A stretch of 64,000 nt of DNA from Sphaerochaeta globosa str. Buddy (GTDB lineage Bacteria; Spirochaetota; Spirochaetia; Sphaerochaetales; Sphaerochaetaceae), in assembly GCF_000190435.1 (NCBI RefSeq), contig NC_015152.1, forward strand, positions 3,106,458-3,170,457, in the 5' to 3' direction. The position numbers and the translations under genes are program-made. Shown one piece after another: positions 1-64,000 of this stretch. The notes beneath the pieces were generated by a model. It did no database searches. It saw only the letters and a list, made by a program, of their open reading frames with translations, and was not told where the DNA came from. How positions within the stretch are numbered: position 1 is the stretch's first letter; each line of letters starts with the position of its first letter.

Positions 1-322
1 GAGCCACAAATGGTGCTGCCGCGATCGACAGCGGGACGATAGTAGCGGTGGTGCCGATACTTGTGCCTATCAGGATTCTTGAAAGAGGAAAGAGGAGAAT
101 CATCAGGATGATGAACGGAAATGAACGCAGGACATTGACGATTCTACCCAGTATATTGTTCAGCATTGGATGGGGGATGATTCCTCCCTGTTCTTCGCTT
201 GAGGTTGCCGAAAGAAGAATTCCCAGAGGAAGTCCCAAAAGCAGGGAAAACAAAGTGGAGAAGAAGACCATACTCAGGGTTTGCAGGGTGGCGTCGAAAA
301 CCAACAGCCAAATTTTGCTCAT
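1..322 (-). CDS. metI: D-methionine ABC transporter permease MetI (partial)
   Basis: Integral membrane permease of the MetNIQ methionine importer; the C-terminal part lies beyond the left edge. The visible N-terminal 107 residues begin MSKIWLLV and contain a first hydrophobic helix, then the MetI-type segment RSFPFIILMILLFPLSR followed by IGTSIGTTATIVPL. This stretch is strongly typical of MetI. The ATG at 322 overlaps the metN stop codon as ATGA, so the two genes are translationally coupled. The substrate-binding protein metQ would be expected next, outside the window. Identification is by recalled family motifs. Confidence 0.88.
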   Translation of the reverse strand, partial: MSKIWLLVFDATLQTLSMVFFSTLFSLLLGLPLGILLSATSSEEQGGIIPHPMLNNILGRIVNVLRSFPFIILMILLFPLSRILIGTSIGTTATIVPLSIAAAPFVA

Positions 323-1335
323 TCTGCAACCTCCTCTTCCACCACGACACCCATCTGCTTGAGAGCTTCGATGGCCCGTTTTTTCTCCTCATCACTGCCG
401 CTGATATCCACCAGCATGGTGCCAATCTCAACATCACTGACTTTCTGCACTCCGCCGGCACGGATATTGAAATCAACGCCTATCTGTCGACTGATTTTGC
501 TTAAAATCGGCTGGTCTGTTGTACCTCCGCGAAACCGCAAGGTATAGGCTCCTTTTTTCTTTGACCAATGGACCATGTGGTCGTCTGAGAGGGAAGACTC
601 GTCAAGACCCACCAAATGAGTCAGAAATTCCTTGGTTACTTCACTACTTGGATTGGCAAAGATATCGGTAACCAGACCCTGTTCGACAACAACTCCGTCA
701 TCAAGGACAGCAACCTGGTCGCATGCATCGCGTACGACTTCCATCTGATGGGTAATCATTACTACCGTCAAGGACATCTTTCGCTGTATTTCCTTGAGGA
801 GTGCCAATATTGCATGGGTGGTCTGCGGATCGAGAGCACTGGTGGCTTCATCACAGAACAGGATATCCGGATCGGTGGCCAGGGCCCTCGCAATAGCGAC
901 ACGCTGCTTTTGTCCCCCGCTCAGGGTACTGATCGGAGCTTTACCCCTTCCTTCAAGCCCTACGAGAGAGAGTAGTGTATCCACTCGCTCAGTGATCTGC
1001 TGCTTGGGTACACCGGTTATCTCCAAGGGATACGCAATGTTCTGTTCTGCATTTCTACTGGAAAACAAATTGAAGTTCTGGAAAATCATCCCGATACGGC
1101 GACGTCTTTGAATAAGGCTGTCCTTCTCAAGGTTGTCCACCCGTGTATCATCGAAATGCACTTCACCTTCATCAGGTCGTTCCAAAAGGCTGATCAGCCG
1201 AACCAGCGTGGATTTACCAGCACCGCTCTTGCCGATGATACCATAAATGGTGTTCGAGGGTATAAAGAGGCTAATGCCATTGACTGCATGCAATGTGCCA
1301 TAGGTTCTCTTTAAGTTGTTCAACATAATCTGCAT
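319..1335 (-). CDS. metN: Methionine import ATP-binding protein MetN
   Basis: ATPase subunit that drives methionine uptake with MetI. It has Walker A GKSGAGKST near residue 35, a Q-loop region (MIFQNFNLF), signature LSGGQKQR, Walker B ILFCDEATSALD and the switch His in MITHQMEV. After about residue 240 comes a C-terminal NIL-type domain, which in MetN homologues binds methionine and gives trans-inhibition. An upstream in-frame GTG at 1356 would lengthen the protein by 7 residues. The ATG at 1335 is preferred because GAGGG lies 7 nt upstream. It overlaps metI by 4 nt. Confidence 0.93.
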   Translation of the reverse strand: MQIMLNNLKRTYGTLHAVNGISLFIPSNTIYGIIGKSGAGKSTLVRLISLLERPDEGEVHFDDTRVDNLEKDSLIQRRRRIGMIFQNFNLFSSRNAEQNIAYPLEITGVPKQQITERVDTLLSLVGLEGRGKAPISTLSGGQKQRVAIARALATDPDILFCDEATSALDPQTTHAILALLKEIQRKMSLTVVMITHQMEVVRDACDQVAVLDDGVVVEQGLVTDIFANPSSEVTKEFLTHLVGLDESSLSDDHMVHWSKKKGAYTLRFRGGTTDQPILSKISRQIGVDFNIRAGGVQKVSDVEIGTMLVDISGSDEEKKRAIEALKQMGVVVEEEVAE

Positions 1336-1376
1336 ACATATACCCTCTGTATTCACTTTTGAGTTGAATTGCTACC

Positions 1377-1405
1377 ATCATAGTGAAAAGGGTTGTATTG
1401 GACAA
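1377..1405 (-). promoter_or_regulatory. Candidate metNI promoter
   Basis: Reading the minus strand, TTGTCC (1400-1405) is followed after 17 nt by TATGAT (1377-1382), giving a good sigma-70-like pair 41 nt before the metN ATG. I saw no obvious SAM riboswitch or S-box in the short leader. Two further TATAAT hexamers at 1435-1440 and 1450-1455 lack matching -35 boxes. Confidence 0.5.
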
Positions 1406-1466
1406 GACGCAGATAGGATAAAACTCGATATCCTATTATACAAATAGCCATTATATGCCTAACGAC

Positions 1467-1497
1467 GAAAAGAGGACGCTTTCACGTCCCCTTTTCT
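1467..1497 (-). terminator. Terminator of rRNA operon A
   Basis: A 12-bp stem with a single mismatch pairs GAAAAGGGGACG with CGTCCTCTTTTC around the loop TGAAAG, followed by a T-rich stretch on the minus strand. It lies about 45 nt past the 3' end of 5S rRNA and separates the rRNA operon from metNI. Confidence 0.65.
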
Positions 1498-1543
1498 ATC
1501 TATGTATATACATCCGGTAAACCGGTGCAAGGCAAAAAAGAGG

Positions 1544-1656
<113 letters not shown>

Positions 1657-1710
1657 CGGCCAACGCCTGGGAGCGCGAGATAACTCGCACGACCGGCCTT
1701 GGCAGCCCAC

Positions 1711-1727
1711 GGGACTGGAATAATGAT

Positions 1728-1736
<9 letters not shown>
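1711..1736 (-). repeat. 23S processing stem, 3' arm (operon A)
   Basis: This segment is complementary to 4655-4680 with only two mismatches in 26 nt, so the precursor ends of 23S rRNA can pair in a long helix, the usual RNase III substrate. Operon B has the same pair at 11577-11602 and 14521-14546. Confidence 0.7.
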
Positions 1737-4664
<2,928 letters not shown>

Positions 4665-4712
4665 TCATTCTTCCAATCCCTGCGCTTGTACTGTAAAAAA
4701 CCTTCCGACTCA

Positions 4713-4786
4713 TGGAGGCAAGGGGATTCGAACCCCTGACCCTCGGCTTGCAAAGCCGATGCTCTAGCCAGCTGAGCTATGCCCCC
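4713..4786 (-). tRNA. tRNA-Ala (anticodon TGC)
   Basis: 74-nt cloverleaf in the 16S-23S spacer. The acceptor stem GGGGGCA pairs with TGCCTCC, the anticodon loop reads CTTTGCAAG (TGC), the T-loop is GGTTCGAATCC and the discriminator is A. The 3' CCA is not encoded. Operon B carries tRNA-Ile at the equivalent place. Confidence 0.95.
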
Positions 4787-4928
4787 GGCTAAAACAAAAA
4801 GGCGTACGGGAAGGGAGGAAAAAGAGAAGTCCGCACCCTAGAGGGGCACTTTGTTGCAGGACTTGCACCTGCTGGTCGACGACCGTTGACGGCTGCGGCT
4901 GTGAGAGCCGCCGCCAGCCTTTCTTCTC

Positions 4929-6471
<1,543 letters not shown>

Positions 6472-6795
6472 AGGAATCCCGCCCCCGAAGGAGCGGGCTC
6501 TATTCCTTCAATAGTTCGCCCTGTCATTCCTCGCAAACGAACGTAGCTTTTATACTACCGTTCATCATTTCTTTCTTAGGTAATTGACTGGGAAGCCCCT
6601 CGCGGTTGCTTCCTTCTCTTTCTCTTTCCCTTCCCTAACGCTCGTTGTTTCAATAATCCAGGGATAGCCGGCACCAGCCTGCTTCCCGCTCCCCCTCTCG
6701 GAGGCGCTCGACCAACTTACCCGATTTGGGTCACTTCAGTCAAGGGCTTTCTTCCCTTTTCCTCTTTTTCCCGCCTCGGCTTTACCAGCCGACAA
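6472..6795 (-). other. Leader of rRNA operon A
   Basis: Non-coding region between the proposed promoter and 16S. The part nearest 16S (6472-6597) is nearly identical to the operon B leader (16363-16487). It contains a UUCG-capped hairpin (6478-6497), whose stem has a G-U pair here and is perfect in operon B. Beyond 6598 the two leaders are unrelated, although both carry a purine-rich tract on the transcribed strand (here about 6608-6641). No coding potential was recognised. Confidence 0.55.
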
Positions 6796-6801
6796 GAAGG
6801 C

Positions 6802-6830
6802 ACTATACGGGCTTTCCACTTCTCTGTCCA
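6802..6830 (-). promoter_or_regulatory. Candidate promoter of rRNA operon A with UP-like element
   Basis: Minus strand TGGACA (6825-6830), a 17-nt spacer and TATAGT (6802-6807), one mismatch from consensus in each box. Directly upstream, about 6831-6860, is an A/T-rich block (AAAAAACGATGAATTTTTTAA), as in rRNA UP elements. Its position predicts a leader of roughly 320 nt. Confidence 0.5.
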
Positions 6831-6929
6831 GTAGCTTTTAAAAAATTCATCGTTTTTTGTGAAATAACGGTTCTGGGCCTGATTTTGCCCATTTCCATAG
6901 CGTGCATGTCCCCAACTATTGAGCCAGTT

Positions 6930-7694
6930 TCATCGGCCCTCTTCGGTGACACAGTGCATTCTTGTACGGTCGAGCATTCTAAAACCCTCCGCATGCAAAC
7001 ACAATCTATGCAATCCAGAAAAAAAAGAGCGCAGTTTCAGATACTGTTCAAGAGATTTTGCCTGCGAACTCTGATAAGGAAATTGACTGAGGTGATATCC
7101 AAAGAGTGCCCTACGCTGCTGCGCTTGGAATCCATGGGTTCGCACATACGTGTTTGGCCGCGCAGTATAGTAATATGCAAGGGCTGCAACAGGGGCGGAC
7201 TTCGCACCAAACTGCTGCATTATTTCCGTCAAGGGGGCAAAGAACGCGAGCTGTCTAGCAGCCTCTCCCACATTCAGGTGGTCTTGATGGCACTCACTGC
7301 TCAGGCAGGGATCGGGAGCAAACACCACCTCCGGACCAAAGTCCCCGATTGCTTTTGCAAGAGCGCGAACCAGATCCTTTTGTTCATACTGCGCACCATC
7401 ACAAAGACCGAGGAATGTAACAGAATCGACCCCCAGCTCCGCTGCACAAGCTGTCGCCTCCCTCTTGCGAATTTCAATCAATGCTTCGCTTGTAGTACCC
7501 GCAGGTGCATTCTCAAGCCCATAGCGGCCATCCAAGGCAATGACGAAAGCAACAGTTTTTCCGCGTTTTACCAGTTTGGCGGCAGTCGCGCCGGCCCCAA
7601 TCTCAATATCATCAGGATGGGGACCGATGAACAAATAACGGTCGTAGCTTTCAAGGGCTTTCATCGGGCTTGCAACACCAAGGACGAACTTCAT
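6930..7694 (-). CDS. PIG-L family N-acetylglucosamine deacetylase
   Basis: Zinc-dependent deacetylase of the PIG-L/LmbE family, which removes the acetyl group from GlcNAc-containing small molecules. The metal-binding motif PHPDDIE lies near the N-terminus, followed by GAGAT, and the second metal motif HQDH (in SECHQDHLN) is near residue 138. The ATG at 7694 overlaps the preceding symporter stop as TGATG. A GTG one codon upstream also exists. Coupling to a GPH sugar symporter suggests that the pair takes up and deacetylates an amino-sugar compound. The substrate is not evident. At 254 residues it has normal length for the family. Confidence 0.85.
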   Translation of the reverse strand: MKFVLGVASPMKALESYDRYLFIGPHPDDIEIGAGATAAKLVKRGKTVAFVIALDGRYGLENAPAGTTSEALIEIRKREATACAAELGVDSVTFLGLCDGAQYEQKDLVRALAKAIGDFGPEVVFAPDPCLSSECHQDHLNVGEAARQLAFFAPLTEIMQQFGAKSAPVAALAYYYTARPNTYVRTHGFQAQQRRALFGYHLSQFPYQSSQAKSLEQYLKLRSFFSGLHRLCLHAEGFRMLDRTRMHCVTEEGR

Positions 7695-9166
7695 CACTTT
7701 ACATCTTTCCTTTCCGCCAATGCAGCACAGATCCTGTCATATTCAGTTTCATCGAGTTGGTATTTCTTTCGGTAGATGCAATACGAGAGGAACATCAAGA
7801 CCAGCGGAAGTACGGTGAATACAACAAGAAGCCCCTTCGTCTGGCTGTTCTGCACCTCTAAAAGAATCGTATCGATCAAGGAAAGTTTATCGGTTTCCGT
7901 GATCAGCATTCTCGCTGCCTGATTTTCCATCTCAGAAATACGGTTTGTAAACCCGGTTATGCCAAACGTAATGTAGGTGACGGAGGTTATGCCTACAATG
8001 AGTGCACTGCCAAGCTTTGTCAGAAATGGCCTGAGCGAAGTAATAATCGCCTCATTTCTTGTGCCGAATTTGTATTCATTGTACTCAACCGTATTGATGA
8101 TCGATATCATCATAATGAGATAGAAGCAGTATTGCCCGAAGTTCGCAAACATGTATCCGATGGTGATAATGAAAAACTTCGACATGACCGGGCTCATCAG
8201 CAAACCACAGGCAAGCATGATCACGTAGCCTACCGCGGAAACAATCTGCATGATGGTCATCAACTTCTTTCTAGGAATCTTCTTTGAAATCATTGGATAG
8301 AAAATCATCAGAAAAGCTGTTGCCGACATGCCTACCGTCGTGAACAAGGAATAGAGTCCCCCGCTGTAGCCGAATTCAAAATAGATATACGTTGAACCAA
8401 CACCACCCAGAACAATGCCATTTCCCACCTGCTGGATGAGAAAAATCAAGGAAATCCAGAGAAGCTGATCGTTGTTGACAATTGTCTTCAGTATCATCTT
8501 GAGACTGATTTTTGTCGCTGGAATGGCCATGTCGCTTCGGTTTTCCCTGACTCCGAAGAGCGTAAAGCCTACAAAAAGCGGAGAGAGAATACAAATCACC
8601 AAAGCAACCATGCCATAAGCCGTAGCGGTGTTGCCCCCGATGGCACTCGAGCCAGTGGTAAACATGGGAATAAGGATGGCGGCAAGCGTTCCCCCGATAC
8701 CGGCGAACAGGGTTGCCCTTGAAGTGAACTGGTTGCGTGAATGGCCATCGGAAGAGAGGGCGGGAACCATGCCCCAGAAGGCAATGTCGTGCATGGTATA
8801 GGTGATGCTGTATAAGAAGTAGATACCGCCGAAAAACCAAACAAACGGCCAACCTTGCAATGTATTGTTGAAGGCAGCATACACAACCAGGGACGTGGAC
8901 AGGATTCCCAGCAAAAGCCAAGGTTTGAACTTGCCCCATCTCGTACGTGTACGCTCAATGATGTTTCCCATAATCGGGTCGTTCAATGCATCAAACACCC
9001 GTGCTGCGATCATGATTGCGGTGATGGCAGTCAGATGGGCGGCGCTGAGGGTTCTCGTGAAGAGAATGAAGGTGAGAATATAGTTGGTGAACAAGGTATA
9101 CACCATATCCCGGCCGACTGTTCCGAGTGGATACATCCAGAGATTCTTTTTGTCTTGAGCGATCAT
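7694..9166 (-). CDS. GPH-family sugar:cation symporter
   Basis: Twelve-helix permease of the glycoside-pentoside-hexuronide family (MelB-like, MFS fold), 490 residues. Family features include the N-terminal YTLFTNYILTFILFTR region, the segment RVFDALNDPIMG carrying the paired acidic cation-binding residues, and RTRWGKFKPWLL in the loop between helices 2 and 3. It would couple sugar uptake to Na+ or H+. It overlaps the PIG-L gene, so both products are likely made together. The start at 9166 is the first Met of a standard N-terminus (MIAQDKKNLWMYPLG). Confidence 0.85.
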   Translation of the reverse strand: MIAQDKKNLWMYPLGTVGRDMVYTLFTNYILTFILFTRTLSAAHLTAITAIMIAARVFDALNDPIMGNIIERTRTRWGKFKPWLLLGILSTSLVVYAAFNNTLQGWPFVWFFGGIYFLYSITYTMHDIAFWGMVPALSSDGHSRNQFTSRATLFAGIGGTLAAILIPMFTTGSSAIGGNTATAYGMVALVICILSPLFVGFTLFGVRENRSDMAIPATKISLKMILKTIVNNDQLLWISLIFLIQQVGNGIVLGGVGSTYIYFEFGYSGGLYSLFTTVGMSATAFLMIFYPMISKKIPRKKLMTIMQIVSAVGYVIMLACGLLMSPVMSKFFIITIGYMFANFGQYCFYLIMMISIINTVEYNEYKFGTRNEAIITSLRPFLTKLGSALIVGITSVTYITFGITGFTNRISEMENQAARMLITETDKLSLIDTILLEVQNSQTKGLLVVFTVLPLVLMFLSYCIYRKKYQLDETEYDRICAALAERKDVK

Positions 9167-9230
9167 TGCTACCTTCTTTTTTTACTCGATGAAAAGTATA
9201 CAATGAAAATTGCCGATCAGGGAAAATGTT

Positions 9231-10391
9231 CTACACCTTCGTTGCATGGTTATGCAAATGAAAATCCATGCACAGGCCGATGGCAGCACTGCTGACAAGG
9301 CAATACAGAGCAACTACGAGCATGACGGCCAAGAGGGAAGGAAGCAATGCCAGCAAGGAGAACACAAGCAGGGCGTGAAGATTGGTTGCCAAGCTGATCA
9401 GCGATTGGACAGTCGCCCTTCCCTGCTGCCCAATGCTCAACTGGATCTGATTCTCCCCGATCACAGCGGCTGCTGAAAGCAGGAAGTAGAAGAGAAAGTA
9501 AAAACCTAGAAGGAAGGGTGAACGAAACAGACTGCTCAGCAACAGGAGTAGACCGGCAAGAAGACTGAGCAGGCGTGCTGCATTGGGTATATACCGACTC
9601 ATTCTCCCGGCCAATGCAGCACCAAGGGCCTGCAAAAGGTATCGCCCGCCCACCCAGATTCCGATACAGGCCAGGGGTACCTGATACGAGGCAGCAATCA
9701 GTGCGTCGTATTCATCAAGCATGTCTGCAAGGGAAAGTGGAATGACCAGCAAGGCCGATAGTACCAAGACTTCCCTCTTTTTCACGAGATGTTTGAAAGC
9801 TTCCCGTATCATTGCAAAAGAAGGCTGGTTTCGCTGATGAGGCACCTTCACATCCTTAAAGCCCAAAGCAACCATGAAGGTAAGCAAGCTGCCTAGCAAT
9901 GAGAACAACACCACACTCCGATACCCTACTGCTTGGGAGAGGTACCCTCCGAAAAAGCAAGACAGGGAAACGGCAATTCCGCTTGCAGCCATAGCCTGTC
10001 CGTATATTCGCCCGAATTGGGTTTCCATCCCCTTGCTTTGCAGGTTTTCGAACAACAAAGCTTCCTCCGCTCCAGAACTAAATGCCTCACTTACTCCCCA
10101 ACACAGGAATCCCAAGGCAAAGAAGAGAAAGGATGGATTTGCTGCCCAAAAAATGAAACAGCCTGCTTTCAGCAAGCAGGCGAGGAGAATCATATGCTTT
10201 CTGCTCCAACGATCGGCAAGAACCCCACTGGGCAATTCCAGCATAACCACCGGAGCCGACCATAAAGCCAGCAAAAAAGATATTTCGGACAATGAAAGAC
10301 CTGCTGCAGAAAAGAGCAAGGTATAGACAGGATAGATGAGCATGAGGTCCTTCAGACCTTTGTACCAGAGAAATCGTCTACCGGTGGTCAT
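9231..10391 (-). CDS. MFS transporter of unknown substrate
   Basis: Major facilitator protein with about 12 hydrophobic segments, 386 residues. The MFS loop 2-3 signature is seen as GVLADRWSRKHMIL near residue 55. The ATG at 10391 is chosen over an in-frame GTG at 10418 because the latter lies inside deoC and has no ribosome site; GAG lies just upstream of the ATG. It starts 7 nt after the deoC stop, so it is probably co-transcribed with deoC. The substrate cannot be told from sequence. A nucleoside or sugar would fit the neighbour, but this is inference. Confidence 0.7.
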   Translation of the reverse strand: MTTGRRFLWYKGLKDLMLIYPVYTLLFSAAGLSLSEISFLLALWSAPVVMLELPSGVLADRWSRKHMILLACLLKAGCFIFWAANPSFLFFALGFLCWGVSEAFSSGAEEALLFENLQSKGMETQFGRIYGQAMAASGIAVSLSCFFGGYLSQAVGYRSVVLFSLLGSLLTFMVALGFKDVKVPHQRNQPSFAMIREAFKHLVKKREVLVLSALLVIPLSLADMLDEYDALIAASYQVPLACIGIWVGGRYLLQALGAALAGRMSRYIPNAARLLSLLAGLLLLLSSLFRSPFLLGFYFLFYFLLSAAAVIGENQIQLSIGQQGRATVQSLISLATNLHALLVFSLLALLPSLLAVMLVVALYCLVSSAAIGLCMDFHLHNHATKV

Positions 10392-10398
10392 ACTGTTC

Positions 10399-11103
10399 TC
10401 AAAGGGCCCCAAATACACCGATTTGCTGCAGTTGCTCTACAATGTTGCCCCTACCTGCAACCCGGCTTGCTCCTAGTTTGATGAACTCCCACTGGTCTTC
10501 CAAACTTGCGACCCCACCGCTTGCCTTCACCTTGATCCTGCCTTGGGAGACTTCGCTTATGAGCATGATGTCATGGATGCTGGCCTTACCCGGTCCGAAG
10601 CCGGTACAGGTCTTGATATACTCGGCTCCTGCACGAATGGCAATCTCAATGGCTGTTCGTTTTTGTTCATCAGAAAGATATCCGGTTTCCAGAATTGTCT
10701 TGACCCCGACTCCATACTCCCTGGCAGTTTCAACCACCCGGCGGATATCGGACTCAACATATGCATAATCCCCTTCAATGAGGCGTGCAATGTTGATCAC
10801 CATATCAATTTCTGTTGCCCCATCCATGCAGATTTGCCGGGCTTCACTTACCTTGCCCTCCGTATTGGTTGACCCATGAGGAAATCCGACTGCAATGAGG
10901 ATGCCGATGCCCGTTCCCTCCATGAGCGTGCTGGCATACTTGGTCCAAGTAGGATACACGCACACTGTGGCAAACTTATACTGCTTTGCTGTTTCACAGG
11001 CTTTGCGCACGGCATCTTTTCCTGCATCGGGAACCAATGCAGCGGTGTAATCAATTTTGGGTAGAATCTGCTTCAGAATGTCGGTGTCTTGTGCGGTAAT
11101 CAT
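10399..11103 (-). CDS. deoC: Deoxyribose-phosphate aldolase
   Basis: Cleaves 2-deoxyribose-5-phosphate to glyceraldehyde-3-phosphate and acetaldehyde in deoxynucleoside catabolism. Family motifs present: EIDMVINI with the proton-relay Asp, the Schiff-base Lys in EYIKTCTGF and the second Lys in VKASGGV. The frame is open upstream to 11166, but the ATG at 11103 has AGAGAGG at good spacing and gives a standard 234-residue protein. It lies directly downstream of the tandem 5S genes of operon B. Confidence 0.95.
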   Translation of the reverse strand: MITAQDTDILKQILPKIDYTAALVPDAGKDAVRKACETAKQYKFATVCVYPTWTKYASTLMEGTGIGILIAVGFPHGSTNTEGKVSEARQICMDGATEIDMVINIARLIEGDYAYVESDIRRVVETAREYGVGVKTILETGYLSDEQKRTAIEIAIRAGAEYIKTCTGFGPGKASIHDIMLISEVSQGRIKVKASGGVASLEDQWEFIKLGASRVAGRGNIVEQLQQIGVFGAL

Positions 11104-11137
11104 GAAAGGACCTCTCTTTCTTGTACGTAGTATACCC

Positions 11138-11166
11138 ATGGTATCATCCAATGTGGGCAACGTCAA
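11138..11166 (-). promoter_or_regulatory. Candidate deoC promoter
   Basis: Minus strand TTGACG (11161-11166), a 17-nt spacer and TACCAT (11138-11143), ending about 35 nt before the deoC start. It lies just past the distal 5S gene. Confidence 0.4.
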
Positions 11167-11185
11167 AGAAAGCTCAACAAGACAG

Positions 11186-11199
11186 GAAAAAAGAAAAGG
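11186..11199 (-). terminator. Possible terminator of rRNA operon B
   Basis: The 3' strand of the distal 5S terminal helix (GGACC) runs straight into a T-rich tract (TTTTCTTTTTT) on the minus strand. The closed 5S helix plus this tract could act as an intrinsic terminator. No separate hairpin like the one after operon A was found. Confidence 0.3.
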
Positions 11200-11312
<113 letters not shown>

Positions 11313-11409
11313 CTGACCAACGCCTGGGAGCGCGAGAATCTCGCACGACCGGCCTTGGCAGCCCGTAAAGACTGGAAGAACAAAAAACAAGGAAGGAAAA
11401 AAAAAGAGG

Positions 11410-11522
<113 letters not shown>

Positions 11523-11593
11523 CGGCCAACGCCTGGGAGCGCGAGATAACTCGCACGACCGGCCTTGGCAGCCCACGGGACTGGAATAATGAT

Positions 11594-14530
<2,937 letters not shown>

Positions 14531-14614
14531 TCATTCTTCCAATCCCTGCGCTATATTGACTTGCTCTATTCGCAAATGCTCTGTAAAAAAACCAGTTGCC
14601 AACGCAACTGAAGA

Positions 14615-14688
14615 TGGGACTGATAAGACTTGAACTTATGACCTCGTGCTTATCAGGCACGCGCTCTAACCACCTGAGCTACAGTCCC
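14615..14688 (-). tRNA. tRNA-Ile (anticodon GAT)
   Basis: 74-nt cloverleaf in the operon B spacer. The acceptor GGGACTG pairs with CAGTCCC, the anticodon loop is CTGATAA (GAT) and the discriminator is A. The 3' CCA is not encoded. It replaces the tRNA-Ala of operon A. Confidence 0.95.
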
Positions 14689-14819
14689 GGTTAACAGAAA
14701 TATCAGAGAAGAGAAGAGTTGATTGGAAACTGAAGGGCACTTTGTTGCAGGACTTGCACCTGCTGGTCGACGACCGTTGACGGCTGCGGCTGTGAGAGCC
14801 GCCGCCAGCCTTTCTTCTC

Positions 14820-16362
<1,543 letters not shown>

Positions 16363-16611
16363 AGGAATCCCGCCCCCGAAGGGGCGGGCTCTATTTCTTC
16401 AATAGTTCGCCCTGTCATTCCTCGCAAACGAACGTAGCTTTTATACTACCGTTCATCATTTCTTCTTAGGTAATTGACTGGGAAGCCCTTACAGCTTCCA
16501 CACACTCGATCAACGGCCAATAGGCAATCATCTCGTGTTTTATCTTCTCTTCTCTTCTCTCATATGTCTGTCAAAAAACGACCGCTGGCGACTTGGTGTC
16601 GTTCAGCGTGC
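16363..16611 (-). other. Leader of rRNA operon B
   Basis: Non-coding leader. Its 16S-proximal 125 nt match operon A and include the perfect UUCG hairpin at 16369-16388. The distal part is unique. It holds a GA-repeat tract on the transcribed strand (about 16543-16560) and, just after the proposed start site, a short hairpin followed by six T residues (16573-16603). Confidence 0.5.
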
Positions 16612-16617
16612 TCCGAT

Positions 16618-16647
16618 AACATAACAAAAGACGCCTTCTAGTGTCAA
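16618..16647 (-). promoter_or_regulatory. Candidate promoter of rRNA operon B
   Basis: Minus strand perfect TTGACA (16642-16647), an 18-nt spacer and TATGTT (16618-16623). It lies between the HAD gene stop (16673) and the operon B leader. It differs in sequence and upstream context from the operon A promoter. Confidence 0.45.
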
Positions 16648-16672
16648 GCATCCCCTGCAACTATTTCTACAT

Positions 16673-17464
16673 TTAATTTGCCCGTTTCCTCAAAAGCTCA
16701 TGCACAATCTCAGAGAAACCTGCTCCGCCTTCAGCATCAGAAGCATACTGAGGAAGCACTTGCATGGAACGAACATGCTTTTTAATGTTTCCAACTCCAA
16801 AACTTAACGGAAAGTGAGAAAACATCACCTGATCGTTGGGCGCATCACCGCAATAACAGCATCGCTCGATCATCATTTCTTCCGAAAGACCCAGAACATC
16901 GGCAAAAAACGCTTTCGTACCCCGGAATTTATCAAAGAATCCGAACCAAGCATTCACATGAATCGAACTTACCGCAGTCCCTGCGCCGAAATCCTTACAA
17001 ACCTCAACAACCTTGGCAATCTGTTGTGCATCCAAATAGGGAGGCTCACTGCCATGATCGAAAGCAATGTCGAACAATCGTGCAAACTGGTCGCTGGAAA
17101 GCTTTGAGAACGGAACACAAGAAAGCACCTTTTCAATCAAGGCAGCTTTGCGTACCGCATACCCTTCCTGTACAATGGAAGGGTGCACATAGTGGCGGAT
17201 GGCACCATCCTTGCGATAGAGGCAAACCGCCCCGCTCTCACTCAGCACCGCTTCAACCGGCCACTGCCTGAGGTAGGTATCACCCCACCCCGCAGAGCCC
17301 CCGGTTACACAAATGGTCCGAATGCCTGCCTCTTGCAGGGCATACAAAGCCTCCAGGGCAACCGGTCTTAGCTTACCTTCGGTAGTAATCGTATCATCAA
17401 CATCGGTAAGCAAGAACGAGACCTTTTTGGCCTCGTCTTGGCTGAGATTTTTCACACTCTGCAT
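16673..17464 (-). CDS. HAD-superfamily (IIB, Cof-like) phosphatase
   Basis: 263-residue hydrolase. Motif I is LLTDVDDTIT, with nucleophile and acid Asp near residues 21-23. Motif II lies at CVTGGSAGW, a Lys around KFRGTKAFF may serve motif III, and motif IV is CGDAPNDQVM. A cap domain typical of type IIB separates motifs II and III. These enzymes dephosphorylate sugar phosphates; the substrate here is unknown. AAGGA lies 7 nt before the ATG. It follows pgsA by 10 nt, so it is likely the last gene of the thrS-M32-pgsA cluster. Confidence 0.8.
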   Translation of the reverse strand: MQSVKNLSQDEAKKVSFLLTDVDDTITTEGKLRPVALEALYALQEAGIRTICVTGGSAGWGDTYLRQWPVEAVLSESGAVCLYRKDGAIRHYVHPSIVQEGYAVRKAALIEKVLSCVPFSKLSSDQFARLFDIAFDHGSEPPYLDAQQIAKVVEVCKDFGAGTAVSSIHVNAWFGFFDKFRGTKAFFADVLGLSEEMMIERCCYCGDAPNDQVMFSHFPLSFGVGNIKKHVRSMQVLPQYASDAEGGAGFSEIVHELLRKRAN

Positions 17465-17474
17465 ACTGTTATCC

Positions 17475-18071
17475 TTACCGGGTCATCGTCGAAAGGCTGC
17501 CATCACGGATAATCGCCTTCACATAGGTGAGGAAGGACATGACCGAGGATAGTGCCGCCAGAACGAAAATCACATACAGACCAATGGAAGCCCCTTCCAT
17601 AAAAGAGGCGTCAGAAAACCAGTTGCCCAATGCAATGTAGAGAATTCCCAAGGCCCCGCTGATGGCATACAGTACTGCCTTGCTCTTGCCCCACAGGTTT
17701 GCAGCCACCGGCTTGCCTTTCCCCATCATCAACATCCGTACAAACAGGATGGAAAATTCCCTCCACATAATCAGGATGAAAGTCCAAAGCGGCATGACAC
17801 CGGCACCGGACAAGCATACAAAGTACGTCAAACGGGAGAACGTATCGGCAAACGGATCCATCACTTTGCCCAAGTCAGTCACCAGATTCCTGCGTCGGGC
17901 AATTTGGCCGTCCAAGAGATCGGTCAGCTCGGTCAGAGCCCACAGAATGAGGGTAAGAATGGAAGAAAGGCTTTGAAAGTCTGACCCAAACCAACTGCCC
18001 AAATGAAATGCAATGAAAAACAGGGGAGCCATAATCAGCCGTGATACCGTAAGCTTATTCGGAATATTCAT
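17475..18071 (-). CDS. pgsA: CDP-diacylglycerol-glycerol-3-phosphate 3-phosphatidyltransferase
   Basis: Membrane enzyme that makes phosphatidylglycerol phosphate from CDP-diacylglycerol and glycerol-3-phosphate. The CDP-alcohol phosphotransferase signature DGQIAR...GKVMDPFAD is complete, with all three key Asp residues after DG. Several hydrophobic helices follow, for a total of 198 residues, a usual length. The N-terminus MNIPNKLTVSRLI is typical of PgsA, and AGAGG precedes the ATG by about 5 nt. Confusion with phosphatidylserine synthase is unlikely given the N-terminus. Confidence 0.92.
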   Translation of the reverse strand: MNIPNKLTVSRLIMAPLFFIAFHLGSWFGSDFQSLSSILTLILWALTELTDLLDGQIARRRNLVTDLGKVMDPFADTFSRLTYFVCLSGAGVMPLWTFILIMWREFSILFVRMLMMGKGKPVAANLWGKSKAVLYAISGALGILYIALGNWFSDASFMEGASIGLYVIFVLAALSSVMSFLTYVKAIIRDGSLSTMTR

Positions 18072-18083
18072 GAAGACCTCTGG

Positions 18084-19568
18084 TTAGCCGAACAACCGGC
18101 TGAATTTGTTTTCAAGGTAGCTTGTGTAGACTGTTGCGTCAAGAGCTTTTCCGGTTACGCTTTGTGCTGTCAGCCGCCCCGTTTGCAAGGCACCCTTTTC
18201 ATAAATGGACGACTTCAGGTATGAGCTTATGCCTTCCACATCATTAGGTTGCAACCCAAGTGAGCCCTGCATATGATCCCAAATCTGTGCCCCGTAAAGA
18301 TTCCCCAACGCATACGTAGGAAAGTAGCCAAAATCACCACTGCTCCAATGCACATCCTGCAAAACCCCTTGCGCTACCGTCGGAGGCTTGAAACCAAATA
18401 GGATGGCAAACTGTTCGTCCCACGCCTGGGGAATATCATCTATGGCAATCCGTCGGGCTAGAATATCCTGCTCCAAGCCGAAGCGAAGGAAGATATGCAA
18501 ACTATAACTCATTTCATCAGCATTCACCCGTATACAGGTCTTTCCCACCTTGTTGACAGCCTTAACAAACCTTTCAAGGCTTACATCGGCAGTCTGAGAA
18601 GGGAAAATTTCCTGGAATCGGGGGTAATACCGCTGCCAAAACTCAGGGCTCTTGGAAATCATGTTCTCCCAGAGTCGGCTCTGTGATTCATGCATCCCAT
18701 GGGACGCTCCACCAGAAAGACTTGTACCTTTGAGTTTTCCGCTTGAGGCACCCATCTCATACAAAGCATGCCCCCCCTCATGCACGGAGGAAGCAAAGCT
18801 GTCCATGACACTCGGATCGGTATAGCGTGTAGTGATTCGGATATCATCTGCTGCTATGGTAGTGGTGAACGGATGTACCGAAACAGCTGCACAACCTCGG
18901 GTAAAATCAAAACCCATATCAGCAAGAACCTGATTTGCAAACGCCTGTTGGCCTTCAATCGCATAGCTTTGATACAGAAAGGAAGCATCCACTTCTTTCG
19001 CTGCATACGTCTGCACCATATCCGAGAGCGGCTTCTTGATGGAATCAAACAGGGAGGATACCTCAGCAGTGGTCATCCCCTCCTCGAACTCACAGAGAAG
19101 AGCATCGTACAGCGAATCTCCCTCATCGGCCAGGCAGGAGGCCTTCTCCCTCACCAAATCCACCATGGTGGCAAAGTCCTTGGAAAAGAGTTTGAAATCA
19201 CTGGCTTTGCGGGCTTCAACCCAGCTCTGATGGGCTTTGGACGACTGTTCGGTAATTGCACGCACCAAATCTGAAGGCATGCGACGTTTTCTTTCATACT
19301 CTTTCCTGCGAACCCTGATCAGAGCCTTCTCAAAGTCCGATTCCGCCGATTTTTCATCCAGAGCAGAGAGCAACTGACCCATCTCTTCCCCGCTTGCAAC
19401 AGCATGGGACTGCTGGGCGAGCCATCCGAGCTGAACCGAGCGTTCTTCTACCGCCCTGGCGCTGAGAACAGTCTCCTGGTCCCATTGCAAGGCTGCACCA
19501 ATATGTTCAAGCATCACCAAATGACGGTCCAGCGCCTGTAGTCGTGCAAAGGCTTGTTGTTGTTTCAT
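18084..19568 (-). CDS. M32-family metallocarboxypeptidase (Taq-type)
   Basis: Zinc-dependent carboxypeptidase of 494 residues, the normal length for the M32 family. The zinc and catalytic motif HEGGH (HEXXH) lies in SSVHEGGHALYEMG near residue 263. It is followed by the third ligand motif HESQSRLWEN and by the conserved IRVNADEM segment. These enzymes trim C-terminal residues from peptides in the cytoplasm. AGGAGG lies 4-5 nt before the ATG. It follows thrS across a 9-bp hairpin (19586-19609). Confidence 0.93.
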   Translation of the reverse strand: MKQQQAFARLQALDRHLVMLEHIGAALQWDQETVLSARAVEERSVQLGWLAQQSHAVASGEEMGQLLSALDEKSAESDFEKALIRVRRKEYERKRRMPSDLVRAITEQSSKAHQSWVEARKASDFKLFSKDFATMVDLVREKASCLADEGDSLYDALLCEFEEGMTTAEVSSLFDSIKKPLSDMVQTYAAKEVDASFLYQSYAIEGQQAFANQVLADMGFDFTRGCAAVSVHPFTTTIAADDIRITTRYTDPSVMDSFASSVHEGGHALYEMGASSGKLKGTSLSGGASHGMHESQSRLWENMISKSPEFWQRYYPRFQEIFPSQTADVSLERFVKAVNKVGKTCIRVNADEMSYSLHIFLRFGLEQDILARRIAIDDIPQAWDEQFAILFGFKPPTVAQGVLQDVHWSSGDFGYFPTYALGNLYGAQIWDHMQGSLGLQPNDVEGISSYLKSSIYEKGALQTGRLTAQSVTGKALDATVYTSYLENKFSRLFG

Positions 19569-19585
19569 ATGTCCTCCTAGAGATT

Positions 19586-19609
19586 GAGAGCCGGATTACT
19601 CCGGCTCTC
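19586..19609 (-). terminator. Intercistronic hairpin after thrS
   Basis: Perfect 9-bp inverted repeat (GAGAGCCGG / CCGGCTCTC) in the 48-nt thrS-M32 gap. On the transcribed minus strand no T-run follows, so it may be a processing or stability hairpin rather than a terminator. Confidence 0.4.
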
Positions 19610-19616
19610 TTTACAT

Positions 19617-21362
19617 TTACAGCTGTTCCTTGCTCTCCACCTTCTGCTTCACCATCTCGATGAAGGCCTGGGTGGAAAGACCGTTCTCCTGCTTGCCTGT
19701 TCTCAGTCTTACCGATACTTGGTCGTTCTGAGCCTCCCGTTCACCGATAATCACCATGTAGGGAATTTTCAGCTGCTGGGCATTGCGGATCTTGGCGTTC
19801 ATGCGGTCATCGCCAAGGTCGGCAGAAACTCGGAAACCTTCCTTGCGCAGTCGTTTTTCCAAGTCCTTCGCATAGTCGAAGAAATTCTCCCCGACCGGGA
19901 TGAGCTTGATCTGCTCGGGGGACAACCACGGCGGGAAAGCTCCGGCATAGTGCTCGATCAGCACCCCGAAGAACCGTTCAATGGAACCAAGAAGAGCACG
20001 GTGAATCATGTACGGGCGCTTTTCGACACCATCCTTGTCCACGAAGGTCATATCGAAGCGCTCGGGCTCATTGAAGTCAAACTGTACGGTGGAGAGCTGC
20101 CATTCACGACCGATTGCGTCCTTGATCTTAAGGTCGATTTTCGGTCCATAGAAAGCTCCGCCGCCCTCATCGATTTCGTAAGACAACCCCTCAGCGACAA
20201 TGGCTTGTCTCAAGGCTTCAGTCGCAGCAGCCCAACGAGCCGGATCGCCGACGGACTTTTCCGGTTTGGTGGAAAGGTAGGCGTTAATCTCGGTGAAACC
20301 GAATGAATGAAGCATGTGCAGTGAGAACCGCAACACTTCAAGAATCTCATCATTCATCTGATCGGGGGTGACAAAGAGGTGAGCATCATCCTGAGTGAAT
20401 CCACGAACCCGCATCAGACCGTGCATGGCTCCAGCCTTCTCATATCGATACACTGTGCCGAGCTCAGCCCAACGACACGGCAGGTCCCTATAGGAATGCT
20501 TGCTGTTCTTGTAGATCATAATATGGAACGGGCAGTTCATCGGCTTCACATAGTAATCGCTCTTGTCCATCTCCATCGGAGGGTACATACCATCCTTGTA
20601 GAAATCCAAGTGGCCGCTGGTCTCCCATAACCATGAACGCCCGATATGAGGGGTGTACACCATCTCGTATCCGTTGGCATAGTGCTCACTTCGCCAAAAA
20701 TTCTCGATTGACTGACGGATACGGGCTCCCATCGGATGCCAGTAGACAAGACCGGGACCGGCCTCCTCATGCAGGCTGAACAGATCAAGCTCCTTGCCAA
20801 GCTTGCGGTGGTCTCGCTTCTCCACATCCTCCAGGTGCTGCAGGTACAACCTCAGGTCCTTGGCATTAGCCCATGCAGTTCCATAGATGCGGGTAAGCAT
20901 CGGATTGGTTTCCTTGCCGCGCCAGTAGGCACCTGCAATACTCATCAGCTTGAAAGCGTCAGCCTTAAGCTCCTTGGTCGACTCCACATGGGGACCTCGG
21001 CAGAGATCGGTAAAACCGCCCTGGCTGTACAAAGAGACTTCCTCACCCTCAGCAATCGCGTCAAGCAATTCGAGTTTATAGGTTTGGTCTGCAAACTGCT
21101 TCCGAGCCTCGGCCCGGCTTACCACCGTACGAACAAACGGCTTTCCTTCGGCGATGATAGCCTTCATGCGAGCAGCTATTTCTTCAAGATCATCGTTCAC
21201 CAACTGCCTGGGCAGATCGAAATCATAATAGAAGCCATTGTCAATCGCAGGACCAATCGTTATCTGTGCTGAAGGAAACATTTGCAACACAGCTTCCGCC
21301 ATGACATGCGCCATCGAGTGCCTAATTCTGGAGAGTTTCTCTCCTGCATCTTCCTTTGCCAT
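19617..21362 (-). CDS. thrS: Threonyl-tRNA synthetase lacking the TGS domain
   Basis: Charges tRNA-Thr. The protein (581 residues) starts directly in the editing domain with HSMAHV (the HXXXH motif). The roughly 60-residue N-terminal TGS domain of the E. coli type is therefore missing. The catalytic core has motif 2 (GTVYRYEKAG), zinc ligands in MNCPFH, in the MHGLMRVRGF region and in IHRALLGSIERF, and a C-terminal anticodon-binding domain. GAGGAG precedes the ATG at 21362. The leader carries a T-box, so expression should rise when tRNA-Thr is uncharged. Confidence 0.96.
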   Translation of the reverse strand: MAKEDAGEKLSRIRHSMAHVMAEAVLQMFPSAQITIGPAIDNGFYYDFDLPRQLVNDDLEEIAARMKAIIAEGKPFVRTVVSRAEARKQFADQTYKLELLDAIAEGEEVSLYSQGGFTDLCRGPHVESTKELKADAFKLMSIAGAYWRGKETNPMLTRIYGTAWANAKDLRLYLQHLEDVEKRDHRKLGKELDLFSLHEEAGPGLVYWHPMGARIRQSIENFWRSEHYANGYEMVYTPHIGRSWLWETSGHLDFYKDGMYPPMEMDKSDYYVKPMNCPFHIMIYKNSKHSYRDLPCRWAELGTVYRYEKAGAMHGLMRVRGFTQDDAHLFVTPDQMNDEILEVLRFSLHMLHSFGFTEINAYLSTKPEKSVGDPARWAAATEALRQAIVAEGLSYEIDEGGGAFYGPKIDLKIKDAIGREWQLSTVQFDFNEPERFDMTFVDKDGVEKRPYMIHRALLGSIERFFGVLIEHYAGAFPPWLSPEQIKLIPVGENFFDYAKDLEKRLRKEGFRVSADLGDDRMNAKIRNAQQLKIPYMVIIGEREAQNDQVSVRLRTGKQENGLSTQAFIEMVKQKVESKEQL

Positions 21363-21385
21363 ACCAACTCCTCGTATATACCAAC

Positions 21386-21457
21386 AAAAAAAGCCTTCAT
21401 GCCTTCCCTCTCCGGTACGGCATCATCCGCATCCGGCAAGGACGAAGACATGAGGGC
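21386..21457 (-). terminator. Regulated terminator of the thrS T-box
   Basis: Stem of 14 bp with a mismatch and a wobble, a long apical arm (21407-21443) and seven T residues on the minus strand. It is the attenuator of the T-box leader. Confidence 0.85.
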
Positions 21458-21690
21458 TCTCATGTTCCGCGGTTCCACCTTGCTTCCCTTTCCGATTCTT
21501 CACCACCGAAAAGGACGCTCAATTTACCTGTATCGCCAGGTGTACGGCATAATCTACTAAGTTTCCCGTTCGGTATGCGGCTCAAAAGGGGTGTTCATCG
21601 GGCGCTTGCCGGATTCCTCTCAACCAAGGGAATCCTCTCTGTGGCTCCGCTATCGACTACTCGTCTTTCTCATTGCCTTACTTGATAGAA
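21386..21690 (-). promoter_or_regulatory. T-box riboswitch leader of thrS
   Basis: The minus strand contains the near-invariant T-box sequence AAGGTGGAACCGCGG (21467-21481). Stem I landmarks lie upstream: AGTAG, AGAGAGG, a GGTTGAGAGG region and a GATGAACACCCC loop that offers an ACC (Thr) specifier codon at 21590-21592. Downstream, GCCCTCATGTCTTC (21444-21457) pairs with GAAGGCATGAAGGC (21393-21406), followed by T7 (21386-21392): an intrinsic terminator that competes with the antiterminator. The terminator is about 25 nt before the thrS start codon. The exact 5' end is uncertain. Confidence 0.92.
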
Positions 21691-21715
21691 TGCTTACAAT
21701 GCAAAAAATAGTCAA
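21687..21715 (-). promoter_or_regulatory. Candidate thrS promoter
   Basis: Minus strand TTGACT (21710-21715), a 17-nt spacer and CATTCT (21687-21692). It overlaps the stop codon of the preceding GAF gene and would place the start site at the foot of the T-box. Confidence 0.35.
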
Positions 21716-22191
21716 GAGTCAAACAACCGCGAGATGATCAGAGCTGCTTTCTCAAGAAGATTCTGATCCTCTATGGTAAAACGAGAGAGAAAGGGACTGT
21801 CGACATCCAACACTCCCACCACCTTTCCTTGAGTGTCGATAAGGGGGACGACTAGTTCACTGTTGCTTGCACCATCACAGGCAATATGCCCGGCAAAAGC
21901 ATGCACGTCATCGACGCGCACGCTCTGTGCGGTACGTGCACACAACCCGCACACCCCTTTGGAAAAGGGGATGTCGGTACAAGCCACCTTGCCTTGGAAT
22001 GGACCGAGCACCAGAGCCTGTCCTGAAGCATCAGTCAAGTAAAACCCAACCCAGTTGATGTCACTCAGCCTTTGGGCAAGCAGAGCCGAAGCATTGGACA
22101 GATGACAATATCGTCTAAGCTCTGTACCGTCCCCATCGGCGATCAGGGCTGCAAGCTGGTCAAGCAGTGCATCATCGCTATGCAACATCAT
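21712..22191 (-). CDS. Free methionine-(R)-sulfoxide reductase (GAF domain)
   Basis: Single GAF domain protein of 159 residues resembling fRMsr (YebR/MsrC type), which reduces free methionine-R-sulfoxide in the cytoplasm. Family landmarks: INWVGFYL, LGPFQGKVAC, the Cys pair in GVCGLCARTA, HIACDGASNSELVVP with the catalytic-region Cys, and VGVLDVDSP near the end. The first ATG of an ATGATG pair has GGAG about 8 nt upstream. It follows the hydrogenase gene by 17 nt and may be the last gene of that operon. Confidence 0.9.
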   Translation of the reverse strand: MMLHSDDALLDQLAALIADGDGTELRRYCHLSNASALLAQRLSDINWVGFYLTDASGQALVLGPFQGKVACTDIPFSKGVCGLCARTAQSVRVDDVHAFAGHIACDGASNSELVVPLIDTQGKVVGVLDVDSPFLSRFTIEDQNLLEKAALIISRLFDS

Positions 22192-22208
22192 ACGATACGC
22201 TCCTTATT

Positions 22209-23669
22209 CTACAAAATGGACCGCATGGCTTTCACCGGGGTGGCAGCTTTATTCCCACCACGGAGCTTCATAGCCACCGAGGGTTTTACTACCACACCCG
22301 GGCCGTTGATGCAACCGCCTTCGCAGCACATAACCTCGACCAAGTCGGCTTCGGCCGGGCGTTTCTCCCATATTTTCATCGTCCTGAACATTTTCTTGTC
22401 AACACCATTGATAGGAAGCACCTGCACCTCGTGATTCGACTCAAAGCGGCTGAGCACACACGAAGCAACCCCGCCGGAAAGAGCAAACTGCCTGCAGTCC
22501 TCAAAAGAAGCGGTATCCCCGAGGTCTGCTCCTTCCATCTCCCTTACATCGATATTCTTGGCAATGAACAGGGATGCAAGCTCACTGAAGGTAATTACCC
22601 CATCTATGGTATCCAGCCTTACGGCTTCCACTTTCTTGGCCAGGCAGGGACCGATGAAGACATTCCTTGTTTGGGGATTTGCCTCCTTTGCCTTCAACGC
22701 TGCATAGCCCATGGGAGAGAGAGCACATGATCGTCGTTCCTTGAGGAACGGCAGATGCTTGTCCACCAACTCCATGTAGGCAGGACAGCAGCTGGTCGTC
22801 ATAAACCCTTCACCCTTTCCTTTGCGCTGAGCCAGTTCAGCCGCCTCATGCAAACTCGTCGTCTCGGCTCCCTCGCTGACTTCCATTACAGAAGAGAAGC
22901 CGGCGCTGAGCAACGCTGCCTTGATTTGAGCCAGGGTACCGGGAAATTGGCCTTCAATTGCAGGGGCGATCAGGGCGGTGACATGCTCAGATCTCTCAAG
23001 CATCTTGACCACAGGAATCAAAGAGGAGCGCTCGACAATGGCTCCGAACGGGCAGCTCATCGCACATCGACCGCAGCTGATACACAGTTTGTAATCAATC
23101 TCCACATAGCCCTCTGCGTTCTTCTTCACCGCATTGACCGGGCAAGCTTCTTCGCAGGGGACAGGAATATGCACCACAGCGTGAAAGGGGCAGACCTCCT
23201 TGCACTTGCCGCAACGGATGCATCGACTCTCATCGATATGGGCTTGCCCTCCGCTGAAGGTAATGCAATCCTTCGGACAGTTAGCCAGACAGGGTCTTGC
23301 AAAGCAACCCCTGCAGGCATCGCTGATCAAATAGCGGTCCGGCGGACAGGAAGAGCAGGCTGTGCTGATGGTAGTCAGAATCGGAGCGGCAGGCTTGTCC
23401 GCCTCCATCACTTCCTGCACATACTCCGAGAGATTTTTCAGCTCGTCGTCCTCGGTCTCGATGTTGATACCCAGCAACGCCATGATCCGGTAGCGGACCA
23501 TTGCCCGCTCCTTGTAGATGCAGCATCGGTTGGGAACCCTCTGTTTGGGAATGATCCTGATGGGAAGTTTGTCGACATTTTCTTTCAGTGTCCCTGCAAA
23601 GAACTCCTTAAGAACCTCTGCATGAACCTGACGCTTCATCAGCGTATATTGGTTGTTGAGTTCAAGCAC
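22209..23669 (-). CDS. [FeFe]-hydrogenase, catalytic-type (group B-like)
   Basis: Iron-sulfur protein of 486 residues with a C-terminal H-cluster domain. The N-terminal half is Cys-rich: CSSCPPDRY, CRGCFARPCLANCP, CIRCGKCKEVCP and CISCGRCAMSCP, enough for about four 4Fe-4S clusters. The H-cluster loops are TSCCPAY (both Cys present), GPCLAKKVEA and CCEGGCINGPG, which are variants of the classical motifs. The GTG at 23669 has GGAGG 7 nt upstream and overlaps the preceding gene by 8 nt; an upstream in-frame start at 23684 is less likely. It probably makes or uses H2 with ferredoxin-level electrons. Group assignment is from motif pattern only. Confidence 0.85.
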   Translation of the reverse strand: MLELNNQYTLMKRQVHAEVLKEFFAGTLKENVDKLPIRIIPKQRVPNRCCIYKERAMVRYRIMALLGINIETEDDELKNLSEYVQEVMEADKPAAPILTTISTACSSCPPDRYLISDACRGCFARPCLANCPKDCITFSGGQAHIDESRCIRCGKCKEVCPFHAVVHIPVPCEEACPVNAVKKNAEGYVEIDYKLCISCGRCAMSCPFGAIVERSSLIPVVKMLERSEHVTALIAPAIEGQFPGTLAQIKAALLSAGFSSVMEVSEGAETTSLHEAAELAQRKGKGEGFMTTSCCPAYMELVDKHLPFLKERRSCALSPMGYAALKAKEANPQTRNVFIGPCLAKKVEAVRLDTIDGVITFSELASLFIAKNIDVREMEGADLGDTASFEDCRQFALSGGVASCVLSRFESNHEVQVLPINGVDKKMFRTMKIWEKRPAEADLVEVMCCEGGCINGPGVVVKPSVAMKLRGGNKAATPVKAMRSIL

Positions 23670-23928
23670 GTGTCGCCTCCGCAAGCAGTTTGCACAGCTT
23701 CTCCTGGTTCACACTGCCATAGACTTTCTCACCGATCCGAACATAGGGAGGACGGTCCTTGGACTGGGCATCCTTGCAACCGCCAAGGCAGCTCACGCCC
23801 TCAATCTCGCAACTGCAGAGTACCGCAGGGTCCAAGAAATCATTATATAAGAGCAAGTCAGCACCTCCCTGCACAAAACAGGCGGTTCCTACACAAATCT
23901 GTACATGTACTTTCTCTTTCTTTCCCAT
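23662..23928 (-). CDS. Small thioredoxin-like 2Fe-2S ferredoxin
   Basis: 88-residue protein with the pattern CVGTACFVQGG...CEIEGVSCLGGC, four Cys in the arrangement of thioredoxin-like 2Fe-2S domains (NuoE/HydC-type). The second ATG (23928) is chosen because GAGAGGAG lies 6 nt upstream of it, whereas the first ATG (23934) would abut the ribosome site. It lies between the phosphatase and hydrogenase genes and overlaps the latter. It probably passes electrons to or from the hydrogenase. Confidence 0.82.
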   Translation of the reverse strand: MGKKEKVHVQICVGTACFVQGGADLLLYNDFLDPAVLCSCEIEGVSCLGGCKDAQSKDRPPYVRIGEKVYGSVNQEKLCKLLAEATRA

Positions 23929-23942
23929 ATTCATCTCCTCTC

Positions 23943-25136
23943 TCAGATATATTCTTGTGAGGTCTCTTTCAGATAGACGTCTTCCAATGCCTTGCGAAGT
24001 CTGCCTATCAGGTTTCTTCTGATACCTATTTCCACCGGGATGCTTGGATCCTGATGGGCCTCATTGATCTTCGTTCCTACAATAAAGTGAACCTGATCGC
24101 TATCCTGCATGACCTGGACAAATTTTTTCACTGCGTCATTGGCCATCGAACGGACCGGTTTCTTCTGTTCCAAGGCAGTGGCCACCTTGCTTAGGGTGAG
24201 CATGCCCTCGGTAACGAGGTCGATACCCTCCATCATCGAGCAAGGCGGTACCTGAGGCGACCAACAGCTCATGTCCACCTTCAAGGGCTTTTGCAGGAGG
24301 CGGCTCACAATCTGGGCCGTCGTCCCGCCGCTGACGATCTTTTTGCCTTCGAAGTCCCTAATTTTCTGGACCAGCTGCTCATCATGTTCCTTGGTGAACG
24401 GAGGACCGGTCACCACCAACGTCCGTCTGGGTCTGCGTACATAGACTACCATGCAGGTAATGTCGTCCTTCGCACTGAGGCGGTCCAGGCTGTGTGCCCG
24501 ACAAACAATGGCCTGAGCCAATTCATGGCTGGAGATATCGGGATTCGCCTCAATCTGTGCATGGGTGAATTCGCGAACTCCATCCAGGCGCCAACCCAAC
24601 GGAAGGGACTTTCCCATACCGGCTTGGGTGACTCCGTCACTGAAAATCACCAATCGGCTGCCGATGGGCAGGTTGAGCACAGAATGCCCCAGCACCTCTT
24701 TCTTAAAGGCTCCGTCACGCTGAAGGTCGATGTGCTCGACATCCCACTGTACGCTCCTTTCACCTTGGAACACCAAGGCGCTTGGGTTGTCGTACTCCAC
24801 CAGGTTCATGGCAACTTGGTCATTGCCAACCATCCTGAGGTCTGCAATGGTGAAGGTTGCGTAACTGATCTTCCGTTCTTTGCATACCGGCAGCGTATTC
24901 ATGATGATGCGTGCAGAATGAGTGAGATCCATCGGGCTGAAACTCAATTTGTGAGCCATGCGGGCGGTCAGGCTGGCCAATACATTGGCTTTGACCCCGC
25001 TTCCCAACCCATCACTGAGCGTACACACAATTTGGTTGTTCTCAGGATTGCGGGAGAGCAGAAACACATCCCCCCCAATCTTTTGCCCATCCTTGTAAAT
25101 TTGAGCATAGTCTACATCGATGAAGAGGTCGTTCAT
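23943..25136 (-). CDS. SpoIIE-family (PP2C-like) protein phosphatase of the hydrogenase operon
   Basis: 397-residue protein. The first roughly 210 residues form a SpoIIE/PPM phosphatase domain: VCTLSDGLGSGVKAN near residue 37, IFSDGVTQAG and DDITCMVV supply the metal-binding Asp residues. The C-terminal half is less familiar and contains GGTTAQIVSRLL and a CSMMEGIDLVTEGMLTLSKV segment with two nearby Cys. Such phosphatases act on phospho-Ser/Thr, typically of anti-sigma antagonists; no partner is in the window. Its start overlaps the HydS-like gene as ATGA, which indicates tight coupling with the sensory hydrogenase. Confidence 0.85.
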   Translation of the reverse strand: MNDLFIDVDYAQIYKDGQKIGGDVFLLSRNPENNQIVCTLSDGLGSGVKANVLASLTARMAHKLSFSPMDLTHSARIIMNTLPVCKERKISYATFTIADLRMVGNDQVAMNLVEYDNPSALVFQGERSVQWDVEHIDLQRDGAFKKEVLGHSVLNLPIGSRLVIFSDGVTQAGMGKSLPLGWRLDGVREFTHAQIEANPDISSHELAQAIVCRAHSLDRLSAKDDITCMVVYVRRPRRTLVVTGPPFTKEHDEQLVQKIRDFEGKKIVSGGTTAQIVSRLLQKPLKVDMSCWSPQVPPCSMMEGIDLVTEGMLTLSKVATALEQKKPVRSMANDAVKKFVQVMQDSDQVHFIVGTKINEAHQDPSIPVEIGIRRNLIGRLRKALEDVYLKETSQEYI

Positions 25137-26944
25137 GGCTCTTCCTTGGTAAAACCATCGCTCTGGCCATTGCCGGGAACCTTGAAGGCGTCAATGAGAC
25201 TATTGAGCATTATTTCTGTCTCGGCGGCATTCTCGCCGAGCAGGCTGGCGATCTGCTGTACGGTTTCCAAACTCTTCTGGATGACATCCTCGGCTTTCTT
25301 GATCACCGTCTCCCTGCGAACAGTAGGGGTGGTGATATCCTCAAACAACGCTCCTACCAAGTGCTGCTTCTCCACGGAGAAGAAGGTCACCTTCAGAAAC
25401 TTGTCCTGATAATGCAAGCGATACTGCTGGGCGCGAGGATTGGCAAATTGGTCCTTGAACTTCTCATGGAAGGGAACAAAGCGCTCCAGAGGAAGCCCGC
25501 CCACCAGAGTAAGCAGGTCTCCTTCGATGGAGAAGTCGATGTCGCCAAAAAGCTTGAGGAAACTATTGTTGCAATCGACGATTCGAAGCTGATCATCAAC
25601 GATGACCACCCCGATCGGGATGGTTCTGAGCAACACATCGATTTTGCTCTGCGCTTCCTTGCGCATTTTAGTGACACACATTTCCGGCTCGGCCATTCCA
25701 TCGAGGTAGGCGATGGCCATCTCACGGCAGCTGTTGTAACCACAACCTCCGCAGTTCAGCTCCTCAGCCTTATCGCGTTTGCCCAGACTCTTCAATGCCC
25801 GTTCGATTTGAGCCTCACTATGTACCGAAACAAAGCTGGAAACCGGTGGGTTCATCGCAACGCTTCCAGGTTTCTCAATCAAGGCATAGCCCTGTTCGAG
25901 CAGGGTGGAAACAAACGCCCGGTCTCCGGCAAATACAGGAGCATCATCGGTGATACGGCTGCGGGTATATCGGGAGGAACAGCCCTTCTTCGCTGCCGAA
26001 GAACGGCCTTTCTCACAACCTGGCCCGTTGATGCAGCCTCCCTCACAAAAGAGCAATTCCAAGAAATCCGAATTGCGCTGGCCCTTTTCCATCCCTTCGA
26101 GGGTGCCCACCACCTGGGTGGAACCGCTGATGGCGACAGCCTTGGTCTGGAAAGGATCGCTTCCCCAGCTAAGGGAGGCTATCATGCCACCTTCAATCGG
26201 ATAGAGGGTGGATTTACCGGCCTTGCACGGTACAAACGGGGGAACCAAGGAAGGATCAGCCTCAATCTGCTCTGCAAGCAGACTCAGATCAAGGCTCTCA
26301 AGCTTCAACCAAGTACGCAGCTCCTCGAAGGTCAGTGCGAAATCAGGGTATCCGGGTGTTTCATCAGCCTCTACTTTCTTTGCAATGCAAGGACCGACGA
26401 ATACCACTCCGATATCCTGGCCATAGAGCTTTCTGAGGTATGCGCTATGGCATTGGAGCGGGGAGGGAACCTTGCTCAAGGCAGGGACCAGGGAGGGATG
26501 ATATTTCTTTATATTCTGGACAACGGTAGGACAGGCAGTGGAAATCCAGGAACACGTGCCGTCATGCTCCTTGGCATATTCTTCTATCGACTCATTGACC
26601 AAAGCCGCTCCCAGAGCCGTCTCGCTGACAGCGGTAAACCCAAGACGCTCCAAGGCGAGAACCAAGGCATCGACACCCTCGGGGAATTCACTGGCGGCAG
26701 AGGGGGCAAGACTGCAATATATCTTCCTCCCACTGATGAGAAACTGTCTGACGCGGGCTAGGTCGTTGCGGATTTTCTTTGCATGAGAAGGACAAATATC
26801 GACACAGTGGCCGCAGTAAATGCAGCGGTCCTTCACAACCACAGCAGAACCATCCTTGACTTGTATGGCTTTTACCGGGCAGCCGCGAACGCATTTATAG
26901 CAGTCCCGACATTCAGTAAGCTCGGTATAGATGGGATGGATCAC
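25133..26944 (-). CDS. Sensory-type [FeFe]-hydrogenase with PAS domain (HydS-like, group C)
   Basis: 603 residues. Order: two 4Fe-4S motifs (CRDCYKCVRGCP, CIYCGHCVDICP; residues 11-55), an H-cluster domain (about 70-330), a second Fe-S domain (CGGCGYNSC...C, about 375-405) and a PAS domain (about 420-535) with a C-terminal helical tail. In the H-cluster loops, the usual TSCCP is STACP, so the proton-transfer Cys is Ala while the cluster-ligand Cys remains. GPCIAKKVEA and FCEGGCINGPG are kept. This matches group C hydrogenases proposed to sense H2. The GTG at 26944 overlaps the upstream stop (GTGA), after GGGGAG; the frame opens further to 27067 without a better start. Confidence 0.87.
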   Translation of the reverse strand: MIHPIYTELTECRDCYKCVRGCPVKAIQVKDGSAVVVKDRCIYCGHCVDICPSHAKKIRNDLARVRQFLISGRKIYCSLAPSAASEFPEGVDALVLALERLGFTAVSETALGAALVNESIEEYAKEHDGTCSWISTACPTVVQNIKKYHPSLVPALSKVPSPLQCHSAYLRKLYGQDIGVVFVGPCIAKKVEADETPGYPDFALTFEELRTWLKLESLDLSLLAEQIEADPSLVPPFVPCKAGKSTLYPIEGGMIASLSWGSDPFQTKAVAISGSTQVVGTLEGMEKGQRNSDFLELLFCEGGCINGPGCEKGRSSAAKKGCSSRYTRSRITDDAPVFAGDRAFVSTLLEQGYALIEKPGSVAMNPPVSSFVSVHSEAQIERALKSLGKRDKAEELNCGGCGYNSCREMAIAYLDGMAEPEMCVTKMRKEAQSKIDVLLRTIPIGVVIVDDQLRIVDCNNSFLKLFGDIDFSIEGDLLTLVGGLPLERFVPFHEKFKDQFANPRAQQYRLHYQDKFLKVTFFSVEKQHLVGALFEDITTPTVRRETVIKKAEDVIQKSLETVQQIASLLGENAAETEIMLNSLIDAFKVPGNGQSDGFTKEEP

Positions 26945-27201
26945 GCTCTCTCCTCCCCGCCAAGCAACTGCGTCCTGATGAGGGCAAGCACGCTTGCAGT
27001 ATCGAGTCCGCTGTAGGTTTCGCTGCCAATTCTCAGGTTCGGTCCCTTTGCACAATTGCCAAGGCATAAGTGCCCAACCAATGCAACGCGATCAGCGAGA
27101 CCTTCCTCTTTGAGATATGCCTCCAAGGCTTGCAGGGTTTGCGAATTGCCACGCGCAAAGCAGGAACTTCCCAAACACAGTTCTACAACCAATTTTTCCA
27201 T
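26941..27201 (-). CDS. Thioredoxin-like 2Fe-2S protein leading the hydrogenase operon
   Basis: 86-residue protein with CLGSSCFARG...HLCLGNCAKGP, the four-Cys pattern of thioredoxin-like 2Fe-2S domains. The start MEKLVVELC at 27201 has GAGG 9 nt upstream. An upstream frame to 27249 runs through the promoter region and is rejected. It is a paralogue of the product of 23662-23928. Being first in the operon and overlapping the sensory hydrogenase gene, it is a likely redox partner of that protein. Confidence 0.8.
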   Translation of the reverse strand: MEKLVVELCLGSSCFARGNSQTLQALEAYLKEEGLADRVALVGHLCLGNCAKGPNLRIGSETYSGLDTASVLALIRTQLLGGEERA

Positions 27202-27233
27202 TGCTACAACCTCATAACCTATTGTTGGGCTCA

Positions 27234-27262
27234 ATCGTACTGCGAACACCCTTCCAAGTCAA
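27234..27262 (-). promoter_or_regulatory. Candidate promoter of the hydrogenase operon
   Basis: Minus strand TTGACT (27257-27262), a 17-nt spacer and TACGAT (27234-27239). Upstream of the -35, roughly 27270-27360, is an almost pure A/T stretch that could act as an UP element. I could not find a full Rex palindrome; a TGTGAA half-site is at 27349-27354. Confidence 0.45.
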
Positions 27263-27360
27263 TGATTCTTAGGAAAATGGAACTTTATTCTATCTATAAG
27301 GTATTTATTTGGTATATTATTTATGTTATTATAATTTTAATATAATTATTTTCACATTAT

Positions 27361-27387
27361 TATGGGGTATCGTCATGATACCCCATA
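27361..27387 (-). terminator. Hairpin after rex
   Basis: Perfect 11-bp inverted repeat TATGGGGTATC / GATACCCCATA with a 5-nt loop, located 16 nt past the rex stop codon. The downstream run on the minus strand is ATAATAATG, so it is a weak or assisted terminator, or possibly a protein-binding palindrome. Confidence 0.5.
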
Positions 27388-27402
27388 CTTTATGCAGTTG
27401 AT

Positions 27403-28074
27403 TTACCACTCGTCATCTTCTTCGAGCAAATCTTCCTTTACCATTTTTCGCTTCACCTTGGCAGAAAGCACGGCAAAGCTTGTTGCCAGATCGGTACGCT
27501 GTACAACAACCCGCATAGGAAGCTTCAAATCCTTGGGTGCAAAGTTCCAAATGGCAAGAATCCCACACTCCACCAGCTTCTCAGCTACTTCTTGGGCCTG
27601 CACCGCAGGAACGGCAATGACGCCGATGTTTACACGATTCTCTTCGAGGTACTGCTTCAGCTGGGTAAGAGGATAGACGGGAACCTCCCCAAGCTTTGCA
27701 CCCCACTTGTGCTGGTCGATGTCGAAAGCAGCCACAATTTTGAGACCATAGGTTTCAAAGCCCTCATACCGGGCAAGGGCTGAACCTAGATGGCCCGCCC
27801 CGATAAGAACGGCATCGGTGGCGTTATCCCAACCAAGGGTGTGGATGATTGCGTCGATAAGCTTAACAACGGTAAACCCCACCTTGGGTTTGCCTTCTAT
27901 TCCCGTACAGGAAATATCCTTGCGGACTTGGATCGGTTTAAGGCCAAGCTCGTCGGCGAGCATGGTAGCCGATACCATTTCCATCCCCTCATCACGATAG
28001 CCTTTCAAAAGGCGGAGGTAGGAAGGAAAACGCTTGATGGTAGGGATAGGAATGCCACGGTTGTCTGTTGCCAT
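27403..28074 (-). CDS. rex: Redox-sensing transcriptional repressor Rex
   Basis: Dimeric DNA-binding protein that senses NADH/NAD+ and represses fermentation and hydrogen genes. The N-terminal winged helix includes IPIPTIKRFPSYLRLL and VRKDISCTG. The Rossmann motif is VLIGAGHLGSALARY with FDIDQHKWG following, and the C-terminal swap helix is at the end. The second ATG (28074) of an ATGATG pair is preferred for its 5-nt spacing from AGGAG; the first overlaps the ispH stop. At 223 residues it has usual length, with an acidic C-terminal tail (LLEEDDEW). It is a plausible regulator of the adjacent hydrogenase operon. Confidence 0.95.
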   Translation of the reverse strand: MATDNRGIPIPTIKRFPSYLRLLKGYRDEGMEMVSATMLADELGLKPIQVRKDISCTGIEGKPKVGFTVVKLIDAIIHTLGWDNATDAVLIGAGHLGSALARYEGFETYGLKIVAAFDIDQHKWGAKLGEVPVYPLTQLKQYLEENRVNIGVIAVPAVQAQEVAEKLVECGILAIWNFAPKDLKLPMRVVVQRTDLATSFAVLSAKVKRKMVKEDLLEEDDEW

Positions 28075-28076
28075 CA

Positions 28077-28934
28077 TTACTCCTGTTGCAGTGCACCTAC
28101 AATTCTCTCTACCAGAGAATGCGGCGTGGATGCACCCGCTGTGATACCCAGTATAGCACACTGGTACATTTCGTTTGTGATTTCTGTTTCATCTTCGATG
28201 TGCCAAGCTTTCTTTCCCATCTCCAGAACCAAGGAGTACAGCGCTCTTGTATTTGCGCTATCCTTTCCGCCGATTACGACAACCCCATCACACTGACTTG
28301 CCAGTTCAATGAGTGCAGTCCTACGGTTCACCGAGCTGGGGCAGATTTCGTTGGCGAATAGGACCGTAGTGCCAGTATCCTGCCAAACAGAAAGTGCTTG
28401 CTTGATTTGCGTCCAAAGGCTCTGGTCGAACGTGGTCTGTACAAATACAGCATAGGAAACCCCTTCTTCAGGTTCGCCTACATCTTGAAGACCGGTGATA
28501 AGCCTGCTGGCTATCACCTTCTGATCGATACACACGCCCTGCATGGCCGTCGATTCAGGGTGCTTGGCATGCCCTACAATCAGGATGCTGTGATTCGGGG
28601 CATATCGTGCAATATGGTGGAGATTTCGCTTGACCACCGGACACGTGGCATCGACCACGTGGTATCCGGCATCCAGGAATTCAGAACGTAAGGCATCTCC
28701 GATGCCATGCGCCCTGAGCACCACCACGCCTTTTTGCTGGCCGGCAGGGCCGTTAATCTCAACCAATCCTTCTTGGGCGAATTGGTTGCAGACTTGCTTG
28801 TTATGAATCAATTTCCCCAAGGAGTATACTGGCAAGCCTGCCTCTCGAGCGTCCTCAATGGCTTTCTGGGCCATATCGAGTGCACGGGAAACACCCTTGC
28901 AATACCCCATGGTTTGTGACAGTACAATTTTCAT
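28077..28934 (-). CDS. ispH: 4-hydroxy-3-methylbut-2-enyl diphosphate reductase
   Basis: Last enzyme of the MEP isoprenoid pathway, a 4Fe-4S protein producing IPP and DMAPP. Cluster-ligand Cys residues lie in GYCKGVSRA, DATCPVVKRN and ANEICPSSVNRR. RAHGIGD, GHAKHPE and TAGASTPHSLVE are also typical. It has 285 residues. The frame is open to 29108, but the upstream part is unlike the family and crosses the secF terminator. The ATG at 28934 has only a weak AGG upstream. It overlaps the rex start. Confidence 0.95.
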   Translation of the reverse strand: MKIVLSQTMGYCKGVSRALDMAQKAIEDAREAGLPVYSLGKLIHNKQVCNQFAQEGLVEINGPAGQQKGVVVLRAHGIGDALRSEFLDAGYHVVDATCPVVKRNLHHIARYAPNHSILIVGHAKHPESTAMQGVCIDQKVIASRLITGLQDVGEPEEGVSYAVFVQTTFDQSLWTQIKQALSVWQDTGTTVLFANEICPSSVNRRTALIELASQCDGVVVIGGKDSANTRALYSLVLEMGKKAWHIEDETEITNEMYQCAILGITAGASTPHSLVERIVGALQQE

Positions 28935-28948
28935 AGTACCTAGTATGA

Positions 28949-28984
28949 CAAAAATGCTGCCGCAAGGTAACCCCACGGCAGCAT
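28949..28984 (-). terminator. Terminator of yajC-secD-secF
   Basis: Minus strand stem ATGCTGCCG / CGGCAGCAT (9 bp, 13-nt loop) followed by five T residues. It ends only 15 nt before the ispH start codon. Confidence 0.75.
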
Positions 28985-29004
28985 CGTATCCTAGGAGATA
29001 GTTG

Positions 29005-30210
29005 TTATTCTGCTTTCTTGACCGTAGCTTCCGTATTCTGCTTCTTCTGAGCCTTACTGATCCAGTAAAGCATGGAAGGAGCGAGGAAGTTGGAGGAATA
29101 GGTTCCAAAGACCAAGCCGAACATCATGTTGATTGCAAAAAGCTGGATATCACCGGATGCAAAGATTGCAAGCGGAAGAATGGCCACCAAGGTGGTGACA
29201 GCACTCATGACCGTTCTGCTAACCGACTGGCTAACGCTCAGGTCAATCTGCTTCGCCAAGCCTGCACTCTTGTTGAGCATCACATTCTCACGAACACGGT
29301 CGAAAATAACGATGGTGTTGTTCAGTGAGTATCCGATGATCGTCAGAAGAGCTGCAATCGTGGTACTTGAGAACTCAAGACGCAAAATTGAAATGGCGGT
29401 GAGCATCATCAGGATGTCATGCAACAGGGCGATTAGAGAGGAGACTGCATAGGCAAAGCGGAACCTGATCCAGACATACACCAGAATCAGAGCCATTGCG
29501 ACAACAATTGCCAGAATCGAGCTGGAAAGCAGGGTTGCACTGAACTTCGGTCCAATGTAGTCACTCTGCAGCACCACGGTATTGCCTTCACCAAAGAAGG
29601 ATGCGAGGGCTTTCTTTACCTCGTCTTCCATGGAAGCCTGGGTGGCATTGTCCTTGATGCCCACGCGAACCTGGAAGGTCTGATTCTCATCCGAACCTAC
29701 CGTTTGCACTTTTACGTTTCCAAGTGATGCAAGAGCGGATCTAACATCCTCGATCGAAGTGCTCCCAGTTCCTGTGAAGTTGAGCTTGGTGGGAACGCTG
29801 CTCAGCGTTGCCGGAAAACCATACCCCGAGAGCAAATCGGCAGTCTTCAAAGATCCATCAACTGCAGTTGCAGTGATGTCCTGTACTGCACTGAGGGCAC
29901 CGGCAAGATCTTTGGCAGTCGGATAGGCCTGGGATCGGAAGCTGGTTGTAGAAACACCCTCCTCACCTCGAACCTCAAGACTTAATGCTGAACCGGAGAT
30001 AGCAAGTACTGCGTCCTTGTTGCCACTATAGGTGACTTCAAGACCGACGGGGGCGATCTGGATGCGCTGGCTCAAGCCGCTTTCGAAGTCAACCCCGAGG
30101 TTGAAGCCTCCGAACACACCCAAGGTGACGGCTCCGGCAAGCAGGAGGACCACAGCCAAAGCCCATGCATACCAGCGAAGTTTGATGACAGGAATATCGT
30201 TCTTAAGCAT
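29005..30210 (-). CDS. secF: Protein translocase subunit SecF
   Basis: Inner-membrane RND-type partner of SecD that uses the proton gradient to help complete protein export. It has one N-terminal helix (about 15-35), the motif GVDFESGLSQ, a large periplasmic domain and five C-terminal helices containing SLNNTIVIFDRVREN. It has 401 residues, longer than the typical 300, because the periplasmic region (about 60-230) is enlarged. It starts at the base next to the secD stop, with GGAGG 8 nt upstream. Confidence 0.95.
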   Translation of the reverse strand: MLKNDIPVIKLRWYAWALAVVLLLAGAVTLGVFGGFNLGVDFESGLSQRIQIAPVGLEVTYSGNKDAVLAISGSALSLEVRGEEGVSTTSFRSQAYPTAKDLAGALSAVQDITATAVDGSLKTADLLSGYGFPATLSSVPTKLNFTGTGSTSIEDVRSALASLGNVKVQTVGSDENQTFQVRVGIKDNATQASMEDEVKKALASFFGEGNTVVLQSDYIGPKFSATLLSSSILAIVVAMALILVYVWIRFRFAYAVSSLIALLHDILMMLTAISILRLEFSSTTIAALLTIIGYSLNNTIVIFDRVRENVMLNKSAGLAKQIDLSVSQSVSRTVMSAVTTLVAILPLAIFASGDIQLFAINMMFGLVFGTYSSNFLAPSMLYWISKAQKKQNTEATVKKAE

Positions 30211-31938
30211 TTAGTTTTTCCTCCAGCTGATGTGCAGTTTCTTGCCCTCGTGGTGAGCAACGGTCGCATCGAAGATGAGATGCGATACAAACAGGGCGGT
30301 GAATACCGAGCTGACAATACCAATGGCCAAGGTATTGGCGAAGCCTTTCACCGAACTGCTTCCGAGCTGTGAGAGGACCAAGGCAGCAATAATCGTAGTA
30401 ATGTTGGCATCCATGACCGTCCAGAATGCTTTGTCAAAACCTGCCTTGATGGCTGCAATATCGCTCTTGCCCAAACGCCGTTCTTCCTTGATACGCTCAA
30501 AGATGATGACGTTGGTGTCGACAGCCATACCCAAGGTAAGAATCAAACCGGCAACGCTGGTCAGCGTCAAGGTGAAATTGAAGGCAGAAAGTACGCTGAT
30601 CATAATAAACAGGTTGAACAGCAAAGCCAGGTCGGCCACCAAGCCTGAAACATGATAGTAGGCGAACATCAGCAGTACAACCAAGGCAAGACCAATGGCA
30701 ATGGCCTTAACACCGGCATTGACAGCATCCTCACCCAAGGTTGCGCCGACAGCCTGCTGGCTGGAAACGACCAATTCGATGGGAAGAGCTGCGGTACGCA
30801 GTACAATTGCCAAGTCGCTGGCTTCTTCTGCATTGAAACCGGAAATCTGTACGCTGTTTCGGATTCCTTCATTGATGGTAGCCATAGCCTTGACTTTGCC
30901 ATCCATGACAACAGCCATGGTATCACCCACATGGGTGGACGTAAGCTTGTAGAAAATGTCCCCACCGAGGCTGTCGAGCTGGAAGTTGACAACCGGCCTA
31001 CCAGTGATTCCATCGGTTGCAGTGGTAGCACTCTCAAGATGGATGCCATCCAAACCGACTTCTTCCTCGATGACCACATAGCTTTCCAGTTCATCAATAC
31101 CGTAGGAGTCGCTTACATAGTAGCCGGCGGCAATCTTGCCGGCAGGCAGGAAGCTCGGCTGCTTCAGGGCACCGGTATCGGTGTATACTTCAGAGGGATT
31201 AGCCTTATAGTAAGCATCGAGTTCGGCAGTCAAAGCGGTATCAACCATCTTGAAGACCAAGGAACCTTTTCCACGAAGGAAAGAGTTCACCCGTTCCGGA
31301 TCAGCAGCACCAGGAACTTCGATCAGAATCTGATCGCTGCCCTGCAGTCTGATAACCGGCTCGCTGACACCGAACTGGTCGATGCGCTTCTCAAGAATTT
31401 CGATATCTTGGCGGATGGCCTCGGCAACCTCAGCTGAAGAAGCACTGCTGCCTTTCTTAGCCTCATAGCTTACCGTGTCTGCCTCAAGCAGAATGCTCAT
31501 ACCACCACGTAGGTCCAAACCAAGCTGCAGGGCCTTGTTTCCAAGGGTCTTCAGCTCAAGCAGGGAGGTGCGGTAGTAAGACTCGATGGTGTCGAACAGA
31601 TTCTGTTCGTTGTAGAACCCACCAAAGAGAGCTTCCAACGTCCAAGTCTTGGGAACTGAACGCTTCATGGCCTTATAATTGGCCTTGGCACTATCCTTGA
31701 GATAGGAATACTGGGCAGGAAGAGCAGCCTTGGAATCCTGCGCTACCAAATCCTTCAAGGAACGAAGATCCCGTGAAGCCTGCCCGCGGGCATACTCCTT
31801 AATCTGTACATTTGAGCCTGTTGCCAGTTCCTTGGTGTCCTGTGGTACGAAACCATACCACTTGATGGTAGGATACAGGAAATATCCACACAACAAGATG
31901 ACAGCCAGAACGATCACCAGACGACTCCGTTTTTTCAT
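30211..31938 (-). CDS. secD: Protein translocase subunit SecD
   Basis: Inner-membrane export factor acting with SecF and YajC. An N-terminal helix (about 7-24) is followed by GLDLRGGMSILLEAD, the P1 region with IEILEKRIDQFGV and IEVPGAADPERV, and six C-terminal helices ending with TLGMAVDTNVIIFERIKEE. At 575 residues it is standard for the family. GGAGAG precedes the ATG. It follows yajC by 29 nt. Confidence 0.96.
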   Translation of the reverse strand: MKKRSRLVIVLAVILLCGYFLYPTIKWYGFVPQDTKELATGSNVQIKEYARGQASRDLRSLKDLVAQDSKAALPAQYSYLKDSAKANYKAMKRSVPKTWTLEALFGGFYNEQNLFDTIESYYRTSLLELKTLGNKALQLGLDLRGGMSILLEADTVSYEAKKGSSASSAEVAEAIRQDIEILEKRIDQFGVSEPVIRLQGSDQILIEVPGAADPERVNSFLRGKGSLVFKMVDTALTAELDAYYKANPSEVYTDTGALKQPSFLPAGKIAAGYYVSDSYGIDELESYVVIEEEVGLDGIHLESATTATDGITGRPVVNFQLDSLGGDIFYKLTSTHVGDTMAVVMDGKVKAMATINEGIRNSVQISGFNAEEASDLAIVLRTAALPIELVVSSQQAVGATLGEDAVNAGVKAIAIGLALVVLLMFAYYHVSGLVADLALLFNLFIMISVLSAFNFTLTLTSVAGLILTLGMAVDTNVIIFERIKEERRLGKSDIAAIKAGFDKAFWTVMDANITTIIAALVLSQLGSSSVKGFANTLAIGIVSSVFTALFVSHLIFDATVAHHEGKKLHISWRKN

Positions 31939-31967
31939 GATACTCTCCAGATTGTCTTCAATAGAAT

Positions 31968-32417
31968 TTAGTTGTTGTCTTTTTTCTCAGCATCAGCTTC
32001 GACTTCAGCCTGTTCGACGGTGGCTTCCACAGTCTGGGGAGCACTCACCCGCTCTTTCTTGGCTTTTTTCTTGCTTGAAGGCTCAGCATTCTCAGCTTTG
32101 CGGTTTACAATGCTGCTGATTGCACTTCTGGAGAACTCAAGGCGGGTGTTATCATCGACCTTGACCACAACGGTAGTCTCTTTTACTGCAACTACGGTAC
32201 CGTGGATGCCACCGATGGAAACAACCTTGTCTCCCTTCTTAATGGCGGCAAGCATCTCTTTGGTCTCTTTGTCCCGCTTCTTTTGCGGACGGATGATCAA
32301 AAAGTAAAAAATGACAATGATGAGACCAAAGGTGACAAAGGTTGTCATCATTGAACCAGTTGTGCCCGCGGCACCACTCGCCTCTGGGGCGGCCATAGCA
32401 CTAAGAAATGAAAGCAT
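31968..32417 (-). CDS. yajC: Preprotein translocase subunit YajC
   Basis: Single-span accessory subunit of the SecDF complex. The helix TTFVTFGLIIVIFYFLII is followed by the family motif RPQKKRDKE and the VGDKVVSIGGIHG-type segment. The charged C-terminal tail (about residues 105-149, rich in Lys, Glu and Ala) is longer than in E. coli. GAGG lies 7-8 nt before the ATG. It is the first gene of yajC-secD-secF. Confidence 0.92.
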   Translation of the reverse strand: MLSFLSAMAAPEASGAAGTTGSMMTTFVTFGLIIVIFYFLIIRPQKKRDKETKEMLAAIKKGDKVVSIGGIHGTVVAVKETTVVVKVDDNTRLEFSRSAISSIVNRKAENAEPSSKKKAKKERVSAPQTVEATVEQAEVEADAEKKDNN

Positions 32418-32544
32418 GGGTAATCCTCACTTTGCAAGAAATCGGATGCAGAAAAGAGGTGGAAGAGTTCTTCGCATCCAATTTTCCAAGTATCGATAAA
32501 AGTAGCACGTTCACTACATGGTAGTCAAGTTTTACCATTATAGC

Positions 32545-32571
32545 AAAAAAGGGCCGCAGTAGTTGCGGCCC
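32545..32571 (-). terminator. groL terminator
   Basis: Minus strand GGGCCGCA / TGCGGCCC (8 bp, 5-nt loop) followed by six T residues, 19 nt beyond the groL stop codon. It separates groL from the yajC-secDF operon. Confidence 0.9.
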
Positions 32572-32589
32572 ATAGCTGAAAGCGACTAA

Positions 32590-34239
<1,650 letters not shown>

Positions 34240-34267
34240 TTAAAGAATATGTGGTGCGATTACGTGT

Positions 34268-34289
34268 GGTAGATCCAAACGGCTCTACC
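34268..34289 (-). promoter_or_regulatory. Inverted repeat in the groL leader
   Basis: GGTAGATCC-AAAC-GGCTCTACC, a nine-position stem with one mismatch, about 45 nt upstream of the groL start and just after its promoter. It is not the CIRCE element (TTAGCACTC-N9-GAGTGCTAA). It could be an operator or a leader RNA hairpin. Confidence 0.4.
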
Positions 34290-34296
34290 GTCATGT

Positions 34297-34325
34297 AACA
34301 TACAAATAAAAATGCTGAGAAGCAA
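34297..34325 (-). promoter_or_regulatory. Candidate groL promoter
   Basis: Minus strand TTGCTT (34320-34325), a 17-nt spacer and TATGTT (34297-34302). It lies in the gap between the DUF92 gene and groL. Confidence 0.4.
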
Positions 34326-34339
34326 GTGGAAAATACAGA

Positions 34340-35218
34340 TTACGTGAATATTAGGGCTAAAGACATGCCCAAAACAGCGGAAGCAACATTGCTAACCAGA
34401 TTCACGATATCATTATCCACCCAACTTAGTCCACGTTCCAGCGGCAGGCTTCTTCCATCGATGACCGACCGTTCGGTAATACGGTCCTCAACTTCATCGT
34501 AGTAGTGGGCTTGCACGGTCGCTCCCAAAATACTATCCAACAGACAGCCAAAAAAGGAGCTCAGGGCAATGACAGAAGCAATAAGGGCACTCTTTGCGGT
34601 CAAAGGGAGAAAGCAACCCCACATGCACAAGGCAATCAAAACAGCGCCCAAAATTCCGCTTGCAAGACCCAAAGGGCTGACAGCCCCACTCAAGCCCGGG
34701 GTCATGGGACGACCGGTGATAATGGAAACCGGTTTGGTTCTTGAGAGAATACCCACTTCACTTGCAAACGTATCGCTTGCAGCTTCCCCCACAGCCGAGC
34801 CGAACATCACCAAAAAAGTAATGCTGGGATTGAAGGCATACAAAAGAGCGGCAACCAAGGCCATCAGACCGTTTGCGTAGACCTGGACTGCATCACGACG
34901 GCCTCCCTTTTCCTGTATTTTCATCACATCAAAGGCAATCACCTTCTTTGCGATTTTTCCCAACACCCCTGCTGCGATGAAAAACAAAAGCAGCGTAGCC
35001 AATGCACCGAATCCCAATACCCAGGTGGGCCCAAAGCCGACCAGAAACGCCGCAACTGATCCACCGAAGGTGAGTTGACGGGTTACATACGCACTTACCG
35101 CTACAGCAAGCATAATCAGAAATAGCGCCCAGAACGCAGAGGGAAAGGAGAAAAAGAAGGCATTGAAGTATGAGGCAAGAGAGCCGGTTGCAGGCACAAG
35201 GTTCGCGTACTCAATCAT
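34340..35218 (-). CDS. DUF92 family membrane protein (VTE6-like prenyl-phosphate kinase candidate)
   Basis: Polytopic membrane protein of 292 residues. The conserved core RQLTFGGSVAAFLVGF, GSAVGEAASDTFASEVG and the GRPMTPGLSGAVSPLGL segment identify DUF92. Plant VTE6, a phytyl-phosphate kinase, belongs to this family. It overlaps the upstream gene, which looks like phytol kinase VTE5, by 4 nt. The pair probably phosphorylates an isoprenoid alcohol twice to the diphosphate. The true substrate (for example farnesol or another prenol) cannot be read from the sequence. Confidence 0.8.
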   Translation of the reverse strand: MIEYANLVPATGSLASYFNAFFFSFPSAFWALFLIMLAVAVSAYVTRQLTFGGSVAAFLVGFGPTWVLGFGALATLLLFFIAAGVLGKIAKKVIAFDVMKIQEKGGRRDAVQVYANGLMALVAALLYAFNPSITFLVMFGSAVGEAASDTFASEVGILSRTKPVSIITGRPMTPGLSGAVSPLGLASGILGAVLIALCMWGCFLPLTAKSALIASVIALSSFFGCLLDSILGATVQAHYYDEVEDRITERSVIDGRSLPLERGLSWVDNDIVNLVSNVASAVLGMSLALIFT

Positions 35219-35892
35219 AGAAACACCTCAACTAGGAGTGCTGCAATCAAGGGAACGGTGATATTGTCCAACGCAAGCGGGGTAATGGCTTCCACCACGG
35301 CACTTACGATAGCGATCAAAAAAGAGATTGCAACAACAGAGCCCATACCCAAGGTACTGTACCCCGCAAGACCGATGAACGTGATTATAAAACTGACACA
35401 GGCCATCACCAGCGTCCCCAGATACGTCTTCTTGGCAAAGCTGAGTGGCAAACGCTTTTGGCCCCACTTCGCACCGATGAGGGCGGCAAGACCATCGCCG
35501 TATCCCATAATCATCACCGCAATGCTGCAGGCTAGGGAGGAAACCGCACCTTGATATTCCAGCACTACCAAGAGCAACAAGGTGATAGGGAAATAAATCA
35601 ATCCGTAGTTGCGCTTGCGGTCATCCATGCCCAAGGCCTTACCCCAGCCGAGGAAGGTGAAAAGACTATTGGTGACGATGAAGAAAATTGGTCCGACCAA
35701 GGCAAAGGACAAGGTAGTAAAGAAATTTGCTTCAATAAACCACCAGTTGGAGACTCCTATGTGGACGAACTTCCGCATCGTTTCGCTGGAAATTGAATAC
35801 TGACGTTTCAAGAAAATTCCAATGGCAATCACGACAGCCAGAAACGGGAACGATATGAGCAATCCGATGATATTACTATTCATACGCGTCAT
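35215..35892 (-). CDS. Phytol/dolichol kinase-like membrane protein (VTE5-like)
   Basis: Polytopic membrane protein related to CTP-dependent polyprenol kinases. Typical features are RKFVHIGVSNWWF near the N-terminus, GYGDGLAALIGAKWGQKRLP (the GDG and AK-G core), KTYLGT and the C-terminal DNITVPLIAALL. No strong ribosome site precedes any start; ATGs at 35892 and 35883 and a TTG at 35919 are possible. It overlaps the DUF92 gene as ATGA, so the two are co-translated. Function is inferred from family and neighbour. Confidence 0.78.
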   Translation of the reverse strand: MTRMNSNIIGLLISFPFLAVVIAIGIFLKRQYSISSETMRKFVHIGVSNWWFIEANFFTTLSFALVGPIFFIVTNSLFTFLGWGKALGMDDRKRNYGLIYFPITLLLLVVLEYQGAVSSLACSIAVMIMGYGDGLAALIGAKWGQKRLPLSFAKKTYLGTLVMACVSFIITFIGLAGYSTLGMGSVVAISFLIAIVSAVVEAITPLALDNITVPLIAALLVEVFL

Positions 35893-36131
35893 GATGCAGA
35901 GAATGAATAAGAATTTCAAGAGAGCAAGGGTTCAGCAGTCATGTGGACAAAACAGCAAAAATGGATAGGCAAAGAATTGACAGTCCCTTGGGCTCATGCT
36001 ACCGTTTCATTGCTTTCGTTTTTGTGTTGCAGCTGGTACGTAATTCCTAAATGTTCGCACGCGTGCGTTACTGAATCGCTCCCGCAGACAGGTAAGAGTT
36101 CAAGACTGCGCCACATGAAGCAATATTGCAG

Positions 36132-36152
36132 TGCAGGCGTAGTGAGCCTGCG
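36132..36152 (+). promoter_or_regulatory. Hairpin over the RRM gene leader
   Basis: GCAGGC...GCCTGC, a 6-bp stem with a 7-nt loop (GTAGTGA), ends directly before the ribosome site GAAGGA of the downstream RRM gene. It could limit ribosome access. The leader upstream, to 35920, shows no convincing gene. Confidence 0.3.
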
Positions 36153-36165
36153 AAGGATGCTTTGA

Positions 36166-36444
36166 ATGGCAAAGAAAATCTATGTTGGAAACCTGAGTTA
36201 CAACACTTCCGAAGAAGAACTTCGGGACCTGTTCGCACAGTACGGCACCGTTGTCAGTGCCAATATCATCATTGACCGCGAAACCCGCCGACCCAAAGGG
36301 TTCGGATTCGTGGAAATGCAGGAGGATGCTGCAGCCGACGCCGCAATTTCCCAGCTTGATGGCAAGGAAATTGGAGGTCGCAATCTTCGTGTCAACGAAG
36401 CAATTGCCAAGCCCCGGCCGACGCATGGAAGTTATCGCAACTAA
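36166..36444 (+). CDS. RRM-domain RNA-binding protein
   Basis: Single RNA-recognition-motif protein of 92 residues. RNP2 is IYVGNLSY at residues 4-11, and RNP1 is KGFGFVEM near residue 45. The short C-terminal tail is NEAIAKPRPTHG. Bacterial proteins of this type bind RNA and are often cold-induced, but no target is evident here. AAGGA lies 8 nt before the ATG, directly after a small hairpin. It is monocistronic, with its own terminator. Confidence 0.93.
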   Translation: MAKKIYVGNLSYNTSEEELRDLFAQYGTVVSANIIIDRETRRPKGFGFVEMQEDAAADAAISQLDGKEIGGRNLRVNEAIAKPRPTHGSYRN

Positions 36445-36471
36445 GTAGCCAATGTATGATTCAGTAACGGG

Positions 36472-36497
36472 AACGGAGCCTTTCGGCTCCGTTTTTT
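36472..36497 (+). terminator. Terminator of the RRM gene
   Basis: Perfect stem ACGGAGCC / GGCTCCGT with a TTTC loop, followed by T5, 28 nt past the stop codon. Confidence 0.9.
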
Positions 36498-36501
36498 GTG
36501 C

Positions 36502-36726
36502 TTATCGTGCTTCCTCAAGCGAGAAGCGCTGCATCACCACCCCGTCTCGTTGTACATTCTCGCAGAACATCTCATAGGGTCTAACCCACCAATAGGGAGT
36601 ACCCATAGGACGATACAATACCATCGTCTGGAGCGTTTCACTGTCTATGACGGTGTCCACCACCTCATACAGGCCTCCCTTAAAATGCCGATATATTCCC
36701 TTGGGGATGCTTTTGGGCTCTACCAT
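36502..36726 (-). CDS. DUF1653 family protein
   Basis: 74-residue protein matching DUF1653: IPKGIYRHFKGGLYEVVD at the start, the ETLQTMVLYRP segment, then WWVRPYEMFCENV and VVMQRFS. The function of the family is unknown. The ATG at 36726 lies within the last codons of the DUF2207 gene (7-nt overlap), so it is translated from the same mRNA. The frame is open further upstream but there it only mirrors the DUF2207 coding sequence. Confidence 0.85.
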   Translation of the reverse strand: MVEPKSIPKGIYRHFKGGLYEVVDTVIDSETLQTMVLYRPMGTPYWWVRPYEMFCENVQRDGVVMQRFSLEEAR

Positions 36727-38579
36727 GCGCCACCGCCTCCACCACCGAAGCCGCCGCCGCTGAAACCGCTTGAGCCAAAGGAGGAATGAATCGGTGAGCG
36801 AGCGCCACCCTTTGCCTGTGTATACACAGCCTTCTCCATGACTGAACCATGCAATCGATGCGAGAGTGCGCTGTAAAACAGGGCATCCCTGATCGGCCGG
36901 CCGCCTACATACCATGAGGGCTCATCAATGGCAATCCTGGCAAACTTCTTTGCCCAGACATCCTCAAGGCCCAGTACGATGGCATAGCCAAGAACATGGT
37001 AGAAAAGTTGGGGATCTGAATCGATCATCATTTTCAGTTTGTCCATCTCAACCTTGCTGATGAACTCCTTGTAGCCCACAATCTGCTCAAGCTTCTGTTG
37101 GGCATAGGGGCTTCGCTTGGCAGTCATTATCGTCAGGAAAGCCAAGTAGACAGGGAAAAACACCATTGAAAGACTCATGAGCACCGAATAGAAAAGCCCG
37201 TGGTCCAACACTGCATATTCAAACATGAATGCAAAGCCGAACATTGCGATGCAAAAGAGCACTAAAGCAAAGAACTTAACCGTCTTCTTGACCGACGAGC
37301 TCATCACCCAGGTCGCTGAAAGCCTGCTTGCCGTAACAAGGCCGATACCCATGCTGAAGAATCCAATGACCAAGAAAGGCACCGTCTCAGCCGAGAGATA
37401 GGTAATGGTGGAAGCGATGGCATTGAGGACCACCACCAAAGCCGCATACAGCAAGGCAAGAACCCGTTTCTTCTCGGCAGTACTGTCGTTGAGCCTACGC
37501 TCACCCTTGAAGTAGGCATGAACATCGATTTTGGCCTTCATCAAGGCCTCAGCAAACTTGCCGCTCTCAAGTTGTTTCAAAGTCACAGAAGTCCCGTCTC
37601 CGCAGGCGAAGAAAGCGGTAAAGAGTTTTTTCTCATGGGTCTTGGATGTCGGAATTTCCTTGAGCTTGGTAAAAAGGAACTCCTTCTTTCCCTGCTCCTC
37701 GATGGTCAGACACCCTTGGTCCGCCCAAGCAAAGAGCATACTGGTTACATCCTTGTTATCCACAACCCCATCGGCCAAGTATCCGACTTCCATCGGACTC
37801 AGTCCTTCGGGAGGATCGAAACGCACAACCGGTACGAACAGTTCCTCCCTTCCATGGCGGCGGAACAGTACCGTGGCATGAAGGCCTGCCAAGATGGCGA
37901 CCAGCCAAGCAACGATGGAGGCTGGAATAGTATAATCAACAAAGGGCTTCACTGCAGAAAAATAGCCCTCTTCCATCTGCACCCGAAGCGTAAGGGCCTC
38001 TCCGGGCAGCAGGTTGCTTGCTTTTCCCTCGATGGTCCGACGGTCGGAACTCAGAGTAAAGATTCCCCGCTGTGCAGTTGAGCCATACGAACCCCCGGTA
38101 AGGAACACCATGGAAGGATCGACGGGCTTGGGGAAGGTGATGCGAAAACTCATCTCCGATATGGGAGCCTGCCAACCCGGACCCAACAGGTTGTAGTAAA
38201 ACTCATCATACTCCTGGTTGCGGTCATCCCCGATTACGTAGGTATAGCTGATCAAGTATTCATACAAACCTGTTACCGTCCGATTCTCCGAGCCCAGACG
38301 GAAGGTCACCCAGTCAGAGGAGACAGAGTCTTCCTGGATGGGTTCGTTGGACTGCAGATTTTTCAGCTTGACGCGCACCTTGCCGAAGCGGATGGGAATC
38401 TCACGATAGATTCCATGGCGAGCAGTGGAAAAGTTGGCCACAATCTGCTCTTTCACCGCGTAACTATTATCCAAACCGGCTTCCATCTCAAGATGGAAGC
38501 GGTCAAATACATAGTCTTGGGCAAAGAGCAGGGTGAGGCTGCACAGGATCATAAGAACCAAGAGCAGTGTCCGTTTCAT
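36720..38579 (-). CDS. DUF2207 domain membrane protein
   Basis: 619 residues. A signal peptide (MKRTLLLVLMILCSLTLLFA) is followed by an extracytoplasmic domain (about 22-225) with the family-typical GIYREIPIRF. A membrane helix, a cytoplasmic stretch and two further membrane regions (about 370-480) come next, and the protein ends in a Gly-rich tail (SGGGFGGGGGG). This is the classical DUF2207 architecture, often encoded beside lemA as here. The function is unknown. Start overlaps the lemA stop (TAATG). Confidence 0.88.
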   Translation of the reverse strand: MKRTLLLVLMILCSLTLLFAQDYVFDRFHLEMEAGLDNSYAVKEQIVANFSTARHGIYREIPIRFGKVRVKLKNLQSNEPIQEDSVSSDWVTFRLGSENRTVTGLYEYLISYTYVIGDDRNQEYDEFYYNLLGPGWQAPISEMSFRITFPKPVDPSMVFLTGGSYGSTAQRGIFTLSSDRRTIEGKASNLLPGEALTLRVQMEEGYFSAVKPFVDYTIPASIVAWLVAILAGLHATVLFRRHGREELFVPVVRFDPPEGLSPMEVGYLADGVVDNKDVTSMLFAWADQGCLTIEEQGKKEFLFTKLKEIPTSKTHEKKLFTAFFACGDGTSVTLKQLESGKFAEALMKAKIDVHAYFKGERRLNDSTAEKKRVLALLYAALVVVLNAIASTITYLSAETVPFLVIGFFSMGIGLVTASRLSATWVMSSSVKKTVKFFALVLFCIAMFGFAFMFEYAVLDHGLFYSVLMSLSMVFFPVYLAFLTIMTAKRSPYAQQKLEQIVGYKEFISKVEMDKLKMMIDSDPQLFYHVLGYAIVLGLEDVWAKKFARIAIDEPSWYVGGRPIRDALFYSALSHRLHGSVMEKAVYTQAKGGARSPIHSSFGSSGFSGGGFGGGGGGAW

Positions 38580-39130
38580 TAAAATTTAACCTCTACACGG
38601 GCCTTTGCCTCTTCCTCGATGGTCAAATAGGGTTTCTTGACAAAGTGGAAAATGGAGGCAACCAAAGAAGAAGGGAATACCTCAATAATCGTATTGAGAT
38701 GCTTGATGATGGCATTGTAGTACTTGCGGGCTCCCAAAAGTTGTTCCTCGATTTTTTGCAGCTGGGCCTGCAGGTCCAGAAAACCTTGGTTGGCTTTCAA
38801 ATCCGGATACGCTTCGCTGAGGGCAAACAATGACTTGAGGGTTGAACCGAAGGCTGTGCTTGCAGCATCCTTTTCCTCGGTCGAGGTGGCGCTGATCGCC
38901 TTGTTGCGGGCTTCGATTACGGCAGTGAGGGTCTTTTCCTCATGCTTTGCATACCCTTTGACGGTTTCCACAAGGTTGGGAACCAAATCATAGCGCTGCT
39001 TGAGGTGGGCATCGATTGCCGATTCAGCTTCTTCACCCTGGTTTCTCAGGCGCACATACTTGTTGTACACGCTGACCACATACAGACCTATCAGGACTAC
39101 GACACCAATGAGAATATACACAATTGTCAT
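38579..39130 (-). CDS. LemA family protein
   Basis: 183-residue protein with an N-terminal membrane helix (TIVYILIGVVVLIGLYVVSVYNKYV; residues 2-26) and the LemA helical domain. Family motifs are YNKYVRLRNQGEEAES, the RYDLVPNLVETVKGY core, AYPDLKANQGFLDLQAQL and ARKYYN. The ATG at 39130 has GGAGG 5-6 nt upstream; the longer frame to 39265 is rejected. It is first in a three-gene unit with DUF2207 and DUF1653. Confidence 0.93.
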   Translation of the reverse strand: MTIVYILIGVVVLIGLYVVSVYNKYVRLRNQGEEAESAIDAHLKQRYDLVPNLVETVKGYAKHEEKTLTAVIEARNKAISATSTEEKDAASTAFGSTLKSLFALSEAYPDLKANQGFLDLQAQLQKIEEQLLGARKYYNAIIKHLNTIIEVFPSSLVASIFHFVKKPYLTIEEEAKARVEVKF

Positions 39131-39218
39131 ACCAACCTCCATGTTTGGGATACTAATTTGTAGCATGCTATAAGGGGGGCTCTCGGTCAAGAGTTCGGCA
39201 AAAAGATACGCCTGAAGC

Positions 39219-39247
39219 TTGCAATACAGGCAATAGTACTGTATCTT
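39219..39247 (+). promoter_or_regulatory. Candidate argR promoter with possible ARG box
   Basis: TTGCAA (39219-39224), a 17-nt spacer and TATCTT (39242-39247). Directly downstream, around 39255-39280, is an A/T-rich segment (GCATAAATATTCCATT) that loosely resembles an ArgR half-site pair, which would allow autoregulation. Confidence 0.35.
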
Positions 39248-39294
39248 TATTCGTGTAAATCGCATAAATATTCCATTCCAGGAGAATCCAAACC

Positions 39295-39765
39295 ATGAGG
39301 GAACGACATAACCGGTTGGCGGTCGTCAAGGAATTGATCAAGAATAACCGCATCGACAACCAGGATACGCTGCTGGAGATGCTCAAGACCGAGGGGTACT
39401 CCGTTACCCAAGCAACACTCTCTCGAGACTTGAAAATGCTCAAGGTCGGCAAAATCAGCGACGGTTGGTCCGGATACTATTACAGCCTTCCAGAAAACGA
39501 CTTGATCAGTGAGTCTGAGAAAAGTTATATCCAGGATGTACGCAGAGGCATCCTTTCCATCGAATTTTCCGGCAACTTCGGAGTCATCAAGACCAGGCCC
39601 GGACACGCAAACTCTGTCGGCATTGCCTTGGACGTGCTTGCCATACCGGAAATCCTGGGAACCCTCGCCGGTGACGACACCATTTTTGTCATCCTTCGCG
39701 AGGGCATGTCCAAGGAAGATCTGCAGGAGAGTTTCAAGACCCGCATCCCCGACATCGAGGAGTAA
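39295..39765 (+). CDS. argR: Arginine repressor ArgR
   Basis: 156-residue regulator. The N-terminal winged helix contains QATLSRDLKMLKV near residue 38. The C-terminal oligomerisation and arginine-binding domain contains TRPGHANSVGIALD and GTLAGDDTIFVI with the paired Asp residues that contact arginine. AGGAG lies 10 nt before the ATG. No arginine biosynthesis genes are in the window, so its targets are elsewhere. Confidence 0.95.
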   Translation: MRERHNRLAVVKELIKNNRIDNQDTLLEMLKTEGYSVTQATLSRDLKMLKVGKISDGWSGYYYSLPENDLISESEKSYIQDVRRGILSIEFSGNFGVIKTRPGHANSVGIALDVLAIPEILGTLAGDDTIFVILREGMSKEDLQESFKTRIPDIEE

Positions 39766-39784
39766 AACCACCTTGCACACCACT

Positions 39785-39815
39785 GCCCCTCCGCTTACAA
39801 TGGGGGGGCTTTTGT
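39785..39815 (+). terminator. argR terminator
   Basis: Stem GCCCCTC / GGGGGGC (7 bp with one G-U pair) followed by TTTTGTGT, 20 nt after the argR stop and about 20 nt before pgi. Confidence 0.55.
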
Positions 39816-39836
39816 GTACCATCAGGAGAAGACCAT

Positions 39837-41408
39837 ATGACGTATAAAAATCTCGATTCAAGCAGTGCATTCAAACAGTTGCAGGCCATGCCTGCGAGCA
39901 ATCTGAAACACGTCCTCAATCCAGCTCGCATTAAAACCTATCATGCAAAGGCTGGTGGCGGTCTTACCTACCATTATGGTGCCATGCCTATAGCAGAAGA
40001 GCATCTGAATGTACTGCAACAGCTCAGCGAAGAGCTGTCCCTGACAGAAAAATACCAAGCCGTAGTTGATGGGCAGGTCATGAACACAGGGGAAAAGCGG
40101 TTGGTGCTCCATCATCTCAGCCGCGGCCAGGTCGGTAAGCCTGTGAGTGCAGACGGAGAGGACAAGGGCGCTTTCTATCAGGCACAGCTGCAGAAAATTG
40201 AGCGCTTCTCATCCCAAGTGCGCAGTGGAGCCATCCTCGGGTCGACCGGCAAAAAGTTCTCAACCGTGGTTCAGATCGGCATCGGAGGCAGCGACTTGGG
40301 TCCCCGTGCCCTCTATCTTGCCCTCAAGGGTTGGTGTGCAAGCAAGGAAATTGAACTGATCGATGCCCAGTTCATCAGCAATGTCGACCCCGACGATGCT
40401 CAAGCGGTCCTGAACAATCTCGATCTGGAAAGCACCCTCTTCATTCTGGTCTCCAAAAGCGGAACCACCCTGGAAACCCTTACCAACCGGGACCTGGTCA
40501 TCCAAGCCATCGAGGCAAGCGGCATACGAGGCATTGATCCAGCCAAGCACATGGTGGCGGTGACCAGCAAGACAAGCCCGCTTGCAACATCCTCCTCCGT
40601 GCTTGAGTCCTTCTTCATCGATGACTACATCGGAGGACGCTATAGTTCCACCAGTGCAGTAGGTGCTGTAGTGCTGTCCCTCTCCTTTGGGTTTGACGTA
40701 TTCAATTCCTTGCTGGACGGCGCCCATGAAGCCGATGTATTGGCACTGAATCCAAATATCAAGGAGAATGCAGCCTTGCTCGACGCCCTTTTGGGGGTGT
40801 ACCTGCGCAATGTTCTTCTCTATCCCACTACGGCGATCCTTCCGTACTCACAGGCATTGAGCCGTTTTCCCGCCCATCTGCAGCAGCTGGACATGGAGAG
40901 CAACGGCAAGCATGTAAATCGGGATGGCCTGAGCATCTCCTACCCGACCGGACCGGTGATTTTCGGGGAACCGGGAACCAACGGCCAACACTCGTTCTAC
41001 CAGCTTCTCCACCAGGGAACCGATATCGTACCCTTGCAGTTCATCGGATTTTCCGAATCACAGTACCACAAGGATATCGTGGTGGAAGGTTCGACAAGCC
41101 AAGAAAAGTTGAGTGCCAACCTGGTTGCCCAGATAGTTGCCTTTGCCTTGGGTAAAGACGATGTAAAACCGAACAAGCAGTTCACAGGCAACCGGCCATC
41201 CAGCCTTCTGTCTGCCAGACAACTCGACCCCCAGGCACTGGGTGCCCTTTTGGCACACTATGAGAACAAGGTCATGTTCCAAGGTTTCATCTGGAACCTC
41301 AACAGTTTCGACCAGGAAGGAGTCCAACTGGGTAAGGTTCTGGCTACCAAGGTCCTGGACGGATGCAAGGGCGATGAGGTGCTTAAGGCATTCTCGGAGT
41401 TGCTCTAG
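39837..41408 (+). CDS. pgi: Glucose-6-phosphate isomerase
   Basis: Interconverts glucose-6-phosphate and fructose-6-phosphate. Signatures: GIGGSDLGPRALYLAL near residue 147, LVSKSGTTLETLTN, the GGRYSSTSAVG segment, NGQHSFYQLLHQG with the catalytic His, and a late motif FNSFDQEGVQLGK, here written NLNSFDQEGVQLGK. At 523 residues it is of the long bacterial type. CAGGAGAAG precedes the ATG. Confidence 0.97.
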   Translation: MTYKNLDSSSAFKQLQAMPASNLKHVLNPARIKTYHAKAGGGLTYHYGAMPIAEEHLNVLQQLSEELSLTEKYQAVVDGQVMNTGEKRLVLHHLSRGQVGKPVSADGEDKGAFYQAQLQKIERFSSQVRSGAILGSTGKKFSTVVQIGIGGSDLGPRALYLALKGWCASKEIELIDAQFISNVDPDDAQAVLNNLDLESTLFILVSKSGTTLETLTNRDLVIQAIEASGIRGIDPAKHMVAVTSKTSPLATSSSVLESFFIDDYIGGRYSSTSAVGAVVLSLSFGFDVFNSLLDGAHEADVLALNPNIKENAALLDALLGVYLRNVLLYPTTAILPYSQALSRFPAHLQQLDMESNGKHVNRDGLSISYPTGPVIFGEPGTNGQHSFYQLLHQGTDIVPLQFIGFSESQYHKDIVVEGSTSQEKLSANLVAQIVAFALGKDDVKPNKQFTGNRPSSLLSARQLDPQALGALLAHYENKVMFQGFIWNLNSFDQEGVQLGKVLATKVLDGCKGDEVLKAFSELL

Positions 41409-41415
41409 GCGTTGT

Positions 41416-41440
41416 ACGGCCCCCCGCGGGGCCGTTTCTT
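41416..41440 (+). terminator. pgi terminator
   Basis: Stem ACGGCCCC / GGGGCCGT with loop CCGC, then TTCTTTT. Confidence 0.88.
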
Positions 41441-41463
41441 TTGGTTTCTTCCTGCCAAATCAG

Positions 41464-41507
41464 TTGTCGTTCTTTATTGTTTTCAGTATTATCGTTAGCA
41501 TCCTAAC
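41464..41507 (+). promoter_or_regulatory. marR promoter and candidate operator
   Basis: TTGTCG (41464-41469), a 17-nt spacer and TATTAT (41487-41492). Immediately after the -10 box is a perfect inverted repeat GTTAG-CATC-CTAAC (41494-41507), placed where a bound MarR dimer would block transcription of its own operon. Confidence 0.6.
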
Positions 41508-41523
41508 AAATAGTCTGGAGCAC

Positions 41524-41967
41524 ATGGACACTACACCACGAATCGGATTCACTATAAAAACCCTCTCCCATCGCATCGGGCGAACATTGGGGCAGCAGCT
41601 GCGCTTGGAGCAAGAAGCTGCCTCAACTGCGGTACGCAGCCATATTCTTGGATACTTTGCCCACCACGAAGTGGAAGCTGTTCTGCAAAGCGAGCTGGGC
41701 AACCACTTGCTCATCAGGCGCTCAACGATGACCAACATCCTCGATGGCATGGAAAGCGAGGGTCTGGTTACGAGGGAAGAATATCAGCAGGACAAGCGAC
41801 AGAAACTGGTCCGCCTGACAGAAAAGGCGAAAGCTCTCTGCAGTGAGCACCTGAAGCTGGTCAATGATTTCGAAACCTCGCTACAGTCAAATTTATCCGA
41901 CGAAGAGCTGAAACAGTTCTTCGCCATCACCAAGAAACTCAATCAAATACTGGATACCTATACATGA
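41524..41967 (+). CDS. MarR-family transcriptional regulator
   Basis: 147-residue winged-helix regulator. Recognition region: GNHLLIRRSTMTNILDGMESEGLVTREEYQQDKRQ, with the wing DKR and KLVRLTEKAKAL typical of MarR. GGAG lies 4 nt before the ATG at 41524. It overlaps the first ABC exporter gene by 4 nt (ATGA), so regulator and pump form one operon. It probably releases the palindrome at 41494-41507 when a pump substrate binds. The ligand is unknown. Confidence 0.92.
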   Translation: MDTTPRIGFTIKTLSHRIGRTLGQQLRLEQEAASTAVRSHILGYFAHHEVEAVLQSELGNHLLIRRSTMTNILDGMESEGLVTREEYQQDKRQKLVRLTEKAKALCSEHLKLVNDFETSLQSNLSDEELKQFFAITKKLNQILDTYT

Positions 41968-43694
41968 TACAAGAACTGAAAAAACAAGCCAAAGGCAACC
42001 TTATTCCCACCTTTCTTACCATGCTCTTCGTCGTCCTGGAAGTGGTCATGGATGTCACCATACCCTTTCTGATGGCCTTCCTTCTGGACAGGGGGGTGGA
42101 TGCAGGCAACATACAAGAAATCATTACATGGGGGGCTCTCTTGCTTCTCTGTGCCTCCATCGCGCTGCTTTTCGGGGTAATGGCCGGACACTTTGCCGCC
42201 AAGGCTTCCACGGGGTTTGCCCGCAATGTGCGCAGAAGCCTCTTCTACCGAGTACAGGACTTCGGCTTTTCAAACCTTGACAAATTTTCCACTGCTTCAC
42301 TGGTAACCCGTATGACGAGCGATGTCACCAATGTCCAACAAGCTTACCAGATGTTGACCAGAATTGCCGTGCGCAGCCCGGTGATGCTGCTGTTCAGCTT
42401 TTTGATGGCCTACAACATCAATGCCCGCCTGAGCATGGTGTACTTGGTTGCAATACCGGTTCTGGGCACCGGCCTCTACTTTCTGATTCGTGCAGCCTAT
42501 CCCATTTTTACCCGGGTCTTTAAAATCTATGACCGGCTCAACACCGTGGTGCAGGAGAACATCCGAGGCATCAGGGTCGTCAAATCCTTTGTCAGGGAAG
42601 AGCACGAGAAACAGAAGTTCAACAATGTTTCACAGGAGATTTACCAAAATTTCACCAAGGCTGAGAAAATTGTTGCTTTCAACAGCCCCTTGATGCAAGG
42701 GACGATGTACCTTTCCATTCTCGCCATCTCCTATATCGCCGCCCGTCTGATCGTATCCTCCTCAATGACTACCGGCCAACTGATGAGCTTCATCACCTAC
42801 ACCTCCCAAATCCTGATGAGCCTGATGATGCTCTCCATGGTCATCGTCATGCTGACCATCAGCAAGGCTTCGGCCCAACGTATCGAGGAAGTACTCACCG
42901 AGAAAAGCGACCTGGTCCAGCACCCTGATGGCAGAACAACCGTTTCCGATGGGTCGGTCGATTTTGAAAAGGTTGACTTCAGCTATTTCGGTACTGCTGA
43001 TAAGCGGTGTCTACATGATATCAACCTCCATATTGAAAGTGGTCAGACGGTGGGCATCATCGGCCCTACCGGAAGTGCCAAGACCAGCTTGGTCCAGCTC
43101 ATTGCACGTCTGTACGAGGTTTTCTGTGGTTCAGTGAAAGTCGGGGGCGTCGATGTGCGCGAGTATGATCTTACAAGTCTCAGGTCTTCTGTAGCCATGG
43201 TGTTGCAGAAAAACATATTGTTCAGCGGAACCATAGCGGAGAACCTACGCTGGGGGAACAAGGAAGCCACCGATGAGGAACTTGTCTGGGCATGCAAGAT
43301 TGCCCAAGCTGATTCTTTCATCAGAGCTATGGACGAGGGGTACCAGACTCACATCGAACAAGACGGTTCGAACGTATCAGGAGGGCAGAAGCAAAGGCTT
43401 TGCATCGCCCGCGCGCTTCTGAAGAAACCGAAAATCTTGATTCTCGACGACTCCACCAGTGCCGTGGATACCAAAACCGATGCAGCAATCCGTAAAGCCA
43501 TGGCAACCGAACTGAAGGAAACAACAAAAATCATCATAGCCCAACGAATAGCCTCCGTAGAGGACGCCGACCAAATCATCATGCTTGAGGATGGTCATAT
43601 CCAAGCGGTGGGAACTCACCAACAGCTGCTTGATTCCTGCCCTCGCTACCAGGAACTGTACACAGCGCAGATGCACAAGGAGGAACAAGCATGA
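41964..43694 (+). CDS. ABC exporter half-transporter with degenerate ATPase site
   Basis: 576 residues: six-helix transmembrane domain (about 1-310) and nucleotide-binding domain (about 325-576). Walker A is GPTGSAKTS (Ala for the usual last Gly), the signature is VSGGQKQR, and Walker B is ILILDDSTSAVD, where the catalytic Glu is Asp. This is the pattern of the non-catalytic half in heterodimeric exporters such as BmrCD or TM287/288. The partner is encoded next, overlapping by 4 nt. Likely exports hydrophobic compounds. Confidence 0.92.
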   Translation: MIQELKKQAKGNLIPTFLTMLFVVLEVVMDVTIPFLMAFLLDRGVDAGNIQEIITWGALLLLCASIALLFGVMAGHFAAKASTGFARNVRRSLFYRVQDFGFSNLDKFSTASLVTRMTSDVTNVQQAYQMLTRIAVRSPVMLLFSFLMAYNINARLSMVYLVAIPVLGTGLYFLIRAAYPIFTRVFKIYDRLNTVVQENIRGIRVVKSFVREEHEKQKFNNVSQEIYQNFTKAEKIVAFNSPLMQGTMYLSILAISYIAARLIVSSSMTTGQLMSFITYTSQILMSLMMLSMVIVMLTISKASAQRIEEVLTEKSDLVQHPDGRTTVSDGSVDFEKVDFSYFGTADKRCLHDINLHIESGQTVGIIGPTGSAKTSLVQLIARLYEVFCGSVKVGGVDVREYDLTSLRSSVAMVLQKNILFSGTIAENLRWGNKEATDEELVWACKIAQADSFIRAMDEGYQTHIEQDGSNVSGGQKQRLCIARALLKKPKILILDDSTSAVDTKTDAAIRKAMATELKETTKIIIAQRIASVEDADQIIMLEDGHIQAVGTHQQLLDSCPRYQELYTAQMHKEEQA

Positions 43695-45583
43695 GAATGC
43701 CCAGCAACCAAAAAACGCAACCACATGGCATGCCCAAGCTTGATTTGGCAACCTTCAAGCGTCTCTTCTCCCTGATTCTGAAGCCCTACAAGGGTCGTTT
43801 TGTCATCGTCGTGCTGTGCATCATCATCAGCGCCCTCAGTGGAGTGGCAGGCTCATTGTTCCTGCGAATCCTCATCGACAGCTATATCGTCCCGCTCATC
43901 GGTTCGGCGAATCCCTCGTTCGCCCCTCTCGTCCAAGCCTTGTTGGTGATGCTTAGCATCTATGCAAGCGGTGTTGTGGCGTCTTTCACCTACAACCTGC
44001 TCATGATCACCATCGCCCAGGGAACACTCAAGTCCATCCGCGATGACATGTTCTCGCACATGCAAACCTTGTCGATCCGGTACTTCGACAGCCATTCGCA
44101 TGGTGATGTCATGAGCCTGTACACCAACGATGCCGACACGCTCAGGCAAATGGTCACCCAATCGATCCCAAACTTCATAAACTCGATCATCACCGTGGTT
44201 GCGATTTTTCTGGCAATGCTGCTGACCAGTTGGCAACTGACCCTTGTAGTGGTAGTCTCCCTGTCCTTCATGCTTTCCATCTCGAGCAAGGTAGCCAAGA
44301 AAAGCGGTTCCTATTTCATGGCCCAGCAGAAGGCTATCGGAAAGACCAATGGCTACATCGAGGAGATGATAAACGGGCAGAAGGTCATCAAGGTCTTCAC
44401 CTATGAAGAACGGGCCAAACAGCGGTTCAACCAGTTCAATGAGGAACTCGCCAGCGATGCGTTCAATGCCCATCGCTTTGCAAACATCCTGATGCCGATC
44501 ATGGGAAATATCAGCTATATCCAGTATGTATTGGTAGCCATCGTCGGTGGCATATTGGCCTTGGGGGGGGTCGGTTCCCTAACGTTGGGAGCCATCGCCT
44601 CCTTCCTGCAGCTCAGCCGCTCGATCAACATGCCCATCAACCAAATGGCGCAACAGCTCAATTCGGTGGCTATGGCGTTGGCGGGAACCAAACGAATTTT
44701 CGCTTTGTTGGATGAAGCAAGCGAACCGGATGAAGGGTATATCCGTTTGGTGAACGTCAAGCAGGATGAAGGTGATGGATTGGTGGAAACCGATGAGAAA
44801 ACCAATACCTGGGCATGGAAGGACACGAAGACGGGAGAGCTGACCAAGCTTTGCGGCCATGTCCAACTGCATGAAGTCGACTTTGCCTATACAGCAGAGA
44901 AGCTTGTACTTCAGGATATCACCATCGAAGCAAAACCTGCCCAAAAGATTGCTCTCGTCGGAGCCACCGGAGCTGGAAAGACCACCATCACCAACCTCAT
45001 CAACCGGTTTTATGATTTGGCGGATGGGAAAATCCAGTATGACGGCATCGACATCAACACCATCGCCAAAGACCAACTGAGAAAGTCACTCGGCGTGGTA
45101 CTGCAGGATGTACATCTCTTCAGTGGAACGGTTATGGAAAACATTCGCTACGGACGCCTGGATGCCACCGATGAGGAAGTCATCGAAGCGGCCAAGCTTT
45201 CCAATGCCGATACCTTCATCGCCCATCTTGGTCAAGGGTATCAGACCCAACTCTCAGGCGATGGGACTTCCCTCTCCCAAGGTCAGCGGCAATTGCTTTC
45301 CATCGCCCGGGCCATTGTGGCTAATCCTCCGGTACTGGTTCTGGACGAGGCAACCAGCAGCATCGATACCCATACCGAGGCAATGGTGCAACGTGGCATG
45401 GATGCTCTGATGCAGGGACGAACGGTGTTTGTCATTGCACACCGGCTCTCCACCATCCGTAATGCCGATAGGATCTTGGTTCTTCAGAACGGAAAGATCA
45501 TCGAGCGGGGAAATCATGAGCAGTTGCTGCAACTAAAGGGCCAGTACTACCGTCTCTACACCGGAGCCTTTGAGCTGGAGTAG
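43691..45583 (+). CDS. ABC exporter half-transporter, catalytic partner
   Basis: 630 residues. The transmembrane domain (about 20-345) is followed by a roughly 35-residue charged insert (DEKTNTWAWKDTKTGE) and a nucleotide-binding domain. Walker A is GATGAGKTT and Walker B is VLVLDEATSSID with the catalytic Glu. The signature is LSQGQRQ, slightly altered, as expected for the half that faces the degenerate site. AAGGAGG precedes the ATG. The last 28 nt overlap the convergent EamA gene. Confidence 0.92.
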   Translation: MRMPSNQKTQPHGMPKLDLATFKRLFSLILKPYKGRFVIVVLCIIISALSGVAGSLFLRILIDSYIVPLIGSANPSFAPLVQALLVMLSIYASGVVASFTYNLLMITIAQGTLKSIRDDMFSHMQTLSIRYFDSHSHGDVMSLYTNDADTLRQMVTQSIPNFINSIITVVAIFLAMLLTSWQLTLVVVVSLSFMLSISSKVAKKSGSYFMAQQKAIGKTNGYIEEMINGQKVIKVFTYEERAKQRFNQFNEELASDAFNAHRFANILMPIMGNISYIQYVLVAIVGGILALGGVGSLTLGAIASFLQLSRSINMPINQMAQQLNSVAMALAGTKRIFALLDEASEPDEGYIRLVNVKQDEGDGLVETDEKTNTWAWKDTKTGELTKLCGHVQLHEVDFAYTAEKLVLQDITIEAKPAQKIALVGATGAGKTTITNLINRFYDLADGKIQYDGIDINTIAKDQLRKSLGVVLQDVHLFSGTVMENIRYGRLDATDEEVIEAAKLSNADTFIAHLGQGYQTQLSGDGTSLSQGQRQLLSIARAIVANPPVLVLDEATSSIDTHTEAMVQRGMDALMQGRTVFVIAHRLSTIRNADRILVLQNGKIIERGNHEQLLQLKGQYYRLYTGAFELE

Positions 45584-46500
45584 GTAACCAGAATCACGCC
45601 GACAGCGACCAACGGCAGGGAGGCGAGATACTGGATGCGAAGTACCGACTCACCCAAAATCAGGGCGGAAAGCAGTGTCCCGAAGACCGGAATCAGAAAG
45701 TTGAAAACGGTGATGGAACTGACCTTATTGTGCTTGAGCAGGGTGGTCCAAATGGAAAAGGCAGCTGCACTGAGTGCTGCCATATAGGCAAGCAGGCAAA
45801 ACCCTGCGATGCTGCTTTTCGGAAACGAGGCTCCTTGCAACAGGGCGATGCAAAGAAGCAGTGCCCCACCAAAGAACAGCTGCATGGCGGTAAGCAAAAC
45901 GGGGTCGATGGTTTTGCTCATCCGCTTGCTGTACAGCGAACTCATGCTATGTAAAAGAGCAGCAATGATAATGAATCCCTCACCCTGCAAGGCAAAGGAA
46001 AGGGTAAGGCTGGACTCAAAGTTAACAATGATGACAGCCAGAAAACCCAAGAGAATACCAATGCCTTTTCTCACACTGATCTTGTCATTTGCGTAAAAGA
46101 AGTGTGCAAGCAGGGCACTGAAAAATACCGAGGAAGCGTTGAGAATCGAACTCTTTGCCCCGGTGGTATACGAAACCCCCACGTAGAAAAAGTAGTAGTG
46201 GATCGTGGTCTGCAAGAGACCCAGGAGCAAAACACTCCCCCATTGCTTAACTGTCAGGGTCCTCATCGGTTGCTTGGGGCCTCTCTGAACTGACCGAACC
46301 AGGAAAACAAGCAACCCGGCAAGGGCAAACCGCAGGCCTGCAAAGGCCATTTTAGCCGATGTATCATCGGCTCCAACACTGAACAACTCATACCCAAGCT
46401 TGATGGACGGGTAGGCACTTCCCCACAAAATTGCACAAAAACTGGCTAAAAGGGCACTAACCAGCGGTTTTGCCAAAACAGATTGTTTCTCTAGTTGCAT
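45556..46500 (-). CDS. EamA/DMT-family permease
   Basis: 314-residue membrane protein with ten predicted helices in two EamA repeats. The first repeat starts at ASFCAILWGSAYPSIKLGYEL and the second at LSFALQGEGFIIIAALLHSMSSLYSKRM. Such permeases move metabolites or drugs; the substrate is unknown. It overlaps the upstream HAD gene by 10 nt and converges on the ABC exporter with a 28-nt 3' overlap, leaving no room for separate terminators. Confidence 0.85.
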   Translation of the reverse strand: MQLEKQSVLAKPLVSALLASFCAILWGSAYPSIKLGYELFSVGADDTSAKMAFAGLRFALAGLLVFLVRSVQRGPKQPMRTLTVKQWGSVLLLGLLQTTIHYYFFYVGVSYTTGAKSSILNASSVFFSALLAHFFYANDKISVRKGIGILLGFLAVIIVNFESSLTLSFALQGEGFIIIAALLHSMSSLYSKRMSKTIDPVLLTAMQLFFGGALLLCIALLQGASFPKSSIAGFCLLAYMAALSAAAFSIWTTLLKHNKVSSITVFNFLIPVFGTLLSALILGESVLRIQYLASLPLVAVGVILVTYSSSKAPV

Positions 46501-47219
46501 ATCGGCAGTTCCTCACAATATCTATATAGGTCTTCCAAGCTTCCGCTACGGTAAGCTTGTAGACAGGCATGCTGTTCATTGATCAGGCAATCGGTGACCA
46601 AATACACCTGCATGCCAAGCTGTTGGGCTATCATGTCCTCACCGACATCGTTGCCGATCATCAGGCACTGCTGGGCCTCTACACTTCGATCCTTCAGGAT
46701 CTGTTGATAGTAACCCAGATTGGGTTTGGCATGACAAAAGTCCTCATAGGTGGTGATCAGGGAGAACTGGCGGGGATTTACCTTGGCCCAGCTCAGTCGA
46801 GCATGCGTCCCCTGCCAAGGAAAAAGCGGTGTAGTGGCTAAAACGGTGTCATACCCCTTTTCCCGTACCAGATTCACCAGATCGGATGCAAGTGCGGTGG
46901 GCCTGCTTGCATCCCTAAGCTGGTGAAACTCCACCTCGTAGAAAGAAGCAAACCGGGAATTGAATTCATCGCTGGGAATACCGGTCATCCGTTCAAAAGT
47001 CTGGTCGAATCGGGTCTTGTTGGTCATATTCCCATCGTTGTCAAGCATGGCCTTCAGACCTGACTGCAAGGCCGAAAGAGTAGATCCAACATCGTAACCG
47101 AGCTCTTTGCAACGCTTGCTGAACAGAGCAAAGTAGCCGTGCATAAATTGCTTCTGATCGAGGGGAAGCAATGTGCCATCGAGGTCAAAGAGGATGGTTG
47201 TAAGAGATTTTGAAGCCAT
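46491..47219 (-). CDS. HAD-family hydrolase
   Basis: 242-residue haloacid-dehalogenase-like hydrolase. Motif I is LFDLDGTLLPLD, motif II is at VLATTPLFPW, the motif III Lys lies in HAKPNLGYY, and motif IV is MIGNDVGEDMIAQQLG. The helical cap lies between residues 20 and 105. Probably a phosphatase for a small metabolite of unknown identity. It is first of a two-gene unit with the EamA permease. Confidence 0.8.
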   Translation of the reverse strand: MASKSLTTILFDLDGTLLPLDQKQFMHGYFALFSKRCKELGYDVGSTLSALQSGLKAMLDNDGNMTNKTRFDQTFERMTGIPSDEFNSRFASFYEVEFHQLRDASRPTALASDLVNLVREKGYDTVLATTPLFPWQGTHARLSWAKVNPRQFSLITTYEDFCHAKPNLGYYQQILKDRSVEAQQCLMIGNDVGEDMIAQQLGMQVYLVTDCLINEQHACLQAYRSGSLEDLYRYCEELPICN

Positions 47220-47259
47220 TGGCCGATGATACGCTGAATAGAAGGGAGCGTCAACAAAT

Positions 47260-47299
47260 AAAAAAAACCCCCAGGGAAAAGGAGGTTAAACCCTGGGGG
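47260..47299 (-). terminator. Strong intrinsic terminator in the 47.2-47.6 kb gap
   Basis: Perfect 9-bp stem CCCCCAGGG / CCCTGGGGG with a 14-nt loop and eight T residues on the minus strand. It lies 270 nt beyond the phosphofructokinase stop codon. Confidence 0.85.
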
Positions 47300-47377
47300 A
47301 ACAAAAGGAGGTTAGAAAAAATCCGATTTCGTTGCTGCCTGGTCCAACGGACTCAGAAGCAGGTCGTTCTCTTTCTG
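47260..47377 (-). ncRNA. Candidate small RNA with two anti-Shine-Dalgarno-like segments
   Basis: No coding sequence fits here, but on the minus strand a promoter-like pair (TTGACG at 47407-47412, 17-nt spacer, TACTGT at 47384-47389) is followed about 85 nt later by a strong terminator. The region in between can fold around GTCC-GTT-GGAC with flanking CTG/CAG and TGC/GCA pairs. The RNA would contain AACCTCCTTTT twice (47277-47287, and 47303-47313), once in the terminator loop and once single-stranded before it. This matches the 16S 3' end CACCTCCTTT. It does not show the conserved SRP RNA core. Identity unknown. Confidence 0.5.
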
Positions 47378-47541
47378 AGAGGTACAGTACCGATAACTAA
47401 AAAAAACGTCAAGCGGTTTTCCACATTTTCTGAAAAAAATGATTTTCTTTTTAATTACTATGTCATAAGTTACCAGAGGTTGGCACAATGTTTCTAAAAA
47501 TTATTGCATGATTGGGAAAATCATTCACATGGCATTGGGCA

Positions 47542-47561
47542 ACGGGGGGAAATCCCCCCGT
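47542..47561 (-). terminator. Hairpin after phosphofructokinase gene
   Basis: ACGGGGGG / CCCCCCGT with a 4-nt loop, 11 nt past the stop codon. No T-run follows on the minus strand; a modest one follows on the plus strand. It may terminate weakly or protect the mRNA end. Confidence 0.5.
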
Positions 47562-47571
47562 CTCTTGTTTC

Positions 47572-48912
47572 TCAGTCAAATTTGAAATTCTTCATGGAGA
47601 ACGGCTGGCGGGTATTTTCCAACACATCCCTCCACAGAGAACCTTCAAGATCGACATGATTGCGGCTGGAAACCGCCACCTTGATAGGCAGATGCACGAA
47701 CCGGTTGTGAAGAAGTCCGATGAGGGCTTGCGTCTTGCCCGACATTGCTGCATGGACTGCATGAGCACCAAGACGAGCGCAGTAAATGGAGTCGTACGAG
47801 TCGGCAGGAGCGCTGCGGATGATATAGGACGGATCGATATACTTCACATTCGTCTCAATCCCCTCACGCTTGAAGAACTCATTGATCCGGTCCTTCAGGA
47901 AAATTCCAATATCGTGGAACTTCACATTGCCGGAGGCATCGAGCTCGCTGCTGGGAGGCAGCAATTCCTGACCAGCACCCTCGCTGACCAGCACCACGGC
48001 ATGACCGCGGTCGAGCAATCTTCGTCTGAGATGTTCCAACAGCCCGTTATGGCCATCCAAGTCAAACGGATTCTCCGGGATCAGGCAGAAATTCACATCG
48101 CTCTGGGCAAGTGCGGTCTGGGCTGCAATGAATCCCGACTCGCGGCCCATGACTTTGACCAAACCGATGCCATGAATGGAGTTCTTAGCCTCGACATGCG
48201 CACTTCTGACTACGGGCACCGCCATCTGTACGGCAGTATCCACACCGAAAGAGCTTTGGATCAGGGAAAGGTCGTTGTCGATGGTCTTGGGAATGCCGAT
48301 GATGGATATCTTCAGATTGCGCTTTTTCACCTCTTCGTAGATGTCATAGGCACCGCGCAGCGTTCCATCCCCTCCGATGGTGACCAAAATGTTTATATTC
48401 AGCTTCTCCAGCGAGTCGACAATCTCCTCAACCTGTTTGCCGCCGCCACGGGCCGAGCCCAGGATGGTACCACCCTTTTCCTGAATGTCGTCCACTACAT
48501 CCGGATCCAATGGGATGAGCGGCCAGGGGCTGTTTTCCAAAAGACCTTGGTAGCCGAACTGCACCCCGCTGATCCTGCGAACCCCATAGCGATACCAGAA
48601 ACAACGAACCACGGCACGTATGACGTTGTTCAGTCCCGGGCAGATGCCTCCACAAGTACAGATGGCAGCGTGCACGTGTGCAGGATTGAAATAGATTTTT
48701 GCCCTCGGCCCTGCAACCTCAACCGTTTCCTCATGTCGGGGAACCGGGTGACCCTTCTCATCGATATCGGTATCGATTCCGAAAAGAATGTGATCGTCGT
48801 CGCTAACATAATCGGCTTGGCCATCGTTTTGGTTGGTACTCATCATGATCGGGCTGGAAATTTTTGCCTCGCCGAGTACAGAAATGCTAAAATCCAATTT
48901 CTTCGTTGTCAC
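47572..48912 (-). CDS. 6-phosphofructokinase, clade X (PPi-PFK-like family)
   Basis: 446-residue phosphofructokinase of the long group-X type found in spirochaetes and trypanosomes. The nucleotide or PPi site reads GGDGTLRGAYD and the substrate site reads IPKTIDNDLS. GGDG with PKTIDND is a mixed pattern: Lys in PKTIDND belongs to the PPi-type lineage, while Gly after GGD is generally linked to ATP use. MGRESGF is conserved. I infer ATP use, but PPi cannot be excluded. The start is GTG at 48912 (GGAGG upstream), overlapping the ModE-like gene by 4 nt. Confidence 0.88.
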   Translation of the reverse strand: MTTKKLDFSISVLGEAKISSPIMMSTNQNDGQADYVSDDDHILFGIDTDIDEKGHPVPRHEETVEVAGPRAKIYFNPAHVHAAICTCGGICPGLNNVIRAVVRCFWYRYGVRRISGVQFGYQGLLENSPWPLIPLDPDVVDDIQEKGGTILGSARGGGKQVEEIVDSLEKLNINILVTIGGDGTLRGAYDIYEEVKKRNLKISIIGIPKTIDNDLSLIQSSFGVDTAVQMAVPVVRSAHVEAKNSIHGIGLVKVMGRESGFIAAQTALAQSDVNFCLIPENPFDLDGHNGLLEHLRRRLLDRGHAVVLVSEGAGQELLPPSSELDASGNVKFHDIGIFLKDRINEFFKREGIETNVKYIDPSYIIRSAPADSYDSIYCARLGAHAVHAAMSGKTQALIGLLHNRFVHLPIKVAVSSRNHVDLEGSLWRDVLENTRQPFSMKNFKFD

Positions 48913-49289
48913 GCTTCACCTCCAGGTGCATCTTGCGCTTCAAGCAGGAGCGCCAGATCCTGCCTGAATCGGTCAAAAGGTATCGTCAACTCGTTCTTGG
49001 CTTGGTGTTCAAATTGGCGATACAGGTCAAGAAAGGCTATTGCAAAAGCCGTGAGAGTCGCCCCATCACGAGTTGCCCCTCCCTTGCGTCGATTCAGAAC
49101 AGCAACACCCAGGCTCTTTTCCAGGTTTTGCACCATGGAAAAAGCCTTCGAATACGAGATACCCAAGGCCGAAGCGGCCTTGCGCAGGGAGTTGTGCTCT
49201 GCTACGTTGTCCAGCAGCCAGAGCACACCGATTCCCATGAATTTGTTGCCTTCCTCGTCGACGAGGTAGAGCTTCGTTTTTAGTTCCAT
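48909..49289 (-). CDS. ModE-type winged-helix regulator (DNA-binding domain only)
   Basis: 126-residue protein with a LysR/ModE-type helix-turn-helix: LLDNVAEHNSLRKAASALGISYSKAFSMVQNLEKSLG (residues about 25-61), then the RRKGGATRDGATLT wing. It has no molybdate-binding (TOBE) domain, so it is a stand-alone DNA-binding form. AGGAG precedes the ATG. It lies between an aminotransferase and the phosphofructokinase gene, overlapping both. A molybdenum-hydroxylase-like operon is 3.5 kb away, but a link is only a guess. Confidence 0.85.
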   Translation of the reverse strand: MELKTKLYLVDEEGNKFMGIGVLWLLDNVAEHNSLRKAASALGISYSKAFSMVQNLEKSLGVAVLNRRKGGATRDGATLTAFAIAFLDLYRQFEHQAKNELTIPFDRFRQDLALLLEAQDAPGGEA

Positions 49290-50578
49290 GCTTCTCCTGC
49301 CGCCTGATAGACCAAATCCACCAGTTCAGCAATCTTATCACATTCTACCGAACAATAGGCAAGTCTGAGTGTCACATCGGCAATATTGATGCATCCAATC
49401 TGGTAATTGTCCAGCAAATGGCGGCGCAATGCCTCGGCACTCCCCTTGGTCTTAAAGGCCATGAAGTAGCCGCTGTTGAATGGGTAGGGAGTCAACAAGG
49501 TGTTTCCCTCATACTTCTTCAGCACTTCCTTGAGAATGCGATAACGTTTTTCCATCTCCTCGCAAGCAGCAAGCTTATCCGCCTGATAGCGCTTTCCTTC
49601 CTGCATTGCTTTGAGAAGCAGGCTTTGCCCCGGCTTGTCACAGTTGGAGACGGTACTACGGATAATGCCCAAGGTTTTCTTGTTCAGCGCATCATAGTGA
49701 GCCTCGGTCAAGCCTTTGGATCCATAGGTGATGAACCCGATGCGAAAGCCCCAGACCATGTCTTCCTTGGTTGCAGCATCGCATTTGACGGCGAATATGT
49801 TGGGGTGGGCATCGCAAAGATAGGAGAACAGGCTCTGTGTGGCAGTCTCCTGCTCGAAAAAGAGGCCATAGTAGGCATCGTCACTGATGACCATCAGCTT
49901 CATACCAAGGCCGGCAAGCTCCACCAAGGCATCGGCAATGGCTGCCATCTCGGTCTTGCTGGGAGTATAGCCGGTGGGATTATTGGGGAAATTGAGGAGC
50001 AGGCGTGCTTTTTTGTCTGCTATGGAAAGCAGAGCTTTTCTCAGGCCCGCAACATTGAATCCACCCTCACTGTTATACAAAGGAAAGGTAAGCACATCGG
50101 AATTGACTTGGTATTTGAAAATCAACTCATAGTTATCCCACGCCAAATCCGGGATGACCAGGGTATCCCCTTCCTGTGAAAAGAGCTGGGCGAGCATGCT
50201 CAGTCCATGGGTGAGACCTGAGGTCACGATGGGAAGTGAAATGGACTTACCTGCAAGCGAGGGGTTCTTTACAAGCATCTGTGTTTTCCACAGAGCCCTC
50301 AATTGCTGGTCCCCTCCACCGGGGGCATACGAGAAGAGTTCGGAGGGCTTGAAGGAGTTCTCGGCAAACTTGTTGTAAATGTCCGACAGATACATGGGCT
50401 GGCCATTTGACGTGGCCATTCCGATCGTGGCATTGAAACGAGTTGCTTTCTGGCCGGCTTCGGCGCTCTGGGCGACGATTCCCTTAGGGAAAAACATCCT
50501 TTGCCCGACGTCGGAGAGCATTGCATCAACTATGGTGTTCTGCAAAGTCTCATTCAGTTCAGTGGCTAGTGCGTGCAT
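49280..50578 (-). CDS. PLP-dependent aminotransferase, class I/II
   Basis: 432-residue fold-type I aminotransferase. Seen: the cofactor region SGLTHGLSMLAQL, NFPNNPTGY, the VISDDAYYGLFFE Asp-Tyr pair, the likely PLP Lys in ATKEDMVWGFRIGF, and the C-terminal Arg region DVTLRLAYC. It resembles the aspartate/aromatic group, but the amino donor cannot be fixed. The ATG at 50578 has GGAGG 7 nt upstream; the frame to 50653 is rejected. It is first in the unit aminotransferase-modE-like-pfk. Confidence 0.85.
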   Translation of the reverse strand: MHALATELNETLQNTIVDAMLSDVGQRMFFPKGIVAQSAEAGQKATRFNATIGMATSNGQPMYLSDIYNKFAENSFKPSELFSYAPGGGDQQLRALWKTQMLVKNPSLAGKSISLPIVTSGLTHGLSMLAQLFSQEGDTLVIPDLAWDNYELIFKYQVNSDVLTFPLYNSEGGFNVAGLRKALLSIADKKARLLLNFPNNPTGYTPSKTEMAAIADALVELAGLGMKLMVISDDAYYGLFFEQETATQSLFSYLCDAHPNIFAVKCDAATKEDMVWGFRIGFITYGSKGLTEAHYDALNKKTLGIIRSTVSNCDKPGQSLLLKAMQEGKRYQADKLAACEEMEKRYRILKEVLKKYEGNTLLTPYPFNSGYFMAFKTKGSAEALRRHLLDNYQIGCINIADVTLRLAYCSVECDKIAELVDLVYQAAGEAWN

Positions 50579-50603
50579 AACATGTCCTCCAGTTATGCAT
50601 CTC

Positions 50604-50632
50604 TGTATATACGTTTTTGGAAAAAATGTCAT
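50604..50632 (-). promoter_or_regulatory. Candidate promoter of the aminotransferase operon
   Basis: Minus strand ATGACA (50627-50632), a 17-nt spacer with A/T-rich tract and TATACA (50604-50609), in the 64-nt gap after ligA. Confidence 0.4.
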
Positions 50633-50642
50633 TAATGCCGGC

Positions 50643-52733
50643 TCAAAAAGCAAATTCTCCTTGACTCTGCTGCTCGTTATGCTGTTTGGATTTCAGCAAC
50701 GTGAGGAAAGTCTGTTCATCGACCACTTGGACTTTGAGCGAACGAGCAGTTTCCAGCTTGCTCCCTCCCCCTTCCCCTGCAAGCAGGTGAGTGGTTTTGC
50801 TGGTAACAGAACTGACTGTCCTCCCTCCCCGTTTGACAACCTCATCCATGGCAAGAGAGCGGGGATTGAAATGCTCGAAGGAGCCGGTTACACACCAGAC
50901 CTGACCGGAAAAGCTATCGTCGAGTTTCTGCAGCTGCTGTTCACCCTCCGCCATGGCAAGACCGAGGGAGGCAAGGCGGGCGATTCTCTGCTGCATAGCA
51001 GGTTCGCAGAGGGCCTCGATGTACAGACGGGCGATCTTCTCCCCAATCTGCTTGATCGAGGTAAGCCGCTGGACATCACCCCGATTTGCTATATCAAGCA
51101 GGATCTCCATGCTGGTGATGCCATTGGCAAGCAACAATTCTGCACCTTTTTTTCCCAGCTCGGGAAGACCGAGGGCAACCAGTACCTTGCGAAACGGCTG
51201 CTCTTTACTTTTCTGTACACCACCCTCGATCAAGCGAATTTTCTTCTCACCGAACCCAGCCTGGTCTGAGAGGGCCTTGCGATAGTCGATGCGATAGATG
51301 TCATCGATATCCTTGAGATAGCCCAAATCAATAAGGGCTGCGGCGGTTTCGGGACCGAAGTTGTCGATATCCATCCCCTCCTTGCCGATGAAAAACTCAA
51401 TACGGCCCCGAATCTGGGCGGGACAGCTTATATTGGGACAGAAGGTATGGGCACCTCGGCTTTCCAAGGTGCTGTCACATATAGGGCACCGAGTAGGCAT
51501 ATGGTAGATGCCTTGGGAGGACTCGTTCTTCTCAATGACCCGTTCAACGGCGGGGATGACATCCCCACGCCTTGAAATTTCCACTGTATCCCCGAGTCCC
51601 AATTCGAGCATGTTGATGTAGTCCTGGTTGTGCAAGGTGATATTGCTGATCGTAGAGCCCGCAACCTGCACCGGCACTACTCGGGCAACCGGGGTGACTC
51701 TTCCTGTGCGGCCCACCTGGACATCGATTGCCTGCACCACGGTTTGTGCCTGAGGTGATTCAAACTTGTAAGCCATTGCCCAACGGGGATGGTGACCGGT
51801 ATACCCAAGCATTTCACGACCCGAAAGAGAGTTCACCTTGGCCACCAGACCATCGATCTCATAGCCGAGGGAGGCTCGCTTTTGGGTATGGTCCTGGATA
51901 TAGGAGGCAAGGTCGGAAAAACTGCCGCCAAAACCTGATAGCTGTGCATCCATAAGCGCTTGCCTTGCCTGACTTGCATCCTTGGCAAAGTATCCAAGGT
52001 TTGGATTCAGTCTGAAGCCGTAGGAAGCAAGTGTTGAAAGAATCTGCAAATGGTCGGTATGCACCACCTCTTTCCAAAACCCCTCATAGACGAAAATCTG
52101 TAGCGGCACCTTGGCCACTTCGCTGCTCTTGATCCTCCGAATTGTTCCTGCGGCCAGGTTGCGTGGATTTGCGAAGGGCACTTCCATCTGGGCATTCAGC
52201 TTGGCAAATGTCTCCTTGGGCAGGTAGATCTCACCGCGAACCGCCAAGCTTTCCTTGACCGGAAGCCTGAGGGGAATGGAGGCGATGGTCTTTACGTTGG
52301 CCGTCACATCGTTTCCTACCATCCCGTTGCCGCGTGTTACAGCACGCTTGAGAAGTCCGTCCTCGTAATAGAGCACGATCGAGATGCCGTCGATTTTCTC
52401 CTCGATGACTATTCCCACCTCTTCTCCAATCTTGAGCTCGGTCTTCTCAATCCAGGAGAGCATTTCCCCATCGCTGTACGCCTTGTCCAGACTGAGCACC
52501 GGGATGGTATGAGCCACCTCCACCAGAGCCGAGTCGAGGTCGCTTCCCACCCGCTGGGTTGGTGAATCGGCAAGCTTGAGGTGTGGGTATTGCGTCTCCA
52601 AGGCAACCAGACGGTCGAAGAGGCGGTCGTATTCCAAATCGCTGACAAGCGGACGGTTGTCCACATAGTAGGCTTTCTGATAGGAGGCAAGCTGCTCGAC
52701 AAGTGAGTGGATTTCGTGTTCAAGTTCGTTCAT
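50643..52733 (-). CDS. ligA: NAD-dependent DNA ligase
   Basis: 696 residues. The adenylation domain has the active-site Lys in EEKIDGIS near residue 110 (the E. coli-type motif is KxDG) and GYEIDGLVAKVN. An OB fold with HNQDYINMLELGLGD follows, then a four-Cys zinc finger (CPICDSTLESRGAHTFCPNISCPAQ), helix-hairpin-helix repeats and a C-terminal BRCT domain (about 615-690). Seals nicks in replication and repair. It appears to be transcribed alone. Confidence 0.97.
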   Translation of the reverse strand: MNELEHEIHSLVEQLASYQKAYYVDNRPLVSDLEYDRLFDRLVALETQYPHLKLADSPTQRVGSDLDSALVEVAHTIPVLSLDKAYSDGEMLSWIEKTELKIGEEVGIVIEEKIDGISIVLYYEDGLLKRAVTRGNGMVGNDVTANVKTIASIPLRLPVKESLAVRGEIYLPKETFAKLNAQMEVPFANPRNLAAGTIRRIKSSEVAKVPLQIFVYEGFWKEVVHTDHLQILSTLASYGFRLNPNLGYFAKDASQARQALMDAQLSGFGGSFSDLASYIQDHTQKRASLGYEIDGLVAKVNSLSGREMLGYTGHHPRWAMAYKFESPQAQTVVQAIDVQVGRTGRVTPVARVVPVQVAGSTISNITLHNQDYINMLELGLGDTVEISRRGDVIPAVERVIEKNESSQGIYHMPTRCPICDSTLESRGAHTFCPNISCPAQIRGRIEFFIGKEGMDIDNFGPETAAALIDLGYLKDIDDIYRIDYRKALSDQAGFGEKKIRLIEGGVQKSKEQPFRKVLVALGLPELGKKGAELLLANGITSMEILLDIANRGDVQRLTSIKQIGEKIARLYIEALCEPAMQQRIARLASLGLAMAEGEQQLQKLDDSFSGQVWCVTGSFEHFNPRSLAMDEVVKRGGRTVSSVTSKTTHLLAGEGGGSKLETARSLKVQVVDEQTFLTLLKSKQHNEQQSQGEFAF

Positions 52734-52792
52734 GCCTGTAATTGTACGGCTCTCTTGCTCTTCATTGCAAGCTGTGGTTTAGGTTTCTCTCA

Positions 52793-52821
52793 TTGCTTTG
52801 ATAGGTTGTACATGCTATCTT
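52793..52821 (+). promoter_or_regulatory. Candidate promoter of the xanthine-dehydrogenase-like operon
   Basis: TTGCTT (52793-52798), a 17-nt spacer and TATCTT (52816-52821), 25 nt before the start codon, in the divergent gap with ligA. Confidence 0.4.
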
Positions 52822-52845
52822 TCATACGCAAGAGAGGGAGGCGGC

Positions 52846-54807
52846 ATGGCAGAAAAAAAACCATCGACAAGCAAGGTGACATCGCTGCACGGGCTGATAA
52901 TCACCTCATCGGTTGATGCTGGTCGGATCGAGGAGATTTCTCTGCCCGAATTGGATGCCAACTTCACCTTGGTCACCACACGCGACATTCCAGGAACCAA
53001 CCGAATCCGAACCCTTGATGCCGCCACAGCACTGCTCACCTCCTCAACCATCAGCTACCATCAGCAACCCATTTTGGCTTTGTTCGGCTACGACAGCGAA
53101 TCGGTGCAGCTCAAAGCCAGGGAAATCAACATCTCCTATCAGCTGCCCACCGCTTTGGATGGTCCCTCCCTGGTTATTGAGTCGACTCCGTACACCTATC
53201 ATTACGGGACTATGGAGGCTGCCACAAGCGATACAGAGCTGTTGGTGCTCGAACGCACCTACCGCTATAGCGGTTCCGATTACCAAAGCAATACGCTCAC
53301 ACGCATCAATGTGGAGCAGGAGGGGGACATCCTGCATGTATACACCCCCACCCAATGGCCCAGTCATGTGCGGGACACCATCAGCGATACCACCTCAATC
53401 CCCAAACGCAGGATAGTCGTGCATCGCCTGCCCTTCTACGCCCCGCATGACGAAATGCTTACCGCTCCTTCAGCCCTTTGTTCAATAGCAGCCATCGCCT
53501 GCCTAAAGGCGAATTGTCCTACGGATGTATCGTGCAAGGTTGAAAGCTTCCGACCAGAATTGACCATCAAGCGCAAGAGCTGGTATTACCGCGATGGCAG
53601 GGTGCAGGCCGAAGATATCATCGTACAAGTCAACCAAGGGTGCGAGCCGATGTTCAGCGATGAACTGGCCAACCAACTCATAGCCGGTCTTGTACCCCTG
53701 TACCCCTTGCAGGCCCTCAACATTTCCATCACGTTCACAACCAGCAATACCCCTCCGGCCCACTTCTTCGGGGACCTTGGGTACGCCGACGCTCTGTGCT
53801 GTACCGAGGCCCACTACTGTTCGCTGGCAAAAATCACCGGGTACAATCCGCTGTCTTGGAGACTGAAGTTCACTTCTGAGAACAGTGGACACACCCAGGT
53901 GATCAGAACCGACAAGTATACCAAGCTCAAGGACATGATCACCGAACTCAGTAATCGTTGTGATTTTCAGCGCAAGAATGCAGCGTACGAAATGCAGCAT
54001 CAGATGCGCGTCAAGCTCTCCACCTTTTTCAACTACAGCAGGGGGACAGCCCTTGCATGCGGGGGTGGGGTCAGCGGATTCTCCAGCGAATGTCGTTCCC
54101 TTCCCCAGCAATCGGTGCAGATCACCCTCAAGACAAACAATAAAGTGGAAGTGAATACCTCCTTCTACAACAACGGCTCCAGTGCCGAAATCTGGAGACA
54201 GATAATAAGCGAGGAATTGGGGGTAACCAAGGCCGATATCACCTTCCTGGAAGACCAGAAGGAGATGCTGGACAGCGGACCTTCGGTGCTTTCAGCCAAC
54301 AGCGGCCGTATGCCCCAACAGATTCAGCGTGCCTGCAGCCAGATCAAGGAAAAGCGATTCGTCCAGCCCCTGCCGATTTGCGAGAGTGTGCTCTCTCCCA
54401 AGCAACCAGGGACGAAAGGATCGCTCTTTTTCAGCAATAGCTGGGTTGCCTTGATCCTGGAACTCGAAATAGATGCTGTGCTTCTCCAACCTTTGGTACG
54501 TTCCGTCTGGGTCTCGGTCTCTCTCTCGCGAATTTTCGATGAGCAGGTGCTCAAGAGCAAAATTCGTCATACTGTCGTTTCCACCCTCAGAGAGGCCGGT
54601 GCCCTGCTTTCCCATAGAAGCAGCTTTGAGATTGATATTTCCATTTCCAAAGAAGGGGATCAGATATCCTCCTCGGTTACCAGTGCCCTCAAGGGGGTTG
54701 TAACCGCAGCCTTCATCTCCGCCCTCGAACAAGCCCTCGGATCGCCGGTGGCAAAAATTCCCGTGGATGGAGATACCTTGCTTGCAGCCATGCGGGGGAA
54801 ACCATGA
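52846..54807 (+). CDS. Degenerate xanthine dehydrogenase/aldehyde oxidoreductase large subunit
   Basis: 653 residues, shorter than the usual 750-800. The alignment pattern of the molybdopterin-binding subunit can be followed: TPTQWPSHVRDTIS for the stQ.p..vr block, NTPPAHFFGDLGY...GYNPLSWR for the A-RGFG...DP..R block, NNGSSAEIWRQIISEELGV for the GQG..T block, and EGDQISSSV near the C-terminus for the GE block. At each place the residues that hold the Mo cofactor are changed, and GGGFGGK is replaced by LPFYAPHDE. The ATG at 52846 follows GGGAGG. It overlaps the Fe-S gene by 4 nt. It may have lost Mo catalysis; function unknown. Confidence 0.7.
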   Translation: MAEKKPSTSKVTSLHGLIITSSVDAGRIEEISLPELDANFTLVTTRDIPGTNRIRTLDAATALLTSSTISYHQQPILALFGYDSESVQLKAREINISYQLPTALDGPSLVIESTPYTYHYGTMEAATSDTELLVLERTYRYSGSDYQSNTLTRINVEQEGDILHVYTPTQWPSHVRDTISDTTSIPKRRIVVHRLPFYAPHDEMLTAPSALCSIAAIACLKANCPTDVSCKVESFRPELTIKRKSWYYRDGRVQAEDIIVQVNQGCEPMFSDELANQLIAGLVPLYPLQALNISITFTTSNTPPAHFFGDLGYADALCCTEAHYCSLAKITGYNPLSWRLKFTSENSGHTQVIRTDKYTKLKDMITELSNRCDFQRKNAAYEMQHQMRVKLSTFFNYSRGTALACGGGVSGFSSECRSLPQQSVQITLKTNNKVEVNTSFYNNGSSAEIWRQIISEELGVTKADITFLEDQKEMLDSGPSVLSANSGRMPQQIQRACSQIKEKRFVQPLPICESVLSPKQPGTKGSLFFSNSWVALILELEIDAVLLQPLVRSVWVSVSLSRIFDEQVLKSKIRHTVVSTLREAGALLSHRSSFEIDISISKEGDQISSSVTSALKGVVTAAFISALEQALGSPVAKIPVDGDTLLAAMRGKP

Positions 54808-55352
54808 AAATAGAATGTACCATCGACGGCAAGGCTCTCTCGCTTTCGGTGAACTCAAACAAGCCGCTTTCCCTCATTCTTATGGAGGATGTGGGAAACA
54901 GGACCATCACCAGCCATTGCAAGGGAAATGCCTGCGGCAACTGCATTGTACTGCTTAATGACGAAGCTGCTCTCAGTTGTGTCATTCCCGCCTTCCGGTT
55001 GCGGGATGCCAACATCAAAACCTTCGAGAGTTATCAGAAGACGCGCCAGTACCGGGATATCGAACGGGCTTACCAAGCCACCGGCAACACCCCGTGTCCC
55101 AACTGCTATGCTTCCAAGACGCTGATCATTGAATCCATTCTCCAGGAGTTGACCAGCAGCACCCGTCTGAAAACCTTGGGCAACAACCTTCCGATGAAAG
55201 ACACTCAGGAAACAGAGGATACACTGGACAAGAAGGCCATCATTCAGGAGCTCAGCCTCAATACCTGCCAGTGCATGGATATGTCTGAAATGCTGCAAAT
55301 CGTCGAGATAGCCCTGACGTACAGGAGGCGCAAGCGTGTACGAAGGAATTAG
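54804..55352 (+). CDS. Xanthine-dehydrogenase-type 2Fe-2S subunit
   Basis: 182 residues. The plant-type cluster motif CKGNACGNC...C (about residues 33-53) and the second cluster CPNC...CQC (about 97-152) are both complete, though the usual CGFC context has become PCPNCYAS. This is the electron-transfer subunit of molybdenum hydroxylases. It is encoded between the large and FAD subunits with overlapping ends. The intact clusters contrast with the degraded large subunit. Confidence 0.8.
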   Translation: MKIECTIDGKALSLSVNSNKPLSLILMEDVGNRTITSHCKGNACGNCIVLLNDEAALSCVIPAFRLRDANIKTFESYQKTRQYRDIERAYQATGNTPCPNCYASKTLIIESILQELTSSTRLKTLGNNLPMKDTQETEDTLDKKAIIQELSLNTCQCMDMSEMLQIVEIALTYRRRKRVRRN

Positions 55353-56223
55353 GTCGCCTGTCATCCATACCCCGAAGACGCTCAGTGAGTTTGCCACCAT
55401 TGCCTACCGCTATCCATCGGCGCGAATCTGGGCGGGCGGCAGTTACTTGATGAGCCAGAAGGAGTATTATCCGAATGAAATCAAGGACGGCATCATCGAC
55501 CTCGCCTCGCTTGAAGAGCTGAAGAAAATCACCCGCAACGACCGGTTTGTGGAAATCGGTTCGATGGTAACGGCCAGCCAGCTCCTCTTTGCAGGCAAGC
55601 TCGTCCTGCCACCCGTATTGCAGGAAACACTGAGGACGCTCGCCTCCCAGATAGTAAGAAGGCAGATTACCATCGGGGGAAGCCTCTGCGTTCCCGACAT
55701 CCGTCTCTCACTCTCCACTGCCTTGGCTGTACTGGATGCCATGGCAGAGGTGAAGTACTATCAGGGAGGCAAGGTTTCCACCCACTGGATTCCCATATCA
55801 AAGCTCTATGACAAGGATGGAAAGCTGTTGCTCGGCTCGCAGAAAGCCCTGTTGACCCGTATCCGCATCGGCCTCGAATATGGGGATTATCAGAAGTTCA
55901 TTTGTGTTGAGGACCCTATCCGCAACACCGACGAATGTGTTATAGTTGCCTTCCAGGCAAACCGGTCGCAGAACTCACTATCCAAGGTCCAGTTCTGTAT
56001 CACCTTTCCCAGCAAGGCCTTCCATATCAGCAAGGACCTTGAGTCAAAGTTGTCGGGCATGACCCTCCCGATTCATCCAGAACGGGTCAATACGCTCTCT
56101 TATGAGCTGGTAGCCGAATTAACTAAAATGCATTCAGGAATCAGTGAACTGCAACTCGAGCGTGGAAGAAGGATATTCGAGTCCTTTTTGCACGACCTCA
56201 ACGCCCAGTCCCTCTCCTCCTGA
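55336..56223 (+). CDS. Xanthine-dehydrogenase-type FAD-binding subunit
   Basis: 295 residues with the FAD-binding pattern of CO dehydrogenase/xanthine dehydrogenase medium subunits: RIWAGGSYLMSQ near residue 30, IDLASLEELKKI, IGSMVTASQLL and RRQITIGGSLCVPDIR near residue 110. The C-terminal domain is present. It overlaps the Fe-S subunit gene by 17 nt. It probably passes electrons from the 2Fe-2S subunit to NAD+ or another acceptor. Confidence 0.82.
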   Translation: MYEGIRSPVIHTPKTLSEFATIAYRYPSARIWAGGSYLMSQKEYYPNEIKDGIIDLASLEELKKITRNDRFVEIGSMVTASQLLFAGKLVLPPVLQETLRTLASQIVRRQITIGGSLCVPDIRLSLSTALAVLDAMAEVKYYQGGKVSTHWIPISKLYDKDGKLLLGSQKALLTRIRIGLEYGDYQKFICVEDPIRNTDECVIVAFQANRSQNSLSKVQFCITFPSKAFHISKDLESKLSGMTLPIHPERVNTLSYELVAELTKMHSGISELQLERGRRIFESFLHDLNAQSLSS

Positions 56224-56243
56224 ACACGTGGAGCACTGTATAC

Positions 56244-59200
56244 ATGTCTGAGCTTGAGACCGAGATCACCACACAGCAGAGCAGGTTCGTCCATCTGCAT
56301 AATCATACCGACTTCTCCCTCCTCGATGGGGCCGCCCCTATCGGCCGTTACATGGCAAAGGCGAAGAGCCTGGGCATGACCAGCCTCGCCATAACCGACC
56401 ATGGGAACATGTTCGGAGCCTTGCGTTTCTATAATGCAGCCAGGGATGCAGGCATCAAACCGATCATCGGTTGTGAATTCTACTGTAACCCTGCAGGCCA
56501 TACCGAACGACCGGCTCCCGGCGGTAGGAAACCCAATCAGTACCACCTCATCCTTTTGGCAATCAATGAGAAAGGCTACCACAACCTGATGGAGCTCAAC
56601 TCCCTTTCCTATACACAGGGATTCTATTTCAAACCCCGCATCGATGATGAGCTTTTGGTCAAATACAACGAAGGGGTCATCTGTCTTTCGGCATGCCTGG
56701 GTGGGGAAATTCTGCAGCACCTGCTCAACGACCAATACGAGAAAGCCAAGGAACGCGCCCTCTGGTTTTCCTCGGTCTTCGACGACGGCCGCTACTATCT
56801 GGAAATGCAGGACCACAACCTGCCTGATCAGAAGCGGACCAATCCCCTGCTCAAGCAGCTCAGCGAGGAGACCGGCATCCCCTTGGTTTGTACCAATGAC
56901 ATCCATTACATAGAGAAAGACGATGCTAACGCCCAGGACCTACTCTTATGCGTAGGCACCAACTCCAAGAAGAATGATCCCGACCGCATGCGGTTTCCCA
57001 ATCAGGAATTCTACATGAAAAGCGAAGAGCAAATGGCATCAATCTTCAGCTGGTGTCCGGAAGCTTTGGAGAATACTGGAAAAATTGCCGATCGCTGCAA
57101 CCTTGAGATTCACTTGCCGGGGCCACTGTTGCCCGACTTCGAAGTTCCCCAAGGCTTCGAGGGACCGGCACACTATCTGCGTCACCTCTCCCACGAAGGC
57201 CTGAAGAAACGCTATAGCGTGGTTACCGAGGAGTTGACCAAGCGCTTGGACTATGAGCTGGATGTCATCATCAAGATGAAGTTCGAAGGGTACTTCCTCA
57301 TTGTCATGGATTATATCCAATGGGCGAAGAAACACGACATTCCTGTTGGACCGGGCCGCGGCTCGGGAGCCGGTTCCTTGGTTGCCTATTCCATCGATAT
57401 CACCGACGTCGACCCCATCAAGTACAACCTGCTGTTCGAACGATTCCTCAACCCCGAACGGGTGAGCATGCCCGACTTCGATATCGACTTCTGCTTCGAA
57501 CGGAGGCAGGAGGTCATCAACTACGTTACCGAACATTACGGGACCGAACGGGTGGCCCAGATCGCCACCTTCGGGACGTTGAAAGCCAAAGCTGTCGTCA
57601 AGGATGTCGCCCGCGTCCTGGACATCCCCTTCGATGAATCGAACAACATCTGCAAGCTCATCCCGGACGACCCCAAAATGACGCTCGCCAAGGCTTTCGA
57701 GCAGAACAAGGAGTTGGTTGAACTCGAACAGAAGGGAGGCATCTACGCCGAACTCTTTGATGCCGCCCGTCGCCTTGAAGGTCTGAACAGGCATACTTCC
57801 ACCCACGCCGCAGGAGTGGTTATCGGCAAGGAAGAACTGGTCAACTATGTACCGCTGTATCGTGATGCCAAGACTGGAGCCATCTCCACCCAGTACACCA
57901 TGGACCTCATCGAGGAGTGCGGGTTGGTAAAAATGGACTTTCTGGGTCTCAAGACGCTGACACTGATCAAACACACCGAGGACCTGATCCACAAGAAGGA
58001 TCCGAAGTTTACCAGTACCGCAATAGACGAGAAGGACCCAAAGACCTTTGAAATGCTCTGCCGTGGAGATAGTACGGCTGTCTTCCAGTTTGAAAGCCAG
58101 GGAATGCAGAACATCCTCAAGGAGGCGAAGCCCTCCAACATCGAGGACCTGGTCGCCCTCAACGCCCTCTATCGCCCCGGTCCGATGGCCTATATCCCCC
58201 AGTTCGTCAACTGCAAGCTCGGCCGTCAACCCATCACCTATGCAAATCCGGAACTGGAAGAGGAGCTGAAAACCACTTACGGAGTCATTGTCTACCAGGA
58301 ACAGGTTATGAAGGTAGCCCAGATCATAGCCGGCTATTCGCTGGGTGGTGCTGATATTCTCAGGCGCATCATGGGTAAGAAAAAGGTTGCAGCCCTTGAG
58401 AAGGAGAAGGTTAAGTTCATTGCCGGAGCGAAGGCTCTCGGTCGCAGTGAGCAACACGCCGCGGAAATCTTTGAGATGCTCGAGCCCTTTGCAGGCTACG
58501 GCTTCAACAAGAGCCATGCAGTGGCCTACTCGGTCGTCGCCTACCAGACAGCCTTCCTCAAGGCTAACTATCCAGCAGAATTCTGGGCGGCCAACCTCAC
58601 CAACGAGATGGGCAGCCCCGATAAGTTCAGCGAGTATCTGCAGGTGGCAAAGGACCAAGGTCTGGAGATACTCCCCCCCTCGGTCAACTACTCGGACAAG
58701 CACTTCTCCGTTGTAAACGGAAAAATCGTTTACGGTCTTGCCGGCATAAAGAACGTCGGAGAGGGAGTGGTGGAGCTATTGGTCAGTGAGCGTGAGGCGC
58801 ACGGTCCCTATAAGGACCTCTTGGATTTTTTGACCCGCCTCGATGCAAAGGCTATGAACACCAAGCTCTTGGAGTCACTGATAAAAGCAGGTGCCTTCGA
58901 TACCCTGGGGACCAACCGCCCCACCCTGTTGGAAAACCTCGGCGATGCCATTACATATGTGCAAAAGCGCAAGGAAGCAACCGCTTTCGGACAGATTTCC
59001 CTCTTCGATGATGAAACAGAGGCCTCGATGGAGACGTTTACCATGAAGCCGGCCGAGGATTGGAAGCTGCCCGAAAAGCTGGAAATGGAAAAAGGCCTGT
59101 TGGGATTCTATATCTCCGGACACCCCCTGGATGCCTTTTCCCAGGCGATCAACCAGCGGGTTACGGCCAATACGGCACACCTTGAGAATGTTGCATTCAA

Positions 59201-59711
59201 TCGACCCACCAACATTATAGCCATGGTCAGCTCAATCAGACCCTTCACCACCCAGAAGGGTGGCATCATGGCCTTCCTGCAGCTAACCGACCGCAACGCA
59301 ACGTTCGATGCAACCTTGTTTCCCAAAACGTTTGAGCAGTACCGGGACCTGTTGCATGTCGATGGCATCTACGGCTTTGTCGGCAAGTTCGACAACTCCC
59401 GGGGCAACGACAAGATTTCCTACCTGATCGAGCAAATCTTTGAGGACCCCAACCAGCTTGCCCCGATTGCCGTCTCCCGCTGCCACATTGAATTGGAGAA
59501 ATCCTTCTGCAGTACCGAGCATATCTCCCATTTGCGCGACACCTGTCTTTCCTATGGAGGAAACTGCAGTGTCATGCTTCATTTCAGGATGGAAGGTGAG
59601 AGCATGCCGATCACCGTCGAGTGCGGTCGTGAATTTTCAGTTCGGTACTGCAATGAGATAGAAGAGACGGTGAAGGAAAATCCCTCGGTATTGAACATTT
59701 GGTTCGACTAA
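56244..59711 (+). CDS. dnaE: DNA polymerase III alpha subunit
   Basis: 1155-residue replicative polymerase of the DnaE1 type. The N-terminal PHP domain has HLHNHTDFSLLDGA (residues 17-30) and ITDHGNMFG. The catalytic region has PGRGSGAGSLVAY and PDFDIDF with the catalytic Asp pair. The Y-GFNKSHAVAY segment and tandem HhH region follow, and the C-terminal OB fold reads RPTNIIAMVSSIR. GGAG lies upstream of the ATG, 20 nt after the FAD gene stop. Confidence 0.98.
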   Translation: MSELETEITTQQSRFVHLHNHTDFSLLDGAAPIGRYMAKAKSLGMTSLAITDHGNMFGALRFYNAARDAGIKPIIGCEFYCNPAGHTERPAPGGRKPNQYHLILLAINEKGYHNLMELNSLSYTQGFYFKPRIDDELLVKYNEGVICLSACLGGEILQHLLNDQYEKAKERALWFSSVFDDGRYYLEMQDHNLPDQKRTNPLLKQLSEETGIPLVCTNDIHYIEKDDANAQDLLLCVGTNSKKNDPDRMRFPNQEFYMKSEEQMASIFSWCPEALENTGKIADRCNLEIHLPGPLLPDFEVPQGFEGPAHYLRHLSHEGLKKRYSVVTEELTKRLDYELDVIIKMKFEGYFLIVMDYIQWAKKHDIPVGPGRGSGAGSLVAYSIDITDVDPIKYNLLFERFLNPERVSMPDFDIDFCFERRQEVINYVTEHYGTERVAQIATFGTLKAKAVVKDVARVLDIPFDESNNICKLIPDDPKMTLAKAFEQNKELVELEQKGGIYAELFDAARRLEGLNRHTSTHAAGVVIGKEELVNYVPLYRDAKTGAISTQYTMDLIEECGLVKMDFLGLKTLTLIKHTEDLIHKKDPKFTSTAIDEKDPKTFEMLCRGDSTAVFQFESQGMQNILKEAKPSNIEDLVALNALYRPGPMAYIPQFVNCKLGRQPITYANPELEEELKTTYGVIVYQEQVMKVAQIIAGYSLGGADILRRIMGKKKVAALEKEKVKFIAGAKALGRSEQHAAEIFEMLEPFAGYGFNKSHAVAYSVVAYQTAFLKANYPAEFWAANLTNEMGSPDKFSEYLQVAKDQGLEILPPSVNYSDKHFSVVNGKIVYGLAGIKNVGEGVVELLVSEREAHGPYKDLLDFLTRLDAKAMNTKLLESLIKAGAFDTLGTNRPTLLENLGDAITYVQKRKEATAFGQISLFDDETEASMETFTMKPAEDWKLPEKLEMEKGLLGFYISGHPLDAFSQAINQRVTANTAHLENVAFNRPTNIIAMVSSIRPFTTQKGGIMAFLQLTDRNATFDATLFPKTFEQYRDLLHVDGIYGFVGKFDNSRGNDKISYLIEQIFEDPNQLAPIAVSRCHIELEKSFCSTEHISHLRDTCLSYGGNCSVMLHFRMEGESMPITVECGREFSVRYCNEIEETVKENPSVLNIWFD

Positions 59712-59750
59712 TGGGGAAAAGTTCTGTATCTTGAACAGTGGAGGAACAAC

Positions 59751-60407
59751 ATGAACCAAACCTACTATGACGGCGGGGTTCCCATTATACCGGCATCTTC
59801 CAATGTCTTCATGACCATTGCCTCGATTGCCGCTTCCCTACTCTCATTCTATTCGTTGCTGATCTGGCTCAGAATTGTTCTGACGTGGATTCGCATTCCC
59901 GGTCAGCTCCAGGAAAATCCGCTAGCCGCCCTGCTGGGTAAAATCGTCGACCCTTACCTCACCTGGTTCAGGGGAATCAGCAGCCTCAAACGAAGCAAAT
60001 TGGACCTTACCCCGTTGGTTGCCCTGGCGGTGCTTTCGGTGGTTCAGTCGATGCTGCGCCTCTACGGCTCGTATGGACGGCTTACGATAGGCATGGTCTT
60101 CGCCTTGGTCCTGCAGACGCTCTGGTCCTACCTTATCAGTCCAGTCTTCTGGTTCCTGATTGTCCTTTTGGGCATCCGGCTCTTTTTCTGCTACAAGCGC
60201 AGTCCACAGACCATCAGCTATATCACGATGCTCGACTCCATGATCGGCGGGGTGCTCAATTGGGTGCAGAATCTTTTCTACCCCAAGAAAGCCATCAATG
60301 ACCGGCAACTGATCACCACCAGCCTCATCTTCTTCATTGCCTGCTATATAGGCTCTTCGTTGCTGCTGCGTTTCATGATTGGTTTCTTCACAAACCTTGG
60401 ATTCTGA
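59751..60407 (+). CDS. YggT family membrane protein
   Basis: 218 residues with two YGGT repeats, each a pair of helices with an RxxLTWxR-type motif: SLLIWLRIVLTWIRIPG...NPLAALLGKIVDPYLTWFRG in the first, and a second, divergent repeat from about residue 120. Function is poorly known; homologues affect membrane or division processes. GTGGAGG precedes the ATG. It lies between dnaE and recG and is probably co-transcribed. Confidence 0.85.
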   Translation: MNQTYYDGGVPIIPASSNVFMTIASIAASLLSFYSLLIWLRIVLTWIRIPGQLQENPLAALLGKIVDPYLTWFRGISSLKRSKLDLTPLVALAVLSVVQSMLRLYGSYGRLTIGMVFALVLQTLWSYLISPVFWFLIVLLGIRLFFCYKRSPQTISYITMLDSMIGGVLNWVQNLFYPKKAINDRQLITTSLIFFIACYIGSSLLLRFMIGFFTNLGF

Positions 60408-60410
60408 TCG

Positions 60411-62498
60411 ATGGCATATGTCCGTGGCCTGAAACAGCCCATTACCGAGCTCAGCGGAGTGGGCCCAGCCGCAAAGGCTGCGTATCTCGAGCTCGGCATC
60501 AGTACGTACAGCGACCTGCTTCTGCTCTCTCCGAGAACCTGGGAAGACCGCAGTGAAGTACACCCATTGGGGGGCCTTGAGGACGCCCAAATGGCCAATA
60601 CCCTGGTCGAAGTGCTCTCCCACTCCTACTTCGGTCTGAAGGCAGGCAAGAAACGTACCTTAAAAATTTTGGTGCGTGATGTTTCGGGCCTTGGTGATGG
60701 CAGACTGAGTCTGCTCTGCTTTGGTCGCAACTTCCTGGAAAAAACCATCAAGGTCGGGAGAATCTACTACCTCTACGGCAGCGTAAACCGAAACAGGGGG
60801 GAACTGCAATGTTCCCAGTTCGAGCTGTATCCAGCAACCGAGGATGGCGATTTTCCCAAACAGTTTGGACAGATTTTGCCCATCTATCCGCTTCGGGGAT
60901 CACTGAGCCAGCGCCTGATCAGGACCAATATGAAGGCAGTGCTTGCAAGCGTTGATACCTTTGAGGATGAAATGACTGCCTCGATGCGTGAGAATTACCA
61001 CCTATTGAGTACCGACCAAGCTATCAGGGCCTACCATTTCCCACCCTCGGTCGAGGTCCTCCACCAAGCCCACAGGACGCTTGCCCTGACCGAACTTTTC
61101 TATTTGCAGTTGGTTGCACGCAGGCACAAAAGCCTACAGCAGCGCAGCACAAGAACCGGGCCGAGCATTCCTACCAAGTTGGAACTGAAGTGCATAGAGA
61201 CCCTTCCCTTCAGCCTGACAGGCGATCAGATAACCAGCCTCACGGAAATTCGTCAGGACCTGGACAGCGACATGCCCATGAACCGCCTTCTGCAAGGCGA
61301 TGTCGGCAGCGGTAAAACCTTGGTCGCTTGGATCAGCGCCCTGCATGTCCTCTCCCAAAAAGGCCAGGTCGCCTTCATGGCTCCTACCGAACTCTTGGCC
61401 CGTCAGCACGCCGAGTCGGGGGCCGCTCTTTTGGAAAAGCTGGGTATCAGGCTTGCCTTCCTGACAGGATCGGTGAAAAACAAGGAACGTAGGCTTCTGC
61501 TTGAAGCCATCAAAGGCGGGGAAGTAGACATCATTATCGGCACCCATGCGCTTTTCTCCGCCGAGGTTGCCTTTCGCAACCTGCGGTATGTCATCATCGA
61601 TGAACAGCATCGCTTTGGTGTCGAGCAGCGGCTCGCCCTCCTGGAAAAAGCCCAGGTCCCCGATTTGCTGCTCATGACCGCAACCCCCATTCCACGCACC
61701 CTCTCCTTGACGGTGTTTGGAAACCTCAATGTCTCCACCTTGCGAACCATGCCTGCCGGCAGAAAGCCGGTGATCACCCACCTGGTCAACGAACAGAGCC
61801 GTAAGCGTATGTACCAAGCAGTCGGGGTGGAATTCCAAAGGGGCCACCAAGCCTACTTTGTCTATCCGCGCATCGATGACAGCGGGGAAAGCGACCTGCG
61901 TGATGTGAATAACATGTATGAATTTCTCAAGAACGAGTACCCTACCGTCCCCTCCGCCCTGATTCACAGCAAGCTCGATGAGGAGGAGAAAGTACACATC
62001 CTCAAGGAATATCAGGGAGGCAGGATTGCCTACTTGGTTTCCACCAGTGTCGTGGAGGTCGGCATCGACATCCCCAATGCCACGTGCATGGTCATCGAGC
62101 ATGCCGACCGATTCGGACTTTCGGCATTGCATCAGCTGCGCGGGCGTGTCGGACGTTCGGTATTGCAGTCCTACTGCTTTTTGGTCTTCGGTGATGAGCT
62201 TACCGATGAGGCAAAGCAAAGGTTGAAGGTGATGAAGGAGTCGAATGATGGATTCTACATCGCCGAACAGGATCTTTTGATCCGCGGCCCGGGAGAGCTT
62301 ACCGGAACCAGACAGTCGGGATACCTCAAGCTCATCTACGCTTCGCTGACCGATGATCTCCCCCTCATCGAGATCGCCCGCAACGAAGCCGACCATATTC
62401 TGGAGAGCGATCCCGGCCTTCTGCAAGTCGAGCATGAGCCGATCAGGGCCACTCTCGCCAACGCCCCACCCTTTGAAGAAGAGCACAGCGAGGCTTAA
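60411..62498 (+). CDS. recG: ATP-dependent DNA helicase RecG
   Basis: 695-residue branched-DNA helicase for fork reversal and recombination. It begins with the wedge-associated N-terminal motif ITELSGVGPAAKAAYLELGI, and the OB-fold wedge covers about 60-160. Helicase motifs: GDVGSGKT (Walker A), APTELLARQH, DEQHRFGVEQR (II and flanking), MTATPIPRTL (III), STSVVEVGIDIPNA (V) and HQLRGRVGRS (VI). It starts 3 nt after the yggT-type gene stop with only a weak ribosome site, which suggests coupling. Confidence 0.97.
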   Translation: MAYVRGLKQPITELSGVGPAAKAAYLELGISTYSDLLLLSPRTWEDRSEVHPLGGLEDAQMANTLVEVLSHSYFGLKAGKKRTLKILVRDVSGLGDGRLSLLCFGRNFLEKTIKVGRIYYLYGSVNRNRGELQCSQFELYPATEDGDFPKQFGQILPIYPLRGSLSQRLIRTNMKAVLASVDTFEDEMTASMRENYHLLSTDQAIRAYHFPPSVEVLHQAHRTLALTELFYLQLVARRHKSLQQRSTRTGPSIPTKLELKCIETLPFSLTGDQITSLTEIRQDLDSDMPMNRLLQGDVGSGKTLVAWISALHVLSQKGQVAFMAPTELLARQHAESGAALLEKLGIRLAFLTGSVKNKERRLLLEAIKGGEVDIIIGTHALFSAEVAFRNLRYVIIDEQHRFGVEQRLALLEKAQVPDLLLMTATPIPRTLSLTVFGNLNVSTLRTMPAGRKPVITHLVNEQSRKRMYQAVGVEFQRGHQAYFVYPRIDDSGESDLRDVNNMYEFLKNEYPTVPSALIHSKLDEEEKVHILKEYQGGRIAYLVSTSVVEVGIDIPNATCMVIEHADRFGLSALHQLRGRVGRSVLQSYCFLVFGDELTDEAKQRLKVMKESNDGFYIAEQDLLIRGPGELTGTRQSGYLKLIYASLTDDLPLIEIARNEADHILESDPGLLQVEHEPIRATLANAPPFEEEHSEA

Positions 62499-62556
62499 AA
62501 AGGCAACTTGCATAAGTGGGCTCAGGTTACTATCATCAAGGAGTGAGGTGTACAGT

Positions 62557-63117
62557 ATGCGCATAACCGGAGGAATCTATCGGGGAAGGACAGTTGCCTG
62601 TCCCCCGGGAATCATAAGACCTGCAATGGATATGATGCGGGAGTCGCTCTTCTCCATCCTGGGCAACCTGGAGGGAAAGAGCTGGCTGGACTTATTCACC
62701 GGCAGCGGTTGCGTCGGCATTGAAGCCGCAAGCCGTGGTGCTTCCCTTGTACACCTCGTAGAAAAGGACCGGCTCAAGCGAACCACCATTTTGGAGAACA
62801 TCAGCATGGTGGAGAGCGAAATAACTCTCTTCATGGCCGATGTCCATCGATTCATCCCTACCGCCAAGCGTCAGTATGACATTGTGTATGCAGACCCTCC
62901 CTTCCCCATGCAGGGAAAGGTCGGCCTTGCCCAGGCAGTGGACAAGCAGAAGCTGCTCACACCCACAGGATTGTTCATTATCCACTATCCTTCAGAAGAG
63001 AAGGGCCAGTGGCCTGAGCAGGTGGGAAACCTGGTCTGTTACGACCAGCGTAAATATGGCAGAAGCACCCTCCGCTTCTACAAAAATACCCAAGATGCGG
63101 GAGAACATAATGCATAA
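62557..63117 (+). CDS. rsmD: 16S rRNA (guanine(966)-N2)-methyltransferase RsmD
   Basis: 186 residues. N-terminal MRITGGIYRGR, the RPAMDMMRESLFSIL helix, the SAM-binding motif WLDLFTGSGCVGIEAASRGA, VEKD for the ribose acidic residue, and the catalytic DPPF motif identify RsmD. The ATG at 62557 has GAGG 8 nt upstream; the frame is open further up inside recG but lacks family sequence. It overlaps the thioesterase gene by 8 nt. Confidence 0.94.
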   Translation: MRITGGIYRGRTVACPPGIIRPAMDMMRESLFSILGNLEGKSWLDLFTGSGCVGIEAASRGASLVHLVEKDRLKRTTILENISMVESEITLFMADVHRFIPTAKRQYDIVYADPPFPMQGKVGLAQAVDKQKLLTPTGLFIIHYPSEEKGQWPEQVGNLVCYDQRKYGRSTLRFYKNTQDAGEHNA

Positions 63118-63934
63118 CGACCTTGCCTTGATCGATGAGAACAACATAGCCACAAGCACCTTCATGACCTACAGCTACGAGACAGACTGCTTCTCCGAAG
63201 CGCGATTGGCCTTCTATTTCCAGATCGTCCAGGAGGCTGCAGGCGTGCACGCCGCCTTGCGTGGCTGTTCCATCCCTTCCCTGCATACAGAGGGAAAGAC
63301 TTGGGTTATCACCCGCAGCAGCATGGAAGTCTTTCGTTACACCGCCTGGAATGAGGCGATCAAGATCGAGACCTGGGCGCAGGAGCCGATCAGGCTGCAC
63401 CTACCGCGCGTGGTCAAAGGCTATGACAATGTGGGCAACCCCGTCTTCATTGCAAAAACACACTGGGCCATCATTGATTTGGACAGCGGCAGACCTTGCC
63501 GTCCGATGGATATGTCGCTGCGCATCGGCCTTCCCCCTGCTTCCGATGAGGCTCACCATCTGGATATGACGCTTCCGAGGAAACAGGATGAGGTGGAACT
63601 TGAGCTTCTGAGCAGCTACAAACCCATCATCGCCTACCTGGACACCGACAGAAACCTGCATGTAAACAACATTTCCTATCTCAACTGGGCCCTGGAAAGT
63701 CTTCCTGCATCCTTTCGCAACCGTTGCAAGGTTTCTAGTGTGGATGTCTCCTACCTCAGGCAGACGTATCTGGAGGATGACTTGAACGTGTATACCTACT
63801 CCAAAGACCAAAAGGCTCTCTTTACCGATGATCCGATACTGGAGCACAGGATTTTGCGCAAGGAGAAGGATGGTAGTACCACCTTGGTATGGCTCGGAAC
63901 AACAAGCTGGAAACGAAGGGAAGATCTTAGATAA
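63110..63934 (+). CDS. Acyl-ACP thioesterase
   Basis: 274 residues, double hot-dog fold of the FatA/FatB-type family. The N-terminal half has ARLAFYFQIVQEAAG and RSSMEVFRYTAWNEAIKIETW. The C-terminal half has the catalytic pattern DTDRNLHVNNISYLNW, with the Asp-Asn-His set of these enzymes. It releases free fatty acids from acyl carrier protein. Its start lies in the rsmD end with GGGAG upstream. Confidence 0.92.
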   Translation: MHNDLALIDENNIATSTFMTYSYETDCFSEARLAFYFQIVQEAAGVHAALRGCSIPSLHTEGKTWVITRSSMEVFRYTAWNEAIKIETWAQEPIRLHLPRVVKGYDNVGNPVFIAKTHWAIIDLDSGRPCRPMDMSLRIGLPPASDEAHHLDMTLPRKQDEVELELLSSYKPIIAYLDTDRNLHVNNISYLNWALESLPASFRNRCKVSSVDVSYLRQTYLEDDLNVYTYSKDQKALFTDDPILEHRILRKEKDGSTTLVWLGTTSWKRREDLR

Positions 63935-64000
63935 AAACCTTGCGCAAGGTGGGTTCCTTGCCCAAAAGCAGGCCTATGGATTCCTTGACAGGAAACAGGC
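63927..64000 (-). CDS. C-terminal end of a convergent gene (partial)
   Basis: The minus strand has an open frame entering from the right edge that reads LFPVKESIGLLLGKEPTLRK and ends FI-stop at 63927-63929, overlapping the thioesterase stop by 8 nt. The composition looks protein-like, but only about 23 codons are visible and no family was recognised. Confidence 0.35.
   Translation of the reverse strand, partial: LFPVKESIGLLLGKEPTLRKVFI

Follow-up and report, generated by a model that had tools for sequence, protein, structure and literature searches.

Do group C [FeFe]-hydrogenases signal the presence of H2, and if so, to what? This question, left by the work on the hfs genes of Thermoanaerobacterium and on Ruminococcus albus, is raised again by a locus of Sphaerochaeta globosa str. 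Buddy, found in a window of 64,000 nucleotides (the whole stretch of DNA analysed). In our judgement the locus fairly likely holds an H2-responsive regulatory cassette of the hfs type (group C, phosphatase-linked), placed beside a group B hydrogenase that the cassette most likely controls.

Organization of the locus

According to the open reading frames and a search with Pfam and NCBIfam profiles, the five genes of the cassette lie on the minus strand, at 22209-27201. The first encodes a thioredoxin-like [2Fe-2S] protein (2Fe2S_1, 26941..27201; PF01257 2Fe-2S_thioredx, E 2.4e-9) and is followed by the gene for a sensory [FeFe]-hydrogenase of the HydS/HfsB type, 603 aa long (25133..26944; Fe_hyd_lg_C 2e-41, with Fer4, FeS (PF04060) and PAS_8 8.9e-8). 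HydS starts at GTG 26944, and its reading frame shares an ATGA overlap (25136-25133) with that of HfsC, a SpoIIE/PPM phosphatase of 397 aa (23943..25136; PF07228 SpoIIE, 1.6e-10). A second thioredoxin-like [2Fe-2S] protein (2Fe2S_2, 23662..23934; PF01257, E 6.4e-8) precedes an HfsD-type hydrogenase (22209..23684; Fe_hyd_lg_C 6.7e-48), which starts at TTG 23684 or ATG 23639 and bears the motifs TSCCP, GPC and CEGGCINGP. The earlier note had called this last protein "catalytic-type"; it is indeed a hydrogenase and can be assigned more precisely to group B, because its TIGR04105 score of 490 bits exceeds the curated cut-off of 450. The order of the five genes, their close spacing and the ATGA overlap, as first described, were confirmed in the sequence. 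The span originally given (21712-27262) holds for the five genes from 22209 to about 27201, not for its beginning, since 21712-22191 is a sixth, unlisted gene on the same strand. It encodes a GAF-domain protein (21712..22191; PF01590, E 4.4e-13), similar by its residues to free-methionine-R-sulfoxide reductase (fRMsr). This gene adjoins the cassette only in close relatives (loci L080, L083, L084, L088 and L089) and is a local neighbour, outside the cassette.

Directly upstream, on the same minus strand, lies rex (27403..28161), encoding the NAD(H)-responsive repressor (NF003994, 261 bits, cut-off 130). The same adjacency was found in loci L080, L083-L086, L088-L090 and L109, and rex is a conserved neighbour in the Sphaerochaetaceae, outside the cassette proper. 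The intervening region contains a hairpin read from the sequence (GGGGTATC-GTCAT-GATACCCC, 27364..27384), which has a weak T tract, was not called by the terminator scan and is a possible terminator. Next to it is a degenerate TGTGA-N6-TCACA palindrome (27341..27356) with two mismatches and a single half-site intact. Of the 12 upstream regions compared from Sphaerochaetaceae, 10 have this pattern with at most two mismatches and six with at most one, the background being five matches at up to one mismatch in about 220 kb elsewhere. It suits the operators of Rex and CRP equally and is regarded as a putative operator; the canonical Rex site TTGTTAANNNNTTAACAA was looked for upstream of the cassette and not found, and an Rfam search of the operon gave no match. 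A sigma-70-like promoter is predicted by sequence match on the minus strand (TTGACT-17-TACGAT, 27234..27262), and TTGACT together with a TATA-like box is found at the same place in the upstream regions of relatives. For 2Fe2S_1, ATG 27201 is most likely the start codon rather than GTG 27249, since the latter falls within this promoter-like sequence, the -35 box of which is also found in relatives.

Conservation of the cassette

A total of 80 loci were collected with the HfsC phosphatase alone as query. In 79 of them, spread over at least 12 phylum-level lineages, HydS is encoded directly upstream of HfsC and, because it recurs so widely in loci retrieved with the phosphatase alone, the pairing is beyond chance. 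The gap between the two genes is usually 0-50 bp, or the genes overlap; the ATGA overlap as such is not a general trait, its exact spacing being present in 14 of 76 loci, mostly from Sphaerochaetaceae. It could be argued that HydS and HfsC are merely co-transcribed for co-expression, with no signalling between them. This is very improbable, given an adjacency that persists in 79 of the 80 loci and across those lineages while the other genes of the operon change, and given a conserved helix that follows the PAS domain of HydS and has no partner in cis.

Upstream of HydS, 2Fe2S_1 is present in 68 of 79 loci, and 2Fe2S_2 accompanies the group B hydrogenase HfsD across loci. The output hydrogenase differs from locus to locus: a group B enzyme lies near 42 cassettes and HydAB(C) near 17, and in a quarter of the loci, some of which are contig edges, the stretch examined lacks a catalytic hydrogenase, so that the regulated gene need not adjoin the cassette. 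The conserved core thus comprises three genes (2Fe-2S protein, HydS and HfsC). Of the five-gene co-conservation that the earlier note expected, this core stood, whereas the set as a whole is not a fixed unit, as group B, HydAB(C) or no hydrogenase may follow. Other genes recurring nearby are HydF, a radical-SAM gene that is probably HydE, unrelated histidine kinases and local housekeeping genes.

These counts also bear on a reading in which HydS mainly serves HfsD, as an enzyme or as a subunit that transfers electrons, and the phosphatase has its substrate close by, in the hydrogenase or the 2Fe-2S proteins encoded in its own operon. The presence of both 2Fe-2S genes in the operon, the association of 2Fe2S_1 with HydS (68/79) and the common phenotype of hfsC and hfsD deletions speak for it; the occurrence of the cassette with group B, HydAB(C) or no hydrogenase, as well as an alanine at the C299 position of HydS and the low turnover rate known for group C enzymes, which argue against a catalytic role, make it unlikely.

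The sensor and the phosphatase

From a structural perspective, HydS is composed of a Fer4 pair, the H-domain, a C-terminal FeS cluster, a PAS domain and a conserved C-terminal helix (PF04060 at residues 437-465 and PAS_8 at 478-525, in the numbering of the HydS ORF scanned from 27067). In an alignment of relatives the H-cluster cysteines C138, C186, C300 and C304 are kept in 74 of 74 sequences, and so are those of the C-terminal cluster (C398/C401/C406/C423). At the proton-relay position corresponding to C299 of CpI, HydS has A137, and alanine is found there in 64 of the 74 relatives. A PAS domain is absent from group D enzymes. The PAS domain, the C-terminal FeS cluster and the alanine at C299 are hallmarks of group C (PMC10055695, PMC10407848) and, together with the full set of H-cluster cysteines, they bear out the earlier designation of HydS as a group C-type sensor. 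In the group D enzyme TamHydS, H2 does not reduce the C-terminal cluster (PMC13104023), which weighs against the idea that electrons are simply relayed into the C-terminal part of HydS.

Pfam and NCBIfam show no output domain in HydS, be it a kinase, a receiver or a DNA-binding domain. The helix after the PAS domain (consensus KAxxVIxKNLxTVQQIAxLLGENAAETExxLNSII) reaches a mean column identity of 70%, versus 50% for the PAS domain itself. Since HydS lacks an output domain and ends in so strongly conserved a helix, a direct contact with HfsC, as the earlier note had supposed, is plausible, and the helix is a plausible dock for the phosphatase.

HfsC was modelled with AF2 (pLDDT 87.7). Its catalytic domain covers approximately residues 1-235 and falls on the structures of SpoIIE, RsbX and RsbU when the AF2 model is searched with Foldseek, SpoIIE 5mqh being matched at E 5e-13. 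The earlier note had regarded a lack of metal-binding residues as fatal to its proposal; the PPM aspartates D23, D42, D167, D224 and D225 are invariant in 81 of 81 sequences, with G43 and G168 following D42 and D167. They align with the metal aspartates of SpoIIE, whose ligands are D628, D746, D795 and G629 (PMC5468089). By its residues, HfsC is a PPM phosphatase with an intact metal site and predicted activity.

The remaining part of HfsC (residues 235-397; 23946..24434, minus strand) is an alpha/beta domain (AF2 pLDDT 91.4) that matches no Pfam or NCBIfam family and is as conserved as the catalytic domain. It is present in a single copy in the S. globosa genome and occurs in HfsC only, its 42 loci in 41 genomes being exactly those of the phosphatase. 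The best Foldseek result was the methylglyoxal synthase fold (probability up to 1.00, E 2.7e-3, TM about 0.4-0.5). This fold similarity is weak, and homology with MgsA is not borne out at the profile level, hhalign against 11 MgsA sequences giving a probability of 0.1. The domain probably serves as a second input (a ligand site) or as a dock for the substrate.

Taken together with the published hfs genetics, from which we infer the effect on hydrogen metabolism, hydrogen-sensing HydS probably switches HfsC, which would in turn tune hydrogen production. The H-cluster of HydS, slow and devoid of the proton-relay cysteine, would be the site that responds to H2 or to the redox state of the ferredoxin/H2 pool, and HydS may trade electrons with the thioredoxin-like 2Fe-2S protein encoded beside it. 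The signal would then reach the C-terminal helix by way of the PAS domain. This helix could dock in trans on HfsC, at the switch helices formed by residues 47-81, much as regulatory helices act on the PP2C switch in SpoIIE and in RsbP. HfsC would then dephosphorylate Ser/Thr of a protein encoded elsewhere, and as a result the hydrogenase operon and competing fermentation genes would be expressed differently. In accordance with the published genetics, HydS (with HfsA) would be a brake on the output that depends on HfsC and HfsD.

Known relatives and the target of the phosphatase

The comparison with hfs made in the earlier note was well chosen. In Thermoanaerobacterium, hfsABCD shows the same order of PAS sensor, serine phosphatase and hydrogenase, since HfsB is a PAS hydrogenase, HfsC a Ser phosphatase and HfsD a ferredoxin-linked hydrogenase (PMC11837493, PMC5707799), the last one assigned to group B (PMC8924675). 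The gene before the sensor is in that case HfsA, described as poorly aligning to known proteins, while S. globosa has a thioredoxin-like 2Fe-2S protein; moreover, S. globosa adds a second 2Fe-2S gene between phosphatase and hydrogenase and has rex directly upstream. Loss of hfsA or hfsB leads to a higher ethanol yield, and loss of hfsB to a higher hydrogenase activity; the hfsA deletion is partly polar, and the high-ethanol effect of hfs deletions requires hfsC and hfsD (PMC5707799). The HydDB group C3, "phosphatase-linked", likewise joins a group C-type H-cluster protein to a Ser/Thr phosphatase and differs in none of the features compared, the match being one of features (PMC5037454). In R. 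albus, hydS-hydA2 unites a PAS sensor, a putative Ser/Thr phosphatase and a ferredoxin-dependent hydrogenase in one regulated cluster; this cluster includes an alcohol/aldehyde dehydrogenase and a hydrogenase called group A1, whereas the S. globosa operon has no alcohol dehydrogenase and a group B hydrogenase. Expression of the R. albus HydS/hydrogenase/adhE cluster falls 111-fold when a partner removes H2 (PMC6776011). With the PP2C phosphatases RsbP, RsbU and SpoIIE, HfsC has in common the PPM domain and its metal residues; in RsbP the regulatory domain is coupled via a helix to the PP2C switch, while in S. globosa PAS domain and helix sit on a separate protein, HydS (PMC5468089). Furthermore, unlike partner-switching systems, the cassette encodes no STAS substrate, and HfsC bears the additional C-terminal domain. 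On these sequence features the S. globosa cassette belongs to the published hfs, or group C "phosphatase-linked", type.

In the 80 loci, no gene for a kinase, an anti-sigma factor or a STAS or DRTGG protein recurs within 10 kb of the cassette. The search for STAS and anti-sigma proteins elsewhere in the genome, suggested in the earlier note, was carried out. The S. globosa genome yielded no Hanks kinase and no stand-alone STAS (STAS_2), the sole STAS match being in a 559-aa frame; it has one SpoIIE phosphatase, one HPr kinase and one stand-alone RsbW-like HATPase (HATPase_c_2). The latter is encoded together with a DRTGG protein and a second, group-D-like H-cluster protein of 445 aa (C1:2494295-2496427). 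Two H2 sensors might therefore be opposed, HfsC acting against the RsbW-like kinase on a DRTGG or other small protein that replaces the STAS substrate. The single SpoIIE and the single HATPase, each beside its own H-cluster protein in a genome with neither Hanks kinase nor STAS_2, fit this idea, as does the somewhat higher than expected co-occurrence of HfsC with the group-D-like protein among 296 spirochaetes (HfsC in 6/16 genomes with it versus 35/280 without it; Fisher p 0.014, uncorrected for phylogeny). Such a weak co-occurrence could stem from common H2 metabolism alone, the DRTGG-HATPase module never adjoins the cassette in the 80 loci, and the group-D-like protein is missing from 35 of the 41 HfsC-bearing spirochaetes; the opposition is accordingly improbable, and the DRTGG-HATPase-HydL module was rejected as a universal partner of HfsC on the last of these counts. 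The extended form of the idea is just as doubtful, namely that HfsC is a two-input phosphatase, receiving H2 through HydS and a metabolite through a new ligand-binding C-terminal domain, opposed in genomes like S. globosa by the RsbW-like kinase tied to the second H2 sensor, the group-D-like one, and that in these genomes a DRTGG-type protein takes the part of STAS.

A general carbon or redox regulator has also to be considered as the target, for example HPr(Ser-P), the product of the genome's HPr kinase, which would couple H2 to catabolite control. In Bacillus, PPM phosphatases are able to act on HPr(Ser-P), and S. globosa has one HPr kinase and no Hanks kinase; no linkage to an HPr gene was found in any locus, and we regard this target as quite improbable. 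For the favoured cassette, in which HydS acts on HfsC and the substrate is encoded elsewhere, the search for a target is short, because the genome is poor in parts for Ser/Thr phospho-signalling (SpoIIE, RsbW-like HATPase and HPr kinase, one each).

While the type of cassette is already published, the C-terminal domain exclusive to HfsC, the post-PAS helix of HydS and the inventory of partners in this genome are additions. This one conserved helix is the candidate contact with HfsC and makes the question of signalling by group C hydrogenases a specific one, and the uncatalogued domain is a candidate for a second input or for the site where the substrate docks. The regulatory core is a portable unit found in many phyla, where it is joined to different catalytic hydrogenases.

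Gene layout and conservation of the cassette

The genome is a single contig of 3,316,466 bp, and the nearest relative found is a Sphaerochaeta MAG whose phosphatase shows 80% identity. Read from right to left on the minus strand, rex (28161-27403) is followed by a thioredoxin-like [2Fe-2S] protein (2Fe2S_1, 27201-26941), the 603-aa PAS-containing [FeFe]-hydrogenase HydS (26944-25133, start GTG at 26944), the SpoIIE-type phosphatase HfsC (25136-23943, in ATGA overlap with HydS), a second [2Fe-2S] protein (2Fe2S_2, 23934-23662), a group B [FeFe]-hydrogenase (start 23684 or 23639, end 22209) and a GAF/fRMsr-like gene (22191-21712). The earlier note had described 21712-27262 as a five-gene signalling operon; its five genes are all present, and the span also holds the GAF/fRMsr-like gene, which it did not list. 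An alternative GTG start for 2Fe2S_1 at 27249 is unlikely, since it falls inside a promoter-like stretch (TTGACT-17-TACGAT) whose -35 box recurs in relatives. Elsewhere in the window, at 14700-16120, overlapping ORFs crowd both strands, a pattern that commonly accompanies ribosomal RNA genes.

Searching with only the phosphatase turned up at least 586 related contigs; the comparison used the best 80 (best matches, not a random sample). Named from MAG record titles, their lineages are Spirochaetota, Bacillota, Planctomycetota, Verrucomicrobiota/Lentisphaerota, Acidobacteriota, Hydrogenedentota, Bacteroidota, Riflebacteria, Nitrospirota, Cloacimonadota, deltaproteobacterial lineages and Alphaproteobacteria. 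HydS lies immediately upstream of HfsC in 79 of these 80 best-matching loci, the sole exception being a Bacteroidales MAG (L140:1405-2592) with 1.4 kb of unrelated DNA upstream of HfsC and no HydS, and 2Fe2S_1 precedes HydS in 68/79. The adjoining catalytic hydrogenase is group B in 42 of the 80 loci, nearly always with 2Fe2S_2, HydA/HydB(C) in 17 and both in one; in the remaining 20 none occurs within the stretch examined, some of these being contig edges. Co-conservation thus holds for the core and not for the five genes as a unit: because the neighbouring hydrogenase differs or is absent between loci, they are better described as a three-gene regulatory core with an exchangeable output. Two Marinifilum loci (L144:8244-14536 and L145:3231-9558) carry two tandem HydS-HfsC cassettes with one 2Fe-2S gene in between, and a Riflebacteria locus (L133) has a second, more diverged HydS-HfsC pair.

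The putative sensor and the phosphatase

From its N-terminus, HydS consists of a pair of Fer4 clusters, then the H-domain, then a C-terminal FeS cluster (PF04060), and PAS. All four H-cluster cysteines and all four C-terminal cluster cysteines are invariant among 74 aligned HydS proteins, and the CpI C299 proton-relay position is Ala in 64/74 (A137 in the window protein); the literature describes these features as characteristic of group C [FeFe]-hydrogenases, which are putatively sensory (PMC10055695; PMC10407848). After PAS, no kinase, receiver or DNA-binding domain was found, only a tail (consensus KAxxVIxKNLxTVQQIAxLLGENAAETExxLNSII), predicted to be helical from its sequence pattern, that exceeds both PAS and the H-domain in mean column identity (0.70, compared with 0.50 and 0.56, respectively).

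Residues 1-235 of HfsC align to known structures of SpoIIE and of RsbX; in Foldseek the AF2 model (pLDDT 87.7) matches SpoIIE (E 5e-13). The phosphatase domain is intact: the metal-binding residues, whose loss the earlier note held would tell against its reading, are present, with D23, D42, D167, D224 and D225 invariant across 81 sequences. Residues 235-397 are confidently predicted as a separate alpha/beta domain (AF2 pLDDT 91.4), whose conservation slightly exceeds that of the catalytic part (0.61 vs 0.57) and which has no match in Pfam or NCBIfam; among 296 spirochaete genomes it is present in exactly the 41 phosphatase-bearing genomes (42 places). Its closest folds are methylglyoxal synthases (E 2.7e-3, TM 0.4-0.5), and since this match is weak and lacks profile support, that identity was rejected and the domain is called uncatalogued.

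Sign and proposed route of regulation

The sign of regulation is given by published genetics. In T. saccharolyticum, strains deleted for hfsA or hfsB show higher ethanol yield and more adhE transcript, hfsB deletion also raises hydrogenase activity, and the high-ethanol effect depends on wild-type hfsC and hfsD (PMC5707799); in R. albus, the homologous cluster drops 111-fold once a partner takes H2 away (PMC6776011). On the simplest reading, HydS would restrain HfsC in one H2/redox state. Control of SpoIIE-type phosphatases works through helices that dock onto a pair of switch helices; RsbP takes its docking helix from the regulatory domain of the same chain (PMC5468089). Here HydS carries PAS and a strongly conserved helix, and HfsC the PPM domain, like RsbP split in two; the post-PAS helix may thus contact HfsC, and H2 would move it. 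That electrons are relayed to the C-terminal cluster is doubtful by analogy, because H2 does not reduce this cluster in TamHydS (PMC13104023).

Upstream, a TGTGA-N6-TCACA palindrome lies between rex and the operon with at most two mismatches in 10/12 Sphaerochaetaceae relatives, and at most one in 6 of those 10, against a background of five within one mismatch in ~220 kb of other sequence. The window copy (27341-27356) is degenerate, half preserved; a similar site (two mismatches) stands just before a second rex of this genome, divergent from hydC. These sites suggest Rex control common to both regions, but the pattern fits CRP-family binding equally. Perfect palindromes precede the operon in relatives L081, L086, L089 and L090, and the HydABC-type operon (L017:7804-13690 = C1:2512804-2518690) reads hydC, HATPase, 2Fe-2S, hydB, hydA.

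Candidate phospho-partners and novelty

The genome encodes one SpoIIE protein, one HPr kinase, one STAS domain (inside a 559-aa frame) and one stand-alone RsbW-like HATPase, and no Hanks-type kinase or STAS_2. The operon of the HATPase (L016:8296-10428 = C1:2494295-2496427), whose genes touch or overlap, also encodes a DRTGG protein and an H-cluster protein of 445 aa. The latter has a C-terminal FeS cluster and no PAS, the group D architecture (PMC10407848, PMC13104023), so that the locus probably encodes a sensory hydrogenase of group D together with a kinase-like protein as its partner. It is tempting to oppose this putative kinase to HfsC, each tied to its own H2 sensor, and HfsC and the 445-aa protein do show a weak positive association (Fisher p 0.014, uncorrected for phylogeny); however, the latter is missing from 35/41 HfsC genomes, and the HATPase module is therefore at most a local partner.

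In the features tested, the cassette matches the hfs operon, with 2Fe2S_1 as no more than a candidate counterpart of HfsA, and likewise the HydDB C3 'phosphatase-linked' class (PMC5037454), of which HydS would be a putative member. The kind of cassette is thus already known, and the newness is comparative: a portable three-gene core with exchangeable output, a domain confined to HfsC, the HydS post-PAS helix and a short list of candidate phospho-partners in S. globosa.
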